A stretch of 64,000 nt of DNA from Poseidonibacter lekithochrous (lineage in GTDB: Bacteria; Campylobacterota; Campylobacteria; Campylobacterales; Arcobacteraceae): contig NZ_JAHKQT010000042.1 of assembly GCF_018861145.1 (NCBI RefSeq), positions 1 through 64,000 of the forward strand. Reading direction: 5' to 3'. The translations under genes and the position numbers were made by a program. This document shows positions 1 to 64,000 of this stretch, piece by piece; positions within the stretch are counted from its first letter, which is position 1, and each line of letters opens with the position of its first letter. The notes under the pieces were generated by a model. That model was not told where the DNA came from and made no database searches. It worked only from the letters and a program-made list of their open reading frames with translations.

Positions 1-18
1 CTTTTTTTTTAGCCTTCT

Positions 19-969
19 TTACTTATATGAACTTTTATTAAAATATATTCCTAGATTAAATCTCATTGCATATCTTGGTTTAAAATTATCATCATAACTA
101 TAATAGTTTTCTGGAATAGTATCTATATATAACCATTTCTTTATAAAATGTCTATATTTAATCTGTGCACTATGTCTTTTTATTCTAAAGTTAGTTTCAG
201 TGTTATCGATATTTGAACTTAAACTATATGTTAAATGATTCTTTTGATCTAATATTTGTTTTAAATGTATAGATGGTAATACTTGACTATCTCTTCCTTC
301 ACTTGAATGCCAATAATATTCCGTATACTGATGTATTGAATAATAATCATTGAATTTTTTAAATACTTCATAATAAGTAGTTGTTTCTAGTTTCTTTACG
401 ACAGATTGTCTTACATCTTGACCTATAAGTACATCTAAACCATATATGTCTTCCCATGTTTTTCTTGCACTTAATTTTAAGAATGGATCTATTTTTGATC
501 TTAATTTTATTCCAACTTTTGCTTTAAGCTCTATATGTTTCTTAAAAGTTTGATAACTAAGTCCTAAATTAAAATCCTCATTTTTATTAGAGTTTTTTCT
601 TTCAATATAATCTTTATTTTCATCTAAATCATCACTTTCAAAAACTAGTCTAAATTCATCTTTTAATTTTGGTAGCTTTAGTTTAATTTTTACTTTTTGA
701 TCAAAGTGTATATTTTCATGTTGATTTTGAAAAACAGATAACTCAATTAATCCATATGCTGCTGAATAATCTTTTTTATTGATTTTAATATCTTCTTCAT
801 CATACATATAATTATCTACACTGCTAGATAGACCTACAATATAATTATGAATATCTTTTCTATGATCATTTGTATCTGAGATTAAAGTTTCCAAGAATGA
901 AGGCTCTTCTTGAGCTAAAACATTTATACTGTTTATTAGGATTAGGGGTAATAATAATTTTTTCATCAT
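19..969 (-). CDS. Putative outer-membrane beta-barrel protein, function unknown
   Basis: A 316-residue protein with a Sec-type signal peptide (basic MMKK, hydrophobic stretch, likely cleavage after VLAQ near residue 20). The mature part is rich in alternating polar/hydrophobic segments and aromatic residues, ends in a short strand-like tail (RFNLGIYFNKSSYK), and has no further transmembrane helix. This is what one expects of a small outer-membrane barrel, but no family motif was recognised. It is encoded leftward, separate from the brkB-like gene by about 28 bases. The two adjacent ATG codons (969 and 966) are both possible starts and neither has a clear Shine-Dalgarno sequence. The function cannot be assigned from sequence. 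Confidence 0.6.
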   Translation of the reverse strand: MMKKLLLPLILINSINVLAQEEPSFLETLISDTNDHRKDIHNYIVGLSSSVDNYMYDEEDIKINKKDYSAAYGLIELSVFQNQHENIHFDQKVKIKLKLPKLKDEFRLVFESDDLDENKDYIERKNSNKNEDFNLGLSYQTFKKHIELKAKVGIKLRSKIDPFLKLSARKTWEDIYGLDVLIGQDVRQSVVKKLETTTYYEVFKKFNDYYSIHQYTEYYWHSSEGRDSQVLPSIHLKQILDQKNHLTYSLSSNIDNTETNFRIKRHSAQIKYRHFIKKWLYIDTIPENYYSYDDNFKPRYAMRFNLGIYFNKSSYK

Positions 970-997
970 TTATTGTACATGATTATTAATTAATTAT

Positions 998-1792
998 TCA
1001 CATATCTTTAGTAATTATGGCCTTTAAGTTTAACTTGTGACACATTTTTATACCATATAAATATATTATCCATGATATATATATCCAAAAGAAAGTAAAT
1101 AATAATGTAGCTAATGAGCCATAGATAGTTGTATATGTTTTATTATAGATTACATAGTAGATAAATAGGTTTTTTGTAAGAGAAAGGCTTATGAGTGTTA
1201 TTAGAGATGATATTAAAGCTGCTTTATTATCTATTGCTCTATTTACACTTAATTTAAATAGTAAATAAAAAATCAGCCAAGAAAATAAATATGAAATAAA
1301 GACATTTAATATATTGTTATCATAGATTGAAATCATAATATTTAAAGCTATAAAGATTATAGGAATAAGAACTAAAAATATAGAATAAAATACAAAAGAA
1401 ATATGAATTGATTTTCTTTTTGCTTTATGTATTTTATTAACTATATATTCATAATCTTTTACAAACATAATAAATACAAAAAGCATATAAACAATTCCTA
1501 GAGTTCCTAGTTGATTTGAATTCGATATATAATTTTTTAAAGAATTAACTATATCTTCAGAATGTGTAGGGTTAATCATATCAAAGATATAAGATGTAAA
1601 TATATCTAGATAACTATCAAATTCTTGAAAGTTTGAAACTACTGCTATTAGTAGGGCAATAATAGGTAGAATTGAAAATATAGTAAAAAAGCTTAATGAT
1701 GCAGCATAATATGTAGTGTCATCATTAAAAAAAGAATCTAATATATTTAGAGTTTTTTTTGTTAAGCTTTTTTGACTATTATTTTCATTCAT
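998..1792 (-). CDS. YihY/BrkB-family inner-membrane protein
   Basis: A 264-residue polytopic membrane protein with about six hydrophobic helices. The N-terminal signature, with DDTTYYAASLSFFTIFSILPIIALLIA around residues 23-50, is typical of the YihY/BrkB family (once misannotated as ribonuclease BN). The family has an uncertain transport or envelope role in the inner membrane. It lies seven bases downstream of the glcD-like gene and is probably co-transcribed with it. Length is near the family norm. No unusual features were seen, and the substrate is unknown. Confidence 0.85.
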   Translation of the reverse strand: MNENNSQKSLTKKTLNILDSFFNDDTTYYAASLSFFTIFSILPIIALLIAVVSNFQEFDSYLDIFTSYIFDMINPTHSEDIVNSLKNYISNSNQLGTLGIVYMLFVFIMFVKDYEYIVNKIHKAKRKSIHISFVFYSIFLVLIPIIFIALNIMISIYDNNILNVFISYLFSWLIFYLLFKLSVNRAIDNKAALISSLITLISLSLTKNLFIYYVIYNKTYTTIYGSLATLLFTFFWIYISWIIYLYGIKMCHKLNLKAIITKDM

Positions 1793-1799
1793 AATTTCA

Positions 1800-3185
1800 T
1801 TATAATCCCATTTTGTTTGGGTTTAAAATATTTTTTGGATCGAAGGCTTTTTTTATACTTCTAAATAGTTCCATTTCAGCATCATTAAAAGCAATTGACA
1901 TAAATGGAGCTTTTGATGTTCCAATACCATGTTCGCCACTTAATGTTCCTCCCATATCAACAACTAGTTGGAATATCTCTTCAATTGCTTTGTGTCCATC
2001 TTCCATTTCTTTTTCATTGTCTTTATCTTTTACCATTACATTTACGTGAATATTACCATCACCTGCATGACCAAAACATGGAACTTGGAAACCATATTTT
2101 TCACCTATAGCATAAATAGCAGCTAAAGCCTCAGGAAGTTTAGATCTTGGAACTGAGATATCTTCATTTAATTTCTTTGTTCCATATATCGTAACTGCTG
2201 GGGATGCATTTCTTCTTGCAAACCAAAGTTTATTTCCTTCATCTTCATTTTGTGCAATAATAAAGTCACTTGAACCATTTTCTTCAAATGATTCTTTAAG
2301 TGTATTTAATTGAAAAGTTACTTCGTCTTCTAAGTTTCCATCTACATCACCAATTAAAATAGCACCAGCACTTTCAGGCAAGTCTACATTTAACTTATCT
2401 CTTAAGGCTTTAATCACAAGTGCATCTAAAAATTCCATAGCAACAGGATTTGCACCTTTTGCTAGTGATTTAAATACTGCATTCATCGCATTTTCAACAC
2501 TTGGGAATATTCCCATATATGTTTTTTTATGTCTTGGTTTTGGAATTAGTTTTAATGTAATTTCAGTAATTACAGCTAATGTTCCTTCACTTGCTATTAA
2601 GATTCCAGCAGTGTTATATCCTGCAACATCCTTAATAGTTTTTTTACCAGCTTTAATAATTTCACCATTTGGTAAAACTGCTCTTAATGCCATTACATAA
2701 TCTTTTGTAATACCATATTTAGCAGCTCTCATACCACCTGCATTTTCGGAAACATTTCCACCTAATGTAGAATAGTTTTCACTTGCAGGATCTGGCGGAT
2801 AAAATAATCCAACAGCTTCAACAGCTTTTTGAAAGTCCATATTAATCAACCCTGGTTGAACTACTCCAACCATATTTTCCATATCTATTTCAAGAAGCTT
2901 ATCCATATGTCTTTCAAGCGAAAGTGTAATTCCACCGTTTGCTGGAAGCGCTCCTCCTGTAAATCCAGAACCTGCACCTCTTGGAACAATTACAATTTCA
3001 TGTTCATTACAATATTTTAAAATTTCTGATATTTCTTGTTCATTTCTTGGAAAAACTACAGCATCAGGCTCAAACCTTGATTTTGTTGCATCATAACAAT
3101 ATGCAATTAAGTGAGCTTTATCACTTTTTACGTTTTCAACTCCTACAATACTTGTTACGAAGTCTAAATGTCTTTGTTCTATCAT
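1800..3185 (-). CDS. glcD: FAD-linked 2-hydroxyacid oxidase (GlcD / D-lactate dehydrogenase type)
   Basis: A 461-residue protein of the FAD-binding PCMH/GlcD family. The N-terminal half carries the FAD-binding segment (VPRGAGSGFTGGALP around residues 67-82, and PPDPASENYSTLGGNVSENAGG around 130-151). The C-terminal half carries the FAD-oxidase cap with CFGHAGDGNIHVN and the terminal SGEHGIGTSKAPF motif. Members oxidise glycolate or D-lactate and pass electrons to the quinone pool or a partner Fe-S subunit. No GlcE/GlcF partner is adjacent, so the substrate (glycolate, D-lactate or another 2-hydroxyacid) is open. Its ATG overlaps the stop of the upstream PgbA-like gene by four bases (ATGA), suggesting translational coupling. 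Confidence 0.88.
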   Translation of the reverse strand: MIEQRHLDFVTSIVGVENVKSDKAHLIAYCYDATKSRFEPDAVVFPRNEQEISEILKYCNEHEIVIVPRGAGSGFTGGALPANGGITLSLERHMDKLLEIDMENMVGVVQPGLINMDFQKAVEAVGLFYPPDPASENYSTLGGNVSENAGGMRAAKYGITKDYVMALRAVLPNGEIIKAGKKTIKDVAGYNTAGILIASEGTLAVITEITLKLIPKPRHKKTYMGIFPSVENAMNAVFKSLAKGANPVAMEFLDALVIKALRDKLNVDLPESAGAILIGDVDGNLEDEVTFQLNTLKESFEENGSSDFIIAQNEDEGNKLWFARRNASPAVTIYGTKKLNEDISVPRSKLPEALAAIYAIGEKYGFQVPCFGHAGDGNIHVNVMVKDKDNEKEMEDGHKAIEEIFQLVVDMGGTLSGEHGIGTSKAPFMSIAFNDAEMELFRSIKKAFDPKNILNPNKMGL

Positions 3186-4171
3186 TTTTTTAATCCTAAC
3201 ATTCTTTTATAATATACATCATATGGTACATTTTGGTTATTTGAAAATATTTCTATATCTAAATTTGAAGTTTCTATATCTGCAACTCTTGTATAAAATG
3301 GCATTTCAGCTTTTTTAGCGTCATAAGACACTTTATAACTTGTTAGTACTTTTAAAGTTTTAGTATCTAAAACATATAAGTTTTGATTTGCAACTATAAA
3401 AATTGTTCCTAAGTTTTGCGAAATGGCATATTGTTGAATATATTTTTTTGTTAAAAAAGGCATATTATCTTGTTTAAGTTTTGTAGCAAAAATATCTGAA
3501 TGTAAAAAGTTATTGTATTTAAAATTTGATCTTATAGCTTGAAAAGTATCTAAATCAGGTGCAATTAAAAGTGATGCAGTATATAAATAATTTAAAACTA
3601 AAATATCATTTTTTTCTACTGTTCTATTTGATGTAGGAATTGCATCTTGAACTAAGTCATTAAATTTTGAAAACTTGATAACAGAAGTTGATTCATTTGA
3701 TTCAATTACTTCTGCATTTGCTACGATTAATCTTTTATCATTATCATAGATATGTATAACAACACCACTTTGACCAATAATTAGATTACCAACATTTATT
3801 GTTGATTTATTATCTTGAATATTTTCAATTTTTACACCAATTGCTTTAAATGTTAACTGCTTTTGAGAGTTTGTTTTTTCTTGAACTTCTACTTCTTGAG
3901 TTTGTTTTGTCTCTGCAATCTTATCATTTGTTAATAAATATTGATAACTTAAATTGTTTTGTTCTGAATCTATTTTTATATCTAATACACTCCAGCCCAT
4001 CTCTTTCATTTGAGTAAGTGAATATTTACTTTCACATTCTCCTCCATCTAAGGCAGTATTCTCAATTGTAGAAGGGGAAGTCCAATCTTTTTTATAACAA
4101 ACAGTTGTTTTAGCATTTGAAACTGTAAGTGATAGTAGTATTGTGATAGTAATTAGTAAAAGTTTATTCAT
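3182..4171 (-). CDS. PgbA-like (plasminogen-binding protein N-terminal domain) exported protein
   Basis: About 329 residues, starting at the ATG at 4171. That start has an AGGA Shine-Dalgarno and opens directly into a signal peptide (MNKLLLITITILLSLTVSNA); an 18-codon upstream extension in the same frame lacks a signal and would run into bcp. Residues roughly 100-320 resemble the N-terminal domain of Helicobacter/Campylobacter PgbA proteins, for example the block with VIHIYDNDKRLIVANAEV and the later NLYVLDTKTLKVLTSY. The lysine-rich plasminogen-binding tail of H. pylori PgbA is absent, so plasminogen binding should not be assumed. The protein is likely periplasmic or surface-exposed. Family assignment is from recognition only. 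Confidence 0.7.
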   Translation of the reverse strand: MNKLLLITITILLSLTVSNAKTTVCYKKDWTSPSTIENTALDGGECESKYSLTQMKEMGWSVLDIKIDSEQNNLSYQYLLTNDKIAETKQTQEVEVQEKTNSQKQLTFKAIGVKIENIQDNKSTINVGNLIIGQSGVVIHIYDNDKRLIVANAEVIESNESTSVIKFSKFNDLVQDAIPTSNRTVEKNDILVLNYLYTASLLIAPDLDTFQAIRSNFKYNNFLHSDIFATKLKQDNMPFLTKKYIQQYAISQNLGTIFIVANQNLYVLDTKTLKVLTSYKVSYDAKKAEMPFYTRVADIETSNLDIEIFSNNQNVPYDVYYKRMLGLKK

Positions 4172-4184
4172 TTTATTTATCCTA

Positions 4185-4691
4185 TTAATTTGATTGTAAT
4201 TCTTGAAGTTTTTCTTTAACTTCATTTACATGTAAGATTTCTATTTTTTCACCTTTAACAGTTTTCTTTTTTCTTACACTTACTTTTTCCCAAATAGCTG
4301 CAATTTTTCCTTCAGGTGAAATAATAAAAGTACTTCTTACTACTCCCATATATTCTTTACCCATAAATTTTTTAAGTTGCCATACTCCATAATCTTCACA
4401 AATCTTTTTATCTTCATCTGCAAGTAATGTAATTGATAAATCATGCTTTTCAATAAATTTTCTGTGTTTAGCAGTATCATCTGGAGAAACTCCTAAAATA
4501 ACAGCATCTAAATCATCAAATTCTAAATGTGATGTTGTAAAATCACAAGCTTGAGTTGTACAACCCGGAGTTAAATCTTTTGGATAAAAATATAATACAA
4601 TCCATTTTCCATCTAAATCTCTTGAACAAATCTCTACATCATCTTGATTTGGTGCACAAAAATCTGGTGCTTTATTTCCTATTTCTAACAT
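4185..4691 (-). CDS. bcp: Thiol peroxidase Bcp (peroxiredoxin)
   Basis: A 168-residue cytoplasmic peroxiredoxin of the BCP/PrxQ class that reduces H2O2 and organic hydroperoxides using thioredoxin. The motif TPGCTTQACDF places the peroxidatic cysteine at residue 44 and the resolving cysteine at residue 49, the intramolecular CxxxxC spacing typical of Bcp. The family pattern YFYPKDLTPGC and the later GVVRSTFIISPEGKI are present. Length is slightly above the usual 150-157 residues. The gene sits between cmoA and the PgbA-like gene on the same strand with short spacers, so it is probably part of a multi-gene leftward transcript. Confidence 0.95.
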   Translation of the reverse strand: MLEIGNKAPDFCAPNQDDVEICSRDLDGKWIVLYFYPKDLTPGCTTQACDFTTSHLEFDDLDAVILGVSPDDTAKHRKFIEKHDLSITLLADEDKKICEDYGVWQLKKFMGKEYMGVVRSTFIISPEGKIAAIWEKVSVRKKKTVKGEKIEILHVNEVKEKLQELQSN

Positions 4692-4712
4692 ATAACTAAA
4701 TCCTTTGGGCTT

Positions 4713-5420
4713 TTATTTAATTGCAATAAATGTGGCAAAGTTTACCCATTTAAAAATTGTCTCACAATGTGAGAATCCTGCGTCTAATATCATTTTTTTG
4801 TTTTCTTCTTCTGTATATGGTATTAAAACATTTTCTAAAGCTTCTCTTTTTTGAGAAATCTCAAATTCAGAGTAACCTTGTGTTTTTTTAAATTCATAAT
4901 ATTCATCTATACTTTGTTTGTTTAATTTTGAGTTTGAAGATATTACTTTTTCACTAAAAATAAATATTCCTTCATTTTCTAATGAATCAAAAACCTTTTT
5001 AACTAATTTCTCTCTTTGAAGAGGTCTAATAAATTGTAATGTATAGTTTGAGAGAATTAGTTTTGCATTTGCATAGTTTACATCATGTAAATCTGAATTT
5101 ATTAATTCAATATCTACACCAAATGCTTTAGCTTTTTTTGAAGCTCTATTTAACATAGCAGTAGAATTATCAATACCTATTAATTCTAAGTTATGATCAC
5201 AGTGTTTACTTAACTCTATTAAAGTTGAAGCTGTTGAGCAACCTAAATCATAAACCTTATCATTTTCATTTAAAAAATTACACGCAAAATTTATTGATAA
5301 TCTTTGCATTTCTTTATAAAAAGGAACAGACCTATTTAACATATCATCAAATACTGAAGCTACTTCTTCATCGAATTCGAACTGTTTTATTATTGATTTT
5401 TCAAATACTTTATCTACCAT
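4713..5420 (-). CDS. cmoA: Carboxy-S-adenosyl-L-methionine synthase CmoA
   Basis: A 235-residue class I SAM-fold enzyme. CmoA converts SAM and prephenate into carboxy-SAM, which CmoB uses to make cmo5U at the wobble position of tRNA. Characteristic segments are [15 protein letters not shown] near residue 26, the nucleotide-binding motif [11 protein letters not shown] near residue 58, and [17 protein letters not shown] near residue 120. The last stretch separates CmoA from generic methyltransferases. The length is typical for the family, and no cmoB is in the window. The gene is leftward and flanked by bcp and ribF. Confidence 0.93.
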
Positions 5421-5463
5421 AGTATTATTTTATCTAAATGCTTATTAATAAGTATTTATAGAT

Positions 5464-6315
5464 TTATTTTTTGTTTATAAAATATTCTTTTGTTTCTTCA
5501 ATATCATTTAAAATCTGCATCTTTAATTTTTCAAAACTTTCAAATTTTTTATTATCTCTCAACTTTTTGCAAAACTTAATTTCTATTTCATAATCATCGT
5601 TGATAATATCTTCATCTAAAATATGTGTTTCTATAGCATATGAACCATCTGTAGTAACTCTATGTCCTAAGAATGTAATTGAGTTATATTCAATTTCATT
5701 TAGTATTGTTTTTGTGATATAAACTCCAACTTGAGGTAATAAAAAATCTTCAACTTTTAAATTTATTGTTGGAACAAAACTCTTAGATCCTAAGCCTTGA
5801 CCTTTAATTTGAGTTCCATAGATTTTATACTCTTTATTTAAAAGTTTGTTTGCTGTTTTTAAATCTCCATTTGTTATATATTCTCTAATAGTTCTTGAAT
5901 GAACGGATATATTATCTATTTGAAACTCATCAACTACTATAACTTCTCCATCAAAAATATCTTTTAATTGTTCAATACAATAGCCTCTATTTTTTCCAAA
6001 GCAAAAATCAAAACCTACTACTATTTTTTTTAATTTTGGGTATTCTTGTTTTAAAAGTTCAATAAATTTATTACCTTCAAGATGTTTGATTTCATCTAAA
6101 ACATAATAGTATATTGGATATTTTGAATATTCTTGTCTATATTTTTTTGGAGTTAGTGTTGCGTATCCTGATTCGATTGATAAAATAGCACCATTTTCAT
6201 CTAATCTTTTAAATAATTCTTGATGAGCTGCATGCATTCCATCAAAACCTCCAATTGCTAAAGATGTTATTGTATTTTTATTTATTAAAGTAGAAAAGTT
6301 CTTCTTCATTTCCAT
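5464..6315 (-). CDS. ribF: Bifunctional riboflavin kinase / FAD synthetase
   Basis: A 283-residue enzyme that phosphorylates riboflavin to FMN and adenylates FMN to FAD. The N-terminal FAD-synthetase part carries a nucleotidyltransferase-like segment (AIGGFDGMHAAHQELF near residues 21-36) and VVGFDFCFGKNRG near 98-110. The flavokinase part begins with the family-typical GQGLGSKSFVPTINL near residue 173. It is shorter than the approximately 310 residues of enterobacterial RibF, as usual in Campylobacterota. The start at 6315 lies inside the tlyA coding region (38-base overlap) and is supported by an AAGGA sequence at good spacing, implying translational coupling with tlyA. Confidence 0.92.
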   Translation of the reverse strand: MEMKKNFSTLINKNTITSLAIGGFDGMHAAHQELFKRLDENGAILSIESGYATLTPKKYRQEYSKYPIYYYVLDEIKHLEGNKFIELLKQEYPKLKKIVVGFDFCFGKNRGYCIEQLKDIFDGEVIVVDEFQIDNISVHSRTIREYITNGDLKTANKLLNKEYKIYGTQIKGQGLGSKSFVPTINLKVEDFLLPQVGVYITKTILNEIEYNSITFLGHRVTTDGSYAIETHILDEDIINDDYEIEIKFCKKLRDNKKFESFEKLKMQILNDIEETKEYFINKK

Positions 6316-6997
6316 CTTTTCCTTGTAGTTTACTCAATGAAGAGTATTTTAATTTCCAGTTTAATTGTTCTGTATAATCTATAAATTTTTCTCTAGCTTT
6401 TTCTATTGCTTTTTTATCTTTTACAACACCTTTTTTATCTCTTTTTACATTTGTTCCCACTTCGAATTGGGGTTTAAAAAGAATAATAATATTTTTTGAC
6501 GTTAATCTATTTATATCTTCAATAATATATAAAATTGAAATAAATGAAACATCACAAGTTACAACTTCAAATATTTCTTCACTTTCAAAATCTCTTATAT
6601 CTGTATTTTCAAAAAAAGAAATTCTACTTTCATTTTTGATTTTCTCATGTAGTTGATTTGAACCTACATCAACACATGTTACTTTATTCGCTTCATTTAG
6701 TAGTAAAATTTGTGTAAAGCCACCAGTACTACTTCCAATATCTAATGTATTTTTATTTGTAATTGAAAAGTTTTCTAACTCTTTTAATTCTTCTAGAAAG
6801 TATTTTAGTTTATATGCTGCACGGCTTACAAAAAAGTCGTCTTCAAGTATTTTAATTTGTGATGTTTCATCAACATCAAAAGAGCTTTTTTTTACTATTT
6901 TCCCGTCAACTTCAATCTTGCCTGCTTTTATTAACTCAGCTGCTTTGTTTCTACTTTGGATATCATGATTTATTGTTATATATTGGTCTAATCTCAT
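6278..6997 (-). CDS. tlyA: TlyA-family rRNA 2'-O-methyltransferase / hemolysin-like protein
   Basis: A 239-residue protein with an N-terminal S4 RNA-binding domain (MRLDQYITINHDIQSRNKAAELIKAGKIEVDG in the first 35 residues) followed by an FtsJ/RrmJ-type methyltransferase domain (NTLDIGSSTGGFTQILL, then TCVDVGSNQLH, then LFKPQFEVG). TlyA enzymes 2'-O-methylate 16S and/or 23S rRNA and influence capreomycin susceptibility. The haemolysin name is historical. Its 3' end overlaps ribF, an arrangement common in this phylum. It is divergent from yigZ across a short promoter region at 6998-7071. Confidence 0.92.
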   Translation of the reverse strand: MRLDQYITINHDIQSRNKAAELIKAGKIEVDGKIVKKSSFDVDETSQIKILEDDFFVSRAAYKLKYFLEELKELENFSITNKNTLDIGSSTGGFTQILLLNEANKVTCVDVGSNQLHEKIKNESRISFFENTDIRDFESEEIFEVVTCDVSFISILYIIEDINRLTSKNIIILFKPQFEVGTNVKRDKKGVVKDKKAIEKAREKFIDYTEQLNWKLKYSSLSKLQGKDGNEEELFYFNK

Positions 6998-7071
6998 TTT
7001 TGCATTATAGTTAAATTTTTATCAAGACTACTTTATATATAATTTTATTAGACTACTTATTGGGAAATATA

Positions 7072-7641
7072 TTGAAATACATTCAAAATGAATTTGAAAA
7101 TACTTATGAAGAAAAAAAATCTAAATTTATTGCATTTCTTATGCCTTATAATAAATTTGATGAAGTTATGCAAAATTTAAAAGATAAACACCCAAAAGCA
7201 AGACACTTTGTTTATGCTTATAGATACTTAAATGAATTTGATCAAATAGTGGAAAACTGTAGTGATGATGGAGAACCAAGAGGGACTTCTGGAAAACCCT
7301 CTTTAGCTGTTTTATCAGGAGCAGAGATTGTTAATACTGCAGTTATAATTGTACGATATTTTGGTGGAGTAAAATTAGGAACAGGTGGCTTGGTTCGTGC
7401 TTATTCTTCAAGTGTAAATGAAGTTATTAATATAAGTGAATTTTACGAATATAAAAAACTTATAGAAAAAGAACTCTTCTGTGAATATAGTGAGCTTTCA
7501 AAGCTAGAATATTTATTAAAAGAAGAAAAAATAAATATAAGGTCAAAAGATTTTTCTACAAATATTACTTTAACTATAGAATTGACATCAGAAGAATGGG
7601 AAGAACTTTTAAGAAAACTTCCAATTAACATAAAAACTTAA
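7072..7641 (+). CDS. yigZ: YigZ / IMPACT family protein
   Basis: About 189 residues of the YigZ/IMPACT (UPF0029) family. The signature block is DDGEPRGTSGKPSLAVLSG followed by VIIVRYFGGVKLGTGGLVRAYSSSV around residues 62-110. A small C-terminal ferredoxin-like domain follows. The eukaryotic homologue modulates GCN2; the bacterial role is poorly defined but RNA/ribosome-linked functions have been proposed. The TTG at 7072 was preferred because GGGA lies about six bases upstream and the protein then begins MKYIQNEFENTYEEKKSKF, as in homologues. A TTG twelve bases upstream (7060) is an alternative with a poorer ribosome-binding site. Confidence 0.9.
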   Translation: MKYIQNEFENTYEEKKSKFIAFLMPYNKFDEVMQNLKDKHPKARHFVYAYRYLNEFDQIVENCSDDGEPRGTSGKPSLAVLSGAEIVNTAVIIVRYFGGVKLGTGGLVRAYSSSVNEVINISEFYEYKKLIEKELFCEYSELSKLEYLLKEEKINIRSKDFSTNITLTIELTSEEWEELLRKLPINIKT

Positions 7642-7699
7642 ATTATTATAATTACAATTTGGTTACATTACTAATAGTATATCTTTATTGATATTTAAA

Positions 7700-7705
7700 T
7701 ATAAT
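7700..7705 (+). promoter_or_regulatory. Candidate -10 element of the type II secretion operon
   Basis: A TATAAT hexamer lies 22 bases before the first start codon of the secretion operon, preceded by a T-rich stretch as is usual in Campylobacterota promoters that lack a clear -35 box. A second TATAAT at 7647-7652, just after the yigZ stop, is an alternative. No other promoter-like gap occurs within the operon until its end at 18132. Confidence 0.45.
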
Positions 7706-7727
7706 AACAAAAAATAAAGGTACAAAC

Positions 7728-8102
7728 TTGAAAAAAGCATTCTCTTTAATGGAATTAATGGTAGTAATTATAATTTTAGGATTACTTGCAGCATTTGTAT
7801 TACCAAATCTTACTGGAAAAAGTGAAGAAGCAAAAGATAAAATTGTATGTATTCAAATGAAGAGTATTGCTCAAACATTAAAAATGTTTAAACTTGATAC
7901 TTCATCTTATCCTCAAACTGAAGAGGGCTTAGATATGTTAGTTGAAAAGAAATATTTTGAAGATGGAAAACTGCCAAAAGATGCTTGGGGAAATAAGTTT
8001 ATTTATATTCAAAATGAAGATAGTTTTGATTTAGTTTCAATGGGAAGTGACAAAAAAGAGAGTACTAAAGATGATATTTATTACTCAAAGTGTAATAAAT
8101 AA
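7728..8102 (+). CDS. gspG: Type II secretion major pseudopilin GspG
   Basis: A 124-residue pseudopilin with the class III signal KKA/FSLMELMVVIIILGLL, glutamate at mature position +5, and a C-terminal GspG domain (YPQTEEGLDML, then PKDAWGNKFIYI, then a D/S-rich calcium-loop-like segment SMGSDKKESTKDD). GspG subunits polymerise into the periplasmic pseudopilus. The residue before the cleavage site is Ala instead of the usual Gly. The start is a TTG with AAAGG upstream. It is the first gene of a rightward operon continuing to 18132. It could alternatively serve a Campylobacter Cts-type DNA-uptake system, but the full gene set favours protein secretion. Confidence 0.9.
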   Translation: MKKAFSLMELMVVIIILGLLAAFVLPNLTGKSEEAKDKIVCIQMKSIAQTLKMFKLDTSSYPQTEEGLDMLVEKKYFEDGKLPKDAWGNKFIYIQNEDSFDLVSMGSDKKESTKDDIYYSKCNK

Positions 8103-8104
8103 AT

Positions 8105-8647
8105 ATGAGTTTAAAAAGAGTAAAGAAAGCTTTTACTCTACTTGAACTTATAATTGTAATCATTTTAATATCGCTGTCTTATTATTTGGTTTTTTCAAAT
8201 TCGAATTTTAAAATTAATGATGAAAAAAATAGTGTATCTTTGACAAGTATTAAGAAATATCTAATAGAAAATTTTGAATTTGAAAATGAAATATCACTCG
8301 TTTGTATAAATGAAAACTTAGTTTGTTATATTAAAATTGACGAAAATATCAATGAAGAAATAAAAATTGAAAACTTATTTGAAAATAAACCTGATATTTA
8401 TAAATATCAAAAAGAAGAGCAGATAATTGATTATGAGTCAATTGATATAGATAATATAAGTCAAGATGTGATTTTTGAATTAAAAGTAAATAGTGATTAT
8501 AAAACAAATGAACTAATTGTTGATACTTTAAATGATAAAGTTTACTTATTTAATTCAATTTTTGATGAAGCAAAAACATATTCTTCGCTTCAAGAAGTTT
8601 TTGAAACTTTTAATACTAATCAAATAGAGGTTCAAGATGCTTTTTAA
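8105..8647 (+). CDS. Minor pseudopilin (GspH-like position)
   Basis: A 180-residue protein with a type IV prepilin-like N-terminus: the KKA/FTLLELIIVIILISL signal and helix, with glutamate at +5. The remaining approximately 150 residues are acidic and show no specific domain. By position after GspG it would be a minor pseudopilin such as GspH, capping or initiating the pseudopilus, but sequence alone does not separate H, I or J here. As in GspG, the residue before the cleavage site is Ala. Its 3' end overlaps the start of gspF by 11 bases. Confidence 0.75.
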   Translation: MSLKRVKKAFTLLELIIVIILISLSYYLVFSNSNFKINDEKNSVSLTSIKKYLIENFEFENEISLVCINENLVCYIKIDENINEEIKIENLFENKPDIYKYQKEEQIIDYESIDIDNISQDVIFELKVNSDYKTNELIVDTLNDKVYLFNSIFDEAKTYSSLQEVFETFNTNQIEVQDAF

Positions 8648-9851
8648 ATATCAAGGTTTTGATTCAAATGGAAAAAAACTAAAATCAAAAATAGAAGCAT
8701 TAAATTTAAATGAAGCAAAATCAAAATTAAAAGCAAAAAATATACTTTATACATCTTTAGAGGAAGAAGACTTTAACTTTTCAAAAATCTCTTTTAAAAG
8801 AAAAAGAACTTTAAGTCTATCTTCTTTATCTTATTTAAGTAGAGATTTAAGTATTTATTTAAACTCTGGAATCTCTCTAATCTCTGCAATAAATCTACTA
8901 AAACAAAGGTATAAAGATGATAAAGTTTTAAATTCTTTTTTTGAATCAATATCAACTTATTTAGATGAAGGTAAGAACTTCTATGTTGCACTTGATTCTC
9001 AAACTGTTGTTAATCTTCCGGAATTTTATAAGCAATCTATTAAAATCAGTGAAAATGGTGGTTTATTAGAATCTGTATTATTAGAATTATCAACATTTTT
9101 AAAAGAGCAAGATAGAATAAAGAAACAAGTAACTTCTGCTTTAGCATATCCTTTATTTATCCTTTTCATATCATTTTTTATGGTCGGCTTTATGTTAAGT
9201 TTTATTGTTCCTAAAATCACTGATATCTTTACTCAAATTGACCAAGAATTACCTGATAGCACAAAAATAGTAATTGCACTTGGGGATTTCTTTTCAAATA
9301 ATTATATGTATATTATAGCAGTTGTTTTTACTCTAATACTTACTTTCTTATTTTTAATGAAAAGATCAAAAACTTTTAAATATGCTTTTGATAAGTTTGT
9401 ATTAAAACTGCCATTTTTTTCAACTATGATTGAACAAGGTGAACTTGCAAGATTTTCATATATGAACTCAATTTTAATTAAATCTGGTGTTCCAATAGTA
9501 CAAGGAATAAACCTAAGTGCTAATATTTTAAAAAATTCTGTTATAAAAAGAGTATTTGTAGAAGCCTCTAAAAGTGTAGTTGAGGGTAAAAAACTTTCTG
9601 TTTTATTAAGTACAAATAAAATATATAAAATTGATGAGGCTTTTATTCACTCTATTGCAATTGGTGAAGATACTAGTAAATTATCTGAAATACTTAGTAA
9701 TTTAGCAACTTTATATAATGAAGCGAATAAAGATAAAACAGATATCTTTCTAGCTTTACTTGAACCTATTTTTATGTTGTTTGTTGGTGTTACTATTGGA
9801 TTTATTGTAATCTCAATGTTGCTACCAATATTCTCAATGAATTTAAGTTAG
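8637..9851 (+). CDS. gspF: Type II secretion inner-membrane platform protein GspF
   Basis: A 404-residue GspF/PilC-family polytopic protein with the two repeated cytoplasmic four-helix domains and three membrane helices. Recognisable segments include FKYQGFDSNGKKLKSKIEA at the N-terminus, LSSLSYLSRDLSIYLNSGIS near residue 64, ELARFSYMNSILIKSGVPI near residue 265, and the C-terminal LLEPIFMLFVGVTIGFIVISMLLPIF. It anchors the assembly ATPase GspE at the inner membrane. The length is normal. The start overlaps the preceding pseudopilin gene, consistent with coupled translation. Confidence 0.93.
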   Translation: MLFKYQGFDSNGKKLKSKIEALNLNEAKSKLKAKNILYTSLEEEDFNFSKISFKRKRTLSLSSLSYLSRDLSIYLNSGISLISAINLLKQRYKDDKVLNSFFESISTYLDEGKNFYVALDSQTVVNLPEFYKQSIKISENGGLLESVLLELSTFLKEQDRIKKQVTSALAYPLFILFISFFMVGFMLSFIVPKITDIFTQIDQELPDSTKIVIALGDFFSNNYMYIIAVVFTLILTFLFLMKRSKTFKYAFDKFVLKLPFFSTMIEQGELARFSYMNSILIKSGVPIVQGINLSANILKNSVIKRVFVEASKSVVEGKKLSVLLSTNKIYKIDEAFIHSIAIGEDTSKLSEILSNLATLYNEANKDKTDIFLALLEPIFMLFVGVTIGFIVISMLLPIFSMNLS

Positions 9852-9870
9852 ACAAAGTGTATAAAGTAAT

Positions 9871-10545
9871 ATGAAAAAATCTATTGTTTTATTAATCTCT
9901 CTTTTTTTTATTTCTGCTTTATCTATTTTGATTATAAAAAACTTAGAAGATACTAACTTATTTTTGGAAGAAAAAAACCATAAAATAAATAAGACTCAAA
10001 TACTTACATCTTTTAATAATATTCAAATTGAAATTAGTAAGATATTTAAAAATAATAAGAATAATATTACTAATATTATTGCTGAGTTAAACTCTGAATA
10101 TATACCTATTGGTATAAAAGATATTTTAATTTCATTTACAATTACAGAATATGATAAAGTTAATATAAACTTATTATCAAATAAAGATAGCAAAGATTAT
10201 GCAGAGCTTACAACGCTTTTTTCTGATTATGAAATTAGTAATTTTGATGGCTTTAAATATGTATATAAAGAAATAGAAGATGAGTATAAAAATACAAAAG
10301 ATGAGAATGAAGGTTTTGTAAAAAATAATAAGCAAATTGATGATATAATTAATATAATTATAGAAAAAACTTATAATAATGAAATTTTAAATATAAAAAA
10401 TAAACTAGGTTTTATCAAGAAAAATGAGAATGAAAAACTATATGAACTTTTTGTAAAAGTCAAGTATTTAAATGATTTTGCAAAAGCATATTATATTCTT
10501 AATGAAGAAGGGGTTGTAAAGTATTTTGAGTCTAGTTTCAAGTAA
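9871..10545 (+). CDS. Candidate GspK-like minor pseudopilin, divergent
   Basis: A 224-residue protein with a single N-terminal hydrophobic helix (SIVLLISLFFISALSILIIKN) directly after MKK, followed by an Asn/Lys/Glu-rich region of mixed predicted helix and strand. GspK proteins usually lack the +5 glutamate and begin with a hydrophobic VL/IL stretch, which fits here, and the gene lies between F and L in a secretion operon. No GspK-specific insert was recognised and the protein is shorter than typical GspK (approximately 320 residues). It could also be an unrelated accessory membrane protein. The gene overlaps the GspL-like gene by 20 bases. Confidence 0.5.
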   Translation: MKKSIVLLISLFFISALSILIIKNLEDTNLFLEEKNHKINKTQILTSFNNIQIEISKIFKNNKNNITNIIAELNSEYIPIGIKDILISFTITEYDKVNINLLSNKDSKDYAELTTLFSDYEISNFDGFKYVYKEIEDEYKNTKDENEGFVKNNKQIDDIINIIIEKTYNNEILNIKNKLGFIKKNENEKLYELFVKVKYLNDFAKAYYILNEEGVVKYFESSFK

Positions 10546-11440
10546 CAATAAAAAAGTTTTTTTATCTACAAATACAAAAATAGATGATAGTGAGAAAGTA
10601 AATATTATCTTATCGCCTGAATTATATTGGGTTAGAATATTTGATATTCCTGTTAGAAATATCACACATGCTAGACATGTTTTACCTACATTATTTGAAG
10701 ATATTTTGACAAATGTATCTGAACTTTCATTTCAAGTAGTAAAACTTGAAGAAAATAAATATTTATGTTTTGCATATATCAATAAAACTATTTATGAAGC
10801 AATTAAAAAATCAGGGATATCTTTATCCTTAGTAGATAGTATTTATTTTGCACAAAATGAGTGTAAAAAGTTTAAAGAGTTTACTTTTGAAAATAAAAGT
10901 TTTATTTATTCTCCTGATAATATTTTAATAAAAGTCCCAAGTAATATACTTTCAAATCCTATAGATTTAAATGAAAACATAAATAAAGTAGAACTATCTC
11001 CACACAAAGTAGATATCAAGTTATATAACAATGTATTATCATCAAAACAAATCTATTCGATTTTAGCTATTATATTATGTATTTGTATTATCAATATTTA
11101 TAAATTATTCGATTATAAAACACAAATTTCTAAGATTGATAATCAAATTGAAATAGAAAAAAAACAAAGTAATCTTCCTTCTAGTATGCTACAAACAAAT
11201 TCAATATTGAAAAAATACAAATCTATAGTAAATAAAGAGATAAAAAAAAGAGAATTCTTAGAATATTTATTATCAAATAAATTATTTAAGATAAATAAAA
11301 TAAATTTAAATAAAGATATAGTCTTTATCACTTTTAATAATACTGATAAAACAAGACTAGAAAAATATATATCAAAAAGATATAAAATTATTTCAAGTAA
11401 AGTAAAAGCTCTAGATATTCAAATGCAGGTAAAACTATGA
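10526..11440 (+). CDS. GspL-like inner-membrane assembly protein
   Basis: A 304-residue protein. Residues 1-170 look like the actin-fold cytoplasmic domain of GspL/PilM relatives (NIILSPELYWVRIFDIPV near residue 25, and RHVLPTLFEDILTN near residue 50). One transmembrane segment follows (SILAIILCICIINIYKLF near residues 178-195), then a short coiled-coil/ferredoxin-like periplasmic tail. In type II systems GspL connects the GspE ATPase to GspM. Sequence similarity to model GspL proteins is weak, so the call rests on architecture and gene order (before the M-like gene). The start overlaps the preceding gene and the stop overlaps the next start by four bases. Confidence 0.65.
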   Translation: MSLVSSNNKKVFLSTNTKIDDSEKVNIILSPELYWVRIFDIPVRNITHARHVLPTLFEDILTNVSELSFQVVKLEENKYLCFAYINKTIYEAIKKSGISLSLVDSIYFAQNECKKFKEFTFENKSFIYSPDNILIKVPSNILSNPIDLNENINKVELSPHKVDIKLYNNVLSSKQIYSILAIILCICIINIYKLFDYKTQISKIDNQIEIEKKQSNLPSSMLQTNSILKKYKSIVNKEIKKREFLEYLLSNKLFKINKINLNKDIVFITFNNTDKTRLEKYISKRYKIISSKVKALDIQMQVKL

Positions 11441-11832
11441 ATAGAATAAATCCTTTATATATAATTGCATTAACATTAACTGTTCTTTTTATATCTTTGT
11501 ATTCTTTAAATAAAAAGAAAATGACTTTTAATGAAAAAAAAGATGAGTTAAGTTTAATAAAGAAAAAAGCAAAAGATTATAAGTCGTATAAAGAATCATG
11601 GATTAATGAAGCTTTTGTAGATAAGACACTAAATGATATATTAAAAAGTCGTCAATTTTCAAATCAAAAAGTGCTAAGAGCAAAAACTAAAAATAGTGTA
11701 AAAGTTAAAATCCAATCAAATGATCAAAATATTTTAAATGCATTTTTAAATAAGATTTTAAACAAAAAACTAATTATTAGAAAACTGGAAATTGAAAAAA
11801 GTTTTATTAATATAGAAATAGGAATTAACTAA
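11437..11832 (+). CDS. GspM-like membrane assembly protein
   Basis: A 131-residue protein with one N-terminal membrane helix (PLYIIALTLTVLFISLYSL), a short Lys/Glu-rich coiled-coil segment, and a small C-terminal domain of about 70 residues that could form the ferredoxin-like fold of GspM. It overlaps the GspL-like gene (ATGA) and abuts the next gene (stop and start share a base). Position and topology support a GspM role, stabilising GspL and GspE at the inner membrane. Primary sequence gives no independent signature. Confidence 0.55.
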   Translation: MNRINPLYIIALTLTVLFISLYSLNKKKMTFNEKKDELSLIKKKAKDYKSYKESWINEAFVDKTLNDILKSRQFSNQKVLRAKTKNSVKVKIQSNDQNILNAFLNKILNKKLIIRKLEIEKSFINIEIGIN

Positions 11833-12359
11833 TGAAAAAGATATTTAAGATATTCATATATTTTTTAATTTTTATATTATTTACTTTGATTCTTTTACCA
11901 AAAAATTCTATTTATAATTTATTAGAACAAGAACTATCAAAACAAAATATTATAATCTCAGATGAAAAAAGAGATGAAAAACTTTTAAATTTAAAAGTTA
12001 GTGATGCAAAAGTTTATTATCAAGGTATAGAAGGTGCAAATATAAATAGTGCAAATTTCTTTTCTGTACTAGTGTATTCAAAAATAGAAGTAGATGATGT
12101 TAAGTTGTTGCAGAGTTTATCATCATTTTTTCCTCCATATATAAAAAATATTGTTCTTAAACATTCAGTATTAGATTATAGAAATATTGATATTTATTCT
12201 CAAGGAGATTTTGGAGTATTAAGAGGAAATATCGATTTGATAAAAAGAACTTTGATACTTAATCTTGAAGCTTCAAATAAAATGAAAAAGCAGTATGAAA
12301 GAGTATTAAAACAAATGAAACTAGAAGAGGGGAAGTATATTTATGAATATAGATTTTAA
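11832..12359 (+). CDS. GspN-like single-pass membrane protein
   Basis: A 175-residue protein with an N-terminal membrane anchor (IFKIFIYFLIFILFTLILLP) and a periplasmic region predicted to be mostly beta-strand (LNLKVSDAKVYYQGIEGANI, then FGVLRGNIDLIKRTLILNLEAS). This pattern, with a repeated beta-sheet domain after an anchor, resembles GspN or AsmA-type proteins, and the position between M-like and C-like genes agrees. GspN is optional in type II systems. Its end overlaps the gspC-like start by 17 bases. Similarity is structural impression only. Confidence 0.5.
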   Translation: MKKIFKIFIYFLIFILFTLILLPKNSIYNLLEQELSKQNIIISDEKRDEKLLNLKVSDAKVYYQGIEGANINSANFFSVLVYSKIEVDDVKLLQSLSSFFPPYIKNIVLKHSVLDYRNIDIYSQGDFGVLRGNIDLIKRTLILNLEASNKMKKQYERVLKQMKLEEGKYIYEYRF

Positions 12360-13161
12360 TAAATTAATTCAGAAGTTAATTCCTTATTCTTTTCTTTTGT
12401 TATTAGCATATTTAATTTCAACGATACTTTTTGTTTACTTGCCTAAAGATGGAGTGGATTTTATAGATAATTCAACTCAAAATTTAGAGTATAAAAAGTA
12501 TGATGGTTTTTATTCTAATGCAAAGCCAATTATAAAAAAGAAGGAAATTAAAAAAGTTGTAAAGCAAGAAACACTTTCTTCATATACTTTAAAAGCAATT
12601 TACTCAACTACTTCAAATAGTGGTTGGGTTACTATTGAAAATAAGAAAAATAGTAAAAGTTATATTCTTTCACAATTTGAAGAGCTTGATGGTTATATAC
12701 TTACAAAACTTTATAAAAACTATGTTGTTTTAGAAAAACAAGCAAAAGAATATCGTTTAGAGATATCACAAACAAATAAAAAAGTTGCATATAATGTAAC
12801 AAATAATAATGACAATATTACAGAAAATATTGTAGTTAATGGGAATAGTGTAGTAATTAAAAGAGATTTTTTAAACTCATATGTTAAAGATATTGATAAA
12901 GTTTGGAATAACATATCTATAAATGAGATTAGAACAAATGGTAACTTAGATGGATTTAAAGTTATGAGAGTTGCTAAAAAATCTGTTTTTGGTAAACTTG
13001 GCTTAAAAAAGAATGATATTATTAAATCAATAAACAATAATATTTTAACATCATATGCTGATGCATTTAAAGTTTATAATAATATCGGTGATACTAAATA
13101 TTTAAATTTAGAGATTTTAAGAAATAATGAAATATTGGAGTTAAATTATGAGATTGATTAA
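12343..13161 (+). CDS. gspC: GspC-like protein with PDZ domain
   Basis: A 272-residue bitopic protein. It has a membrane helix near residues 14-32 (FLLLLAYLISTILFVYLP), a homology-region-like domain around residues 75-140 (LKAIYSTTSNSGWVTIENKK, then FEELDGYILTKLYKNYVVLEK), and a C-terminal PDZ domain near residues 195-270 (GFKVMRVAKKSVFGKLGLKK, then DIIKSINN). This is the GspC layout: the HR domain contacts the secretin N0 domain and the PDZ domain has been linked to substrate selection. The stop overlaps the gspD start by 14 bases, consistent with a C-D pair. Confidence 0.8.
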   Translation: MNIDFNKLIQKLIPYSFLLLLAYLISTILFVYLPKDGVDFIDNSTQNLEYKKYDGFYSNAKPIIKKKEIKKVVKQETLSSYTLKAIYSTTSNSGWVTIENKKNSKSYILSQFEELDGYILTKLYKNYVVLEKQAKEYRLEISQTNKKVAYNVTNNNDNITENIVVNGNSVVIKRDFLNSYVKDIDKVWNNISINEIRTNGNLDGFKVMRVAKKSVFGKLGLKKNDIIKSINNNILTSYADAFKVYNNIGDTKYLNLEILRNNEILELNYEID

Positions 13162-15106
13162 AGTTGTACTTTTAGTTTTTTTACTAAATTTTGTATTGCA
13201 AGCAGATGAAAAAATAAATATAAATTTTAAAGATTTAAAGATAATGGATTTAGTGAAAATCACATCAAAAATCATTGACAAGAATATTTTAGTTACGCAA
13301 GAAGTAAAAGGAAATGTTGATTTTATATCTACTAAACCTTTAGAAAAAAAAGAACTAGTAAAAATTTTAATATACTCATTAGAGGCAAAAGGTTTTACAC
13401 TTATTCAAGGTAATGATATTATGAGAATAGTTAAATTAAGTGAGAGTGCAAAAAATAATGTACCGCTAATAAATGGAAATCAAGAAAAACTTTATTACCA
13501 AATGGTAACAGAAATATTTCCAGTTCATAATGCAAATGCAGATTATATAGCTTCAAAAATTAGACATCTTATTTCAAAAACTGCAAAGCTTGTAACAAAC
13601 AAAGAATCAAATACTTTAGTTATTACAGATTTTAAAGACAATATTGAAACTATTAAAAAAGTTGTAAGTGTTATGACTTATGGTGCTAAGAAAAGTATTG
13701 AAATTATTGAACTTAATAATATAAAAGCATCAGATGCAAAGAAAAATTTAGATGCTGTTGCCAAGTCTATTTTCAATGAAAAAATTGAGACAGAAAAAGT
13801 TTCTATTATTGCAAATGCGGATAATAACTCTTTAGTAATTGTAGGAAGAAATCAAAATATTAAGTATTTAAAAAAGTATGTAAAAAATATTGATAGTAAT
13901 GATTCTTTAGTTAAAAGAATTGTTGAGGTACATTCTTTAAAAAATGTTGAAGCTAGTAATGTAATTAAAATCATTGATGGAATTATTGGAAAGAAAAAAT
14001 ATTTAGACCCAAATTCAAAACCTTTGTCTTCTGTTGATGAAGAATCAAATTCTATCGTTTTAATGGGACCTTCTGATGAACTAGAGTATATAAAAGCAAT
14101 ATTAGTAGAATTAGATAAAGAAAAAGCACAAGTTTATGTGCAAGCAAAAATAATTGAAGTTAATGATGATTTAGTTGATGAAGTAGGAATAAAATATGGA
14201 ATCTTTGGAGGAACAACAGGAAGTAAAGGTATTGGAACTTTCTCTTCTTCTTTAAATGGTGGAAGTGGAGTATCTTTTTCTATTGCGGATATTGGTTTAA
14301 GTATTCCTGATTTAACTTCTGGATTAGCCTTAGGTGCATCACTTAGTTTACTTAACCAAGATGGCGCTTTAGATATTGTTTCAGAACCTTCAATTTTAGC
14401 TATCAATAATAAAGAAAGTTCAATCTATGTTGGAGAAACTATTTCAGTAAAAACATCTTCAAGTGTTTCAGATGGTGGAACGGAAAGTGAAAATTTTAAA
14501 AGAGAAGATGTTGGGTTGACATTAACTGTTAAGCCAAGAATTTCAAATGATAATAAAGTTACGCTAGAAATCCATACAGTTTTAGAAGATGTTAAGAGTA
14601 CAGATACTACAAGTGGAAATGCAGACACAACTAAAAAAGAAGTGAAGACAACCGCAATTGTTAATAATGGAGAATCTGTTATTCTTGGTGGATTAATTGA
14701 AGATAAAGAAGAATCAACTATAAATAAAATCCCTGTTTTAGGTGATGTACCTTTATTAGGTAGATTATTTACTCATGATAAAACTGATATAAGAAAACGA
14801 AGTTTAGTAATTATAGTAACACCTTATATTATTCCAAAATCAAAAGATTTAACATATGTAAGAAATCAATTAGCACAACTTAAAATTCTTGAAGATAAAT
14901 ATTTAAGAGATTCTTTGATTAGATTAAAACAAAAACAGATAAGTGAAGTAAGTGAAGAAAAAATTTATAAAGACAAACTTCAATCTTTGCAAAAAGAATA
15001 TGAACTAATAACAGCTAAAAAAGAAGCATCGGTAAACTCTATTTCAGAAGATTTTGATAATAGGACTGAGCACCAAAAAAGAGTAGCTGAGATATTTGGA
15101 AACTAG
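13148..15106 (+). CDS. gspD: Type II secretion outer-membrane secretin GspD
   Basis: A 652-residue secretin with a signal peptide (IKVVLLVFLLNFVLQA). It has an N0 domain (INFKDLKIMDLVKITSKIID), then N1-N3 repeats (for example IFPVHNANADYIASKIRHLI, IELNNIKASDAKKNL and VEVHSLKNVEASNVIKIIDG). The secretin core follows from about residue 330, with AQVYVQAKIIEVNDD, LDIVSEPSILAINNKE and VILGGLIEDKEE, then IPVLGDVPLLGRLF. A C-terminal extension of about 85 residues is charged and coiled-coil-like. No lipobox is seen. No GspS pilotin was recognised nearby. The gene sits between gspC and gspE. Confidence 0.95.
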   Translation: MRLIKVVLLVFLLNFVLQADEKININFKDLKIMDLVKITSKIIDKNILVTQEVKGNVDFISTKPLEKKELVKILIYSLEAKGFTLIQGNDIMRIVKLSESAKNNVPLINGNQEKLYYQMVTEIFPVHNANADYIASKIRHLISKTAKLVTNKESNTLVITDFKDNIETIKKVVSVMTYGAKKSIEIIELNNIKASDAKKNLDAVAKSIFNEKIETEKVSIIANADNNSLVIVGRNQNIKYLKKYVKNIDSNDSLVKRIVEVHSLKNVEASNVIKIIDGIIGKKKYLDPNSKPLSSVDEESNSIVLMGPSDELEYIKAILVELDKEKAQVYVQAKIIEVNDDLVDEVGIKYGIFGGTTGSKGIGTFSSSLNGGSGVSFSIADIGLSIPDLTSGLALGASLSLLNQDGALDIVSEPSILAINNKESSIYVGETISVKTSSSVSDGGTESENFKREDVGLTLTVKPRISNDNKVTLEIHTVLEDVKSTDTTSGNADTTKKEVKTTAIVNNGESVILGGLIEDKEESTINKIPVLGDVPLLGRLFTHDKTDIRKRSLVIIVTPYIIPKSKDLTYVRNQLAQLKILEDKYLRDSLIRLKQKQISEVSEEKIYKDKLQSLQKEYELITAKKEASVNSISEDFDNRTEHQKRVAEIFGN

Positions 15107-16609
15107 ATGAATATTCAAGAATTACACAATATAAATTTATTACCTTATGAAGTTGAAAACTATTCAACAGCTCTAAAAAGTTATGTTCTTTTTTCACAAA
15201 TTGATGATAAAGTTGTTATTGCTATATCTAAAGATTATATGAGTGTTTCTTTTGATTATCTTTCTAAATTTGAATATAAATATGAAGTAATATTTTTAGA
15301 TGAGATATCTTATGAAAGACTTTATAATAAATTTTTGGAAATAAAAACAGATAAAGAAATGAGTGATATTCAACAAGAGCAAGAAGATGCAACAGTTGAA
15401 GATGAAGATTTTTCTGTTAGTGAGTTTTTAAAAGTTGGAAGTGATATTTTAACTTCTGAAGAATCCGCTCCAATTATCAAGTTTGTAAACTCTCTTTTTT
15501 ATCAAGCAATAAAGAAAAAAGCTTCAGATATTCATATTGAAATGCATGAATTTAAAGCTGAAGTAAGATATCGAGTAGATGGTGTTTTAGTTAAACATAT
15601 TGAATTAGATAAAAATATTATGTCATTAGTAATATCAAGAATAAAAGTAATCTCAAACTTAGATATAAGTGAAAAAAGAATTCCACAAGATGGACGTACT
15701 GCTATTAAAATTGCCGGTAAAACTTTAGATATTAGGGTGTCAATTCTTCCTACTTTTTATGGTGAAAGAGTTGTTATGAGAATCTTAATGCAAAGTGAAG
15801 ATATTTTGTCCGTTAAAGAGTTAGGCTTTCCTTCTTATATTACAGATGAATTAGAAAAAGTATTAAGAAATTCATATGGAATGGTATTAGTAACAGGTCC
15901 TACAGGAAGTGGGAAGTCTACTACACTTCATTCTTTGTTACATCAAGTAGTAAGTGAAGAAAAAAATATAATCACGGTAGAAGACCCAGTTGAATATAAA
16001 TCAAATGAGTTTTCACAAATTCAAGTTAATGCGAAAGTAGGGCTTACTTTTGCTTCTGGATTAAGATCTATTTTAAGACAAGACCCAGATATTATAATGC
16101 TTGGTGAAATTAGAGACAAAGAAACAGCTTCGATTGCAGTGCAATCTGCATTAACAGGACACTTACTTTTTTCTACCCTTCATACAAATAGAGCTCCTGC
16201 TGCAATTACTAGACTTATTGATATGGGAGTTGAAAAGTTTTTAATTTCTTCTTCCTTGCTTGCTGTATTAGCACAAAGGCTTGTTCGTAAACTTTGTAGT
16301 TCTTGTAAGTGCGAAGATGATTCCAATGCCTCTCATCAACTTTTTAAACTTTCACCTAATACAAAACTATTCAAACCAAAAGGTTGTAAAGAGTGTAATT
16401 TTACAGGATATATAGGACGTATAGCTATTGGTGAATTATTTATAATTGATGATGAGATTAAAGAGTATTTAAAAACTGATGTTGATGATAATACTTTAAT
16501 GAAATTAGCACATGAAAGTGGAATGATTTCTTTAGATGTACAATTAAAACAAATGCTTGAAAATGGAGATACTTCAGTTTCAGAGGCTGTTAGAATTGGT
16601 TTAAAATAA
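15107..16609 (+). CDS. gspE: Type II secretion ATPase GspE
   Basis: A 500-residue AAA+-like secretion ATPase. It has an N-terminal N1E-type domain, then Walker A GPTGSGKSTT beginning near residue 264, an Asp box (ITVEDPVEY), Walker B (DIIMLGEIRDKETA) and a His box (GHLLFSTLHTNRAP). The metal-binding module is present as CSSCK and, about 30 residues later, GCKECNFTGYIGR, giving two CxxC pairs. It hydrolyses ATP at the cytoplasmic face to drive pseudopilus assembly via GspF and GspL. The ATG follows immediately after the gspD stop (TAG then ATG). Confidence 0.95.
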   Translation: MNIQELHNINLLPYEVENYSTALKSYVLFSQIDDKVVIAISKDYMSVSFDYLSKFEYKYEVIFLDEISYERLYNKFLEIKTDKEMSDIQQEQEDATVEDEDFSVSEFLKVGSDILTSEESAPIIKFVNSLFYQAIKKKASDIHIEMHEFKAEVRYRVDGVLVKHIELDKNIMSLVISRIKVISNLDISEKRIPQDGRTAIKIAGKTLDIRVSILPTFYGERVVMRILMQSEDILSVKELGFPSYITDELEKVLRNSYGMVLVTGPTGSGKSTTLHSLLHQVVSEEKNIITVEDPVEYKSNEFSQIQVNAKVGLTFASGLRSILRQDPDIIMLGEIRDKETASIAVQSALTGHLLFSTLHTNRAPAAITRLIDMGVEKFLISSSLLAVLAQRLVRKLCSSCKCEDDSNASHQLFKLSPNTKLFKPKGCKECNFTGYIGRIAIGELFIIDDEIKEYLKTDVDDNTLMKLAHESGMISLDVQLKQMLENGDTSVSEAVRIGLK

Positions 16610-16610
16610 T

Positions 16611-17006
16611 ATGAAAAAATCTTTTTCTTTAATGGAAGTAATTATTGCTGTTGTAATGCTTAGTGTTGTTATGCTCACATTATTACAAATAAAAAGTGAT
16701 AGTATCTTTCTTGTAAGCAAAAGTAATGAACAAAACAAGCTACGTGATTATATTCAATTAGTTGTTAATATAGATAATGAAAATAAGAAAAATGAAAATA
16801 TTTTTTTAGATAAAAGTTATAGATTTAAAAATGATGATATTAGAAAAGAATTTAAAGATATAAAAATCAAAGTAAAAAGTGAACAAATAAATTCCAAAGA
16901 TTATAGTTTTAATAGTGTAAATTTTAAAATTATAACAAATGAAAACTCATATTCAATTGGCGATGATATAAAAAAGAATATTTATACTTTTAAGATTGAG
17001 TTATAA
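16611..17006 (+). CDS. Minor pseudopilin (GspI-like)
   Basis: A 131-residue pseudopilin with the N-terminal signal KKS/FSLMEVIIAVVMLSVVMLTLL and glutamate at +5. The residue before the predicted cleavage site is Ser. The short globular part (about 95 residues) is typical of GspI size, and the MEVIIA sequence is common among GspI proteins. Together with the next gene it would form the I-J tip complex. It starts just after gspE and overlaps the next gene by 11 bases. Confidence 0.72.
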   Translation: MKKSFSLMEVIIAVVMLSVVMLTLLQIKSDSIFLVSKSNEQNKLRDYIQLVVNIDNENKKNENIFLDKSYRFKNDDIRKEFKDIKIKVKSEQINSKDYSFNSVNFKIITNENSYSIGDDIKKNIYTFKIEL

Positions 17007-17538
17007 AATGAAGAAGGCTTTTACTTTATTAGAAGTTCTTATTTCTATTACAATTTTTATGATTTTATTGATTTTTTTATATAAAACTTTAGACCAGACA
17101 AAACATTCAAATAAACAATTTATTAATCATTCTCAAACTTTAAAATATCAAAATGAATTAAATGACATTTTTATCGAAGATATTTTAGAATCAATAAGTA
17201 AAATAGAGATAAAGATAGATAATGATGAGAATTCAATATTAAGATTTAGAAGCTCAAATAGCTATCACGATTCTTTTTTTAATAATATTACGTATATGAT
17301 TTCTTCAAATAATAAGCTTCTTAGAATTGAAAGCAAAGATAAGTTTAATTTTGGTGAAACACCTTTAAGCTTTTTTGATAATGCTTTTATTGATATTCTA
17401 TTAGAAGATATAGAATTTTTTGAAGTAAAAGAAAATATTATTAATACTAATAAAAACTATGTTTTTATAATAAAACAAAAAGATAAAGAAAGAATCGTTT
17501 TTAATACATATCAATTTAATAATATAAAAGAGGAATAA
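16996..17538 (+). CDS. Minor pseudopilin (GspJ-like)
   Basis: A 180-residue pseudopilin with signal KKA/FTLLEVLISITIFMILLIFL and glutamate at +5. The globular part is larger than in the preceding gene. The order I then J after E, and the length near 180-200 residues, fit GspJ. The first ATG (16996) encodes MSYKMKK; an internal ATG (M5, at 17008) directly before KKAFTLLE is also plausible and gives a more typical short leader. Residue -1 of the cleavage site is Ala. The stop is immediately followed by the ATG of the SH3-domain gene. Confidence 0.72.
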   Translation: MSYKMKKAFTLLEVLISITIFMILLIFLYKTLDQTKHSNKQFINHSQTLKYQNELNDIFIEDILESISKIEIKIDNDENSILRFRSSNSYHDSFFNNITYMISSNNKLLRIESKDKFNFGETPLSFFDNAFIDILLEDIEFFEVKENIINTNKNYVFIIKQKDKERIVFNTYQFNNIKEE

Positions 17539-18132
17539 ATGAAATTACTAATGTGTTTTTTAATAAGTATAAATATTTTAATTGCAAATCAATCAAATGT
17601 TGTTAAAACTTCAGAATTAGAGCTTTTTTTATTTAAAGTAGGTTTTGAATCTTTATTAACTGATGTTGATATTACAAAAAACAAGTCTAATTTAAATGAA
17701 AGTGAATTAAAGAAACTAAACTCTAAAATTGAAATAATTATGGATAAATTATATAAAGATGAAAGAGTTATAACAAATGATTCTAAAAACATTGACCTTA
17801 AATATAGTACTGATGAAGGTATGAAAGAAGAGATTAGTACTCTTAAGAATGAAATTAATTTATTAAAGACTCAAATAAATAAACTATTATTAGATAAAAA
17901 ATTAGAAGTAAATACAGAAATAAAGAAAGTAAAAGATGTTGCTCTAAATGAAAAAAGATATAAGATAAAAGAAGATGCTACAAATATACGTGAAAAGCCT
18001 TTTCCTACTGCAAAAATTGTAGATGTCTTGGATGAAGGAACTTTAGTTTATATTGAGTATTGTAATAAGTTTGCTTGGTGTAAGTTTAAAGGTGAAGAAA
18101 AGTTTGTATCAAGGTTCTTACTTAAAAAGTAA
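17539..18132 (+). CDS. Exported coiled-coil protein with C-terminal SH3-like domain
   Basis: A 197-residue protein beginning with a signal peptide (MKLLMCFLISINILIANQ), followed by a helical, probably coiled-coil region near residues 95-120 (EEISTLKNEINLLKTQINKL) and a bacterial SH3 domain from about residue 147 (ATNIREKPFPTAKIVDVLDE, then GTLVYIEYCNKFAWCKF). Bacterial SH3 domains often bind peptidoglycan or cell-wall proteins. It directly abuts the GspJ-like gene and is the last gene of the secretion operon, so it may be a periplasmic accessory anchoring the machine to the wall. That role is inference; no GspA or GspB was seen. Confidence 0.75.
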   Translation: MKLLMCFLISINILIANQSNVVKTSELELFLFKVGFESLLTDVDITKNKSNLNESELKKLNSKIEIIMDKLYKDERVITNDSKNIDLKYSTDEGMKEEISTLKNEINLLKTQINKLLLDKKLEVNTEIKKVKDVALNEKRYKIKEDATNIREKPFPTAKIVDVLDEGTLVYIEYCNKFAWCKFKGEEKFVSRFLLKK

Positions 18133-18133
18133 A

Positions 18134-18748
18134 TTATCCTTCTACATACTTAATAAGTGCATCATTTAAATTTAATGATGCAATAGTATTTTTTGGATTT
18201 TTGTCATTTAATACTTTATTACAATCTGAGCATAAAATAATTATATTTTCAAAATTATATCCACCACCTTGTGCAATATCTTTTGCAAATGTAGTAAATG
18301 TATCATCTAGTTTTATTTCCATTCCACATCTATTACATTTATTTTCATCTCTTATCCAAGCTAACTCTCGTCTTTCTATCCAGTCATTAGGCGTTTTTGG
18401 ATTTGAGAAAGACTTCTCTTCATAAGTACTCCAAAGCTTTTCTCTTGAAATTCCTTTTTGAGTATTTTTTTCATATTCATGATAAAAAAATTGACTTATA
18501 ATATCTTCAACTATTAAAGTTTCTCTAATTCGAATATCTTTTTCATCTTTAGTTTTTTCTATTATTGAGTAATCTAAAGAGATTTTAGGATGATTTCTTT
18601 GCATATGTTGTTTTAAATCTTTTATAAAAAACTCTAAAGATCCAGTTTTATAAGCAAAAGAAAAAACTTTCTGCCTATAAATATATAGTGGTATTAAACA
18701 AGCAATTATTAAACTAGAATAAATTATAAAAGTAGAATCTAATATCAC
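18134..18748 (-). CDS. Membrane-anchored HNH endonuclease-like protein
   Basis: A 204-residue protein with one N-terminal membrane helix (FIIYSSLIIACLIPLYIY) and a C-terminal HNH/zinc-finger nuclease domain: RDENKCNRCGMEIKLDD, then NFENIIILCSDCNKVLNDK, giving two CxxC pairs and an Asn in the expected HNH core. The classical first His of the H-N-H triad is not obvious, so catalytic competence is uncertain. It starts at a GTG with AAGGA upstream. It is convergent with the secretion operon (stops one base apart) and probably co-transcribed with the upstream SdhB/SdhE-like gene. Confidence 0.7.
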   Translation of the reverse strand: MILDSTFIIYSSLIIACLIPLYIYRQKVFSFAYKTGSLEFFIKDLKQHMQRNHPKISLDYSIIEKTKDEKDIRIRETLIVEDIISQFFYHEYEKNTQKGISREKLWSTYEEKSFSNPKTPNDWIERRELAWIRDENKCNRCGMEIKLDDTFTTFAKDIAQGGGYNFENIIILCSDCNKVLNDKNPKNTIASLNLNDALIKYVEG

Positions 18749-18760
18749 TTTTATAAATCC

Positions 18761-19852
18761 TTAAATAATTTCAGGATTAACTTGATGTCTTACAAGTGTT
18801 TCATTAGCAGCTTCATGTTGTCCTGAAACAAGTTTTTGTAATTCATTTACATGGATAATAGGTAAAATCATTTCTCTTCCAGAACATCTTTCTAAAGCTT
18901 TTCTATTATAATCAAATAAATAGAAGTCATCATCATTATCTACAAGTAAGAAGTCTGCATTATTATCAAAGGCATCTAAAGATATCGTTGTAGCTATATT
19001 ATATGTAATCTCTTGATTCTTATTAAAAGTGTTTTTTGCTAGATCTAATTTTAATGTTTCTAAGTTTAAAATATTAGCATTTAATTTTTTTAATAAAGAG
19101 TTTGTTTCTTCTTCTTTATTTGAAGGGTAGTATGCGATATTAAAATCTTTAAAATCATGCTTTACTTCAGTTTGCTCTTGAAAATTTCCAAAATCAATAA
19201 TTAATGTATTTTTAATTCTATAGTTTGTTTCTTTTTCATTTAATAAGTGAAGTTTTTTTTGAATACTTATTATCTTTTCTTCAATTGATTTATCAAAGTT
19301 TAGTATTCTTTTTTCTAAACTTGTATGATAAGAAGCTCCAACTTCTTGTTTTTTTAAAATATCAAGTATTTCTTTTTCATTTTCTTTATTTATTTCTATT
19401 AAATCAGCAGCTAAAATTAAAATAGCATCACCAATATAGTCACTTTTATAATTTAATGTATTTGATGCATAATAATAGTGTTTTAAGTTTTGATAATTCT
19501 TTTTGTCTTCTTGAGATATAAAATCATCTAAAATATTTAACTTTTCATTAAAATCATCTTCATTAATTATTAAGTCATTTCCTGCACGTCTAACTGAAAT
19601 TGGTTCAATTGTTAAATCTTTTCCAAAGATTTTAACTAAGTCCTCAATTTTTATAGAAGCTTTTAAATATGTTCCATTTACAACAAGATCAAAGTTTTCA
19701 TCATTTTGATATCCAAATGGATTTTCATCATTAATAGTATTTAAAATATCTAATAGAGTAATTTCATTAGTAGTTTTAAAAAAATGCTTAGTGTAAAATG
19801 GTAAATAATCAGAGTTTTTGTCAAATTTGAATAAAGAGATTTCTAGTTTCAT
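18761..19852 (-). CDS. Cysteine-poor protein resembling an SdhB N-terminus joined to an SdhE/HdrB C-terminus
   Basis: A 363-residue soluble protein conserved, from memory, among Campylobacterota but without a defined function. The N-terminal 100 residues (LEISLFKFDKNSDYLPFY, then TLLDILNTINDENPFGYQ) resemble the 2Fe-2S ferredoxin-fold start of succinate dehydrogenase iron-sulfur subunits but lack the ligand cysteines. The final 80 residues (DFLLVDNDDDFYLFDYNRKA, then LPIIHVNELQKLVSGQHEAA) resemble the tail of a CCG domain from SdhE/HdrB proteins, again without CCG cysteines; only one Cys is seen in the protein. It may be a degenerate or structural relative of those redox subunits. The function is not assigned. 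Confidence 0.6.
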   Translation of the reverse strand: MKLEISLFKFDKNSDYLPFYTKHFFKTTNEITLLDILNTINDENPFGYQNDENFDLVVNGTYLKASIKIEDLVKIFGKDLTIEPISVRRAGNDLIINEDDFNEKLNILDDFISQEDKKNYQNLKHYYYASNTLNYKSDYIGDAILILAADLIEINKENEKEILDILKKQEVGASYHTSLEKRILNFDKSIEEKIISIQKKLHLLNEKETNYRIKNTLIIDFGNFQEQTEVKHDFKDFNIAYYPSNKEEETNSLLKKLNANILNLETLKLDLAKNTFNKNQEITYNIATTISLDAFDNNADFLLVDNDDDFYLFDYNRKALERCSGREMILPIIHVNELQKLVSGQHEAANETLVRHQVNPEII

Positions 19853-19913
19853 GTTAATAGCTTACCTTTTGATATGTATAATTCTTATGATTTTATTTAA
19901 TTTATACTTAAAG

Positions 19914-19947
19914 AAATGATAAGTTGTGGGTTTTTAACTTATCATTT
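19914..19947 (-). terminator. Rho-independent terminator downstream of murA
   Basis: A perfect 12-bp stem (19914-19925 with 19936-19947) encloses a 10-base loop. On the minus strand the stem ends in TTT and is followed by a T-rich tract (CTTT, then A/T-rich). It lies just beyond the murA stop at 19959 and before the next leftward gene. Confidence 0.75.
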
Positions 19948-19958
19948 TAAATGATGTG

Positions 19959-21224
19959 CTATTCAGTAAACCTTTTTACATTTGCACCAATTTTTGTAAG
20001 TTTTCCCTCAAGATCTTGATACCCTCTATCTAGATGATAAATTCTATGAATATTTGTTTCACCTTTTGCTACAAGTGCTGCAAGTACAAGTGCTGATGAA
20101 GCTCTTAAATCTGTAGCCATTACATCTGTACCATTCAATGTCCCACTTTTTCCATTTATTGTAGCTGTATTTCCATTTAGTTGAATATCTGCACCTAGTC
20201 TTAATAACTCACTAACATGCATAAATCTGTTTTCGAATAATCTTTCATCAATTGTACTTGTGCCATTTGCTTGCGTTGCAAGAGCCATAAATTGTGCTTG
20301 CATATCTGTAGGAAATCCTGGATACTCAGTTGTGATTATATTCACAGGTTTAATTTCATCTGTAGGAAGAATAGTTACACTTGTTTCATCTTGTAATACT
20401 TCAAAATTCATTTCTTCAAGTTTAGATGTAATTGCATCTAAATGTGATGGAATTACATTATTGATTTTGATTTTTTGATTTGTGATTGCTGCTGCACACA
20501 TATAAGTTCCAGCTTCAATTCTATCAGGAATAACATCAAAATCTTTTATTTCTAATAGTTCTTTATTTGTTCCCGTAATTGTTAAAGTTGAAGTACCAAT
20601 ACCATCTATTTTTACTCCCGCACTTGCAATTACTTCACAAAGTTGAACTATTTCAGGTTCTTTTGCAGCATTTACAATTGTTGTTACCCCATCTGCTAAT
20701 GCTGCTGCCATAACAATATTTTCTGTTCCACCAACAGTTACTTTATCAAATACAATTTTTGCACCCTTTAAACCTTCTGGAGCAGTAGCTTCAATATAAC
20801 CATGATTAATCACAATTTTTGCACCCATTTGCTCTAAGGCTTTTAAATGTAAATCAACAGGTCTTTGACCAATTGCACAACCACCAGGAAGTGAAACTTC
20901 ACAATGCCCAAATCTTGCTAGAATTGGTCCTAAAACTAAAATAGAAGCTCTCATCGTTTTTACAATATCATAAGTAGCAGTTGTGTTATTCATTATAGAA
21001 GTAGAGATATTTGCCGTATTTCCTTCTTTACTATAAGTTCCACCAAGTTTATCTATAAGCTTTAAAAATGTATTGATATCTACTACATTAGGTAAGTTAC
21101 CCATTTTTATTTCATTTTTTGCTAAAATCGTACATGCGATTAAAGGTAAAGCTGCATTTTTTGCACCTGAGATACTAACAACACCTGAAAGTTTATTTTC
21201 TCCAAGAATCTTTAAATATTCCAT
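19959..21224 (-). CDS. murA: UDP-N-acetylglucosamine 1-carboxyvinyltransferase
   Basis: A 421-residue enolpyruvyl transferase catalysing the first committed step of peptidoglycan synthesis, transfer of enolpyruvate from PEP to UDP-GlcNAc, in the cytoplasm. The N-terminal [14 protein letters not shown] motif and the catalytic loop [15 protein letters not shown] are present. The active-site cysteine is residue 116, so this is a Cys-type, fosfomycin-bindable enzyme. The C-terminal half includes [18 protein letters not shown] and [15 protein letters not shown]. Length is standard. It is transcribed alone, with a strong terminator downstream and divergent from the EamA transporter gene. Confidence 0.97.
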
Positions 21225-21361
21225 ATTATTCCTACTATAAATATATTGTTATTTTATATAAAGTAGATATTTTATCTAAAGTATGCTTTAAATAATAAAA
21301 CTAATAATCTTTGTTTAATATATATAGGAATACAATTGCGATTTTAATTTTAGGAATAATA

Positions 21362-22246
21362 ATGGACAATCAAGTACTTCAAGGTGCCAAATACATGTTG
21401 TTTGCTTCTTTGCTTTTTGCTTTTATGGGAGCAGTTGCAAAAGAGTTAAGCAATTCAATGAGTTCTATTGAAGTAGTTTTCTTCAGGAACGTATTTGGTG
21501 TCTTTTTAATTTTAATATCAATTTATAGAAAACCTTTATCTCAAGTTGGAGGTAAATTATGGTTGCTTATTTTTAGAGGAATGGCGGGGTTTATTGCTTT
21601 GTTATTTTTCTTTTATAACATCGCACAAATACCTTTAGCTGAAGCTATGACTTTTTCTAAAACATCTACAATTTTTTCTGCAATATTTGCATACTTATTT
21701 GTACAAGAAAAGTTGGGGTTTAAAGGTTGGTTAGGTGTTTTTATAGGTTTTATAGGAATTCTTTTTATGACAGGTTTTAATCCTGATAATCTAGAGAAAA
21801 CAGATTATTTAGGAATACTTTGTGGAGTAGGGGCTGGATTAGCTTACACATCAATTAGAGAACTTCGTAAATTTTATGATTCAAGGGCAATTGTATTATC
21901 TTTTATGACTATAGGAACAGTAGGACCTTTAATACTATTAATCATTGGTTCTTTTTATCAAAATCCTAATTTGGATTTTCTTTTTGCTACATTTGTAATT
22001 CCAAAACCAAATGATTGGTATTATATTGTTTTATTAGGGATATTTGCAACAATGGCTCAAATATATATGACAAAAGCTTATTCTTGTGCAAAAGCTGGGA
22101 TTATTGGAACTATATCTTATTCAAACATTATATTTTCGGTTATTTTAGGAATTATTCTAGGTGATGCATTTCCTGATATTTGGATTTCTTTTGGTATACT
22201 ACTTATAATTTTAAGTGGGCTTTTAGTATCGAGTAAAAAAAGCTAA
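21362..22246 (+). CDS. EamA/DMT-family transporter
   Basis: A 294-residue inner-membrane protein with about ten transmembrane helices in two EamA repeats (first: AKYMLFASLLFAFMGAVAKEL; second begins near YLGILCGVGAGLAYTSIREL). EamA proteins export or exchange small metabolites; the substrate cannot be told. The start at 21362 was chosen because AGGA lies six bases upstream and the protein then begins at a normal N-terminus. A 17-codon upstream extension in frame has no ribosome-binding site. It is followed after 11 bases by the FMN glutamate-synthase-like gene, probably in the same transcript. Confidence 0.88.
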   Translation: MDNQVLQGAKYMLFASLLFAFMGAVAKELSNSMSSIEVVFFRNVFGVFLILISIYRKPLSQVGGKLWLLIFRGMAGFIALLFFFYNIAQIPLAEAMTFSKTSTIFSAIFAYLFVQEKLGFKGWLGVFIGFIGILFMTGFNPDNLEKTDYLGILCGVGAGLAYTSIRELRKFYDSRAIVLSFMTIGTVGPLILLIIGSFYQNPNLDFLFATFVIPKPNDWYYIVLLGIFATMAQIYMTKAYSCAKAGIIGTISYSNIIFSVILGIILGDAFPDIWISFGILLIILSGLLVSSKKS

Positions 22247-22257
22247 GAAGGATAATT

Positions 22258-23985
22258 ATGGATTTAGAATTAGGCACTATAGAATGGATATTATTTGCTT
22301 TAGTAATCTTTGCATGGTATGTTTATGATAAATATGTTCAAAGAGATCATCAACTATTAGTAAATTATCCAATAATAGGTAGACTTCGATTTGTTCTAGA
22401 AGAAGCAAGAGAACCTTTTAGACAATATTTTGGTGATGAAAAGTTTTATGAATCAAAAGATAAGTTAGATTGGGTTTATAAAGCAGCAAGTGATGTTCCA
22501 AACTATGCATCTTTCTCTCCTTCTCAACCTTTACCTAATCCAAAATTTATGATTAAACATGCAAATATTGTGTTAAATGATGATGAGGTTGATAAAGATT
22601 TTGAAGTAACATTTGGTAAAAATAGAAAAAAACCATATACTGCAAAATCAATAATTGCAAGATCTGCAATGAGTGATGGATCAATTTCTCCAGAAGGTAC
22701 AAGAGCTTTTGTACGTGGTGCTTATATGGGAGGTTTCCCTATTAATTCAGGTGAGGGTGGGGTTACTTCTAATTTCTTTGTAACTCATCAAGAATACAAA
22801 CCTGAATATATGAAAATTGTTCATGGAAGTACTTTTGCAAAAAAAGTAAAAGATATAGTAAGATTCTTTTTTAATGGTGCAATGGCAGCTGATGTTTATA
22901 GAAGTATGGTTTTTGGAAAAGATAAAGAAGCTGAAACTTACGTATTTGATTTAAAGTCACAATTATTTCATAGAATTAACTGGGATGCTCCAATTGAAAA
23001 CTTTCCTAAAGAAGTTCCTTCTGACATGGCTGATATTATTTTACAGTTAAGTTCAGGACTTTATGGGGCAAGAGACAAAGATGGTAATTTTGATCCAGAT
23101 AGATATGAAAAGACAATGAGATTTTGCCAAATGACTGAAATCAAAATTGCACAAGGTGCAAAACAAACGGGTGGAAAATTAGCTGCTCATAAAGTAACTC
23201 CTGCAATTGCATATTACAGAAATGTTGAAGCATATAAAGATGTATTCTCTCCAAATAGATTTCCTTATGCAAATAGTATTGAAGAATTATTTGATTTTAT
23301 AGGAACACTACAAGAGATATCTGATAAGCCAGTGGGTATAAAAATTGTAATTTCTGATATGGAAAATATTGAACCTTTTGCAGCTGAAATGAAAAGAAGA
23401 ATTGATGCTGGAGATTCAAGATATCCTGATTTTATTTCTATTGATGGAGGTTCAGGTGGAAGTGCTACTGCTCCTATTGAAATGATGGAAAGAGTTGGAT
23501 TAAGTATTAGAGATTCAATTTATTTAGTTGATAAAGTATTAAGAGCTTATGGTGTTAGAGATGAGGTGAAACTTGTAGCTAGTGGTAAAGTATTAACTCC
23601 TGATGATATTATTGTTATTATGTCCTTAGGTGCTGATTTTATACAAATAGCACGTGGTTTTATGATGAGTGCTGGATGTATACGTGCACGATATTGTTCT
23701 GGTACAACAGGGCATGTTTGTCCAGTTGGACTTGCTACTCAAGATAAAAGTAAAAGAAAAAAATATTTTGTATATAAACAAGCTAATAAAGTAAGAAATT
23801 ACCATAATAACTTATTAAAAAGCGTTAAAGGTATGTTGGCAATCATGGGATTAAAGAATATCAATCAATTAAATAAACATAGTATAATATTTATAGATAA
23901 AAACTCAAAAATTCATGATGATATTGATAAAGTATTTGAAAGAAGACATGATATTAAAAAAGATATAAAAGGGGAAGTATTATGA
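22258..23985 (+). CDS. FMN-binding glutamate synthase domain protein, membrane-anchored
   Basis: A 575-residue protein with an N-terminal membrane helix (TIEWILFALVIFAWYVYDKYV) followed by a GltB-type alpha/beta barrel. Seen motifs are YTAKSIIARSAMSDGSISPE, then GGFPINSGEGGVTSNFF, QGAKQTGGKLAAHKVTPAIA and the FMN-binding FISIDGGSGGSATAP. A cysteine cluster CIRARYCSGTTGHVCPVG corresponds to the 3Fe-4S site of glutamate synthase. It lacks the N-terminal glutaminase domain and the GltD partner, so it is the stand-alone family whose substrate is uncertain. The start of the next membrane-protein gene overlaps its stop (ATGA). Confidence 0.88.
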   Translation: MDLELGTIEWILFALVIFAWYVYDKYVQRDHQLLVNYPIIGRLRFVLEEAREPFRQYFGDEKFYESKDKLDWVYKAASDVPNYASFSPSQPLPNPKFMIKHANIVLNDDEVDKDFEVTFGKNRKKPYTAKSIIARSAMSDGSISPEGTRAFVRGAYMGGFPINSGEGGVTSNFFVTHQEYKPEYMKIVHGSTFAKKVKDIVRFFFNGAMAADVYRSMVFGKDKEAETYVFDLKSQLFHRINWDAPIENFPKEVPSDMADIILQLSSGLYGARDKDGNFDPDRYEKTMRFCQMTEIKIAQGAKQTGGKLAAHKVTPAIAYYRNVEAYKDVFSPNRFPYANSIEELFDFIGTLQEISDKPVGIKIVISDMENIEPFAAEMKRRIDAGDSRYPDFISIDGGSGGSATAPIEMMERVGLSIRDSIYLVDKVLRAYGVRDEVKLVASGKVLTPDDIIVIMSLGADFIQIARGFMMSAGCIRARYCSGTTGHVCPVGLATQDKSKRKKYFVYKQANKVRNYHNNLLKSVKGMLAIMGLKNINQLNKHSIIFIDKNSKIHDDIDKVFERRHDIKKDIKGEVL

Positions 23986-24359
23986 ATTTAGATAAGGTAA
24001 TATCTGGATTTTTTATTATTCTAGCAATGACAGTTAACTTTGGATTCTTTTATGGAGAAATGCACTCTTTAGAATCTCATAGTAAATATGAATTATTTGC
24101 AGCAATTATTATCAATATAATTGCAACAACATTAAAATTAGGTGATAAAACTCAAATGGGTTCTGTATTATTAGCAACATCGCTTGTTGCCGATATTCAA
24201 CTTTTAGCAGCAGCAATTATTTGGACAGTAGCTTCATATGTTTATGTAGTAGACTCTGAGATAATTGGAGTAATTGTATCTTTATCAGGTGGAGCATTAT
24301 TAGCAAATATTGTATCAGTATCATTATATGTGGGTGATACATTAAAATCAAAAAGATAA
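23982..24359 (+). CDS. Small four-helix membrane protein, function unknown
   Basis: A 125-residue protein made almost entirely of four hydrophobic helices (for example ISGFFIILAMTVNFGFFYGEM and AAIIWTVASYVYVV). Conserved-looking polar residues occur in the loops (LKLGDKTQMGS). It matches my memory of a small uncharacterised family (DUF6394-type) found in Campylobacterota and some proteobacteria, but that family name is not certain. Its start overlaps the stop of the glutamate-synthase-like gene and it precedes a potassium channel gene by 15 bases, so the three are likely an operon. Confidence 0.7.
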   Translation: MNLDKVISGFFIILAMTVNFGFFYGEMHSLESHSKYELFAAIIINIIATTLKLGDKTQMGSVLLATSLVADIQLLAAAIIWTVASYVYVVDSEIIGVIVSLSGGALLANIVSVSLYVGDTLKSKR

Positions 24360-24374
24360 AAATAGGTTTTAATT

Positions 24375-26063
24375 TTGGAAAATAGTTCATTATTTATAAT
24401 TTTACATAGAATGAGAATACCATTTTTAGTAATCATTATAACCTATACAATTGCAATTATAGGCTTAATATTAATAGAAGGAGTTGATGCTCAAGGTAAT
24501 CCTTATCACATGGGAATATTTGATGCTTTTTATTTTATTACATATACAGCTACTACAATTGGATTTGGAGAAACTCCTTTTGAGTTTACTTATTCTCAAA
24601 GAATTTGGGTAACTTTTTCTATTTATTTGACTGTTCTTGGTTGGTTTTATGGAATAGGGTCATTAGTTTCACTACTTCAAGATAAGCTATTTTTACAAGA
24701 AATTGAAAGAGCAAAATTTACGAGACAGATAAAAGGTTTAAAAGAGCGATTTATTATTATTTTAGGTTATAATCAAATTACTAGTGAAATAATAAAAAAG
24801 TCTTTAAAACAAGGTGTTCGAACTGTTGTAATTGAAGATGATAGAAATAAAATAAATCATCTTATCTTGGAAAGTTTTACTCCTACTGTTCCTGTTTTAT
24901 TTTCAGAAAATTATAGTTTGAAAGCTTTAGAACTAGCGGGAATTAAAAAGAGTAATTGTAAGGCAATTGTATCTTTATTTGAAGATGATGCACTAAATTT
25001 AAAAATTTCATTAATCTCAAGATTACTAAATAAATATGTTAAAATTGCAGCAAAATCTACAACGATGAATCATAGTGAAAACTTAAAAGATTTAGATGTA
25101 GAAATAATTGCAAATCCTTTCTCAATAATCTCATCAGAAGTAAATATAGCTTTAGTCGCTCCAAACTTATTAAAGCTTGAAAAATGGCTTTACCGTATTG
25201 ATAATTTAAGTGCAAGTCTTCCTTCTTTTCCAAGTGGAAAGTATATTATTTGTGGTTATGGAAGAATGGGTAAAAAAATTTATGAAAAACTAAAAAAGAA
25301 TAATATTGAAGTTGAATTAGTTGAGATAAATAAAAGTAATTTAAATAACTTTAGTAAAGAAGAAATGGAAAATATTAATTTTGGAGATGCTGATGACAAA
25401 GAAATGTTATTAGAAATTGGAATTAAAGAATCGGTTGCAATTATTGCAGCAACAAATGATGATACAACAAACTTATCTGTTTTAGCAACAGCAAAGAAAT
25501 TAAATCCAGAAATTATGACAATAGTACGTGAAAATGAAATGGATGATTTCTCAATTTTTGATAATGCAAATATTGATCATATTTTTATGCCTTCAAAAAT
25601 TTTGATTAATAAAACAGCAAATGCTTTAATAAATCCCTTATCTGACAAGTTTATTAGATTGATTCTTAAAAAAGATGAAATATGGGCTTCAAAAGTTGTA
25701 CGAAGATTAGTAGAAGATATAAATGATAATCCAATACTTATAGAATTTAGTATTAATGAGAAGTATACACCTCAGATATATAGGCATTTATATGAAGAAA
25801 ATAGCTTGAATTTAGATTTACTAGCTACGTCTTTACATAATAAAGAACAGAGAAATAATGTGGTACCATTACTTTTAGAAAGAGAAGATAATGTTACTCT
25901 TCTACCTGTATTTGAACACAATTTAAAAATAGGTGATAAAATTTTATTAGCATGTGATGAACATGCAAAAGACGATATAGAATATATCTGTCAAAATATT
26001 TATGAATTTCACTATGCCTTAACGGGTGAAGAAAAGAAAATGATTTTTAAAGGAAAAAAATGA
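24375..26063 (+). CDS. Potassium channel with two RCK (TrkA-N/TrkA-C) modules
   Basis: A 562-residue protein. The N-terminal ion-channel domain has two membrane helices ([18 protein letters not shown] and [21 protein letters not shown]) around a pore loop with the selectivity-filter sequence TIGFGE. Two consecutive RCK modules follow: the first begins [19 protein letters not shown], the second [17 protein letters not shown], each with a Rossmann nucleotide-binding motif. This is a ligand-gated K+ channel of the MthK/Kch type. The start is TTG with AGG upstream. The following kdsA gene overlaps its stop by four bases. The gating ligand cannot be told from sequence. Confidence 0.9.
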
Positions 26064-26860
26064 AAATATTAACAGGACCATGTGTTTTAGAAGATAGAGA
26101 CACTGTAATGAGAATTGCTGAAAAATTAATACCATTAAGTGAAGATAAAAGAGTGGAGTTTTATTTTAAAGCTTCATTTGATAAAGCAAATAGAACAAGT
26201 TTAGATTCATATAGAGGACCTGGACTTGAAGAAGGTTTAAAATTATTTCAAGAGATAAAAGAACAATTTGGTTACAAATTAGTAACTGATATTCATGAAT
26301 CTTATCAGGCGAAACCTGCAGGCGAAGTATTAGATATTTTACAAATACCAGCATTTTTATGTAGACAAACTGATTTATTAGTTGAAGCTGCAAAAACAAA
26401 CTGTACTATTAATATTAAAAAAGGACAATTTTTAGCAGCAGGAAGTATGAAACATCCTGTTGATAAAGTTTTAAAAACTAGAGGAATTAGCGAAGTTAAT
26501 TATGAAAATTCTGATAAAAATGGTGTATGGCTTTGTGAAAGAGGAAATGTATTTGGTTATGGAGCTTTAGTAGTTGATATGAAAAACTTAATTGCTATGA
26601 GAGAATATGCACCAGTTATTTTTGATGCAACTCATTCAGCTCAAGTTCCAAGTACTGGAGGAACTACAGGGGGGAACTCTGCAATAGTTCCAAGCTTAGC
26701 GAAAGCAGCAGCAGCTGTTGGTGTTGATGGTTTTTTCTTTGAAACACACACTGATCCAAGTGTTGCTTTAAGTGATGGACCAAATATGGTTCAAGTTGAT
26801 GAGTTATATAAAGTAATAAATGACTTGTTTGCTATTCAAGATGCATTAAACTATAAATAA
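26060..26860 (+). CDS. kdsA: 3-deoxy-D-manno-octulosonate-8-phosphate synthase
   Basis: A 266-residue class I aldolase-fold enzyme condensing PEP with arabinose-5-phosphate to make KDO-8-phosphate for lipopolysaccharide inner core. Signature segments are [18 protein letters not shown], then [36 protein letters not shown] and [18 protein letters not shown]. Asn in FDKANRTS (position equivalent to the metal-binding Cys in metallo-KdsA) suggests a metal-independent enzyme. The gene overlaps the channel gene by four bases and is followed by a strong terminator. Confidence 0.95.
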
Positions 26861-26881
26861 AACTTAAATTAACACAAACAA

Positions 26882-26906
26882 ATAAAAGGACCTTTCGTCC
26901 TTTTAT
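26882..26906 (+). terminator. Rho-independent terminator after kdsA
   Basis: A perfect 10-bp stem (26882-26891 with 26897-26906) with a five-base CTTTC loop and TTTT in its 3' arm. It lies 21 bases after the kdsA stop and separates it from the ribH operon. Confidence 0.8.
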
Positions 26907-26949
26907 AAGCTATAAAAACAATCTTTCTTTAAACTAATCAAATTTTAGA

Positions 26950-26955
26950 TATAAT
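26950..26955 (+). promoter_or_regulatory. -10 element for the ribH-nusB-pyrF operon
   Basis: TATAAT preceded by TTTTAGA and followed by CGC, a form often seen in Campylobacterota sigma-70 promoters. It is 65 bases upstream of the ribH start, after the kdsA terminator. Confidence 0.6.
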
Positions 26956-27019
26956 CGCAAAATATAAATAAATATAATAAGTAATTTTTTTGTTATTACT
27001 TATTCTTTTGGAGAATTAA

Positions 27020-27490
27020 ATGAATATTATTGAAGGTAACTTAAGTCTTAATGGTAACGAAAAAATTGCTATTATTAATGGAAGATTTAATCATATTATT
27101 ACAGATAGATTAGTAGAAGGTGCACAAGATGCATTCAAAAGACATGGTGGAAATATAGATAATCTAGAGCTAATTTTAGTACCTGGTGCTTTTGAAATTC
27201 CTTTTGCTTTAGATAAAGTATTAGCAAGTGGAAAATATGATGCAGTTTGTTGTGTTGGTGCAGTAATTCGTGGTGCAACACCACACTTTGATTATATTTC
27301 TGCAGAAGCTACTAAAGGTATTGCAACTGTTGCTTTAAAGTATGGGAAACCTGTATCAAATGGTGTTTTAACTACTGATTCAATTGAACAAGCAATCGAA
27401 CGTGCTGGTTCAAAAGTTGGTAATAAAGGTGCTGAAGCAATGGTTACAATTATTGAAATGTTAGATCTTTACTCAAAGATGGAGAAATAA
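27020..27490 (+). CDS. ribH: 6,7-dimethyl-8-ribityllumazine synthase
   Basis: A 156-residue lumazine synthase, the penultimate step of riboflavin synthesis; it forms large icosahedral or pentameric assemblies in the cytoplasm. Motifs include [20 protein letters not shown], then [31 protein letters not shown] and [19 protein letters not shown]. The length is standard. It is followed one base later by nusB, the usual order in this phylum, and has a GGAG ribosome-binding site. Confidence 0.97.
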
Positions 27491-27491
27491 T

Positions 27492-27890
27492 TTGGCAACT
27501 AGAACACAAGCACGTGAATCTGTAATTGGTCTTTTATATGCTTATGACTTAGGTAATGAAGGTATTGTTAAATTTGTTGATGATATTTTAGAAGATAAAA
27601 AAATCAGAAATAAACAAAAAGAATTTGCCTTAAATCTTTTTAATGGTGTTATCGACAATATTATAAAAATAGATGAAGAGATTGTTTCTCATTTAAATCA
27701 AGGTATTTTAACTGATATTGGTTCAGTTGAAAAATCTATTTTAAGATTGGCAGTTTATGAAATTCAATACGAAGAGTTAGAAAAAGCTATTATTATTAAT
27801 GAAGCAATAGAATTAGCTAAAAAATTAGCAAGTGATGGTGCTCCAAAGTTTATGAACGGCTTACTTGATAAAGTTGAAAAGATTAAGTAA
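27492..27890 (+). CDS. nusB: Transcription antitermination factor NusB
   Basis: A 132-residue all-helical RNA-binding protein that acts with NusE/S10 in rRNA antitermination. The N-terminus TRTQARESVIGLLYAYDLG and the C-terminal motif VEKSILRLAVYEI followed by NEAIELAKKLASDGAPKFMNGLLDKV are characteristic. The start is TTG. The stop overlaps the pyrF start by one base, so ribH, nusB and pyrF are translationally linked. Confidence 0.95.
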   Translation: MATRTQARESVIGLLYAYDLGNEGIVKFVDDILEDKKIRNKQKEFALNLFNGVIDNIIKIDEEIVSHLNQGILTDIGSVEKSILRLAVYEIQYEELEKAIIINEAIELAKKLASDGAPKFMNGLLDKVEKIK

Positions 27891-28588
27891 TGAATAATTC
27901 TATGAAACTTTGTGTATCTTTAGATTTACCAACAGCAAAAGAAAATCTTGATTTAGTTAGAGAAATAAAAGATTTTGATGTTTGGTTAAAAGTTGGATTT
28001 AGATCTTTTATTAGAGATGGGAAAAAGTTTTTAGAAGATTTAAAAGCTATAAATCCAAATTTTAAAATATTTTTGGATTTAAAACTTTATGATATTCCAA
28101 ATACTATGGCAGATGCTGCAGAAGAGATTGCAAGGTTTGGCATAGTAGATATGTTTAATGTACATGCAAGTGCAGGTGTTGAAGCTATGAGTACTGTAAT
28201 GCAAAGAATTAAAGATATTCCAAACAAACCTCTTGTATTAGCTGTAACAGCTCTTACTTCTTTTGATAATGAAGCATTTAAAGCTGTATATAATGAAGAT
28301 ATTACTTCAAAAGCAACTGTTTTTGCAAAAGATACTTATGCCTCAGGAATAGATGGTGTTGTATGTTCTGCATTTGAAAGCTTAGATATTAAGAATAGTA
28401 CGTCTTTAGACTTTATTACTCTATGTCCTGGAATTAGACCTTTTGGTGAAGATGCTGGGGATCAAAAAAGAGTTGCTGATATTCCTTTTTCAAAAGAGAA
28501 TAAAGTTGATTTTATTGTTGTAGGACGACCTATATATAAAGCTAGTAATCCTAGTGAAGTTGTAGAAAAAATATTATCAAACATATAA
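27890..28588 (+). CDS. pyrF: Orotidine 5'-phosphate decarboxylase
   Basis: A 232-residue TIM-barrel enzyme, the last step of UMP synthesis. The catalytic block FLDLKLYDIPNTMADAAEE (Asp-Lys-x-x-Asp) lies near residues 64-82. Other motifs are VSLDLPTAKENLDLV at the N-terminus, LVLAVTALTSFD, and the phosphate-binding DFIVVGRPIYKASNP. The ATG at 27890 follows the nusB stop directly; an internal ATG (M5) is an alternative start. A hairpin lies just after the stop. Confidence 0.96.
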   Translation: MNNSMKLCVSLDLPTAKENLDLVREIKDFDVWLKVGFRSFIRDGKKFLEDLKAINPNFKIFLDLKLYDIPNTMADAAEEIARFGIVDMFNVHASAGVEAMSTVMQRIKDIPNKPLVLAVTALTSFDNEAFKAVYNEDITSKATVFAKDTYASGIDGVVCSAFESLDIKNSTSLDFITLCPGIRPFGEDAGDQKRVADIPFSKENKVDFIVVGRPIYKASNPSEVVEKILSNI

Positions 28589-28592
28589 AAAA

Positions 28593-28620
28593 GAAATCTA
28601 ACCTTTAATAGTTTGATTTC
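28593..28620 (-). terminator. Terminator between convergent pyrF and GGDEF genes
   Basis: A hairpin of about ten pairs with one mismatch (28593-28602 with 28611-28620). On the minus strand it is followed by a run of T (complement of the A-run at 28587-28592), so it best terminates the leftward GGDEF gene, whose last codons form part of the stem. Confidence 0.55.
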
Positions 28621-30064
28621 TCCCTTGATCTTTTGCTTTATAAAGTAAAAGGTCGACTCTATTTATAAAACTATCAAGTTTTTCATCTCTTTTATATTCT
28701 GTGCATCCTATACTAATAGTAATTTTTAAATTAGTATCTCCTATTTTTAATTCTGATATCTCTTTTCTAATTCTTTCAGCAAGAGTATATGCACTATTAA
28801 TATTTGAATTTGATAACATAATAAGAAATTCTTCTCCTCCATATCGTGAAACTAAATCGGATTCTCGTGCATTTTTACTTAATACTCTAGCTACTTCTTT
28901 TATTGTTACATCTCCTAAATTATGTCCATAGGTATCATTTACATTTTTAAATAAATCAATATCTAATAATAAGAGAGAAGTATCTTGATTATATCGATTT
29001 GCTATATTTAGTAGCTTTTTAGATTCAATTCTCATTGCCCTTCTATTTAAAAGGGATGTAAGAGAATCCCTATTTGCTAGCTTTTTAACTTTTTTATTTA
29101 AAATAAGTAAATAACATAAAATATAAATAATAAATAAAATAAATATTAAAAGTAATACTTGTGCTATTGAATTTTTTATAATAGAAACTATTTTCTCTTT
29201 TTTATTCTCAACATAAATTAGTTTTAACTTATCATCAAATATTGACAATTCTATAGTGTTCGCATTTGGACTTAAAACATCATCTATTCCAAAAAAATTA
29301 TTACTTGCAATAATTAAATTATTTTCATTAACTAAGTATGTGGATGCCCTTAAAATATCATTATTTAACATTTTATTTAATGTTTCAACTCCAATATCTA
29401 TTGAAAGTGTACCCATAAATTTATCTGCATTCATTACTGGTAATGATAATGTAGTTAAATAACCTTTGCCAGCAGGATCTTTGTATAGTTTTGTAAGTAT
29501 TAATTCTTTTCCAAGATTATTGCTAGGAATTGTATCTATCCAAAACTCTTTTTTATAAATATTAGATAAAAACTCTTTCTTCCATACTTCTTTACTAGGA
29601 GCTATATAAATAAAGTTCTTTGCCGATGTATAATAAACCCACTTAATATCATGATTTGAGTTTAGAATAGTCTTAAATAATGGTTTTAAATATAAAACAG
29701 AATGTATTTCATGAACAGTATCTAGATCAATTTCTTGTATGTTGCCAATACCATTTAATGATGATTCTATATTATCTAATACGCATAAGATATGGTAGGT
29801 ATCTTCTTTTTCATTTATTTCATTATAAGAAGGGTGACTTAATTCATTTATTTGTAAATTATTAGTTAATATATCTCTTAAAGAAAATATAAATGCTTTA
29901 TTTAATGAAAAATATTGATTTATTTTCTTAGCATTATTGGTAAGTTTTTGTAATTTAATTTTATTGAAATTTATTTCTTCTTTTTTATAAATGTAGTTTA
30001 ATCCAACAAAAAGCAGTACTAGTAAGAGTATAAATACATTATATAATTTAAATAAATTTTTCAA
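28598..30064 (-). CDS. Membrane diguanylate cyclase with periplasmic Cache sensor
   Basis: A 488-residue protein. It has a first membrane helix near residues 9-25 (FILLLVLLFVGLNYIYK), a periplasmic dCache-like sensor (IKWVYYTSAKNFIYIAPS, then PVMNADKFMGTLSIDIGVE), a second helix near residue 300 (QVLLLIFILFIIYILCYLLIL), and a C-terminal GGDEF domain. The active-site motif is GGEEF, preceded by RESD, an intact RxxD inhibitory site, so active and feedback-regulated c-di-GMP synthesis is expected. The sensed ligand is unknown. It stands alone between pyrF and the tRNA cluster. Confidence 0.9.
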   Translation of the reverse strand: MKNLFKLYNVFILLLVLLFVGLNYIYKKEEINFNKIKLQKLTNNAKKINQYFSLNKAFIFSLRDILTNNLQINELSHPSYNEINEKEDTYHILCVLDNIESSLNGIGNIQEIDLDTVHEIHSVLYLKPLFKTILNSNHDIKWVYYTSAKNFIYIAPSKEVWKKEFLSNIYKKEFWIDTIPSNNLGKELILTKLYKDPAGKGYLTTLSLPVMNADKFMGTLSIDIGVETLNKMLNNDILRASTYLVNENNLIIASNNFFGIDDVLSPNANTIELSIFDDKLKLIYVENKKEKIVSIIKNSIAQVLLLIFILFIIYILCYLLILNKKVKKLANRDSLTSLLNRRAMRIESKKLLNIANRYNQDTSLLLLDIDLFKNVNDTYGHNLGDVTIKEVARVLSKNARESDLVSRYGGEEFLIMLSNSNINSAYTLAERIRKEISELKIGDTNLKITISIGCTEYKRDEKLDSFINRVDLLLYKAKDQGRNQTIKG

Positions 30065-30166
30065 ATTTTAATCCTTAACTATCTATTTTAATTATACTCC
30101 TTTCTTCATTTATTATATATTTATTATAAATGATTTATTTTAAGTATGTTTTAAGTGATTTACTAT

Positions 30167-30172
30167 TATAAT
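30167..30172 (+). promoter_or_regulatory. Candidate promoter of the tRNA cluster
   Basis: TATAAT about 41 bases before the first tRNA, preceded by T/A-rich sequence including TTTTAAGTG. No other promoter-like element was evident between 30065 and 30212, and the tRNA genes are closely spaced, consistent with one transcript. Confidence 0.5.
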
Positions 30173-30212
30173 TCCCATCCAAATTTCATGATATATGAAA
30201 CTTGTGAAACAA

Positions 30213-30303
30213 GGACAGTTGGGTGAGCTGGCTGAAACCATATCCCTGCTAAGGATACGTACTGGCAACGGTACCGAGGGTTCGAATCCCTCACTGTCCG
30301 CCA
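30213..30303 (+). tRNA. tRNA-Ser (GCT)
   Basis: A class II tRNA with acceptor GGACAGT pairing ACTGTCC, a long variable arm, GGTTCGAATCC T-arm, and anticodon GCT at 30248-30250. Discriminator G and encoded CCA are present. Confidence 0.95.
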
Positions 30304-30312
30304 CTTTAACCA

Positions 30313-30389
30313 GGGTCTATAGCTCAGCTGGTTAGAGCACTCGGCTCATAACCGAGTGGTCGAAGGTTCGAGTCCTTCTAGACCCACCA
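30313..30389 (+). tRNA. tRNA with CAT anticodon, probably tRNA-Ile2 (lysidine type)
   Basis: A 77-nt cloverleaf: acceptor GGGTCTA/TAGACCC, anticodon stem-loop CTCGG-CTCATAA-CCGAG with CAT at 30347-30349, discriminator A and encoded CCA. Three CAT tRNAs occur in this cluster. This one matches the GGCTCATAACC stem-loop of known Ile2 tRNAs, whereas the others look like initiator and elongator Met, so tRNA-Ile2 is inferred; it would require TilS. Confidence 0.85.
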
Positions 30390-30400
30390 TTATAATGTAT

Positions 30401-30477
<77 letters not shown>

Positions 30478-30481
30478 TTAT

Positions 30482-30508
30482 CTAAATAGAAGTAGTAATA
30501 CTATTTAG
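30482..30508 (+). repeat. Inverted repeat between the two tRNA-Gly copies
   Basis: CTAAATAG (30482-30489) and CTATTTAG (30501-30508) form a perfect 8-bp stem with an 11-base loop, followed after GCTGA by a T-run. It could be an attenuating terminator or an RNA-processing hairpin inside the tRNA transcript. Confidence 0.5.
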
Positions 30509-30532
30509 GCTGATTTTTTATTACTATAGTGT

Positions 30533-30609
<77 letters not shown>

Positions 30610-30628
30610 CTTTTTATAATTTTATTAA

Positions 30629-30705
<77 letters not shown>

Positions 30706-30717
30706 ATTTAGCCATGT

Positions 30718-30794
30718 GTCAAGGTAGCTCAGCTGGCTAGAGCGCTGGTCTCATAAGCCGGAGGTCGAGGGTTCGAGTCCCTCTCTTGACACCA
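30718..30794 (+). tRNA. Elongator tRNA-Met (CAT)
   Basis: A 77-nt tRNA: acceptor GTCAAGG/TCTTGAC with a G-T pair at its base, anticodon loop CTCATAA with CAT at 30752-30754, T-arm GGGTTCGAGTCCC, discriminator A and CCA. The D-arm and T-arm resemble bacterial elongator Met rather than Ile2, so the Met call is by comparison. Confidence 0.88.
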
Positions 30795-30839
30795 CTTTTA
30801 ATTTCACAATTGTGATTTTAAAACAAAATTTTTATTGTT

Positions 30840-30917
30840 GCTGGTGTAGCTCAGCTTGGCTAGAGCAGCTGATTTGTAATCAGCAGGTCGGGGGTTCAAG
30901 TCCCTTCACCAGCTCCA
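30840..30917 (+). tRNA. tRNA-Thr (TGT), copy 1
   Basis: A 78-nt tRNA: acceptor GCTGGTG/CACCAGC, anticodon stem GCTGA/TCAGC with loop TTTGTAA and anticodon TGT at 30875-30877, discriminator T, encoded CCA. An identical copy is at 31109-31186. Confidence 0.95.
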
Positions 30918-30953
30918 CTAAATAAAATATTACAGCTTATCGAACTTAGTTCT

Positions 30954-31028
30954 TGGGGTATCGCCAAGTGGTAAGGCAACGGCTTTTGGTGCCGTCATTC
31001 GAAGGTTCGAATCCTTCTACCCCATCCA
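30954..31028 (+). tRNA. tRNA-Gln (TTG)
   Basis: A 75-nt tRNA: acceptor TGGGGTA/TACCCCA, anticodon stem ACGGC/GCCGT with loop TTTTGGT and anticodon TTG at 30986-30988, T-arm GAAGGTTCGAATCCTTC, discriminator T, encoded CCA. Confidence 0.95.
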
Positions 31029-31073
31029 CTATTTGAATAATCAGATTATTAATCCGATAGGAAATTGTAGATA

Positions 31074-31088
31074 CAGGTTTAAGTCCTG
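31074..31088 (+). other. T-arm-like sequence between tRNA-Gln and tRNA-Thr, possible tRNA remnant
   Basis: CAGG-TTTAAGT-CCTG forms a 4-bp stem with a seven-base loop like a TPsiC arm (TT at loop start, A and T at the end). It lies in an 80-base spacer where a tRNA would fit. No matching acceptor, D-arm or anticodon arm was found, so this may be a decayed tRNA or chance. Confidence 0.25.
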
Positions 31089-31108
31089 ATATAAATAACT
31101 TTATTATT

Positions 31109-31186
31109 GCTGGTGTAGCTCAGCTTGGCTAGAGCAGCTGATTTGTAATCAGCAGGTCGGGGGTTCAAGTCCCTTCACCAGCTCCA
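31109..31186 (+). tRNA. tRNA-Thr (TGT), copy 2
   Basis: Identical to the tRNA-Thr at 30840-30917 over its full length including CCA, and preceded by a similar TTATT/TTGTT-rich leader. It is the last tRNA of the cluster, three bases before a strong terminator. Confidence 0.95.
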
Positions 31187-31188
31187 TT

Positions 31189-31240
31189 AAAAGCTTCTAG
31201 ATATTTGAACTTTGTTCTTTTATCTAGAAGCTTTTTTTTT
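31189..31240 (+). terminator. Rho-independent terminator of the tRNA cluster
   Basis: A perfect 15-bp stem (31189-31203 with 31221-31235), 17-base loop, and a T-run continuing to 31240. It lies just after the last tRNA CCA. Confidence 0.92.
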
Positions 31241-31301
31241 GCCTAATTTTTAAGAATTATATATTAAGTAGTTAAATATACATATTAAACAAAAAATAGA
31301 A

Positions 31302-31324
31302 TATAGTATAATGATTATACTATA
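31302..31324 (+). promoter_or_regulatory. Perfect 23-bp palindrome over a -10 element
   Basis: An 11-bp inverted repeat with a single central G. Its left arm contains TATAAT (31307-31312), the likely -10 box of the histidine kinase gene starting at 31343. This is the geometry of a repressor operator, or a hairpin at the start of the transcript. The rest of 31241-31342 is A/T-rich with no gene. Confidence 0.5.
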
Positions 31325-31342
31325 AAAATATTAGGAGTTATT

Positions 31343-33631
31343 GTGGATAAAAAAGTTAGATACTTATTACGAATCATAAGATTTTCTCCTCCTTTAGGAA
31401 TAATAATAGCTAGTTTTTTTATAATAACTTTACTATATCATGAACAAAATGAAGAGTTTAAAAAAGAAAAACTTTTTCTTGAAACTGAATATATTGAAAT
31501 TGAGAAAAATACAATATATTCAAATGTTAATACAATAGATAATTATATAAAAAATGAAATTCAAAATTCAGAAAAGTCATTAAAAGATGATTTAAAGATA
31601 AAGATAAATACTGTACATAAAATTGCTACTAATCTTTATCTTAAAAATAAAGATACTCTTTCAAAAAATGAAATAATAAATCAAATAAAAAATTCAATAG
31701 AAATTCTAAGGTTTAATGAAGGAAGAAGTTATTTTTCTATTCATAATATGGAAGGAGTAAATATTCTTCATCCTATAAATCCTAAATTTGAGGGTACAAG
31801 TATCTTAAATAGACAAGACGCAAAAGGCAACTACTCTGTGCATCAAGCAATTGAAATTGCAAAGACAAAAGGAGAAGGGTTTTTAAGTTGGTATTATTTT
31901 AAACCTAATGATAAATCTAAAGAGTTTAAAAAGATTGGAATTGTTAAAAAATTTGAGCCATATAATTTAATAATAACAACAGCAGAATATGTCGATGAAT
32001 ATGAAAGAAATTTAAGAAAAAAAGTGTTAAATGATATTTCAAAAATTCAATATAAAAATGAAGGGTTTATTTTTATCATTAATGGTGAAGGTGAAATAAT
32101 TTTACATGAGTCAAAAGAAATTCTAAACTATAATATATATAAAGATAATAAGTTTAAAGATACTCGTGAATTCTTTAATAGGATATTATCAAAAAAAAAT
32201 GCCAAAAGCGAAGGATTCTTGAGAATAAAACCTAAAATTACTTTAGGAGAAGATACTAAAGATGAAAAGATAATTTATGCAAAAAAATTTGATGACTGGA
32301 ATTGGATAATAGCTACAAGTTTTAATTTATCAGATACAAAAAAAATTACAGAAAAAAGAAAAATTATTTTAGAAGAAAAATATGATAATTATAAAAAAAA
32401 TGTTTTTATCTATGGCTTTATATTCACTATAATTTTGTTAATACTTTCTTATTATATGTCAAAATTAATAGAAAAAAAAATCTTAAAATATAAAAATAAT
32501 TTAGAAGAACAAATATTAGAAAATAGTAATCAAAAAGAAAGACTAATAAAAGCACAACAAATAGCAAATATGGGAGATTGGCAATTAGATTTAAAAACAA
32601 ATAAATCTTTTTGGTCTGATGAATGTATTAATATATTTGGATTTGATACAAAAGATAAAGACAAATTCTCTCCTGAATATTTAAAAGGTGTAATATTTAA
32701 AGAAGATATTCCTTCTTTTGAAGATTCTATTAAAAGATGTATCGAAACTGGATCTGAACATAACAGTATATATAGAATTAAAAAAGATAATGAAGTTAGA
32801 TGGATAAATTGTAGAGGTGAAATAGATAGTAAAAGATTTCTTATCCTAGGTACAGTTCAAGATATAACAGATACTAAGAAATTAGAATTAGAAAAAAAAC
32901 AAAAAGAAGAATTACTTTATCAAGAAAATAAAATGGCTGCAATGGGTGAAATGATTGCTAATATTGCACATCAATGGCGACAACCCTTATCTACAATTTC
33001 AACAGCTTCAACTGGAGCTAAATTGCAAAAGGAGATGGATTGTTTATCTGATGATCAGTTATATTCTGCATTAACATCTATTAATAATTCTTCTCAATAT
33101 CTTTCTCAAACGATAGATGATTTCAGAGAGTTTTTTAATCCCAATAATAACAAGATAAAAGAATTTAATATTTCTGATACTTTATCTAAAACTTTTAAAT
33201 TAATTAGTTCTCAATATAAAGTAAAAAATATTAAAGTTATAAAAAATATTGAAGACTATAAATTACTTTCAATTGAAAATGAACTTATTCAAGTTTTAAT
33301 AAATATTTTAAATAATGCAAGAGATATCGTACTTATTAAAGAAAAAGAGAGAAAGCTTATCTTTATAAATGCTTATCAAAAAGATGATATTTCATATATA
33401 GAAATAATTGATAATGGGGATGGAATCAAAGAAGAAATTATAAATAGAATTTTTGAGCCATATTTTACAACTAAACACAAATCTCAAGGTACGGGAATTG
33501 GTTTATATATGAGTGAGGAAATTATCAAAAATCATTTAAATGGATATCTTACAGTAGAAAACGTATCATATAATTTTGAAGGAATAGAATATAGAGGTGC
33601 TAAGTTTACCATTAAGATTAATGTAAATTAA
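31343..33631 (+). CDS. Sensor histidine kinase: double Cache, PAS, HQWRQPL-type kinase
   Basis: A 762-residue membrane kinase. TM1 is near residues 15-28 (SPPLGIIIASFFIITLL), followed by two periplasmic Cache modules (first: EGRSYFSIHNMEGVNILHPI; second: EGFIFIINGEGEIILHESKE). TM2 is near 352-370, then a PAS domain (ANMGDWQLDLKTNKSFWSDE) and a kinase core. The phospho-accepting His is residue 543 in NIAHQWRQPLS. The N-box (QVLINILNNARDIV), DNGDGI and TGIGLYMSEEII are intact. The start is GTG with AGGAG upstream. No response regulator is adjacent, so it is an orphan here. Closest visible paralogue is the kinase at 49709-52009. Confidence 0.92.
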   Translation: MDKKVRYLLRIIRFSPPLGIIIASFFIITLLYHEQNEEFKKEKLFLETEYIEIEKNTIYSNVNTIDNYIKNEIQNSEKSLKDDLKIKINTVHKIATNLYLKNKDTLSKNEIINQIKNSIEILRFNEGRSYFSIHNMEGVNILHPINPKFEGTSILNRQDAKGNYSVHQAIEIAKTKGEGFLSWYYFKPNDKSKEFKKIGIVKKFEPYNLIITTAEYVDEYERNLRKKVLNDISKIQYKNEGFIFIINGEGEIILHESKEILNYNIYKDNKFKDTREFFNRILSKKNAKSEGFLRIKPKITLGEDTKDEKIIYAKKFDDWNWIIATSFNLSDTKKITEKRKIILEEKYDNYKKNVFIYGFIFTIILLILSYYMSKLIEKKILKYKNNLEEQILENSNQKERLIKAQQIANMGDWQLDLKTNKSFWSDECINIFGFDTKDKDKFSPEYLKGVIFKEDIPSFEDSIKRCIETGSEHNSIYRIKKDNEVRWINCRGEIDSKRFLILGTVQDITDTKKLELEKKQKEELLYQENKMAAMGEMIANIAHQWRQPLSTISTASTGAKLQKEMDCLSDDQLYSALTSINNSSQYLSQTIDDFREFFNPNNNKIKEFNISDTLSKTFKLISSQYKVKNIKVIKNIEDYKLLSIENELIQVLINILNNARDIVLIKEKERKLIFINAYQKDDISYIEIIDNGDGIKEEIINRIFEPYFTTKHKSQGTGIGLYMSEEIIKNHLNGYLTVENVSYNFEGIEYRGAKFTIKINVN

Positions 33632-34254
33632 AAATCAATTGCTAATTTTATTCCTAAACCTGCTAAAATAGTACCTGCAACTCTATCAATGTATTTTTTA
33701 AATCTCAAATATAATTTTTGAGATTTATTAGTTGATAATAGAAAAACAATGCAAGAATACCAAGCAAAATCTATAAAGAATGCTAATAAGCATAATAATA
33801 CTTCACCATATTGAGGAAGTTCTTGAGGTAATAAAGCTGCAAATATACTACCAATAATAATTGCAGTTTTTGGATTACTAATTTGTGTTAAAAAGCCAAA
33901 GCCTAATGCTTTAAAAAAACTTTTTGATTTTTTTTGTATCTTTACTTCTTCTGCACTTAAAGTTTCACTTGAGTGTTTCAATATTTTATAAGCTAAATAA
34001 AGTAAATACATTCCACCTAAGATTTTAAATAATGAATAAAGAAATGGTGCTGCTTGAAATAATGTATATAAACCAAAGATTGCTAAGATAGTGAAAAATA
34101 CTGCTCCTAATGATAATCCAAGAGCAATACCAATTCCTTCATTAATAGGTTTAGATACAGCTGTTTTAGCTACAAGTATAAAACTAGGTCCTGGACTCAT
34201 TGTTCCAAATATAAATACAATAGCAATTGTAAGTAGAAAAGAATATTCACTCAT
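33628..34254 (-). CDS. LysE/RhtB-family amino-acid exporter
   Basis: A 208-residue inner-membrane protein with about six helices. The N-terminal IFGTMSPGPSFILVAKTAVS and the following GIGIALGLSLGAVFFTILAIFG are typical LysE/RhtB signatures, as is FGFLTQISNPKTAIIIGSIFAALL near residue 115. Family members export amino acids or homoserine lactones; the substrate is not deducible. It is convergent with the preceding kinase gene, their stop codons overlapping by four bases, and divergent from the tandem solute-binding GGDEF gene. Confidence 0.9.
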   Translation of the reverse strand: MSEYSFLLTIAIVFIFGTMSPGPSFILVAKTAVSKPINEGIGIALGLSLGAVFFTILAIFGLYTLFQAAPFLYSLFKILGGMYLLYLAYKILKHSSETLSAEEVKIQKKSKSFFKALGFGFLTQISNPKTAIIIGSIFAALLPQELPQYGEVLLCLLAFFIDFAWYSCIVFLLSTNKSQKLYLRFKKYIDRVAGTILAGLGIKLAIDF

Positions 34255-34352
34255 TTATTATTACCTTAAGGTTTTTATTATTAAATTTATTATTTTATCA
34301 TTATTTATATTAAAAATATGTACTTTAATGAAACTGTAACCCATAACTTCGT

Positions 34353-34358
34353 TATAAT
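34353..34358 (+). promoter_or_regulatory. -10 element of the solute-binding/GGDEF gene
   Basis: TATAAT 22 bases upstream of the ATG at 34380, with AAGG at 34371-34374 as ribosome-binding site. The divergent lysE-like gene starts at 34254, so both promoters share this 125-base gap. Confidence 0.5.
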
Positions 34359-34379
34359 GTTCAAAGTAAGAAGGTATTC

Positions 34380-36866
34380 ATGTATTATTTTAATAAAACT
34401 TATTTAATAAAAATAATTATAATATTAGTCTTTTTTAATTGTTTTGCTTCTGCAGAGATAAATTTAACGCATAAAGAAAAGCAATTTATTCAAAACCATC
34501 CTATTCTAACTGTAGGTATAGGAAAAGGATGGATTCCTTATATCATAGAAAATACTGATGGAACAATAAGTGGTCATAATGTTGATATTATAAATGAGAT
34601 AAAAAAACAAAGCGGATTAGAAATCAAATTTTTTATTGATACTTGGACTAATGTTTTAGAAGAAGTGAAAAAAGATAATATCGATGGTTTAGCTATGAGT
34701 ATAGCGCATAAAGAAAGAGCAGAAGAGTTTGATTTCACAAATGTATATGGTTCTATGCAAAAACTAATATTTACTAGAAAAAAAGAAAAGAATAAGGAAA
34801 TCTTTACACTTAAAGACCTTGAAGGCAAATCTATTGCTATTTTAAGAAATAATCTTTTAGAATTAAAAATAGCAAAAAAACTTAAAAATGTTAAAATCGT
34901 ATTTTTTGATACTTACGTTGAATCAATAAAAGCTGTAAGTCTTGGAGAAGTAGATGCTTTAATATCTGAAGCTGCAATATTATATGTAGCAAATAAAATT
35001 GGTATGCCATACTTAGAGCCTTTAATATTTTTAGAAGATAAATTAGACATGGTTTTTAGTATAAGAAAGGATTTCCCTGAAGCTACAAGTATTATAAATA
35101 AATCTTTAGATGCAATAGGAAAATCAAAACTATTAGATATCCAACATAAATGGTTCTTAGATAATCCAAATAAGATAAAGAGTGAACAAAGTTTAAGTTC
35201 AGAAGAACTTGAATATCTAAAAAATAAGAAGTCAATAAATGCATGTATTGATCCTAATTGGATGCCTTTTGAAGCTTTTGATAAAAATGGTAAACACATA
35301 GGTTTAAGTTCTGACTATTTTAATAAGTTTAGAAAAGAGTTGTCTATTCCCATAAATATTATAAGAACTAAAACTTGGAATGAAACTTTAGAATTTACGA
35401 AATCAAGAAAATGCGATATCATTTCTTTAGCTATGAAAACTGATGAACGAAGTAAGTATTTGAATTTTAGCCTTCCTTACTTGATAACGCCACTTGTTTT
35501 AGCTACAAAACCTGATAAAAGTTTTATTAATAATTTTAATAACTTATCAAATGAAAAATTAGGAATTCCCAAAGGATATGCTTTTACTGAAATATTAAAA
35601 AAGTCTTATCCTAATTTAAATATTATTGAAGTAACAGATATTAATGAAGGTTTAGAAAAAGTTATAGATGGCCAACTTTTTGGATATATAGGTACTTTAA
35701 ATTCAATAGGGTATTTATTTCAAAGAGAATTTGCAGGAGAACTTAAAATCGCAGCTAAGTTTGATGAAAGTTGGGAATTAGGAACTGCAGTAAGAAATGA
35801 TGATCAAATTTTATTGAATATTTTTAATAAACTAATTACTAATATTGAAGAAAAAGATAAACAAAATATTTTTAATAAATGGATTACTCTTAAATATGAA
35901 GAGAAAGTTGATTATAGCCTAATTATAAAAATTATATTGATTTCAATTTTAGTTATAGGTAGTTTTATTTATTGGAATAGAAAATTAGAAAATGCTAGAA
36001 ATAAATTAGAACTAGCAAATAAAGAGAATGAAAAATATCTGAAAATGATAAATAGTCATGTTTTAATATCAAGCACTGATATAAATGGAGTAATTATTGA
36101 AGTTAGCGATGCTTTGTGTAATTTAACTGGTTATAAAAGGTCAGAAATAATTGGAAAAAATCATAATATTTTTAGACACCAAGATATGAAAGATATTGTA
36201 TTTAGTGAAATGTGGAAGACAATTAAAAGTAAAAAAGTATGGAAAGGAGAGATTAAAAGCTTAAAAAAAGATGGAACTTTTTATTGGGCTGATGTTATTG
36301 TTTCTCCTTCTTATGATAATAATAAGAATGTTATTGGTTATAGTGCAATTAGAAATGATATTACGGATAAAAAAAGAATTGAACATTTATCTATTACTGA
36401 TAAACTTACTGGTATTGCAAACAGAAGTAGAATTGATGATATTTCAAATTATGAAATAAAACGTGCAATAAGACATGGTTCTTCACTTGGGATAATTTTA
36501 TTAGATATTGATAACTTTAAAAAAGTAAATGATAACTATGGTCATTTAATTGGAGACAAAGTTTTAATATCAATTGCTAATATTTTAAAGAACAATATTA
36601 GAGAAATTGATTTAATAGGACGTTGGGGAGGAGAAGAATTCTTGATTATTTGTCCTTATACAAATAAAGATGGAATAATAAACCTTTGTGAAGTATTGAG
36701 AAAAAAAATAGAAGAATATAGTTTTGAAGATTGTCCTAATCAATCTGTAAGTTTTGGAGCAACTACTTTTGTAAAAGGTGATACAATTGATACAATTATT
36801 TCAAGAGCAGATAAGGCATTATATAAAGCTAAAAATGCAGGAAGAAATAGAGCTGAATTTATTTAA
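34380..36866 (+). CDS. Diguanylate cyclase with tandem periplasmic solute-binding domains and PAS
   Basis: An 828-residue protein. A signal/anchor segment at the N-terminus leads to two SBP_bac_3 (Venus-flytrap) domains: about residues 35-265 (LTVGIGKGWIPYIIENTDGT) and 285-510 (INACIDPNWMPFEAFDKNGK). A membrane helix (LIIKIILISILVIGSFIYW), a PAS/PAC domain (VLISSTDINGVIIEVSDALC) and a GGDEF domain follow. The GGEEF active site is preceded by REID, an intact RxxD inhibitory site. It is built like BvgS but with c-di-GMP synthesis as output. The N-terminal architecture is shared with the kinase at 52677-55814. The ligand is likely an amino acid or similar small solute, by family inference. Confidence 0.92.
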   Translation: MYYFNKTYLIKIIIILVFFNCFASAEINLTHKEKQFIQNHPILTVGIGKGWIPYIIENTDGTISGHNVDIINEIKKQSGLEIKFFIDTWTNVLEEVKKDNIDGLAMSIAHKERAEEFDFTNVYGSMQKLIFTRKKEKNKEIFTLKDLEGKSIAILRNNLLELKIAKKLKNVKIVFFDTYVESIKAVSLGEVDALISEAAILYVANKIGMPYLEPLIFLEDKLDMVFSIRKDFPEATSIINKSLDAIGKSKLLDIQHKWFLDNPNKIKSEQSLSSEELEYLKNKKSINACIDPNWMPFEAFDKNGKHIGLSSDYFNKFRKELSIPINIIRTKTWNETLEFTKSRKCDIISLAMKTDERSKYLNFSLPYLITPLVLATKPDKSFINNFNNLSNEKLGIPKGYAFTEILKKSYPNLNIIEVTDINEGLEKVIDGQLFGYIGTLNSIGYLFQREFAGELKIAAKFDESWELGTAVRNDDQILLNIFNKLITNIEEKDKQNIFNKWITLKYEEKVDYSLIIKIILISILVIGSFIYWNRKLENARNKLELANKENEKYLKMINSHVLISSTDINGVIIEVSDALCNLTGYKRSEIIGKNHNIFRHQDMKDIVFSEMWKTIKSKKVWKGEIKSLKKDGTFYWADVIVSPSYDNNKNVIGYSAIRNDITDKKRIEHLSITDKLTGIANRSRIDDISNYEIKRAIRHGSSLGIILLDIDNFKKVNDNYGHLIGDKVLISIANILKNNIREIDLIGRWGGEEFLIICPYTNKDGIINLCEVLRKKIEEYSFEDCPNQSVSFGATTFVKGDTIDTIISRADKALYKAKNAGRNRAEFI

Positions 36867-36883
36867 TTCTTAATAAATAAGTC

Positions 36884-39325
36884 CTAAATATTCCCTTTTT
36901 TTAATGTTACAATAAAAGAGGCACCTGTACATTTTATATTATTAAATTTATAAGTTTTATTTTTTACATGAATATGCCCATCCATATGATTTCTTATCAT
37001 TTGACTACTCATGTATAAACCTATACCTGTACCTTGAGATTTGTCTTTTGTTGTAAAATACGGATCAAAAACTTTTTCTAAAATCTTTTCAGGTATTCCA
37101 CCTGCATTATCTTTTATTTCTATTTCTATATTTTGTTCTATCTGTCTTGTTGAGATAAAAATATACTTTTCATCTTGTGTTATAGCTTCAAAGGCATCGT
37201 TTGCATTATTAATTATGTTTATTAACACTTGAACAAATTCATTTCTTATTCCCCAAATATATGTATCTTCATAGTCTTTTATAATAGTTATATTTCTATT
37301 ATGAAGTTTAGAGCTAAATAGTTTTAATGAATAGTCAATAGTTTCACCAACATTAAAATTGTCTTTCTTGTTATCATTTATTAAGTAACTTCTAAAATCA
37401 TCGATTGTAGTTGATAAAAATTGTGCTGAGTGATTAATTGTATCTAAGGATTTTAGTTCTTCTTCATCTGATAGAATATCTAATTCTTTTTTTATTTTTA
37501 TCCCAGTTGAAGCAGTTGAGATTACAGATAAAGGCTGTCTCCATTGATGTGCAATATTCTCAATCATTTCACCTAATGAGGCCATTTTTGATTGTTGGAA
37601 TAAGAGCCTTTGTTTTTCATTTATTTCTTGATCTTTATTTTTTTGTTCAGTAATATCACTAAATATACCTATATAATTTAGTACTTGTGAGTTTTCATCA
37701 TATATTGTATTTATTGTTAGCCATTCTGTGTAAATTTCTCTTTTTTTATTTAAATTACTTATTTCACCTTCCCAAAAACCTTGTTCATTTATACTTTTCC
37801 ACATTTCATCATAAAACTTTTTATCATTTAAACTTGATTTTAATATTCGAGTAGTTCTATTTTTTGTATCTTTTTTACTATACCCTGTGATTTGTTCAAA
37901 GGCCTTATTTACATCAATTATATTAGTATCTTTATCAGTAATGATAATACCATCTCTAGTATGATTAAATACAGTATATGACTGTTCTAATCTTCTTTCT
38001 TTTCTCTTTTTCTCCGTTATATCTTCAGTTATTGCTATATAGTTAAATTCATCTTCAATATTATCAATAGTATATAAAGTAAAGTCAAAGATTGCTATTT
38101 TTTTATTTATATCAAGTGCTTTTATTTGAAGGTTAATTCTTTTTTTAATTCGATTACTTTCAAAAAACTTTTTTATTTTATTCTTTTCATTTATCTCCCA
38201 GCAATCTAAATCCCAGAAGTTGGTTTTTTTTACTTCTTTTAATTCTTTTTTACCTAAAAATTCTAAACCTAAATTATTGATATTTTCTATTTGACCACTT
38301 TTATTTATCATTACAGTCATTAAATGTGAATCTTGAAATAACAATTTAAATTTATTTTTTTCAAGTACTTCACGTTCTTTTCCTCTTTTAAAAAGAAGAA
38401 TAAAAATTAGAACAACTATCATACAAATAAAAATAATTATAGTAGAAATAATAAAAAATTGATAACTTTTCTCATTCCAGTCTAAAAGACTTTTTTTATA
38501 ATCTAACTTTATTCCTAAGATAAATGGATAGTCTTTTGTTAAAGAGTATGAAGTTATTATTTTATCATTATCTATATCATATACATCGCTTGCTTTATTA
38601 AATTGTAATGCTTTTTCTAAAATATAATTAGACTCTATTTTCCCTTCAGGTATACTACTTTTATTTGTTGATATTAATAGCTTCTTATCAATTCTTAACA
38701 ATTGTATATCTAGATTATTGTCCTTATCTGTATTTTTGAATTTATTAAAAAAGTAATTTGTATTTAAGTTAATCATTACAGAATATTTTTCACCATTTAT
38801 AAATGCTTCTTTTAGTATGGGGATATAACTATCATCAATATTTTTATTAGAAGATATATCATTTAATGTTGAATATACATCTCTTCCTTTTTTAGTTGAA
38901 GATACTCTAATTATATTATTGTTAAATAGTGGTTTAGGAATAAAATTATAGTTTTTAATATTAAATCCAATATTTTTATTATTTGAGCTATATAAAATTT
39001 TATTTTTATTTATAATATTAATAGATCTAATTTGAGGGAATTTATCTAGACTACGAAACAATGAATTACTTATTGCAATTTGGTCATTTTGTAAATCTAT
39101 AATTGAAGCAATATTTTCAATAAAAACTTCAATATTATTAATATTTATATTGAGTTCTTCTGCTAAAAAATTTGCATTTAATTGGGTTATTTTTAATTGT
39201 TTATTAACAATTTCTTCTTTTAGAATATTTGAAGAATATTTTATTCCTGCAATGATTATAAATAGTATAAATATAAAAGCATATAGGATAATAAAGATAT
39301 CTTTTTTTAATATTTTTTTAAACAT
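36884..39325 (-). CDS. Sensor histidine kinase: periplasmic sensor, PAS domains, HQWRQPL-type kinase
   Basis: An 813-residue membrane kinase. Two membrane helices (near residues 9-29 and 290-313) enclose a periplasmic Cache-like domain (FPQIRSINIINKNKILYSSN, then KDYPFILGIKLDYKKSLLDW). Cytoplasmic PAS domains begin near residues 330 and 460 (FNHTRDGIIITDKDTNIIDV), then the kinase with His593 in NIAHQWRQPLS, N-box QVLINIINNANDAF, and TGIGLYMSSQMI. Its start lies ten bases after the stop of a solute-binding protein gene on the same strand, suggesting an operon in which the binding protein may present ligand to the kinase. No adjacent response regulator is encoded. Confidence 0.92.
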   Translation of the reverse strand: MFKKILKKDIFIILYAFIFILFIIIAGIKYSSNILKEEIVNKQLKITQLNANFLAEELNININNIEVFIENIASIIDLQNDQIAISNSLFRSLDKFPQIRSINIINKNKILYSSNNKNIGFNIKNYNFIPKPLFNNNIIRVSSTKKGRDVYSTLNDISSNKNIDDSYIPILKEAFINGEKYSVMINLNTNYFFNKFKNTDKDNNLDIQLLRIDKKLLISTNKSSIPEGKIESNYILEKALQFNKASDVYDIDNDKIITSYSLTKDYPFILGIKLDYKKSLLDWNEKSYQFFIISTIIIFICMIVVLIFILLFKRGKEREVLEKNKFKLLFQDSHLMTVMINKSGQIENINNLGLEFLGKKELKEVKKTNFWDLDCWEINEKNKIKKFFESNRIKKRINLQIKALDINKKIAIFDFTLYTIDNIEDEFNYIAITEDITEKKRKERRLEQSYTVFNHTRDGIIITDKDTNIIDVNKAFEQITGYSKKDTKNRTTRILKSSLNDKKFYDEMWKSINEQGFWEGEISNLNKKREIYTEWLTINTIYDENSQVLNYIGIFSDITEQKNKDQEINEKQRLLFQQSKMASLGEMIENIAHQWRQPLSVISTASTGIKIKKELDILSDEEELKSLDTINHSAQFLSTTIDDFRSYLINDNKKDNFNVGETIDYSLKLFSSKLHNRNITIIKDYEDTYIWGIRNEFVQVLINIINNANDAFEAITQDEKYIFISTRQIEQNIEIEIKDNAGGIPEKILEKVFDPYFTTKDKSQGTGIGLYMSSQMIRNHMDGHIHVKNKTYKFNNIKCTGASFIVTLKKGNI

Positions 39326-39334
39326 AAAAAGCTT

Positions 39335-40123
39335 TTAATTTAAATTAACAATAGGTTCTAAACTATTGTTTTTAGCTATTTTTATTAATCTACCATCTGT
39401 TTTAATGTCTTTTATAAATTGTTCAACTCTTTGATAAAAGCTATCATATCCATAAGCCATAGTCCAAGAATAGGGAGTTAAGTGATATGTTTCTTTTGGA
39501 ATTATTAATTTTGCCCAATTTGTTTTTGCAAGCATTTTTTTGCTATATGGATAATCTGTTATAAATACATCAGCTCGACCAGAATGAACTTCATCTTCTC
39601 TTTGCTTGAAGTTTTTCTTTATTACAAGTGTCGCCTTATGTAACTTCTTTTTCATTATAGGTTCGTGATAAGTTCCTTTTGAAACTGTTACAATAACACC
39701 TTTTTTATCAATATCATCCCATGATTTTATTTTTTTATTGCTTCTATTTGTGATTGCATAAATATCACTTTTTAAATGTGGGGTTGTAAATCTCATTTTT
39801 GCTTCTCTTTTAGCAGTATTTGCAATCGCAAACATTGCAATATCACATTTATTATTTGTAATATCATTTATTAAAGTTGGGAAGCTACTTTTAACAAATT
39901 TTAGCTTTACATTTAAATCTTTTGCTAGTTCAATTGCTAAGTCACTATCTATACCTCTTAATTTCTGCGTTCTAGGATCAAGATATGATATTCCATAATA
40001 TTGTGGCCAAATACAAACTTTTAAAATATTATTTTTTATTATTTTATCTAGTTTATTTTCTTTTGAAAAAGATATTTCACATAGCAAAATAATTATTCCT
40101 AGAGCTTTTAGTAGATTTTTCAC
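39335..40123 (-). CDS. Periplasmic solute-binding protein (SBP_bac_3)
   Basis: A 262-residue exported protein with signal peptide (LLKALGIIILLCEISFS) and a single family-3 extracellular solute-binding domain: ILKVCIWPQYYGISYLDPRT, LRGIDSDLAIELAKDLNVKL, NNKCDIAMFAIANTAKREAK and RADVFITDYPYSKKML. These proteins usually deliver amino acids to ABC permeases, but no permease or ATPase gene is near; the next gene in the operon is a histidine kinase. A sensory role is therefore plausible, inferred from context. The region 40124-40226 upstream contains no gene. Confidence 0.85.
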   Translation of the reverse strand: MKNLLKALGIIILLCEISFSKENKLDKIIKNNILKVCIWPQYYGISYLDPRTQKLRGIDSDLAIELAKDLNVKLKFVKSSFPTLINDITNNKCDIAMFAIANTAKREAKMRFTTPHLKSDIYAITNRSNKKIKSWDDIDKKGVIVTVSKGTYHEPIMKKKLHKATLVIKKNFKQREDEVHSGRADVFITDYPYSKKMLAKTNWAKLIIPKETYHLTPYSWTMAYGYDSFYQRVEQFIKDIKTDGRLIKIAKNNSLEPIVNLN

Positions 40124-40213
40124 GCTATTATTATCCTTAATTAAAAGATTATTTAAGAGTTATTTTTTGAATGGAGATTCTATCATATTGTAGGTAAAAT
40201 AAAAGTTTAGAAA

Positions 40214-40243
40214 AAGAAAGTATGTATTATTCTATACTTTCTT
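40214..40243 (-). terminator. Terminator overlapping the stop codon of the AstE-like gene
   Basis: A perfect 10-bp stem (40214-40223 with 40234-40243); the stop codon at 40227-40229 lies in the ten-base loop. On the minus strand the stem is followed by TTT and T-rich sequence. Confidence 0.65.
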
Positions 40244-41282
40244 CTTTTTTTAGTTCAGTAAATTCACTTGTTTCTATTGCATCTTCATTAAAGTATTCCA
40301 TCTTGTTTTCAGCAATCTCTAAATCTTTTAATTGTGCGATATGAAAAATTGCATCACCTTCTTGAATTAAAGGTATTTCAGATTTCCCAATAATAACACC
40401 ATCAAAAGTAGCTTTTATCTCAAAGCTTTCATCACCTAAAGGTTCATCAACATAAGCAATTATTTCGCCTTCTATTACCATATCCCCTAAAGCTTTAATA
40501 GTTCTTATTACGCCACTTTCAGTTGATCTAATCCATTGACTACTTCTTGTAATAATTGGATTTTTAAACTTTTTCTTTTTAGTCACTGTTGGAAGCATTT
40601 GAGATTCTCTTAGAATATTAACAATACCTTTTACACCAATTCTAATAGATGTTTCATCAAATCGTAAAGCTTCTCCTGCTTCATATAAAAGTACTGGAAT
40701 ACCTTTTTCAAAAGCTTCAGCTCTTAATGAACCATCTCTTAGTTCTGAATGTAAAACAATAGGAGCTTCAAATACTTTTGCTAAATTATAAGTAAACTCA
40801 TTATCCAAATTTGTTCTAATTTGTGGCAAGTTAGATTTATGAATTGCTGCTGTATGTAAATCTATTCCAAAATCACATTTAGAAACAATTTCATCAAAAA
40901 ATACTTTTGCAACTCGACTTGCAAGGGAACCTTTTTTTGTTCCAGGAAAAGATCTATTTAAATCTCTTCTATCTGGCATATATCTAGAAAGTGTCATAAC
41001 CCCATATATATTTACAATAGGTATTAGAACAATAGTTCCTTTAAGTCTTTTTAAAATATTTAATTTTCTAAATCTTCGTATTATTTCAATACCATTTAAT
41101 TCATCACCATGAATTGCAGCACTTATAAACATAACCGGACCATCTTTTTTACCTCTTATTACTCTTATTGGTAAATCCATTGGAGAGTGATAAAGTTTTG
41201 GTAGTTCTAGATTTATAGTTACATTTGTACCTTTTTGTATTTGGATACCTGCAAATTCTATAGTTCTATTTTTATGCTCCAA
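40227..41282 (-). CDS. Succinylglutamate desuccinylase/aspartoacylase-family metallopeptidase (AstE-like)
   Basis: A 351-residue M14-like zinc hydrolase. The zinc ligands and catalytic residues are visible: AAIHGDELNGIEIIRRF (HxxE), then DRRDLNRSFPG, then GIDLHTAAIHKSNLPQIR. The C-terminal third is a beta-rich, lipoyl-like domain (STESGVIRTIKALGDMVIEG, then FDGVIIGKSEIPLIQEGDAI). Family members hydrolyse N-acyl amino acids or related amides. It overlaps rimK-like by 11 bases and closes a three-gene cassette with the RimB-like protease, suggesting a role in removing or trimming glutamate-type tags; that link is inference. Confidence 0.85.
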   Translation of the reverse strand: MEHKNRTIEFAGIQIQKGTNVTINLELPKLYHSPMDLPIRVIRGKKDGPVMFISAAIHGDELNGIEIIRRFRKLNILKRLKGTIVLIPIVNIYGVMTLSRYMPDRRDLNRSFPGTKKGSLASRVAKVFFDEIVSKCDFGIDLHTAAIHKSNLPQIRTNLDNEFTYNLAKVFEAPIVLHSELRDGSLRAEAFEKGIPVLLYEAGEALRFDETSIRIGVKGIVNILRESQMLPTVTKKKKFKNPIITRSSQWIRSTESGVIRTIKALGDMVIEGEIIAYVDEPLGDESFEIKATFDGVIIGKSEIPLIQEGDAIFHIAQLKDLEIAENKMEYFNEDAIETSEFTELKKEESIE

Positions 41283-42198
41283 TATTATCTCTTTTAATTT
41301 TTCTTTTCTTTGTAGGATCTGCTGGAATTACACTTTTTTCAATATAATCCATAATTTTTCCTGCAATATCAAATTTAGTTGATTTTTCAATACCTTCTAA
41401 TCCTGGAGATGAATTTACTTCCATAACTAAAGGACCTCTACTTGATGGAATCATATCTACACCACAAAGTCCTAATCCCATAGCTTTAGCTGCTGCAAGT
41501 GCTGTTGACTTTTCTTTTCTATTTAGTTTATAAGCTGTTGCACTTCCACCTTGATGTAAGTTTGATCTAAAATCACCTTCTGGACCTTGTCTTTTCATAG
41601 CACCAACTACTTCTCCACCAACGACTAAAGCTCTAATATCTGCTCCACCTGCTTCTTCAATAAATTCTTGCACAAGTAAGTTTACATCCATTCCATAAAA
41701 AGCATCTAATACAGATTTTGCAGCCTTCTCACTATCTACTAAAACAACTCCAACCCCTTGAGTTCCTTCTAGAATTTTTAAAACTAAAGGTGCTCCACCG
41801 CTTAAAGCAATTACATCCTTTGCACTTGATTTATTTGAAGCAAAAACAGTTTTTGGCATATCTACATCATTTTTAGATAGAACTTGTAAACTTCTTAGCT
41901 TATCTCTACTTCTTGCAATTGCTAAGTTTCCTGAAGTACTAAATACATCCATCATCTCAAAGTGTCTAACCATAGCCGTACCATAAAATGTTCTACTAGC
42001 ACCAATTCTTGGAATAATTGCGTCAGGTGTTGGTAAAACTTTACCAAGATAATTAATTACTAATTCACCTTTCATGATTTCAATAGTACATTTTAAATAA
42101 TCAATTACTCTAACATCCCAATTTTTTGCTTGGGCTGCTTCAACTAATCTTTTTGTTGAATATAAACTTGGATTTCTTGATAATATATATAGTTTCAT
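41272..42198 (-). CDS. rimK: RimK-type ATP-grasp ligase
   Basis: A 308-residue ATP-grasp enzyme of the RimK group, which in other bacteria adds glutamates to the C-terminus of ribosomal protein S6 or makes poly-alpha-glutamate. Seen are the N-terminal domain (MKLYILSRNPSLYSTKRLVEAA), the ATP-grasp core (PLVLKILEGTQGVGVVLVDS, then NLLVQEFIEEAGGADIRALV) and the metal-binding end (MEVNSSPGLEGIEKSTK). The short basic C-terminal tail is ordinary. The start overlaps the stop of the RimB-like gene (TAATG). The acceptor protein cannot be told from this window. Confidence 0.92.
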   Translation of the reverse strand: MKLYILSRNPSLYSTKRLVEAAQAKNWDVRVIDYLKCTIEIMKGELVINYLGKVLPTPDAIIPRIGASRTFYGTAMVRHFEMMDVFSTSGNLAIARSRDKLRSLQVLSKNDVDMPKTVFASNKSSAKDVIALSGGAPLVLKILEGTQGVGVVLVDSEKAAKSVLDAFYGMDVNLLVQEFIEEAGGADIRALVVGGEVVGAMKRQGPEGDFRSNLHQGGSATAYKLNRKEKSTALAAAKAMGLGLCGVDMIPSSRGPLVMEVNSSPGLEGIEKSTKFDIAGKIMDYIEKSVIPADPTKKRKIKRDNIGA

Positions 42199-42620
42199 TA
42201 TTTGCCTTCTTTTGCTAAATTTTCTTTTGATACATCTACTATGAATCTGTCTTTTAAGAATCTTCTTCCTATTAACATAGGAAACTTCATATCTGCTCTA
42301 TTTGTTAGAGATATTACACTTTTGTATTTCTTTCCAAAAAATTCTACTGAAACTTTTATAGATGGACGAAGTTGTGTTTCACCATTTGAACTTTTAACTT
42401 TTTTAACTTTATGAAGAGGCATAGACATTCTTTTTCCATGATAAGACTCATGAACTTCATCTAATAGACAAAAGTGTACCATATCGCCTTCAATAACGAT
42501 ATTGTCACAATGTAATGCATTTGAATCTGCACCTGTATCTACTTTTGCATCTAAATCAATTAAGTTAAGATCTAGAATAGAAATAATTTCTCTTCTGCCT
42601 ACAATCTTTTTATCATTCAT
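42198..42620 (-). CDS. RimB-like retropepsin-fold protease (RimK-associated)
   Basis: A 140-residue protein of the family annotated as ATP-dependent zinc protease but with a retropepsin-like fold: IVGRREIISILDLNLIDLDA, then the active-site-like AKVDTGADSNALHCD, and FPMLIGRRFLKDRFIVDVS at the C-terminus. In Pseudomonas the homologue RimB cleaves the poly-glutamate tail that RimK puts on S6. It is the first gene of the cassette RimB-RimK-AstE-like, with one-base overlap to rimK. Being so small and clean, the call is fairly secure; the substrate is inferred. Confidence 0.85.
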   Translation of the reverse strand: MNDKKIVGRREIISILDLNLIDLDAKVDTGADSNALHCDNIVIEGDMVHFCLLDEVHESYHGKRMSMPLHKVKKVKSSNGETQLRPSIKVSVEFFGKKYKSVISLTNRADMKFPMLIGRRFLKDRFIVDVSKENLAKEGK

Positions 42621-42644
42621 CCATATCCTTTGTAATAATTAATA

Positions 42645-43061
42645 CTATTTATCAGAATTATCTAATTGTTTAATTAGAGTATTTAAATCACCTAATACCC
42701 AGACACTTTTTATTTTACCTTCCTCAAATTTAAAAAAAGTAGCTCCATTATATCTAATTCTATTGTTTGTAGCTTCATAAGATAAAAGTTTACCTGTATG
42801 TTTTCCTGTGTATAGAGCTCTTACTGCAATATTTTCATTATCAACAACCATATCAATAATACTATGAAATAGTGCAGGTATTGCAGTATGAATCATATCC
42901 ATATATTGCTCGAACTCTTTCTTCCCATTTGAAGATAGACCTAGTGAACCATGAAAAGTAATATCATCATCAAAAAGAATATCAATATATTCTTTATTTT
43001 TTTTATTCCATAGCTCTTCATAATATAAGTTTACTAAATCTTTGTTTGTTAACTTTCTCAT
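42645..43061 (-). CDS. SnoaL/ester-cyclase-like (NTF2-fold) protein
   Basis: About 138 residues of the NTF2/SnoaL fold, with the ester-cyclase pattern LVNLYYEELWNKKNKEYIDI, then HTAIPALFHSIIDMVVDN, then NENIAVRALYTGKHTGKL and GATFFKFEEGKIKSVWVLGD. Many such proteins have unknown substrates. The start at 43061 (internal ATG) has AGGA a little close upstream; the longer form from 43073 has no visible ribosome-binding site. The upstream gap 43074-43206 contains no gene, only A/T-rich sequence with no clear hairpin. Confidence 0.75.
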   Translation of the reverse strand: MRKLTNKDLVNLYYEELWNKKNKEYIDILFDDDITFHGSLGLSSNGKKEFEQYMDMIHTAIPALFHSIIDMVVDNENIAVRALYTGKHTGKLLSYEATNNRIRYNGATFFKFEEGKIKSVWVLGDLNTLIKQLDNSDK

Positions 43062-43206
43062 TTTTCCTACCATTTGTAATTTAATATGAAATTATAAATC
43101 ATAAAAAGTATTTTTAGCTAAAAAATTTCTTAATTTTTTTTAAGACCAAATAAAGACCGATAAATTGGCTTCTTATTTAGTATATTTTCTTTAATATTTT
43201 TAATAT

Positions 43207-45042
43207 TTATAAGTTTAAATTTTTATTTGAATCTCTTTTTACATGTAAATCTAATTGAGGGAATGGAATTTCAATTTGATGTTTATATAAACAATTATAT
43301 ATTAGTGTTAAAAAATCAGATTTTATTGAGTTTGCATTGATCTTGTCATTTGCTTTTACCCAAACTAATAATTCAAAATCTATACTACTTGTATTCATAT
43401 TTTCAAATCTAATATCAGGTTTTTTATTTTCATCATTTTTCACATAAATTAAATTACTTTGTTTTAATTCTTCTAAAATCACTTCTTTTATTTTTTCAAC
43501 CTTAGTTCCATAAGCAACTCCAAAAGATATGTGCAATCTTCTTGTTGGATCATCTAAAGTCCAATTAATTACATTGTTTTGAATAAATGATGAATTTGGA
43601 ATGATAATATCAATATTGTCAAATGTTTTAATAGTCGTAGATCTAATTCTTATATCTGTTACGGTACCTTTTAATAGGTCATTTATTTCTACGATATCTC
43701 CAATCCTAATAGTTCTCTCGAACATTAAAATTATTCCAGATATAAAATTTGAAACTACAGTTTGTAATCCAAATCCAATACCAATAGATAAAGCACCTGC
43801 AATTAAAGATATAGAAGACATATCAATTCCAAGACTGCTCATTGAAATCATAATTGTAATAAATACTATTAGATAAAAACCTACATTTGATGTAAGTTTT
43901 AAAGACATTTGGCTCATATTCGGCCATTTTAATGAAATTTTAGTTATCCATTTTTTATATAATGAACCAAGAACAAAACCTAAAGTTATTAAAAAAAGAG
44001 CTCTTATAATACTTAACAAACTTATAGCTTGTTCGTTAAATACAAAAAGTGTAGATGTAAATAGATTTTTAAATTCTTGAAAATAGTTAACACTTTGAGT
44101 TAAAGAACTTCCTATAAAAATTTTTGTATTTCCTAGAATCTTTTTTGCAATATCTTTTATCATATTATTTTGTTCTAGGTAGGTATCTTTTATCTCACCT
44201 TTTAAAGATACTACTAAAGAATCTACTTGTTCTTGTATTTTTAAGTACTCTTTATGTTTATTTTGCATTAAATTACTAAAAATAGTTTTATTTAATAAGT
44301 CAATTTTTTCAATTGATACTTTTTGAATTAAGTCTTCATATTTTGAAATTTCTTTAGTTAAATACTCTTTATTTTTGATATTTTCGTTTATAATTTCTTT
44401 TTCTAAATCAATTTCTAAACTAGTTTTTTGCACAACTAACTTTTTCATTTTTTCATCAAAGGATTCTATTTCTTCTTGTGTATCAATTTCAAGAAGTTTT
44501 GTTCTTTTTTCTAGTGTTGTAATTATTGATTTAAATACAGTATCTCTAGCTTGAATAAATAAATCTAATCTATTTTGGATATGGTTTCTTTGAAGTTTAT
44601 AGTAAGCATATTGTAGTTGATAAGTTAATAAATTCTTTTTATCTTCTTCAATTATATTTTCTATTCTTTTTTTTAATAAAACTAGTTTATTCTGTATTTC
44701 AGAAGATAACTGATTTTGACTTTTTTCTTTAATTTTAATCTCAGAGATGTAAAATACTGATTTTAATAGTGACTCTATTAAGTTTTTTTCTTGATTTAAT
44801 AAGTTTAAATCAAACTCTTTAATGCTAACTTTTATTGGATAAACTTCATATAATTGTTTTAGATGTCTTTTTTCAGTATTTATTATTTCAATATCTTTTA
44901 GCTTATCTTTTTGTGATTGTAGTATTGAACTTTCTATTTCTTTTAAATAACTTGTATCTTGAATGTTTTCAAATAATTTTGAATCTATTGGTGCTGATAA
45001 TAAAGAAGTAATACTAAGAAAAATAAATAATAGATATTTCAT
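43207..45042 (-). CDS. Mechanosensitive channel of the MscS family, large form
   Basis: A 611-residue inner-membrane channel. A signal sequence is followed by about 290 residues of periplasmic coiled coil (Lys/Glu/Leu-rich), then four to five membrane helices and the MscS core: ISLIAGALSIGIGFGLQTVV, then SNFISGIILMFERTIRIGDI (pore helix TM3 and the start of the beta domain), then the C-terminal alpha-beta domain ending in PFPQLDLHVKRDSN. This is the larger MscS-like type with a periplasmic extension, relieving osmotic pressure. It sits two bases downstream of the CheB-CheR-PAS gene on the same strand. Confidence 0.92.
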   Translation of the reverse strand: MKYLLFIFLSITSLLSAPIDSKLFENIQDTSYLKEIESSILQSQKDKLKDIEIINTEKRHLKQLYEVYPIKVSIKEFDLNLLNQEKNLIESLLKSVFYISEIKIKEKSQNQLSSEIQNKLVLLKKRIENIIEEDKKNLLTYQLQYAYYKLQRNHIQNRLDLFIQARDTVFKSIITTLEKRTKLLEIDTQEEIESFDEKMKKLVVQKTSLEIDLEKEIINENIKNKEYLTKEISKYEDLIQKVSIEKIDLLNKTIFSNLMQNKHKEYLKIQEQVDSLVVSLKGEIKDTYLEQNNMIKDIAKKILGNTKIFIGSSLTQSVNYFQEFKNLFTSTLFVFNEQAISLLSIIRALFLITLGFVLGSLYKKWITKISLKWPNMSQMSLKLTSNVGFYLIVFITIMISMSSLGIDMSSISLIAGALSIGIGFGLQTVVSNFISGIILMFERTIRIGDIVEINDLLKGTVTDIRIRSTTIKTFDNIDIIIPNSSFIQNNVINWTLDDPTRRLHISFGVAYGTKVEKIKEVILEELKQSNLIYVKNDENKKPDIRFENMNTSSIDFELLVWVKANDKINANSIKSDFLTLIYNCLYKHQIEIPFPQLDLHVKRDSNKNLNL

Positions 45043-45044
45043 AT

Positions 45045-48005
45045 TTAAATATCTTTTTCTTTAGGCTTAATAATCTCTTGTACAACACCTACTATATGAG
45101 TAGCTTTATTCCCTTCTTTAATTACAGTTCCTTTTGCCCATATATTTTTTATTTCATTATTTACTATAATTCTATATTCAATATTAAAAATTTCTCCACT
45201 CATTAAAATCTCATCTAAATAATCTTGATGCTTTTTTAAATCTTCAGGATGAATTATATTTTCAACTTTTGCCACGGATAGTGGTTCATTTTTTGAAAAT
45301 CCATATATGCTATACATCTGGTTTGACCACCATATATTATCTTTTTGAAGATTCCATTCCCAAGTACCTAGTTTTGTCAGTTTTATTGCATTATCTAATC
45401 TATAAGAAAGTGATTTCATTTCTATTAAGTCATCTTTGTCTTTACTTATGTCTATTAATGTATTTAATATCCTTCTTAAAACACCAGTTTCTCTATCTTT
45501 AATAGCATTTGTAAAACATTTAATCCATTTGTATTCATTATTTTTATCTAAGACTCTAAGTTCTATTTCATATTTATCTTGTTTTCCAAGTAATAATTTT
45601 TCAAAATTTCGTGTACGAATGTCAATATCTTCAGGATGTATTCTAGTCTCAAACCATGACATAATATCATGTGTTGTAGCTAAGATTTCTTCTTTTTCAA
45701 ATCCAAATATATTTGCCCAATTATCATCAATAAATATCTGTTTTTTTAATAATACATCATAATCAAAGATACCAATTTTTGCAGAATTTAAAACACTTTG
45801 TAATCTAAAGTTACTGTTTTCAACTTCATTTTTAACAGTAGACATTCTTTGTGCATCATTATCTCTTTCTTCAAACATTGACCGCATTTCTGTATAAGCT
45901 GTTTGGAGTTCTTCATTTGTTGATTGTAATTCTTCATTTGTAGTTTCTAGCTCTTCATTTGAACTTTGCAACTCTTCATTTGAACTTTGTAACTCTTCAT
46001 TTAAACTTTGCATTTCTTCATTTGAAGTTTCTAATTCTTCAACAACAGTTTGTAAATGTTCTCTTGTTCTTGCTAATTCTAAATTTAATCGTTCTACTTC
46101 TTCATTTGAATTATTTACAGTTTCAAGAATATCATAACTTCTAAGATTTTCACTATCTTCTTCTTGAAAAGCAACTAAATATAAGTCATTTGTTAGAGCA
46201 TTATCTAAAGGTGTTACAATCAATCTTACAAATTTCTCTTCATCATTAATCTTAATACGATGAAAAGTTGTTTTTACAACGGTTTCTTCTTTTTTACAAG
46301 TATGTAAAGCTGCTCTTAATTCCATTGAAAGGCCATTATGTATATTTTTAAATACATTTTGTGTAATTTCACCTTCAGGATGAATTAAATAGGGGTTTTT
46401 ACCTTTTATAAAAATCATATCAAAAATGTCATTTATAACTATACATTTAGGAATAATATGTCTTTGTATATGTTCTACAATCATATCAGATATTGTAGGC
46501 ATATTTTGTAAAGGATTAGATTCAAGTTCAAACTTTTTGTAAGAGGACTTTCTAGCTGATTGATGAATAACAGGAGGAACTTTTTGCCCTAAATATGAAG
46601 CATGATAAAGTTTCCATTTTTTATCAATAATTTTAAATTGATTATTAAAAGATCCAATAGATTCAGATCTTCCTAAGAAAAGTATTCCATTATCGTTTAA
46701 AGAGTAATGAAAGATTGGAAAAAGTTTTTGTTGTAATTCTGTTGTAAAATATATTAAAAGATTACGACAAACTATTAAATCAAGACGCATAAAGGCAGGG
46801 TCATTTGTAATATCATGTTTTGAAAAAATACACATTTCTCTAATAGGTTTAATAACTTCATACTCATCACTTTTTACAGTAAAATATTTTTTTACATATT
46901 TCTTGTCAATATTTAAAAGTGTACTTTCCGGGTAACGTCCCATTCTTGCAAAAGAAGTTGATCTATCATCTATATCTGTTGCGAAAATTTGAATTTTATA
47001 GTCTATAATATTTTTATCTAATATTTCACTTAATAATATTGCTATTGAATATGCTTCTTCTCCAGTTGAGCATCCTGGTGCCCAAATTCGTATATTTTTA
47101 TTTTCTTTTTTATTTATTAAACTTGTTAATTCTTTTGATAGTGATCTAAATGCATCTTCATCTCTAAAAAATGATGTTACACCTATTAAAATATCATTAA
47201 ATAATGATTCGATTTCTTCTTCATTTTCAGTTAAATAAGTAGAATAATTGTTTAGATTTGTAATTTTTAAAGCAGCCATTCTTCTTTCAATTCTTCTATT
47301 TATAGTAGAAGATTTGTAAAGTGAGAAATCGATATTTTTATTTCTTTGTAATTTATTTAAAATATTTTTATAAATTTGTGTAGTTTCTCCACCAATACTA
47401 ACATTTTTTGCACTATCTGGATAATTTATAATTTCAAGTATTTCTTGGCCCATTACCTCTACATCAAGTATTAAGTCAACATTTCCTGTATTAATCGCAG
47501 AATTAGGCATACCATCATATTTTGCACTTTGAGGTTGTTGAGCTATTGTAAAACCACCTTCGGCTTTAATTGCTCTAAGGCCTCTTGAACCATCACTTCC
47601 TGTGCCACTTAAGATAATTCCAATTGCTTTACTTTGTTTATTTGCTGCAATTGATTCAAATAATATATTAATTGATGGTCTAGGTCCATATGTTAATTGT
47701 TTAGGTTCTATTAAGATAATTTGTTCATCTTCAATAATAATGTTTTTATTAGGCGGACAGATATACATTGTATTAGCAAGAATTCTTTGTGAATTTCTAG
47801 CTTCTTTTATCTCTATTGGTGAATCTTTTGAAAGTAAATCTACCATCATACTTTTATATGTTGGAGATAAATGTTGAGCTGTGATATATGCAAAATTAGT
47901 GTCAACTGGTAAATATTTTAAAAATGCTTGTAAGGCTTCTAATCCTCCAGCACTAGCTCCTATTCCTACAATTATTAATTCATCATTTCTTTTTTCTTTT
48001 TGCAT
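45045..48005 (-). CDS. CheB-CheR-PAS fusion protein
   Basis: About 986 residues; start chosen at 48005, where AGGA precedes the ATG, rather than at 48023. Domains in order are a CheB methylesterase (Ser in [15 protein letters not shown], His in [10 protein letters not shown], Asp in [10 protein letters not shown]; residues 10-190); CheR methyltransferase ([40 protein letters not shown]; about 210-480); a linker; an uninterrupted coiled coil of repeated heptads (near 650-720); and two PAS/PAC domains to the C-terminus. No kinase or receiver domain follows. It would modify chemoreceptor methylation or act as a scaffold; which receptor is unknown. Confidence 0.9.
45909..46034 (-). repeat. Six tandem 21-bp repeats encoding a heptad coiled coil
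   Basis: Six consecutive units of 21 bases (starting 45909, 45930, 45951, 45972, 45993, 46014), each with the core CTTCATTT at the same offset. Two units, 45951 and 45972, differ by a single base. They encode seven-residue units of the NEELQSS type in the CheB-CheR-PAS fusion, linking the CheR and PAS parts. Confidence 0.8.
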
Positions 48006-48104
48006 AACTACTTTCCTAAACATTTAAAATATAGTTTATTATATCTAAAAAGGCAGTAATATTTAAAGATTGAGATGATAGAATTAAACCTAATGGAGAG
48101 GAAT

Positions 48105-49712
48105 ATGTCTAACTTAAGAAACAAGGCTTTAAAATTACTTGATAACTATGAAAATTATGACTATTCATCTAGTGATATTAAAGAATTAATTCATGAACTT
48201 AATGTCTACCAAATAGAACTTGAATTACAAAATCAAGAATTAAGAGAAAAAGAAAATATACTTTTAGAATCACAAGCAGAACTAACACTACTATTTATGG
48301 ATGCGCCTATTGGATATATTGTTTTAGATGATAAATTTTGTACTATAAAATATAATATAAAAGCAAGTGAAATATTTGGTTTTAAAACGAATGCATTAAA
48401 TCCATATATTTATTCATCTTTTAAAGATTTATCACAAATTGAATCTTTTCTTGAGTGGACAAAGTCTTTTTCAAAAAAAACTTTTGAAATTGAAATTAGA
48501 GATAAGAGGGATGTTTTTAAATGGATTGAACTTTCTCATGTGAAATCTAATTTTAATACAAAAGATATTCATTTATATTCAGTAGTTGATATCACTAAAA
48601 AAAGGCTAAGATCTGAAAAACTTCACATTTTTGGGACTATTTTAGAACAATTACCTGTAGGTGTAATCATTACAGATACAAATGCTAGAATTGTTTATGT
48701 TAATAAAGAGATATGTAATGATTTAGGATACTCAGAAGATGAAATGATAGGGAAAACTCCAAGTTTATTTAAATCTAATTATACATCGGAATCAGAATAT
48801 AAAACGCTATGGGATACAATTACAGAAGGTAAAACATGGAAAGGAATTTTTAAAAATAATACAAAAGATGGAGAAGTTCATTCTTTTGCAAGTGCAATTA
48901 GTCCAATATCTGATTCTCAAAGTAATAAAATTACACATTTTATCTCAGTTGAGACAAATATTGATGAAAAGATTCTTATGGCTAAAACACTAGAAGCACA
49001 AGAAAATATTATGTTAATACAAGCAAGACATGCTGCAATGGGAGAAATGATTGCGATAATTGCACATCAATGGAGACAACCCTTGTCTATAATTAGTACA
49101 ATAGCTAGTGGTATTTGCATGCAAAAAGAGTTAGAAGAGCCAGATACTAGTGATGATTTTGATAATTTAAAAGATATAATTAAAACTACTCAATATTTAT
49201 CTAAAACAATAGATGACTTTCAAAACTTTTTTAAAAAAGATAAAAAGCTTATTGAAATTAGCAGTGAAAATGTAATAGAAAAAGTATTAGGTTTTAATAA
49301 GAAAGCATTTAAAGATAATCAAATTGAAGTAGAATTTATAAATAGGTCACTAATAAAAATTTATACATATGAAAATGAGTTACTTCAAGTCATAATTAAT
49401 ATTATTAATAATGCAAAAGATGCACTTCTTTTAAATACATCAATTAAATCAAAAAAGATAATTATTAGAACTTATGATGAATCAAATATTACCTTTATAG
49501 AGATAAGTGATAATGCAGGAGGTATTCCTATTGATTTTATGGATAAAATCTTTGAACCTTATTTTACAACAAAAGAGTCTTTAAATGGAACAGGCTTAGG
49601 TTTATATATTTCTAAAACTATTATTGAAAAACACTTACAAGGTTCTATAAAGGTGGTAAATAATGATTTAGGGGCTTTATTTACTTTATCTATTCCAAGT
49701 TCTAATATTTAA
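48105..49712 (+). CDS. Soluble PAS-PAS histidine kinase, HQWRQPL type
   Basis: A 535-residue kinase without membrane segments. Start at 48105, preceded by GGAGAGG; an in-frame ATG ten codons earlier lacks a ribosome-binding site. An N-terminal helical region is followed by two PAS domains (near residue 70, PIGYIVLDDKFCTIKYNIKA; near 185, PVGVIITDTNARIVYVNKEI). The kinase core has His321 in IIAHQWRQPLS, N-box QVIINIINNAKDAL, DNAGGI and TGLGLYISKTII. It is divergent from the CheB-CheR-PAS gene across about 100 bases, so the two might act together. No response regulator is adjacent. Confidence 0.9.
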   Translation: MSNLRNKALKLLDNYENYDYSSSDIKELIHELNVYQIELELQNQELREKENILLESQAELTLLFMDAPIGYIVLDDKFCTIKYNIKASEIFGFKTNALNPYIYSSFKDLSQIESFLEWTKSFSKKTFEIEIRDKRDVFKWIELSHVKSNFNTKDIHLYSVVDITKKRLRSEKLHIFGTILEQLPVGVIITDTNARIVYVNKEICNDLGYSEDEMIGKTPSLFKSNYTSESEYKTLWDTITEGKTWKGIFKNNTKDGEVHSFASAISPISDSQSNKITHFISVETNIDEKILMAKTLEAQENIMLIQARHAAMGEMIAIIAHQWRQPLSIISTIASGICMQKELEEPDTSDDFDNLKDIIKTTQYLSKTIDDFQNFFKKDKKLIEISSENVIEKVLGFNKKAFKDNQIEVEFINRSLIKIYTYENELLQVIINIINNAKDALLLNTSIKSKKIIIRTYDESNITFIEISDNAGGIPIDFMDKIFEPYFTTKESLNGTGLGLYISKTIIEKHLQGSIKVVNNDLGALFTLSIPSSNI

Positions 49713-52009
49713 AAAAATTGTATATTTAATTTGATTGTAAATTCTGCACCTTTATACTCTTCATTTTGGTAAGAAAACTCTTTATTCTCTACATAAATTT
49801 CACTATTTAAGAGTTTAGTAATAATATCATTAGACATATAAAGTCCTATTCCCGTTCCTTCTTTTTTTGTTTTTGTTGTAAAATATGCATCGAATATTTT
49901 ATTTAAAATATTTGGAGAAATTCCTTTTGCATTGTCTTTTATTTCTATGTATAAGTAGTCATCTTTTTTATATGAGGTTATAAAAATTAGTCTTTTATAA
50001 TCATATTTAATTAGCTCATCTCTTGCGTTGTTTATTAAATTTATTAAAACTTGTATTAGTGCATTTTCAACTGTATTTATTTTTGTATCTTTAATATTTT
50101 TTATTATCTTAATATTTTGAGTTTTAAGTTTTGGTTCTAAAAGTTTTAATGTTTTATCAATTATTTGTGAAATACTAACTTCTTCAAATTTATTTCTGTC
50201 TGGTTTAAAAAAATCTCTAAAATCATCAATTGTTTGTGCTAAATACAGAGCGGAGTTATTAATAACGTCAACAGCTGATATGAATTGTTCATCACTTAAA
50301 CATTCCATCTCTTTTTGAATTTTTAATCCTGTTGAAGCTGTAGTTATTGTAGACAATGGTTGCTTCCATTGATGAGCAATATTTGCTATCATCTCTCCCA
50401 TTGTTACAAATTTACTTTGTTGATATAAGATACTTCTTTGTTTAGTATTTTCTTTTTCTAAGCTTTCTTTATCTGTAATATCTATTGAAAATATCATAAT
50501 ATTTACTACATTCCCTTTATTATCAAAGATAGGAATTTTTGAAGTACTTAGAGTTCTATAACCATCTTTTGTTTCAACTAATTCTATAAATTCTAATTTT
50601 GCTTTTTTTGTATTTATAACTTCTAAATCATCTTGATAATACTTTTCATGGTCATTAGGAAAAATCTCTTTCGAAGAGATATTTGTCAACTCATCAATTG
50701 TTTTATCAAGCGATTGGGCAACTTTTTTATTTACAGTTAAAATATTGTTTTTAGCATCTTTATAAAATAGTAGCATAGGAAGATTATCAAAAATATTTCT
50801 TAACTCTTGTCTCATAGATTCAAATTTTATTTTTTCTTGGTTTATAATTGATTTTTCATAAGCATTGAATTTTTTTTCTATAATCTTTGAAAGAAAATAT
50901 GAAATTATAAGTAGTATACTTGTCACAAGAAGAGAAACAAGTATTAAATACTTGATGTTATTATTATACTCATTAGTAAGTTTTTCATGTTCTTTTTTTA
51001 TTAAAATATCCACTTTTTGTAAGTTGAAACCAATTCCAAATATCCATTGTAACTTTTGATTTTTCATTATATATGATATTTTTGAATAGTTTTTGTCTTC
51101 TTTATTTTTTATATTGTAGTCTAAGAATATAGAATTGTCATTTGATTCTATAAAGTTTAGAAATTTTTTACTTATTGGAATAAAATTTTCTTTATCAAAA
51201 ATATTAATATTTTGAATTATTTCATTGTCTTTAAGTATTAAATTACCTTTAAAATCTATAATAAATATATATTCATTATTACTGTAGTTTATTTTCTCTA
51301 AATGGTCTAAGATTTTCTTTTTTAATAATTCTTCAAAATTTTGAATATAAATTCCTGAACCTATAAACCAATTGTATTCTTCAAAACTCTTGATAAAACC
51401 AATTTTTTCCTTCTCTTTTAAAGAGTCAACGCTTTTGGGAAAAAACCATTTTTGGAATCCTTCTTTTTCTTTACTTTTTGCTATATTTATTGATTCTTGC
51501 ACAATAAAAGTACCATGTGTATCTTTTATATTAAGAAAATTTTTACCTTCTCTATCTTTAAGTATTGGATGTAAAATATTATTCCCATCTAAATCATAAA
51601 TGAAAAAATATCCTTCCCCCTTACTAAAACGTAAAGTTTCTATAGCTTCTTTCATATGCTGAATAATTTCTTCTTTTGGTATTTTCCCTTTATTCTTTTG
51701 ATATATATTTTGAATTATTTTGTAAACCAAATTTACTTTATGTTTTAATTCATTTTTTAATAATTCTCTAGATTTTGGAAAAATATCTTGAATATATTGA
51801 TTAACAGTATTTTCAACATTATTTTTTATGTATTGTTTCTTTGTTGTTATATATTCATTTTTAATATTGTTTTTTTCTTTTATAAGATTTGAGGAGTGTT
51901 GAGAAGATAGATAATATGTAAAACATAAAGAAAATAATAAAATAAAAAGTAAAGGAGCATAACGTATTATTAATAGTATAATATTTTCTTTATTTTTCAA
52001 TAAACTCAT
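49709..52009 (-). CDS. Sensor histidine kinase: double Cache, PAS, HQWKQPL variant
   Basis: A 766-residue membrane kinase. Start at 52009, with GGAG five bases upstream, rather than a 13-codon longer form. TM1 is near residues 11-28; two Cache modules follow (EGYFFIYDLDGNNILHPILK, then NEYIFIIDFKGNLILKDNEI); TM2 is near 355; a PAS domain (NIFDNLPMLLFYKDAKNNIL) and the kinase follow. His546 lies in NIAHQWKQPLS, with Lys in place of the usual Arg; N-box is QVLINLINNARDEL. The F-box region reads FDAYFTTK instead of FEPYFTTK. It is convergent with the PAS kinase, with overlapping stops, and closely related to the kinase at 31343. Confidence 0.9.
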   Translation of the reverse strand: MSLLKNKENIILLIIRYAPLLFILLFSLCFTYYLSSQHSSNLIKEKNNIKNEYITTKKQYIKNNVENTVNQYIQDIFPKSRELLKNELKHKVNLVYKIIQNIYQKNKGKIPKEEIIQHMKEAIETLRFSKGEGYFFIYDLDGNNILHPILKDREGKNFLNIKDTHGTFIVQESINIAKSKEKEGFQKWFFPKSVDSLKEKEKIGFIKSFEEYNWFIGSGIYIQNFEELLKKKILDHLEKINYSNNEYIFIIDFKGNLILKDNEIIQNINIFDKENFIPISKKFLNFIESNDNSIFLDYNIKNKEDKNYSKISYIMKNQKLQWIFGIGFNLQKVDILIKKEHEKLTNEYNNNIKYLILVSLLVTSILLIISYFLSKIIEKKFNAYEKSIINQEKIKFESMRQELRNIFDNLPMLLFYKDAKNNILTVNKKVAQSLDKTIDELTNISSKEIFPNDHEKYYQDDLEVINTKKAKLEFIELVETKDGYRTLSTSKIPIFDNKGNVVNIMIFSIDITDKESLEKENTKQRSILYQQSKFVTMGEMIANIAHQWKQPLSTITTASTGLKIQKEMECLSDEQFISAVDVINNSALYLAQTIDDFRDFFKPDRNKFEEVSISQIIDKTLKLLEPKLKTQNIKIIKNIKDTKINTVENALIQVLINLINNARDELIKYDYKRLIFITSYKKDDYLYIEIKDNAKGISPNILNKIFDAYFTTKTKKEGTGIGLYMSNDIITKLLNSEIYVENKEFSYQNEEYKGAEFTIKLNIQFF

Positions 52010-52142
52010 CTTTACTCCGTTTAAAAACATAATGTTTTTAGTAAGCATAATAGTACAATAAATAATATAAAAATGTTTAATAACATTGATTATTAATATA
52101 TAAGGAAGCTAAAAGTTAAAGTTAAATGTAATAGAAGTTTGT

Positions 52143-52148
52143 TATACT
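52143..52148 (+). promoter_or_regulatory. Extended -10 element for the small basic gene at 52198
   Basis: TATACT preceded by TTTGT (TGn extended -10 form), 50 bases upstream of the small ORF start. The 52049-52197 gap has no other gene. Confidence 0.45.
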
Positions 52149-52197
52149 GAATATTCAAAGAGAATATTGGTAAAAATATAAAACAAGAGGATTAATA

Positions 52198-52338
52198 ATG
52201 GCTAAAGTAAATTACAATTATGAAAAACGAGCACGAGAAATAGAAAAAGAGAAAAAGAAAGAAGAAAAACGTAAAAAAAAACTAGCTAAAAACAATGATG
52301 AAACTAGTACTACAGAAGATGGTTCTGCTAAAGAATAA
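52198..52338 (+). CDS. Small Lys/Glu-rich protein, 46 residues
   Basis: An ORF of 46 codons plus stop, with AGAGG seven bases before the ATG and its own promoter-like sequence. The product begins MAKVNYNYEKRAREIEKEKK and is a highly charged, probably helical peptide; the last 15 residues are acidic and polar. No family was recognised. Its convergent arrangement with another tiny basic gene across a shared terminator supports a real gene. The function is unknown. Confidence 0.65.
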   Translation: MAKVNYNYEKRAREIEKEKKKEEKRKKKLAKNNDETSTTEDGSAKE

Positions 52339-52358
52339 TAAATATAAGAACTAAAAAA

Positions 52359-52382
52359 TTTGGTGTCTATGCTGACACCAAA
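52359..52382 (+). terminator. Bidirectional terminator between two small genes
   Basis: A perfect 9-bp stem TTTGGTGTC/GACACCAAA (52359-52367 with 52374-52382), six-base loop, preceded by an A-run and followed by CTCTTTAT. It serves both convergent small genes; the A-run gives a U-run on the leftward transcript. Confidence 0.75.
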
Positions 52383-52398
52383 CTCTTTATAATAAAAC

Positions 52399-52500
52399 TT
52401 ACTTTCCAGCTTTTTTAGCTTTTTTTTCTGCTCTTTTTTCTTTTAATGATTTTGTTGATGCTGTTTTAACAGATTTTTGAACGTCTTTACCTTTTGCCAT
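52399..52500 (-). CDS. Small basic protein, 33 residues
   Basis: A 33-codon ORF with a strong AGGAG six to eight bases before its ATG. The product begins MAKGKDVQKSVKTASTKSLK and ends in a Lys/Ala-rich tail. Peptides of this form (MAKGKDxxK...) occur in many bacteria in my memory, but no function is established. It is about 20% lysine or more and might bind nucleic acid; that is only a possibility. It was too short for routine ORF calling. Confidence 0.65.
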   Translation of the reverse strand: MAKGKDVQKSVKTASTKSLKEKRAEKKAKKAGK

Positions 52501-52639
52501 AATAGCTCCTTTCTTCAATTTTGTTCTTAGTATATCTTAAAATGATATAAGCGTTATTAAACTTTCATAATAATAGTTATTATTTGGTTATATTGACTTA
52601 TTCTTAGTAAAAATAAAGTTATTTAGAACAAATTTACCC

Positions 52640-52645
52640 TATAAT
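52640..52645 (+). promoter_or_regulatory. -10 element of the tandem solute-binding kinase gene
   Basis: TATAAT 32 bases before the chosen ATG at 52677. A Fur-like A/T palindrome (AATAATAGTTATTATT, 52569-52584) lies further upstream in the same 52501-52676 gap; its role is uncertain. Confidence 0.4.
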
Positions 52646-52676
52646 AAAATTTAAAAAAATGAACACAGGACTTTTA

Positions 52677-55600
52677 ATGACTCATAAGTTTATATTTCTT
52701 ATATACTTCTTACTATTTACAAATCTTTTTGGGAATAACAACAATGCTTTCAATGTTAATTTAACACAAGAAGAAAGAAATTGGTTAAAAGCAAACCCTA
52801 CAATTACTTTAGGTTCTGATGAGCAGTGGACTCCTTATATTATAAAAGAAAAAGATGGAAATATATCAGGGTACGACCAAGATATTTTAGATCTAGTTAA
52901 TAAAAATACTGGGGCTAATTTTAAAATCGTTGCAGGTTCTTGGAATGATATGTTGAATAAAGCAAAGAAGAAAGAAATTGATGGTTTAAGTACTAGTGCT
53001 ATTCATGAAAGTAGAAAAGAACTATTTAACTTTTCAAAAGTTTATATCTCTTCAAAAAAGATATTAATTGTTGCAAATAATAATCCTAAGAATATTAAAT
53101 CCTTAGATGATTTAAAAGGAAAGAGATTAGCTTATCAAAAATCAAATCTTTTTGATAAAAAATTAGCTGTAAAATATACTGATTCTGTGTTAGTTCCTTT
53201 AGGGTCTTTGGAAGAAATATTAACTAAATTAATCAAAGGTGAGGTTGATGCTATTATTGGAAGTTATACATTAATTTATTTAGCAAATAAATTAGAATTG
53301 CCATATATAAAAATAATTGATTTTATTCCAAATAGTACGATTAATTTGGTTTTTTCATTGAGAAAAGATTACCCCGAAGCACTTTCAATTTTAAATAAAG
53401 GATTAGCTTCAATCTCTAAATCTGAAAAATTAAGTTTAGATAATAAATGGTTTTTTAATAAATCTGAAAAAATCATCTCTCTAGAAAAAAATATGAAATT
53501 ATTCTTAAATTTTACAAATGAAGAAGAAGAGTATTTAAAAGAAAAGAAAGAAATAAAAATATGTGTTTTACCTAATTGGCTTCCTTTTGAGCAAATAGAT
53601 GAAAATGGAAAACATAAAGGAATTGGTGCTGATATTATGAACTTGACTTCAAAGTTAATTAATTTACCAATTACATTAGTTCCTACAAAATCATGGTTAG
53701 AGTCTTTAGAAAATATTAGAAATAGAAAATGTGATGTTTTACCTGTTGCTATGGATATTCCAAGTCGAAAAATGAGTATGAATTTTACGCGTCCTTATTC
53801 TACTGAACCTTTTGTTATTGCTACAAAACTAAATCAACTTTTTATTAAAGATAGTAAAAGTATTGGAAATAAGAAAGTTGGGATAGTAAAAGGTTATGCC
53901 TTCATTAATGTCTTAAGACAAAGGAATCCTAGCATTAAAATAATTGAAGTTAAAAATGCAGAAGAGGGGCTTAGGAAAGTTCAAAATAAAGAACTTTTTG
54001 GATATATAGATATTATGCCTGCTATTGGATATAACATGCAAAAGCACGGAATGTATGATTTAAAAATTGCAGGTAAACTAGAATTTGATATCAAACTTAG
54101 TATTGCTTCAAGAAATGATGAACCACTGTTGAATTCAATTATGCAAAAATCTTTAGATAAAATCAATGAAGAAGAACTAAGAACAATTCTAAAAAGATGG
54201 ATTGAAATTAAAGTCGAAGAAATCATTGACTACAGTAAAATATTGTATTTAAGTGCTTTTTTTATTATTATCTTATTATTAGTAATTTATAAGAATAGAT
54301 CAATCAATATCATAAATAAAAAATTAACAATAGCAAATAATGAAATTTTTGAACAGCAAAAAATGGTAAATAAATATGTTTTGATTATTTCTACAGATTT
54401 AAAAGGTATTATCACAGATGCAAATGAAGCATATTGTAAAGTTTTAGGTTATAAAAAAGAAGAACTTCTTGGTAAAACTCATAAAATTATGAGACATGAA
54501 GATACAAGTGTTGAGATATTAAAAGATATTTGGAATACAATAGAAAATGACAAAGCTTGGATTGGGAAACTTAAAAACTATACTAAAAACAGAAAAGTAA
54601 AATATTTTAATATATATATGGAACCTTTATACATTGATAATAAAAAAGTAGGTTATCGTTCTATTTCTGAAGATATTACTGATAAAAATACCTTTGAAGA
54701 ATTAAATAAATATCAAAAAAGTATTCTTTCTTTCTTTGATAAAGGAGATACAGTTCTTTTCAAGTGGAAAAATGATGATAGTAAAAGTATAGAATATGTA
54801 TCTGAGAGTATTTATAAATTAAGTGGATATCAAAGTGATGAATTTATAAATAAAAATATGACATATCGTTCATTAGTAAATAAAGAAGATTGGAGAAAGA
54901 CTAATCAGGAATTTAAAAATGCAATACTGAGAAAAGAAGATTATATAAAACATGATCCATATAGAATTAAAACAAAAGATGGTAAAGAAAAATGGATTTT
55001 AGATAATACAGTTCTTTTATATGAAAATGGAATTATTACACATTATTTAGGATATATGACTGATATAACTGAGCATCTTTTACAACAAAGAATGATTTTC
55101 CAACAATCAAGAACATCTGCAATAGGAGAAATGATTGGAAATATTGCTCACCAATGGCGGCAACCTTTATCTGTAATATCAACAGTTGCTACAGGTTTAA
55201 AATTAAACTTAGAATTTGATGAGAATCTTGATAAAAAAGAAATAACTCATAATCTTGATAAAATAAATAAACATACTCAGCATCTCTCATGTACAATTGA
55301 TGATTTTAGAAACTTTTTCAAAGACAATCTAAATACGGTTGAACATAATAATTTAAAAGATACTATTAAAAGAGTTAGGGAGCTTACTATTGATAGTTTT
55401 AATAGTAATTTTATTGAATATAGTGAAGATATAGAAAATGTAAGTCATGATTATAATGAGAATATTTTTATTCAAGCTTTATTAAATATTTATAATAATG
55501 CAAAAGATGCTTTATCTGATAAAAAATCTGATAGGTATTTTAATATTAGTATTAAAAAAGAAGAAAAAGGAATTATTTTAAGAATAAAAGATAATGGTGG

Positions 55601-55814
55601 AGGTATAAAAGATGACTTGATAGAAAAAATCTTTGAGCCATATTTTACTACAAAACATGAATCTATTGGTACTGGAATTGGCTTATATATGACTAATCAA
55701 ATTATGACGAAACAGTTTAAAGGCTCAATTTTTGCACATAATATAGAATTTCAACATAAAGATAAAGTATATAAAGGAATAGAGTTTGTTCTTACAATTC
55801 CTTTTAATAAATAA
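52677..55814 (+). CDS. Histidine kinase with tandem periplasmic solute-binding domains and two PAS domains
   Basis: About 1045 residues. Start at 52677, with AGGA six bases upstream; it opens into a signal/anchor (FIFLIYFLLFTNLFG). Two SBP_bac_3 domains follow (ITLGSDEQWTPYIIKEKDGN near residue 40; IKICVLPNWLPFEQIDENGK near 295), then a membrane helix (ILYLSAFFIIILLLVIYKN), two PAS domains (VLIISTDLKGIITDANEAYC; later SIEYVSESIYKLSGYQSDEF) and a kinase with His825 in NIAHQWRQPLS, N-box QALLNIYNNAKDAL, DNGGGI, TGIGLYMTNQIM. The N-terminal half parallels the GGDEF protein at 34380. It resembles BvgS in layout but lacks receiver and Hpt domains. Confidence 0.92.
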   Translation: MTHKFIFLIYFLLFTNLFGNNNNAFNVNLTQEERNWLKANPTITLGSDEQWTPYIIKEKDGNISGYDQDILDLVNKNTGANFKIVAGSWNDMLNKAKKKEIDGLSTSAIHESRKELFNFSKVYISSKKILIVANNNPKNIKSLDDLKGKRLAYQKSNLFDKKLAVKYTDSVLVPLGSLEEILTKLIKGEVDAIIGSYTLIYLANKLELPYIKIIDFIPNSTINLVFSLRKDYPEALSILNKGLASISKSEKLSLDNKWFFNKSEKIISLEKNMKLFLNFTNEEEEYLKEKKEIKICVLPNWLPFEQIDENGKHKGIGADIMNLTSKLINLPITLVPTKSWLESLENIRNRKCDVLPVAMDIPSRKMSMNFTRPYSTEPFVIATKLNQLFIKDSKSIGNKKVGIVKGYAFINVLRQRNPSIKIIEVKNAEEGLRKVQNKELFGYIDIMPAIGYNMQKHGMYDLKIAGKLEFDIKLSIASRNDEPLLNSIMQKSLDKINEEELRTILKRWIEIKVEEIIDYSKILYLSAFFIIILLLVIYKNRSINIINKKLTIANNEIFEQQKMVNKYVLIISTDLKGIITDANEAYCKVLGYKKEELLGKTHKIMRHEDTSVEILKDIWNTIENDKAWIGKLKNYTKNRKVKYFNIYMEPLYIDNKKVGYRSISEDITDKNTFEELNKYQKSILSFFDKGDTVLFKWKNDDSKSIEYVSESIYKLSGYQSDEFINKNMTYRSLVNKEDWRKTNQEFKNAILRKEDYIKHDPYRIKTKDGKEKWILDNTVLLYENGIITHYLGYMTDITEHLLQQRMIFQQSRTSAIGEMIGNIAHQWRQPLSVISTVATGLKLNLEFDENLDKKEITHNLDKINKHTQHLSCTIDDFRNFFKDNLNTVEHNNLKDTIKRVRELTIDSFNSNFIEYSEDIENVSHDYNENIFIQALLNIYNNAKDALSDKKSDRYFNISIKKEEKGIILRIKDNGGGIKDDLIEKIFEPYFTTKHESIGTGIGLYMTNQIMTKQFKGSIFAHNIEFQHKDKVYKGIEFVLTIPFNK

Positions 55815-55825
55815 ATTAGAAATAA

Positions 55826-55839
55826 TTTTTTGATATAAT
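55826..55839 (+). promoter_or_regulatory. Consensus-like promoter before the gene at 55864
   Basis: TTTTTTGATATAAT matches the Campylobacterota extended -10 form TTTTTTGnTATAAT. It lies 25 bases before the ATG of the hypothetical gene, just after the kinase stop. Confidence 0.65.
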
Positions 55840-55863
55840 AAGAAAATTTTAATAAGGTATTAT

Positions 55864-56400
55864 ATGAGCGATAGATTACATGAGATAATTGCCGAAATTG
55901 GTGTATTACATAATGAGTTAATTCAAAATAAAAAAATAGAAAATGCAAATGAAGTTTTTGAATATATTGAAGATTTAGATGGTGATATTAAAGATCATTA
56001 TATAAATTTATTATTACAATATTATTTTCAAGAAAATGATTTAAAAAACTTGAAGGAAGTTCTTTTAGTTGGTGCAAAATTTGATATGAGATTTAATGAT
56101 GTTAAAAATGCATTTTTAAATATTAAAACAAGTGGTGAAAATGTTATTGAATTTATGGATGAATCAGTAGTATTTTTAAAAGATACGGAATTAGAAGATT
56201 CTTTAAATGAAATGTACTTATATTACACTAAAAATGAGGCTTTACAAGTTGATTTAGAAGGTGCTGTTGAGCTAATAAAAAGAAATAGATATGTATGTGC
56301 AAATTGTTATAAAAATGATGATAAAGTCTATTCTAAACTTTTTTTAAACGAAGACTTACTTGAGAGTTTAAAGCGTGATTTACCTTATTTATTAGGTTAA
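55864..56400 (+). CDS. Hypothetical cytoplasmic helical protein with CxxC
   Basis: A 178-residue soluble, acidic, largely helical protein starting MSDRLHEIIAEIGVLHNELI. A single CxxC pair occurs near residue 150 (YVCANCYKNDDKVYSK), too isolated to be a zinc finger with certainty. No family was recognised. It has its own strong promoter and is followed after three bases by the membrane protein gene, so they are probably co-expressed. The function is unknown. Confidence 0.7.
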   Translation: MSDRLHEIIAEIGVLHNELIQNKKIENANEVFEYIEDLDGDIKDHYINLLLQYYFQENDLKNLKEVLLVGAKFDMRFNDVKNAFLNIKTSGENVIEFMDESVVFLKDTELEDSLNEMYLYYTKNEALQVDLEGAVELIKRNRYVCANCYKNDDKVYSKLFLNEDLLESLKRDLPYLLG

Positions 56401-56403
56401 TAA

Positions 56404-57141
56404 ATGCCTCCTTTTGAGTTAGTAGTACCTGAAAGTTTTTTATTTATACCAGCAAACTTATCATATATTTCTTTTTGCTTTTTTATTAGTTTTCTTTTCT
56501 TTAGGCTCTTTAAAAGTAGTATAGTTTTTTTTCTTGCCTTATTAGGATTTTTAAGTTTGATGTATTCGGATTTGATATTTAAATATGCAATAAAAAACTA
56601 TTATGAAATTGTTAAAAAGAGTAGAACAATTTATTCCTATCCTATAAAAAATGAAGATGGAAAGATTGATAGTTTGTCAACAAGTAGAGTATATAATTAT
56701 CCTCTAACTAAGTCATCTTTATCACAAAATGAAAAAGATGAAATAACAAAGCTCCATGAATTATATATAGATAAGTTTATTGATATTACAACTGTTAGAT
56801 ATAGATATAATAAATATTTTTATAATGATAAGAGAATTTTCCTAAATGTATATAAATATGATAATTCATTTTTAGAAGATGCAAATCAAAAAGCAAAATA
56901 TACGATTAGAAAAGAATATAAAGAAAGCTTGTATCCAAGTTTATATAGTGAGTATGAATATAAATTTATTGATACTTGGACAAATGATATTTTAGCAACT
57001 GCATATATTGTTAGTTTTCCAATTAGTACAAATAAACTAAGAAATAGATTTTTATACTGGACTAAAGAAAAAGAGTTAGAGTTTAGTTTAAATAGTATTC
57101 AAAACTTTGATACGGTTTATAAAAAACTATTTATTGATTAG
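56404..57141 (+). CDS. Hypothetical membrane protein
   Basis: A 245-residue protein with two or three hydrophobic segments in the first 65 residues (FIPANLSYISFCFFISFLFF, then IVFFLALLGFLSLMYSDLIF) and a long hydrophilic C-terminal region rich in Tyr, Lys and Asn. No recognised domain. The ATG lies three bases after the stop of the preceding gene, with AGG upstream. It is convergent with the small gene at 57172. The function is unknown. Confidence 0.65.
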   Translation: MPPFELVVPESFLFIPANLSYISFCFFISFLFFRLFKSSIVFFLALLGFLSLMYSDLIFKYAIKNYYEIVKKSRTIYSYPIKNEDGKIDSLSTSRVYNYPLTKSSLSQNEKDEITKLHELYIDKFIDITTVRYRYNKYFYNDKRIFLNVYKYDNSFLEDANQKAKYTIRKEYKESLYPSLYSEYEYKFIDTWTNDILATAYIVSFPISTNKLRNRFLYWTKEKELEFSLNSIQNFDTVYKKLFID

Positions 57142-57171
57142 GTACTTAAGTAGATTTGATAAAATGGGAGT

Positions 57172-57495
57172 TTAAAAAATATTTCCCATTTCATCATTTA
57201 AATATGAATCAATTTTTTTAATAAACTCATCAAAATTTCTGTTTCCTTGTTTATTAAAAACAACAATTTCTTCACCAAAATCATCTTGAATAAAGTGCTC
57301 TTCTTTTAATACCTTTTTATATAATTCTTGTAATTCATCATCACTTTCTTGCTTGTTAAATAAAAACCAATTAGCACTATCTTCTTCAATTCTAACTAGT
57401 CCAAAAGTTTTTCTTTCATCAACATAATCTTGTATTGTTCCATTTTCAAATGATGCACCAACAACTAAATCATTTTCATTTAAAATCATTTCCAT
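57172..57495 (-). CDS. Hypothetical acidic small protein
   Basis: A 107-residue soluble acidic protein (LNENDLVVGASFENGTIQDY, then LVRIEEDSANWFLFNKQESD). No cysteine and no recognised family. The start at 57495 has AAAGG at good spacing. A hairpin (AAATGGGA 57162-57169 with TCCCATTT 57184-57191) spans its stop and may terminate one or both convergent genes. The function is unknown. Confidence 0.65.
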   Translation of the reverse strand: MEMILNENDLVVGASFENGTIQDYVDERKTFGLVRIEEDSANWFLFNKQESDDELQELYKKVLKEEHFIQDDFGEEIVVFNKQGNRNFDEFIKKIDSYLNDEMGNIF

Positions 57496-57554
57496 TCTAT
57501 ACCTTTAATTAAAATGCAATTATAATCAAAGCTTGGTTATTTCTTGATTAGGTA

Positions 57555-58502
57555 TTGTTAAGTTCTTGCGTGTATTTTATTAAGGATTTGATACAATCAC
57601 AAGAAAAATTATCAAAGGTTCTTATTATTAAAAAGTTTAGAAAAGTTCATATTGAAATCACAAATATATGTAACTTAAAATGTACATTCTGTCCTCCAAA
57701 AATAAAACCAAATGGAGTTATGTCTTTAGAAGACTTTGATGATATTAATAAACAATTAAAGCCTTTTACTAAAGAGTTAGCTTACCATATTGTTGGAGAT
57801 CCGTTAGTTCTTAAAAATTTAAATGAATACTTAGATATTAGTTTAAAACATGATTTAAAAGTAAATATCACAACAACAGCAAATAAAATATCTCGAAATG
57901 ACTATGATGCTTTGATGAATAAAACAATAAAGCAGATAAATTTTTCAATAAACTCATATAATGCAAATTCACATAAAAAGTCTTTAGATGAGTATTTAGA
58001 TCCTATTTTAGATTTTGTAAAATATGCTCAAGAAAAATCACATGAGTATTTTATAAATTTTAGAATATGGAACTTAGATGAAAGTAAAAGTGCAAGAGAT
58101 TTTAATACTCAAGTTTTTAAGAAAGTAAATGAGTGTTTTAATACAGATATAAATATTGATGATGTTTATAATCAAAGGCCAAAAAATATAAGAATAGCTA
58201 AAAAATTGTTTTTTAATTTTGATGAATATTTCAATTGGCCAAGTTTAGAAAATGACTTTGTGTCTGATAAGGGATTTTGTTATGGTTTAGATTCTCATTT
58301 TGGTATTTTAACATCAGGAGATGTAGTACCTTGCTGTTTAGATCAAAATGCCTGTATAAATCTTGGGAATACAAATGATTCACAATTAAAAGATATTTTA
58401 ACTTCAAATAGAGTTAAAACTATTCAAAATGGCTTTAGAGAAGGAAAAGTTGTAGAAGAACTTTGCCAAAAATGTGAATATAGAACTAGATTTGATAAAT
58501 AA
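57555..58502 (+). CDS. Radical SAM enzyme with SPASM-like C-terminus
   Basis: Up to 315 residues. The radical SAM motif ICNLKCTFCPPKI gives CxxxCxxC for the 4Fe-4S cluster near residue 40. The C-terminal region has further cysteines (GFCYGLDSHFGILTSGDVVP, then CCLDQNACINLGN, then LCQKCEYRTRF) typical of SPASM auxiliary-cluster domains, as in peptide-modifying or cofactor-maturing enzymes. The substrate is unknown, and no obvious RiPP precursor lies next to it. The start is uncertain: the TTG at 57555 has a poor ribosome-binding site; a TTG at 57588 is an alternative. It is followed by an EI24-like gene. Confidence 0.85.
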   Translation: MLSSCVYFIKDLIQSQEKLSKVLIIKKFRKVHIEITNICNLKCTFCPPKIKPNGVMSLEDFDDINKQLKPFTKELAYHIVGDPLVLKNLNEYLDISLKHDLKVNITTTANKISRNDYDALMNKTIKQINFSINSYNANSHKKSLDEYLDPILDFVKYAQEKSHEYFINFRIWNLDESKSARDFNTQVFKKVNECFNTDINIDDVYNQRPKNIRIAKKLFFNFDEYFNWPSLENDFVSDKGFCYGLDSHFGILTSGDVVPCCLDQNACINLGNTNDSQLKDILTSNRVKTIQNGFREGKVVEELCQKCEYRTRFDK

Positions 58503-58516
58503 TAAAAGGAATAAAT

Positions 58517-59374
58517 TTGACTGAACCAGATATTTTTTTTAAAAGTATAAAAGATTTCTTAACTCCTAAGATGTTACAGATTTCATTAATTCCATTAATA
58601 GTAACTATGGTTTTATTATATATGTTATTTTTCGCAGCTGCTGATTTTGGGATTACTTCTTTACAAGAGATTGCGCAAGCTTCTCAAAATGGAGAAGAAA
58701 TAGTTATTGATGAAAGTGCACCATTTTATTTTGTATGGGCTACGTATGTAATAGTATTTTTATTTAAATACTCCTTTACTTCTTATATCGCAGGATTTTT
58801 ATTATATACAGTTGGAACAATTATTGTATTAAAAGTATCTGTAATTTTAACAATTGTAGTAATTGGATTTTTAACACCTATTATTTTAAATAGAATACAT
58901 AAAAAACATTACTCCCATCTAACATTACATGGATATGGAACTTTATTATCCCCTATTTGGGTATTGCTTAAAAGTTCTTTGATGATGATATTTTTATTTA
59001 TACTATTTATTCCTTTATATTTTATTCCATTAATAAATATAATTGCATTTTCTTTACCTTTTTACTATTTCTTTCATAAGCTATTAAATTATGATGTATC
59101 ATCTACAATTTTAAGCGAAGAAGAGTTCAATATTATATATGAAAAAGAATCAGGAAAAATAAGACTTAGAACTTTACTTTTATACTTTATTTCAATGATT
59201 CCATTTATTACACTCTTTACTGCTGTTTTTTATATCATATATCTAGGACATGGGTATTTTATAAAATTAGAAGAGATGTATAAATTAGATATTCCAGATT
59301 CAAAAGTTGATGAAGAGAAGAAAAAAGATGAAGTAAAAGAATTAGAGCAAAGAAAACAAATAAGTAACTCTTAG
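58517..59374 (+). CDS. EI24 / CysZ-like integral membrane protein
   Basis: A 285-residue protein with about six membrane helices (LIPLIVTMVLLYMLFFAAAD; VIVFLFKYSFTSYIAGFLLY; LILSVIVIGFL-type segments) and a charged C-terminal tail rich in Lys/Glu. The pattern and a conserved segment TPIILNRIHKKHY suggest the EI24/CysZ family; CysZ proteins take up sulfate, but other members have unknown roles. The start is TTG with AAAGGA upstream. It lies 15 bases after the radical SAM gene. Confidence 0.75.
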   Translation: MTEPDIFFKSIKDFLTPKMLQISLIPLIVTMVLLYMLFFAAADFGITSLQEIAQASQNGEEIVIDESAPFYFVWATYVIVFLFKYSFTSYIAGFLLYTVGTIIVLKVSVILTIVVIGFLTPIILNRIHKKHYSHLTLHGYGTLLSPIWVLLKSSLMMIFLFILFIPLYFIPLINIIAFSLPFYYFFHKLLNYDVSSTILSEEEFNIIYEKESGKIRLRTLLLYFISMIPFITLFTAVFYIIYLGHGYFIKLEEMYKLDIPDSKVDEEKKKDEVKELEQRKQISNS

Positions 59375-59388
59375 CTTAGTTACTTATT
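59359..59388. terminator. Hairpin spanning both convergent stop codons
   Basis: A perfect 11-bp stem AATAAGTAACT/AGTTACTTATT (59359-59369 with 59378-59388) with an eight-base loop. It includes the stop of the EI24-like gene (59372-59374) and that of the response regulator (59384). No clear T-run on either side, so termination is likely but unproven. Confidence 0.5.
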
Positions 59389-60070
59389 CTCTAATTAATC
59401 TATAACCCGTTCCTTGAATGTTTTTCAAAGATTTTTCAGGTAGTTTTTTTCTAAAATTTTTTATAAATAATCTCATTGCATTTGGTGTCATTACTGAGTC
59501 TTCATCCCAAATAAGACTTTCCATCTCTTCATAAGTAATTATTCTATTTTTCGTGATTAGTTGCTTTAAAAATAGGGCTTCTTTTTTTGTTAAATCAAAC
59601 TCTTCTTCATTATTTGAGATTATAGATTTACTAAAGTCAAATAACCATTTTTCAGTAAGAGCATAAATTTTATTATCGTCATAACTTTTAATAAATGCTT
59701 CTAATGCAGTCATTAATTTATCATGAGTAATTGGCTTAACAATATATTTAATTAAGTATAATTCTGTTGCTTGCAGCATATAATCTAAATCAGTGTATGC
59801 CGAAGTTATTATGATTCTTGTTTTTGAATCAGATTTCCTAATTTTCCTAATTAAATCAAGACCTGTTTCCTCTCCCATTTGAATATCAGTAATTATTAAA
59901 TCAGGTTTGTTTTGTACATATTTTAAATAAGCATCTTGAGCATTTACAGCGGTGTAAGTTTCTTTAAAATAATGTTCTAAAATCTCACTTATATTTTCTC
60001 TTATACCTGCTTCATCTTCTACATATAATACTCTAAATGCATTGAGTTTATTAGTTATAGTTTCTTTCAT
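59384..60070 (-). CDS. OmpR/PhoB-type response regulator
   Basis: A 228-residue regulator. The receiver domain (residues 10-125) has the acidic pair EDEA, phospho-acceptor Asp in LIITDIQMGEETG, Thr/Ser in IITSAY and Lys in YIVKPIT. The C-terminal winged-helix DNA-binding domain (TKKEALFLKQLITKNRIITY, then AMRLFIKNFRKKLPEKSLKN and IQGTGYRLI) is of the Trans_reg_C kind. It is divergent from a histidine kinase gene at 60134, its likely partner, across a 63-base gap filled by a near-palindrome. It is the only response regulator seen in the window. Confidence 0.93.
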   Translation of the reverse strand: MKETITNKLNAFRVLYVEDEAGIRENISEILEHYFKETYTAVNAQDAYLKYVQNKPDLIITDIQMGEETGLDLIRKIRKSDSKTRIIITSAYTDLDYMLQATELYLIKYIVKPITHDKLMTALEAFIKSYDDNKIYALTEKWLFDFSKSIISNNEEEFDLTKKEALFLKQLITKNRIITYEEMESLIWDEDSVMTPNAMRLFIKNFRKKLPEKSLKNIQGTGYRLIRE

Positions 60071-60080
60071 AGAGTATAAT

Positions 60081-60127
60081 CCTTGTTACCTTAATTATGT
60101 TATCATAACATAATTAAGGTAATAAGG
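60081..60127. promoter_or_regulatory. 47-bp near-perfect palindrome between divergent regulator and kinase genes
   Basis: Inner arms of 18 bp pair perfectly (60086-60103 with 60105-60122) around one central base; outer CCTT/AAGG arms (60081-60084 with 60124-60127) pair after one mismatch. The AAGG arms coincide with the ribosome-binding sites of both divergent genes. TATAAT at 60075-60080 could be the kinase -10 box. It may be an operator or a double RNA hairpin hiding the start sites. Confidence 0.65.
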
Positions 60128-60133
60128 AAAAGT

Positions 60134-61693
60134 TTGAAGCTAATAACTGAGAAGAATCTATCTAAAATAATAATCTATATTTTCATTATAATCATGTCTT
60201 CAATGATTTTTATGATTACTTACTTTTATGTAAAAAATACATATGAAAACTTTGAAAATGAGATGAAAATATTTAAAAAAGAGTACTATGAGATAAAGAA
60301 AAAAACACTAAAAAAAGAACTTGATACCGTTATTGATGTTTTTAATTATAATATTACAAAAGACTATATCAATGATAAAGAACAAAAAAATGAAGCGATC
60401 CGATTGCTTAATAATATAAGATTTGAAAAAAATAGAAGTAATTATTTCTTTGTCTACGATATTAAAAATATGAATGGGGGAGATGGTTTTGCGACACTTC
60501 TTGTAAATCCTAATAGACCTGACATAGTCGGAAGTTTAATTTCTACAAACTATGAAGATGATAATGGAAAAAAATTTAGAGAAATCTTTTTAAAAGATAT
60601 TAGAGAAAAAAAAGAATCTTATACTCAATACACATATAAAAAACCGGGAACAACTGAGATAAAACAAAAACTATCATATTTTAAATATTATGAAAATTGG
60701 AATTGGGTTTTAGCAGTTGGAGTATATACGGATGATATTGAAAAAGAAATTTCATTAAAAAGAGAGCTTTTAGAAGCAAGAATTAAAAAACAAGTAGGAC
60801 AAAATGTAGTTTTATTTATCATGTTTTTGTCTCTTGCAATTTTAATATCTATTGTAGTTTCACAAAAGATTGATGAAGTATTAAAAACTTATGAAGAAAA
60901 AGTAAAAGCTAAAACACAGGAGCTTAAAAACTTAAATAAGAGTCTAGAAAATAAAGTCAAAGAAGAGCTTGAAAAAAATAGAGAGAAAGAACAACTCTTA
61001 GTTCAAAAATCAAAGTTTATTGCTCTTGGTGAAATGATATCTAATATCGCACATCAATGGAGGCAACCATTATCTGAATTATCATCAATTTTAATGTATA
61101 TAAAATTTAAGCATAGTATTAATAAATTGGATGATAAAACAATGCAAATAAAAGCAGAAGAAGCTGATAAGGTTTTAGATTATATGTCTCATACAATTGA
61201 TGATTTTAGAAATTTCTTTATGCCTAAAAAAGAAAAAGAAGAGTTTTTCTTATATAAAGCAATTGATTCTGTTATGACTATTGTTTCAAGCTCTTTAAAA
61301 AGTGATAAAATTAATGTTGAAATTAATCTTGATAAAAATACTAAACTTAATACATATCTAAATGAATATGAACAAGTGATATTAAACATACTAAAAAATG
61401 CAAAAGATGCATTAATTGAAAAGAATATTAAAAACCCAAGTATAAAAATAACAGCATATGAAGAATTAGAGTATGTTGTTTTATTTATTGAAGATAATGC
61501 AGGTGGTATCACAGTTGAGCCAAAAGGAAAAATCTTTGAGCCTTATTTTACTACTAAAGATGGTAGTAATGGCACTGGGATTGGTTTATATATGTCAAAA
61601 ATTATTATTGACAAAAATATGAAAGGGAAATTACGAGTACGAAATACAAAGAATGGAGCGAAGTTTGGAATACATGTTCCTAGGTCTTTATAA
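60134..61693 (+). CDS. Cache-domain sensor histidine kinase, HQWRQPL type
   Basis: A 519-residue membrane kinase. TM1 is near residues 10-32 (IIYIFIIIMSSMIFMITYFY). A single periplasmic Cache domain follows (SNYFFVYDIKNMNGGDGFAT, then PNRPDIVGSLIST and YENWNWVLAVGVYTDDIEKE), then TM2 near 226-245, a coiled-coil linker and the kinase with His307 in NIAHQWRQPLS, N-box QVILNILKNAKDAL, DNAGGI, TGIGLYMSKIII. No PAS domain. The start is TTG with AAGG at 60124. It is divergent from an OmpR-type regulator and probably phosphorylates it. Confidence 0.93.
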   Translation: MKLITEKNLSKIIIYIFIIIMSSMIFMITYFYVKNTYENFENEMKIFKKEYYEIKKKTLKKELDTVIDVFNYNITKDYINDKEQKNEAIRLLNNIRFEKNRSNYFFVYDIKNMNGGDGFATLLVNPNRPDIVGSLISTNYEDDNGKKFREIFLKDIREKKESYTQYTYKKPGTTEIKQKLSYFKYYENWNWVLAVGVYTDDIEKEISLKRELLEARIKKQVGQNVVLFIMFLSLAILISIVVSQKIDEVLKTYEEKVKAKTQELKNLNKSLENKVKEELEKNREKEQLLVQKSKFIALGEMISNIAHQWRQPLSELSSILMYIKFKHSINKLDDKTMQIKAEEADKVLDYMSHTIDDFRNFFMPKKEKEEFFLYKAIDSVMTIVSSSLKSDKINVEINLDKNTKLNTYLNEYEQVILNILKNAKDALIEKNIKNPSIKITAYEELEYVVLFIEDNAGGITVEPKGKIFEPYFTTKDGSNGTGIGLYMSKIIIDKNMKGKLRVRNTKNGAKFGIHVPRSL

Positions 61694-61711
61694 ACTCTTT
61701 TGAAATTATAA

Positions 61712-61737
61712 AAGGAGAAGTTTATAAACTTTCTCCT
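61712..61737 (+). terminator. Near-palindromic hairpin after the kinase gene
   Basis: GGAGAAGTT (from 61714) pairs with AACTTTCTCC (to 61736) with one bulged base and a TATA loop. It lies 20 bases after the kinase stop and covers the stop of the leftward small gene, so may terminate both. Confidence 0.5.
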
Positions 61738-61859
61738 TCTTTATCCTCTTTATCTTCATCTTCAAATCTTTTTTGAAGTTTAGATGTAAAAAAAGCTAAC
61801 ATAATCACTACAATAGCAACTATTGTAAAGCCAATTAATTCAGAGATTAAGTCATTCAT
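61722..61859 (-). CDS. Small single-pass membrane protein, 45 residues
   Basis: A 45-codon ORF starting MNDLISELIGFTIVAIVVIM: one membrane helix near residues 9-24 followed by a charged tail (KLQKRFEDEDKEDKEGESL). Its ATG follows immediately after the stop (TAG) of the upstream lipoprotein gene, suggesting coupled translation. No family was recognised. It was too short for the usual ORF cut-off. The function is unknown. Confidence 0.65.
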   Translation of the reverse strand: MNDLISELIGFTIVAIVVIMLAFFTSKLQKRFEDEDKEDKEGESL

Positions 61860-62051
61860 CTAAAATGGTATTACTGCATCAATAATTTCACCAGTACCAG
61901 AGATACTATCTCCTACAACATCTGGTGTAACGGTATTTACTACAGCTCCTACAACTTTAAAAGGTGCAGATACTACTGTCCCTACAATACAACCTTGAAT
62001 TGATATAGAAATAAAAGAAATGAATAGTATTTGTAATAGTTTTGTGCTCAT
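61860..62051 (-). CDS. Small lipoprotein
   Basis: A 63-residue protein with a lipoprotein signal (LLQILFISFISISIQGC; lipobox with Cys near residue 21) followed by GTVVSAPFKVVGAVVNTVTP and DVVGDSISGTGEIIDAVIPF, a glycine/valine-rich mature part with no charged cluster. It belongs to a family of small conserved lipoproteins of unknown role, from memory. The start has AAGG upstream. It is encoded with the 45-residue membrane protein. Confidence 0.75.
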   Translation of the reverse strand: MSTKLLQILFISFISISIQGCIVGTVVSAPFKVVGAVVNTVTPDVVGDSISGTGEIIDAVIPF

Positions 62052-62135
62052 TTATTACCTTGAAATTTTTTCATAAGTATATCAAAAGATTATTAATACT
62101 ACTTTTTGCATACATAATTTGTAAATATTAAAAGT

Positions 62136-62152
62136 AAATGATAACCATTATT
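62136..62152. promoter_or_regulatory. Candidate Fur box 1
   Basis: AAATGATAACCATTATT resembles the Fur consensus (GATAATGATAATCATTATC family), about 82 bases upstream of the imelysin start. Together with a second site at 62206 it suggests iron repression. Confidence 0.55.
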
Positions 62153-62205
62153 AATATTAAGTGGCGCTTAAGAATAAAATTACTAGAATGTCACAAATCA
62201 TTTAT

Positions 62206-62219
62206 GATAATAATTATTA
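62206..62219. promoter_or_regulatory. Candidate Fur box 2
   Basis: GATAATAATTATTA contains the perfect 12-bp palindrome TAATAATTATTA (62208-62219), 15 bases before the ATG at 62234. This position would block translation initiation or transcript elongation, as expected for Fur control. Confidence 0.5.
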
Positions 62220-62233
62220 GTATAGGAACTAAA

Positions 62234-63577
62234 ATGTTAAATTTAAAATTAATTACAGTATCAGTTGGTTTAGCTGCTGCTTTATCTTTCTCGGGTTGTG
62301 TTACAAGCTCTGAAAATATGGAAACTACAAAAAAAGTTGAAATGACACAAATATCTCCAATTTTAACTTCATATGCAAAGATTGCAGAAGCAAATTATTC
62401 TGATGCATTAAACGATGCAAAGAAATTACAAATAGCGATTGCAGACTTTACTTCAAATCCTACAGAAAAAACTTTTGCAAATGCAAAAGTTGCTTGGTTA
62501 AATTCAAGAGAATCTTATGGTCAAACTGAGATCTTTAGATTATCAAATGGTCCTATTGATGCTGAAGAAGGTTGGGTTGCTGATACTTATGGTGCACTTG
62601 AAGGACAACTTAACGCTTGGCCTTTAGATGAAAATATGATTGATTATACTATTGATGCAAATGGTGTAAAAACTTCAGGAAATATTATTGATACTATGGG
62701 TACATTTAATCCAGGTGGTGAAGATGCAAGTTCAGTAAATGTTTCAAATATTACAGTTGATGCAATTACAGCATTAAATGAAAATGGTGGCGATGCAAAT
62801 GTAGCAACTGGGTATCATGCTATTGAGTTCTTACTATGGGGACAAGATCAAGACTACTCTAACTTTGTAAAAGATTCAATTACAAATGGTGCAACAACTG
62901 CAGGTCAAAGACCATTAAGTGATTATATCAGCGATAAAAATGCACCTAGAAGAATTGCATTTTTAAAAGCAGCTTCATCAAAAATTGTAAGTGATTTAGA
63001 AACTATTACAAATGCATGGACTAATGATGGATTATATAAAAATGCATTCTTAGGAAAATTAAGTGGTTCAGATGCTTCAAAAAATATTAGTTCAGCTGAT
63101 GCTTTAAAACAAGTTATTGCTGGAATGGGTGTATTTATGAAATCAGAACTTGCAAATGAAAGAATTGCAGTTGCAGTTTTAACTCCAAGTGAAGAAGATG
63201 AGCATTCTTGTTTTTCAGATAATACACACAGGGACATTACTACAAATTATTTAGGTTTTAGAAATGTATTAACTTCGACTTATAATAATGAATCATATGG
63301 TAAGTCGATGCTAGATGCTGTATCTGTAGAAGATAAGAAAAGAATCATTTCTTTAATGAAATCAATTGAAACAAAAATTTCAAGTATTAATAAAGTTGCA
63401 ATGACAAGTGCACACTTTGATTACCAAATTCAACCTGATAATCCTCAATCAAAAGTTATTGTAAAACTTAAAAACGAAATGAGAAAATTAGGTGATGAGA
63501 TGGTTAACGTTGCAAATGCAAATGGAATTTCTTTAACACAAGAAGATGTAACAGACGCTGATGAAACAAAAATCTAA
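62234..63577 (+). CDS. Imelysin-family (M75) iron-regulated lipoprotein
   Basis: A 447-residue exported protein. Start at 62234 (ATG after TAGGAAC), giving a lipoprotein signal (LITVSVGLAAALSFSGC; Cys22). A 32-codon in-frame extension upstream has no signal and crosses the Fur-like sites, so it was rejected. Imelysin features seen are the N-terminal repeat helices (SYAKIAEANYSDALNDAKKL) and the GxHxxE motif in ATGYHAIEFLLWGQDQDYSN. Imelysins are linked to iron uptake and are typically Fur-regulated; proteolytic activity is doubtful. The next gene, a di-haem oxidoreductase, overlaps its end by 17 bases, an arrangement common for this pair. Confidence 0.9.
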   Translation: MLNLKLITVSVGLAAALSFSGCVTSSENMETTKKVEMTQISPILTSYAKIAEANYSDALNDAKKLQIAIADFTSNPTEKTFANAKVAWLNSRESYGQTEIFRLSNGPIDAEEGWVADTYGALEGQLNAWPLDENMIDYTIDANGVKTSGNIIDTMGTFNPGGEDASSVNVSNITVDAITALNENGGDANVATGYHAIEFLLWGQDQDYSNFVKDSITNGATTAGQRPLSDYISDKNAPRRIAFLKAASSKIVSDLETITNAWTNDGLYKNAFLGKLSGSDASKNISSADALKQVIAGMGVFMKSELANERIAVAVLTPSEEDEHSCFSDNTHRDITTNYLGFRNVLTSTYNNESYGKSMLDAVSVEDKKRIISLMKSIETKISSINKVAMTSAHFDYQIQPDNPQSKVIVKLKNEMRKLGDEMVNVANANGISLTQEDVTDADETKI

Positions 63578-64000
63578 TTCATTTTTTAGAATTATTTTAA
63601 ATAAAAGCCTTGTAGTAATATTTGCTACAGGGCTTTTTGTCGTTAATAGTTATGCAGATGATATTTCAAGTATAAAAGACAAATCCCTTCTTTTAAAACC
63701 TATAAAGAACCTAAGTGATGAACAATATGATAAGTTTATATTAGGACGAAGTTTTTTTGTTATTCCCTGGGTTGAAGCACCTAGTGCAACAACTGCTAGA
63801 GATGGATTAGGTCCTTTGTTTAATGCAAATACATGTGTTTCATGTCACCCTTCAAATGGGAGGGGAACTTTATATAATAAAAATATGCAGTTCTCAAGAA
63901 GTTTAATTGCTAAATTATCACTTCCTTCTTCTAGTTTACTAGAACATAAAGAAATATTAAAAACTAGTCCTTTAATAGTTGAACCAACTTACGGTGGACA
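63561..64000 (+). CDS. Di-haem thiol oxidoreductase-like protein (DUF1111), 3' end beyond window
   Basis: A partial gene open to the window edge (146 codons seen). Start ATG at 63561, inside the end of the imelysin gene. It has a signal-like hydrophobic segment (LVVIFATGLFVVNSYA) and then LSDEQYDKFILGRSFFVIPW followed by DGLGPLFNANTCVSCHPSNGRGT, a CxxCH haem-binding site in the context typical of the DUF1111/COG3488 di-haem proteins that accompany imelysin in iron-uptake loci. The remaining haem site would lie beyond 64000. Confidence 0.85.
   Translation, partial: MKQKSNSFFRIILNKSLVVIFATGLFVVNSYADDISSIKDKSLLLKPIKNLSDEQYDKFILGRSFFVIPWVEAPSATTARDGLGPLFNANTCVSCHPSNGRGTLYNKNMQFSRSLIAKLSLPSSSLLEHKEILKTSPLIVEPTYGG

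Follow-up and report, generated by a model that had tools for sequence, protein, structure and literature searches.

A strongly diverged type II secretion operon in Poseidonibacter lekithochrous and a GspD secretin that may also serve DNA uptake

The window analyzed here (the whole stretch of 64,000 nucleotides from Poseidonibacter lekithochrous, contig NZ_JAHKQT010000042.1) harbors 13 same-strand ORFs between 7728 and 18132 on the plus strand. The ORF map of the 64-kb window shows them to be tightly packed: adjacent genes share 1 to 20 bases, abut, or lie at most 19 bases apart, and TTG is the predicted start codon in several of them. The gene order is G-H-F-K-L-M-N-C-D-E-I-J, with an SH3-type gene in last place, and the operon is closed downstream by a convergent HNH-type gene with its end at 18134. 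The genes and their borders are as follows.

7060..7641, plus strand: flanking YigZ/IMPACT-type gene (named by sequence appearance), bordering the secretin site on the left; the same neighbor is found beside the orphan secretin in genomes without a type II secretion system (T2SS)
7728..8102, plus strand: GspG, major pseudopilin; TIGR01710 103.6 bits, above the 88.85 cut-off; PF08334 3e-20; profile best against K-12 GspG, 1e-35
8105..8647, plus strand: GspH-like minor pseudopilin; prepilin N-methyl motif; hhalign best against E. coli K-12 GspH, 66%
8637..9851, plus strand: GspF, inner-membrane platform; PF00482 5.8e-42, two copies; top NCBIfam model TIGR02120 GspF, 5e-81, under the strict cut-off
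9871..10545, plus strand: GspK, shortened, 224 aa; family profile best against K-12 GspK, 7.5e-9; relatives match NF037980
10526..11440, plus strand: GspL with reduced cytoplasmic domain; AlphaFold2 pLDDT 86; predicted fold matches; no Pfam match
11437..11832, plus strand: GspM-like protein (TM helix and predicted ferredoxin-like domain); profile-profile match to the C-terminal half of L
11832..12359, plus strand: probable GspN (TM helix and curved beta-sheet domain); AlphaFold2 pLDDT 93; one relative matches TIGR04411
12343..13161, plus strand: GspC (TM, HR domain, PDZ domain); NF041515 GspC 3e-21 and TIGR01713 1e-15, both under cut-off
13148..15106, plus strand: GspD secretin (N0, three Secretin_N repeats, secretin core); TIGR02517 365 bits, above the 351 cut-off; Pfam domains
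15107..16609, plus strand: GspE ATPase (Walker A GPTGSGKS, CxxC...CxxC); PF00437 7e-132; top NCBIfam model TIGR02533 GspE, 5e-166, under cut-off
16611..17006, plus strand: GspI-like (I/J-like) minor pseudopilin; profile against K-12 GspJ 1e-6 and GspI 7e-6; position and size fit GspI
16996..17538, plus strand: GspJ minor pseudopilin; hhalign against K-12 GspJ 94%; N_methyl 2.6e-7
17539..18132, plus strand: exported coiled-coil and SH3-like protein, family-specific accessory; weak SH3_4 match; same place in 9 of 40 related loci
18134..18748, minus strand: flanking HNH-domain gene; PF01844 5e-5; right border of the secretin site, same neighbor in T2SS-less genomes

The initial annotation had described thirteen close-packed genes running in one direction, nearly all overlapping or abutting, and the ORF coordinates as well as the conservation of the cluster confirm this layout. 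In the gene-order comparison it had proposed, 12 of the 13 genes recur as a cluster in 40 loci (20 across the order Campylobacterales and 20 further ones within the family), several of which lack individual detected members or are truncated by contig ends; the operon genes are thus real and not chance ORFs. The K-L-M-N-C-D-E block is kept as the stable part of the Campylobacterales loci examined, and G, the H-like gene, F and the I/J-like genes vary in place or strand among genera. The thirteenth gene was present in nine of the 40 loci searched, all nine of them within the family.

Two further features of the window lie downstream. Six large sensor histidine kinase-type genes within 30 kb (31343-61693) share a common HQW[RK]QPLS motif, which suggests a local expansion. 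An imelysin-like predicted lipoprotein gene, called by sequence appearance only, is located at 62138-63577.

The central components were assigned with little ambiguity. The earlier calls of G, F, D and E hold, G and D scoring above their NCBIfam cut-offs and E and F having GspE and GspF as top models. For GspE and GspF the Gsp models outscore the NCBIfam PilB, PilC and ComG models, yet stay under their equivalog cut-offs; likewise, the GspD and GspE models score D and E higher than do the PilQ, PilB and ComGA models. A GspC profile built from 21 relatives matches OutC (6hcg, chain 6hcg_e) over 10-267 with 1.4e-14 and also matches the PDZ domains of GspC structures, and the 12343 gene gives 92% against K-12 GspC in hhalign. 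The initial annotation had named ComGA/PilQ-like hits for E and D, together with a 12343 gene devoid of a GspC-type domain, as evidence against its reading; what we find is that the Gsp models win and that the HR and PDZ domains are present. It had left three pseudopilins without individual names. Their class is correct, and they are now specified as H-like (8105), I/J-like (16611) and GspJ (16996). The prepilin peptidase GspO/PilD is encoded outside the operon by a single-copy gene on contig C11, the only one found.

The K, L, M and N genes required a different kind of evidence. In scans of their relatives against Pfam, none matched a T2SS family, and searching PDB sequences with the profiles of K and L yielded nothing useful; NCBIfam recovered K and, weakly, N where Pfam failed. 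By its profile matches, the 9871 gene belongs to the GspK family: seven of 19 relatives match NF037980 T2SS_GspK (best 1.9e-8), a model that the window protein itself does not match. GspK measures 194-238 aa in the sampled family members (292 aa in one divergent genus) and roughly 270-315 aa outside the family; compared with other Campylobacterales, the family members fall short by about 80 residues. The D-x-D...SE segment of the large helical domain of this tip pseudopilin and the following block are missing from the window protein; this segment is shortened in nearly all family members and present in relatives outside the family.

The 10526 gene, according to its AlphaFold2 model, has the GspL fold. 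The model superimposes on the actin-like domain of cyto-EpsL/PulL over residues 6-166 (Z 11.2) and on the ferredoxin-like periplasmic domains of PulM/PulL/EpsL over residues 236-304 (Z 7-8), and the cytoplasmic part comprises some 165 residues as compared to 224-238 in solved homologues. Profile search and hhalign gave no sequence match of the L profile to K-12 GspL, and the identity of L consequently rests on the predicted fold. The M profile, without a direct match to K-12 GspM, aligns with the membrane-anchored C-terminal half of L at near full length (92.5%, E 5e-7); none of the other operon families used as controls reaches 5%. GspL and GspM share a fold, and a match of M to half of L is the relationship expected of a GspM; the 11437 gene thus resembles the membrane-anchored half of L and is GspM-like. 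The 11832 gene is probably GspN, since one relative matches TIGR04411 T2SS_GspN_Lepto (1.5e-4). Fold matches of the N model were middling (JlpA on top with Z 8.3, LptA and LptC at about 5) and are not counted here as evidence of kinship. The earlier suggestion of divergent K, L, M and N members is borne out in this graded way: K by the GspK profile, L by fold, M by its likeness to half of L, and N as probable. The structure prediction proposed along with it yielded a GspL fold for L and no decisive fold match for N.

Our analysis provides strong evidence, and we hold it very likely, that the operon encodes a genuine, strongly diverged T2SS. The G, D, E, F and C models and the evidence for K, L and M support the T2SS-like reading of the initial annotation. 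The component set is complete (C, D, E, F, G, H, I, J, K, L, M and probably N, with the peptidase elsewhere), and the operon represents a divergent form of a familiar type of system. The same component set C-M is found in gammaproteobacterial T2SS (E. coli K-12 gspC-O, Klebsiella Pul, Vibrio Eps); G, F, K, C, D, E and J are homologous to theirs by profile and L shares the GspL fold. In contrast to these systems, the order of genes in the window differs, Pfam does not recognize L, M and N of the window type among the members scanned, GspL has a smaller cytoplasmic domain and GspK is shortened. With the T2SS of other Campylobacterales the operon shares the conserved K-L-M-N-C-D-E block and its gene families, but GspK is shorter in the window's family, part of the family carries the SH3 gene, and the window operon sits at a site that elsewhere holds an orphan secretin.

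The window genome also encodes a second cluster, located on contig C3, with an ATPase of 454 aa, a platform protein of 397 aa and two upstream membrane proteins. The sizes of the ATPase and the platform protein fit those reported for the naturally transformable Aliarcobacter butzleri, whose ctsE, pilG and ctsD homologues measure 453, 396 and 478 aa (PMC8308473). From adjacency and sizes we call the cluster a Cts-like uptake machine. ComEC is present in the genome, and prepilin-type genes also occur outside the operon. In phylogenetic trees T2SS and Cts sequences are separated for both E (support 95/99 and 100/98) and F (100/99 and 100/100), and E and F of the window fall outside the Cts group, which was assigned by adjacency and size and not via C. 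jejuni sequences. The Campylobacter/Aliarcobacter Cts systems have a homologous ATPase, platform and secretin, whereas E and F of the window belong to a separate group. A Cts-type platform match was obtained in 100 of 104 family genomes; a gspL match was obtained in 38 of the 104, among them five of the ten from the window's genus, the window genome included.

These data bear directly on the scenario in which the whole operon is a DNA-uptake system of Cts/Com type and not a protein exporter. Campylobacter Cts proteins are T2SS-like and members of the family are naturally transformable (PMC8308473), which gives the scenario its appeal. A separate Cts-like E/F cluster is nevertheless near-universal in the family while the operon is patchy, the trees keep both machines apart, and the operon possesses a GspC with PDZ domain, a GspK and a protein of predicted GspL fold. 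We consider this scenario highly improbable and have dropped it. Given the separate C3 cluster, the distinct trees and the unequal distribution, the T2SS operon would be an accessory protein-secretion machine and C3 the core uptake machine. The initial annotation had regarded secretion versus DNA uptake as unsettled; for the inner-membrane part this is now largely answered, and its doubt persists for GspD, which may serve both.

The reason lies in the genomic site of gspD. Across the family the site reads YigZ-type gene, secretin, HNH gene, 363-aa gene and murA, and the secretin is often a solitary GspD-type gene; in some genomes only part of these neighbors, or none, was seen. Within the window's genus, a solitary full-length gspD lies between the same neighbors in four congeners without gspL and in two congeners that have their T2SS elsewhere. 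Orphan secretins across the family are usually shorter (463-568 aa), a size that includes the 478-aa A. butzleri ctsD homologue (PMC8308473). The short orphans lack the residues corresponding to window GspD from about 104 to 184 (N1) or to 255 (N1 and N2), and retain N0, the last Secretin_N repeat and the secretin core. Of the 66 family genomes without a gspL match, 61 keep a strong match to a GspD-type secretin; gspL was called absent on the basis of a single protein search, and part of the genomes are fragmented or might encode a divergent T2SS. In many T2SS-positive relatives a short secretin at the yigZ site exists alongside the long one of the operon.

None of the models designates the short orphan as a secretin for DNA uptake; near-universal Cts genes, the size of the ctsD homologue and an HR-like domain in a Cts protein (see below) are suggestive of this role. 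In one T2SS-less genome assembled as a single contig (G204) no GspD-type orphan was found and Cts-F is shortened to 324 aa, possibly a joint loss of the uptake system. In the T2SS-positive genome G187 the orphan secretin is disrupted (L218, 3369-4915) while the operon GspD and Cts E/F are intact, which would fit a takeover by GspD, although an assembly error could also explain it.

A secretin tree was calculated from 66 sequences using only columns common to long and short forms; its bootstrap had not fully settled. The orphans form no single group in this tree but interleave with operon GspDs. The short orphans need ten label changes, and well-supported branches force at least seven of them. 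Most of the full-length orphans from the window's genus are nested within operon GspDs. A single clade of all orphans is rejected (p-AU 1.3e-36). The interleaving is what repeated derivation from a T2SS GspD, or gene conversion between two copies, would give.

Solitary secretins could in principle be non-functional leftovers of T2SS loss, as they sit at the operon site, are relatives of GspD and include the disrupted copy of G187. This is very unlikely: almost every orphan examined is an intact ORF, almost all genomes lacking the T2SS have retained one, and the selective retention of one gene of thirteen, combined with the deletion of whole domains, points to a function.

Which secretin serves the Cts-like machine in the window genome itself? 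The operon occupies the site, with gspD in its middle, and hence no orphan copy stands there; neither was one found at the yigZ site of relatives with the operon at that site. A search with PF00263 detected two secretins in the window genome, the operon GspD and one on contig C12. The latter was rejected as the Cts secretin as it lies in an inovirus-like prophage (4942-14001) that carries, besides an integrase, a replication protein and a Zot-like protein, a secretin of its own; these names are partly by sequence appearance. A third cluster of type IV filament-like genes lies on contig C33 (185-14935) and resembles a type IVb pilus set. It includes a short platform-like gene, a divergent ATPase and small membrane proteins, together with two large exported proteins of RCC1-repeat-like appearance and a lipoprotein that is possibly its secretin. 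The candidate secretin of this cluster gives no Pfam match, so that a divergent secretin missed by Pfam and serving Cts in the window genome is possible.

A docking point for GspD on the Cts machine is suggested by the C-terminal stretch of a 227-aa Cts protein, which matches the HR domain of GspC (88%, E 3e-6), whereas no other family reaches 10%. In T2SS this domain contacts the N-terminal periplasmic domains of the secretin (GspC-GspD, PMC3169554), of which the orphans have retained N0. On the simplest reading, a single GspD may accordingly be common to protein secretion and DNA uptake, receiving either the T2SS platform or the Cts platform. In the working model, GspE would power the growth of a GspG pseudopilus on a platform of C, F, L and M, and the pseudopilus would push folded periplasmic proteins out through GspD. 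DNA uptake would be driven by the separate Cts-like motor on the other contig; for secretion GspD would dock with GspC, and for uptake with the HR-like domain of the 227-aa protein. As to the direction of events, we infer from the sequences that upon loss of the T2SS gspD would be kept as uptake pore, and that N1 or N1-N2 would subsequently be lost in many lineages.

The main competitor of this model is an ordinary lineage-specific T2SS with a dedicated GspD, in which the orphans are a separate uptake gene and the Cts machine of the window genome uses an unrecognized secretin or is inactive. The pairs of long operon and short yigZ-site secretins in T2SS-positive relatives make such a division of labor possible, and secretins can escape Pfam, as the C33 candidate illustrates. 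The lack of a separate orphan at the yigZ site of the window genome and of relatives with the operon there speaks against it, as do the failure of the orphans to form a clade of their own and the full-length orphans of the congeners, mostly nested inside operon GspDs. We regard the dedicated-GspD scenario as a serious but doubtful contender. For the shared pore, i.e. a complete T2SS plus a separate Cts-like uptake motor plus a GspD common to both, we estimate a probability of roughly 55%. The fuller version, in which one GspD serves both the T2SS and the Cts motor, the secretin gene passed repeatedly between them and N1 or N1-N2 was often dropped after T2SS loss, we hold to be evenly poised.

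The Thermus secretin PilQ is bifunctional in DNA uptake and pilus extrusion (PMC5745081), and the arrangement proposed here likewise assigns two tasks to one secretin, with the difference that the two users of the pore would be a T2SS and a separate uptake motor. In the open-licence literature we found no report of a T2SS secretin common to DNA uptake in this group. In a survey of type IV filament machines, the secretins of T2SS fell into one clade, from which little transfer of secretins from one system to another was deduced (PMC6668835). Here, within one family, secretins at a putative uptake site repeatedly group with T2SS GspDs. The solitary gspD at the site in relatives without the remaining genes, together with its possible double use, is the part that specialists would not expect.

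Given how divergent L, M and N are, T2SS may be under-reported in Campylobacterales when annotation relies on profiles, and the shortened GspK is relevant to the working of the pseudopilus tip. If the pore is shared, the family would show how a large machine can go while its pore stays, and that N1 and N2 are dispensable for DNA uptake yet kept for protein secretion.

Follow-up and report, generated by a model that had tools for sequence, protein, structure and literature searches.

Bidirectional promoters of bacteria were reportedly defined by Warman, Grainger and Wade in Nat Microbiol in 2021, and members of the class have mapped divergent 5' ends that lie 7-25 bp apart. The layout described as the commonest among them (PMC10268837) has an 18-bp spacing of the two starts, coinciding -7 and -11 positions, an A at +1 and a T at -18. 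Bidirectional promoters with the same spacing also appear in PMC12825309, according to which the two directions compete. The sigma70 promoters of C. jejuni are given in PMC3847290 as gnTAnaAT located 4-8 nt upstream of the start and lacking a -35 element. Template switching in E. coli makes quasi-palindromes more perfect (PMC7202029), and template switching with compensatory changes has been described in RNA genes (PMC8794818).

Here, we compare these systems with the spacer 60071-60133 of the window, by which we mean the whole 64,000-nucleotide stretch analysed. In agreement with an earlier note on this DNA, the spacer separates a divergent pair of regulator and kinase genes (Table 1). Judged from sequence comparison, its centre is probably a symmetric bidirectional sigma70-type promoter for both genes, whose arms would later have been homogenised by template switching, or an equivalent process, in the lineage of the window species (G000) and G006.

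Table 1. Features in and around the spacer, ordered by window position
Feature	Position	Strand	Basis
Response regulator, OmpR/PhoB type (receiver and winged-helix output), ATG start	59384..60070	-	Pfam PF00072 and PF00486 above cut-off
TATAAT of the earlier note	60075..60080	+	Register shared by the window species and G006 only
Shine-Dalgarno of the regulator, AAGGA	60080..60084	-	Sequence; CCTT block common among relatives
Left-arm block CCTT (sister GAAA), reverse complement of right-arm AAGG	60089..60092 (-15 to -12)	.	Sister comparison
Symmetric core TGTTATCATAACA (TGNTATNATANCA), conserved, an overlapping pair of extended -10 elements	60098..60110	.	Conservation (61/66) and geometry
Predicted extended -10 of the kinase, TGTTATCAT (start about 60113)	60098..60106	+	Sequence; C. 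jejuni sigma70 motif
Predicted extended -10 of the regulator, TGTTATGAT (start about 60095)	60102..60110	-	Sequence; element retained in G010
Shine-Dalgarno of the kinase, AAGGA	60124..60128	+	Sequence
Sensor histidine kinase (sCache_2 sensor, HATPase_c), TTG start	60134..61693	+	Pfam domains

What the earlier note had described as a near-perfect palindrome of 47 bp is present, and its arms are in fact one pair longer. The inverted repeat covers 49 bp (60080-60128), with arms at 60080-60103 and 60105-60128 around a single central nucleotide (C60104); 23 of the 24 arm positions are paired, the sole mismatch being G60085 against T60123. Each outer arm holds an AAGG-type Shine-Dalgarno sequence, just as the same note had placed both ribosome-binding sites within the arms. 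With a dyad score of one per pair and a penalty of 3 per mismatch (spacer 0-6), the palindrome reaches 20 and every other site in the 64-kb window stays below 12; 12 sequences of 64 kb simulated under a first-order Markov model have maxima of 10-14. The palindrome is real and the sole one of such grade in the window.

No further match to the palindrome sequence was found in the genome (2,996,367 bases in 44 contigs), and the half-arm TTACCTTAATTATG, with up to three mismatches allowed, is not enriched in the window (22 copies against 33.3 expected). A repeat family and a regulon site were rejected on the grounds of this single genomic locus and the unenriched half-arm. Near-perfect inverted repeats are also found in terminators and mobile elements, which would speak for placing the palindrome among these. 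Such an origin is extremely improbable, however, since the single-copy site lies between divergent starts and the orthologous spacers of other genera hold the same core. A terminator was rejected as none is called at the palindrome.

The preferred reading, a promoter shared by both genes, starts from the centre of the spacer. There, TATCATA (60101-60107; general form TATSATA) reads TATCAT on the plus strand and TATGAT on the minus strand, with TGN preceding each. Because it can be read as a -10 element on either strand, each time behind a TGN, RNA polymerase could bind it in both orientations and would start either the kinase transcript at about 60113 or the regulator transcript at about 60095. 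Placing +1 seven bases past the last T of each -10 puts the predicted starts (60113 on the plus strand and 60095 on the minus strand) 18 bp apart, with an A at both (A60113 on plus, A at 60095 on minus). The -7 and -11 of one promoter coincide with the -11 and -7 of the other, and -18 is a T on both strands (T60095 on plus, T at 60113 on minus). The sequence holds the whole bidirectional-promoter geometry, that is, -10 elements built of shared bases, coinciding -7/-11 positions, 18-bp start spacing, +1 A, and -18 T. A promoter scan demanding a -35 hexamer did not pick the central sites, which fits with the C. jejuni sigma70 promoters, described without a -35 in PMC3847290.

The relatives compared belong to the Arcobacteraceae, and one of the closest records that bear a name is Poseidonibacter ostreae. 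In 70 of the 104 genomes of the family, the kinase is matched at E <= 1e-120. Spacer rows were built for 69 of these 70 genomes (G056 was left out), to which a second place in G085 and the spacer of G007, reached via its regulator locus, were added to give 71. The conservation counts exclude five dropped rows: G010, whose two genes are separated by 240 bp; G026 and G083, where the stretch examined has no match to the regulator; and the distant G061 and G082 (regulators 45% and 41% identical). This leaves 66 rows aligned on the core. Sixty-one of these 66 orthologous spacers, across 11 genus labels, carry the 12-base core TGNTATNATANC; the likely promoter, a predicted central pair of extended -10 elements, lies inside the palindrome, where the earlier note had also assumed one. 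All 66 rows have G(-5), T(-3), A(-2), T(-1), T(+2), and A(+3), as counted from the centre, and C(+5), T(-6), and A(+6) occur in 62, 61, and 52 of them, respectively. The N of TGN (-4/+4) varies freely and without covariation, being paired in 13 of 54 distinct rows (G000 and G006 left out) against 11.0 in shuffles that ignore relatedness. The bases at the predicted +1 and -18 vary among the relatives: A stands at +9 in 50 and T at -9 in 26 of the 66 rows.

The symmetric core is lacking in the remaining five aligned rows (G041, G042, G043, G085, and the second G085 place), which were aligned by their best partial match; a kinase-direction GNTANNAT can be seen in them by eye, which is weak evidence since the DNA is AT-rich. 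It is also absent from all five dropped rows, with the regulator half kept in G010. In this genome the regulator-side site reads TATTATCATATCA, so that the regulator-direction TGATATGAT is intact and TA stands in place of the kinase-direction TG; a GCTATAAT of its own is found for the kinase. This is one case.

Over the whole genome of the window species, TGNTATNATANCA occurs in 11 copies versus 2 for the reversed control, and over 10 genomes of the genus in 100 versus 68, a modest excess. Six of the 11 copies lie inside open reading frames of at least 70 aa and five outside, two of the latter between divergent starts (the present spacer and that of a short-chain dehydrogenase/DUF2400 pair). 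The related pattern TGNTATAATNNNNNA is not enriched (118 versus 123 in the control). Given this weak motif enrichment, the promoter claim rests on conservation and geometry at this spacer and not on motif rarity. A second symmetric core, TGGTATTATAGCA, was noticed at G000:C5:79215-79227 (L140 1501-1513) between divergent short-chain dehydrogenase and DUF2400 genes, whose starts lie 31 and 27 bp from its centre; it is kept in G006. Four other hits in the genus (G001, G002, G004, and G005) stand in a different sequence context from this second core and look unrelated to it.

Beyond the core, the picture is a different one. Full or near-full arm pairing is found in 2 of the 66 rows only, the window species (23/24) and G006 (24/24); in the other 64 rows, a mean of 7.3 and a maximum of 12 of the 17 outer positions (8-24) are paired. 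In the same covariation test, positions 15 and 19 gave nominal p values of 0.010 and 0.017 (uncorrected, 24 positions) and the rest 0.158 or more. With only two nominal p values among 24 tests, the arms lack convincing covariation outside G000 and G006. The long palindrome is not conserved across the Arcobacteraceae. The earlier note had named a lack of conserved pairing in relatives as one part of what would refute its reading; the pairing is indeed not kept.

Between the regulator's Shine-Dalgarno sequence and the core lies an A-rich block, TTAGAAAA (-14 to -11; window 60090-60093), that is conserved across genera. A is found at -13, -12, and -11 in 55, 56, and 62 of the 66 rows, the block has no obvious promoter role, and it is partly overwritten in the window lineage (G000 and G006).

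These data also bear on the possibility that the palindrome is an operator, through which the response regulator or another dimeric regulator would autoregulate both genes, its arms perfected by selection for tighter binding. Dyads are common as operators, the regulator has a DNA-binding output domain and its gene adjoins the site, the arms were completed by several changes in two species, and the A block (-13 to -11) is conserved although no promoter role is obvious for it. Nevertheless, we consider an operator unlikely. OmpR/PhoB-type regulators usually bind direct repeats, the full pairing is limited to the two spacers named, a second near-copy is absent from the genome, and most of the conserved A block has been overwritten in precisely those two species. 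Moreover, a dimeric operator should have its dyad kept or covarying in relatives; the arms of the other rows do not covary convincingly, and none of the 24 arm positions goes beyond the shuffles once 24 tests are allowed for.

The TATAAT from which the kinase transcript had earlier been thought to start is present on the plus strand, but its role as the kinase -10 is not supported: it stands in that register in 2 of 61 aligned spacers (the window species and G006), versus 61 of 66 for the central pair, and was rejected as not conserved. Its position matters for another idea, in which transcription would enter from outside, for example from this TATAAT, and each mRNA would fold the palindrome over its own start site. 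A transcript from about 60087 indeed folds strongly, with a 16-bp stem at -18.2 kcal/mol versus a shuffle mean of -8.1, but even there the outer AAGGA and the TTG start lie outside the stem. The transcripts predicted from 60113 and 60095 begin with AUUAAGGUAAUAAGGA and AUUAAGGUAACAAGGA, which share 15 of 16 bases. As these starts leave one arm per transcript, neither mRNA can form the hairpin, and their folds are nearly unstructured (-2.2 and -1.3 kcal/mol; shuffled sequences do at least as well). In none of the predicted folds is a Shine-Dalgarno sequence or start codon paired, as it would be in an RNA thermometer or a masking hairpin. Considering also that the pairing is not conserved in relatives, folding of each mRNA over its start is very unlikely; given central starts, the proposal that the mRNAs hide their own start sites fails.

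How, under a shared central promoter, might the long palindrome have come about? As a reference for changes in the arms, we took the majority state of three closely related species that lack the palindrome (G009, G003, and G007). This sister majority pairs 18 of 24 positions and leaves pairs 10, 12, 13, 14, 15, and 17 open, all six of which are closed in both G000 and G006, at a cost of seven changes in the former and six in the latter. Common to both are the block GAAA to CCTT, which closes four pairs, and a T to A change at +17. The pair at +/-10 (T/T in the sister majority) is closed by a left T to A in G000 and by a right T to A in G006, and the seventh change of G000 (C to T at +19) breaks a pair. 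With the same number of substitutions placed at random, the observed pairing was reached 0 times in 400,000 for either species. G000 and G006 are sisters with a bootstrap of 94 on regulator plus kinase DNA and of 64 on the regulator alone, and the palindrome is derived, since more distant members retain the A-rich left block.

As in a template-switch product, the repeat is imperfect in the sister species and the clustered changes are the reverse complement of the opposite arm. This adjacent block copying, together with one mismatch closed oppositely in the two species, suggests homogenisation by template switching. Selection acting on the dyad, or favouring a longer protein site, could arrive at the same closed pairs and the same end state. 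The ancestral spacer would already have been a quasi-palindrome with mirrored leaders, because each gene requires an AAGG site and lies some 30 bp away from the centre. In the lineage of G000 and G006, template switching (or its equivalent) may then have copied the kinase-side block to the regulator side and closed the leftover mismatches. Owing to such homogenisation of the arms, the two predicted mRNAs would now be alike in all but one of their first 16 bases.

A more general proposal, tentative and in our opinion somewhat unlikely, is that symmetric bidirectional promoters perfect themselves. With its shared -10 and mirrored leaders, such a promoter is inherently a quasi-palindrome and therefore prone to template switching, which might repeatedly copy leader onto leader. 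This would equalise divergent 5' leaders (here those of kinase and regulator, in one clade) and supply ready-made long dyads for later use by regulators.

Some observations on the neighbouring genes are worth recording. The kinase start codon in the 66 aligned orthologues is TTG in 55, GTG in eight, and ATG in three; a weak kinase start is kept across the family, perhaps so that the kinase stays below the regulator. The kinase of G006 (C34:18069-19624; L135 and L157) matches as two overlapping pieces with internal stops, pointing to a frameshift or an assembly error. Downstream, window positions 62138-63998 hold genes for an imelysin (Peptidase_M75) and for a di-haem oxidoreductase (DHOR), the latter crossing the window edge.

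If the promoter reading is true, one polymerase site firing one way at a time feeds both kinase and regulator, and their ratio would be set by competition and a weak start codon (TTG in 55 of 66), not by operon order. The spacer would also be a concrete case in which the mechanics of mutation produced a long perfect dyad, a structure that is usually taken for an operator or a hairpin. Hence a word of caution: a striking palindrome in a single genome is not necessarily what selection keeps.

A literature search, at the level of search results, returned no published report of this locus, and the matching papers of one search carried no mention of Poseidonibacter. Among the described systems, acrR/acrAB and soxR/soxS (PMC12825309) are alike in that a regulator gene diverges from its partner over a shared core promoter; here, conservation of the dyad stops at the -10 core, and a role of the regulator at the site is putative. 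With the quasi-palindrome template-switch mutations of PMC7202029 and PMC8794818, the spacer shares an adjacent multi-base copy from the opposite arm that leaves the repeat more perfect. The difference is that the event is inferred from a comparison of species and concerns a promoter instead of a reporter or an RNA gene. With the symmetric bidirectional promoters of PMC10268837 and PMC12825309, it has in common a -10 shared by both strands, coinciding -7/-11 positions, predicted starts 18 bp apart, +1 A, -18 T, and divergent genes. What sets the present case apart is the extended -10 TG in both directions, the two genes being halves of one signalling pair, and a 49-bp symmetry in two species, with promoter activity predicted. 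Most likely, the spacer is a new member of a known promoter kind whose origin is instructive, a shared mirror-symmetric promoter that would start both genes and whose arms appear to have been copied only in two sister species.
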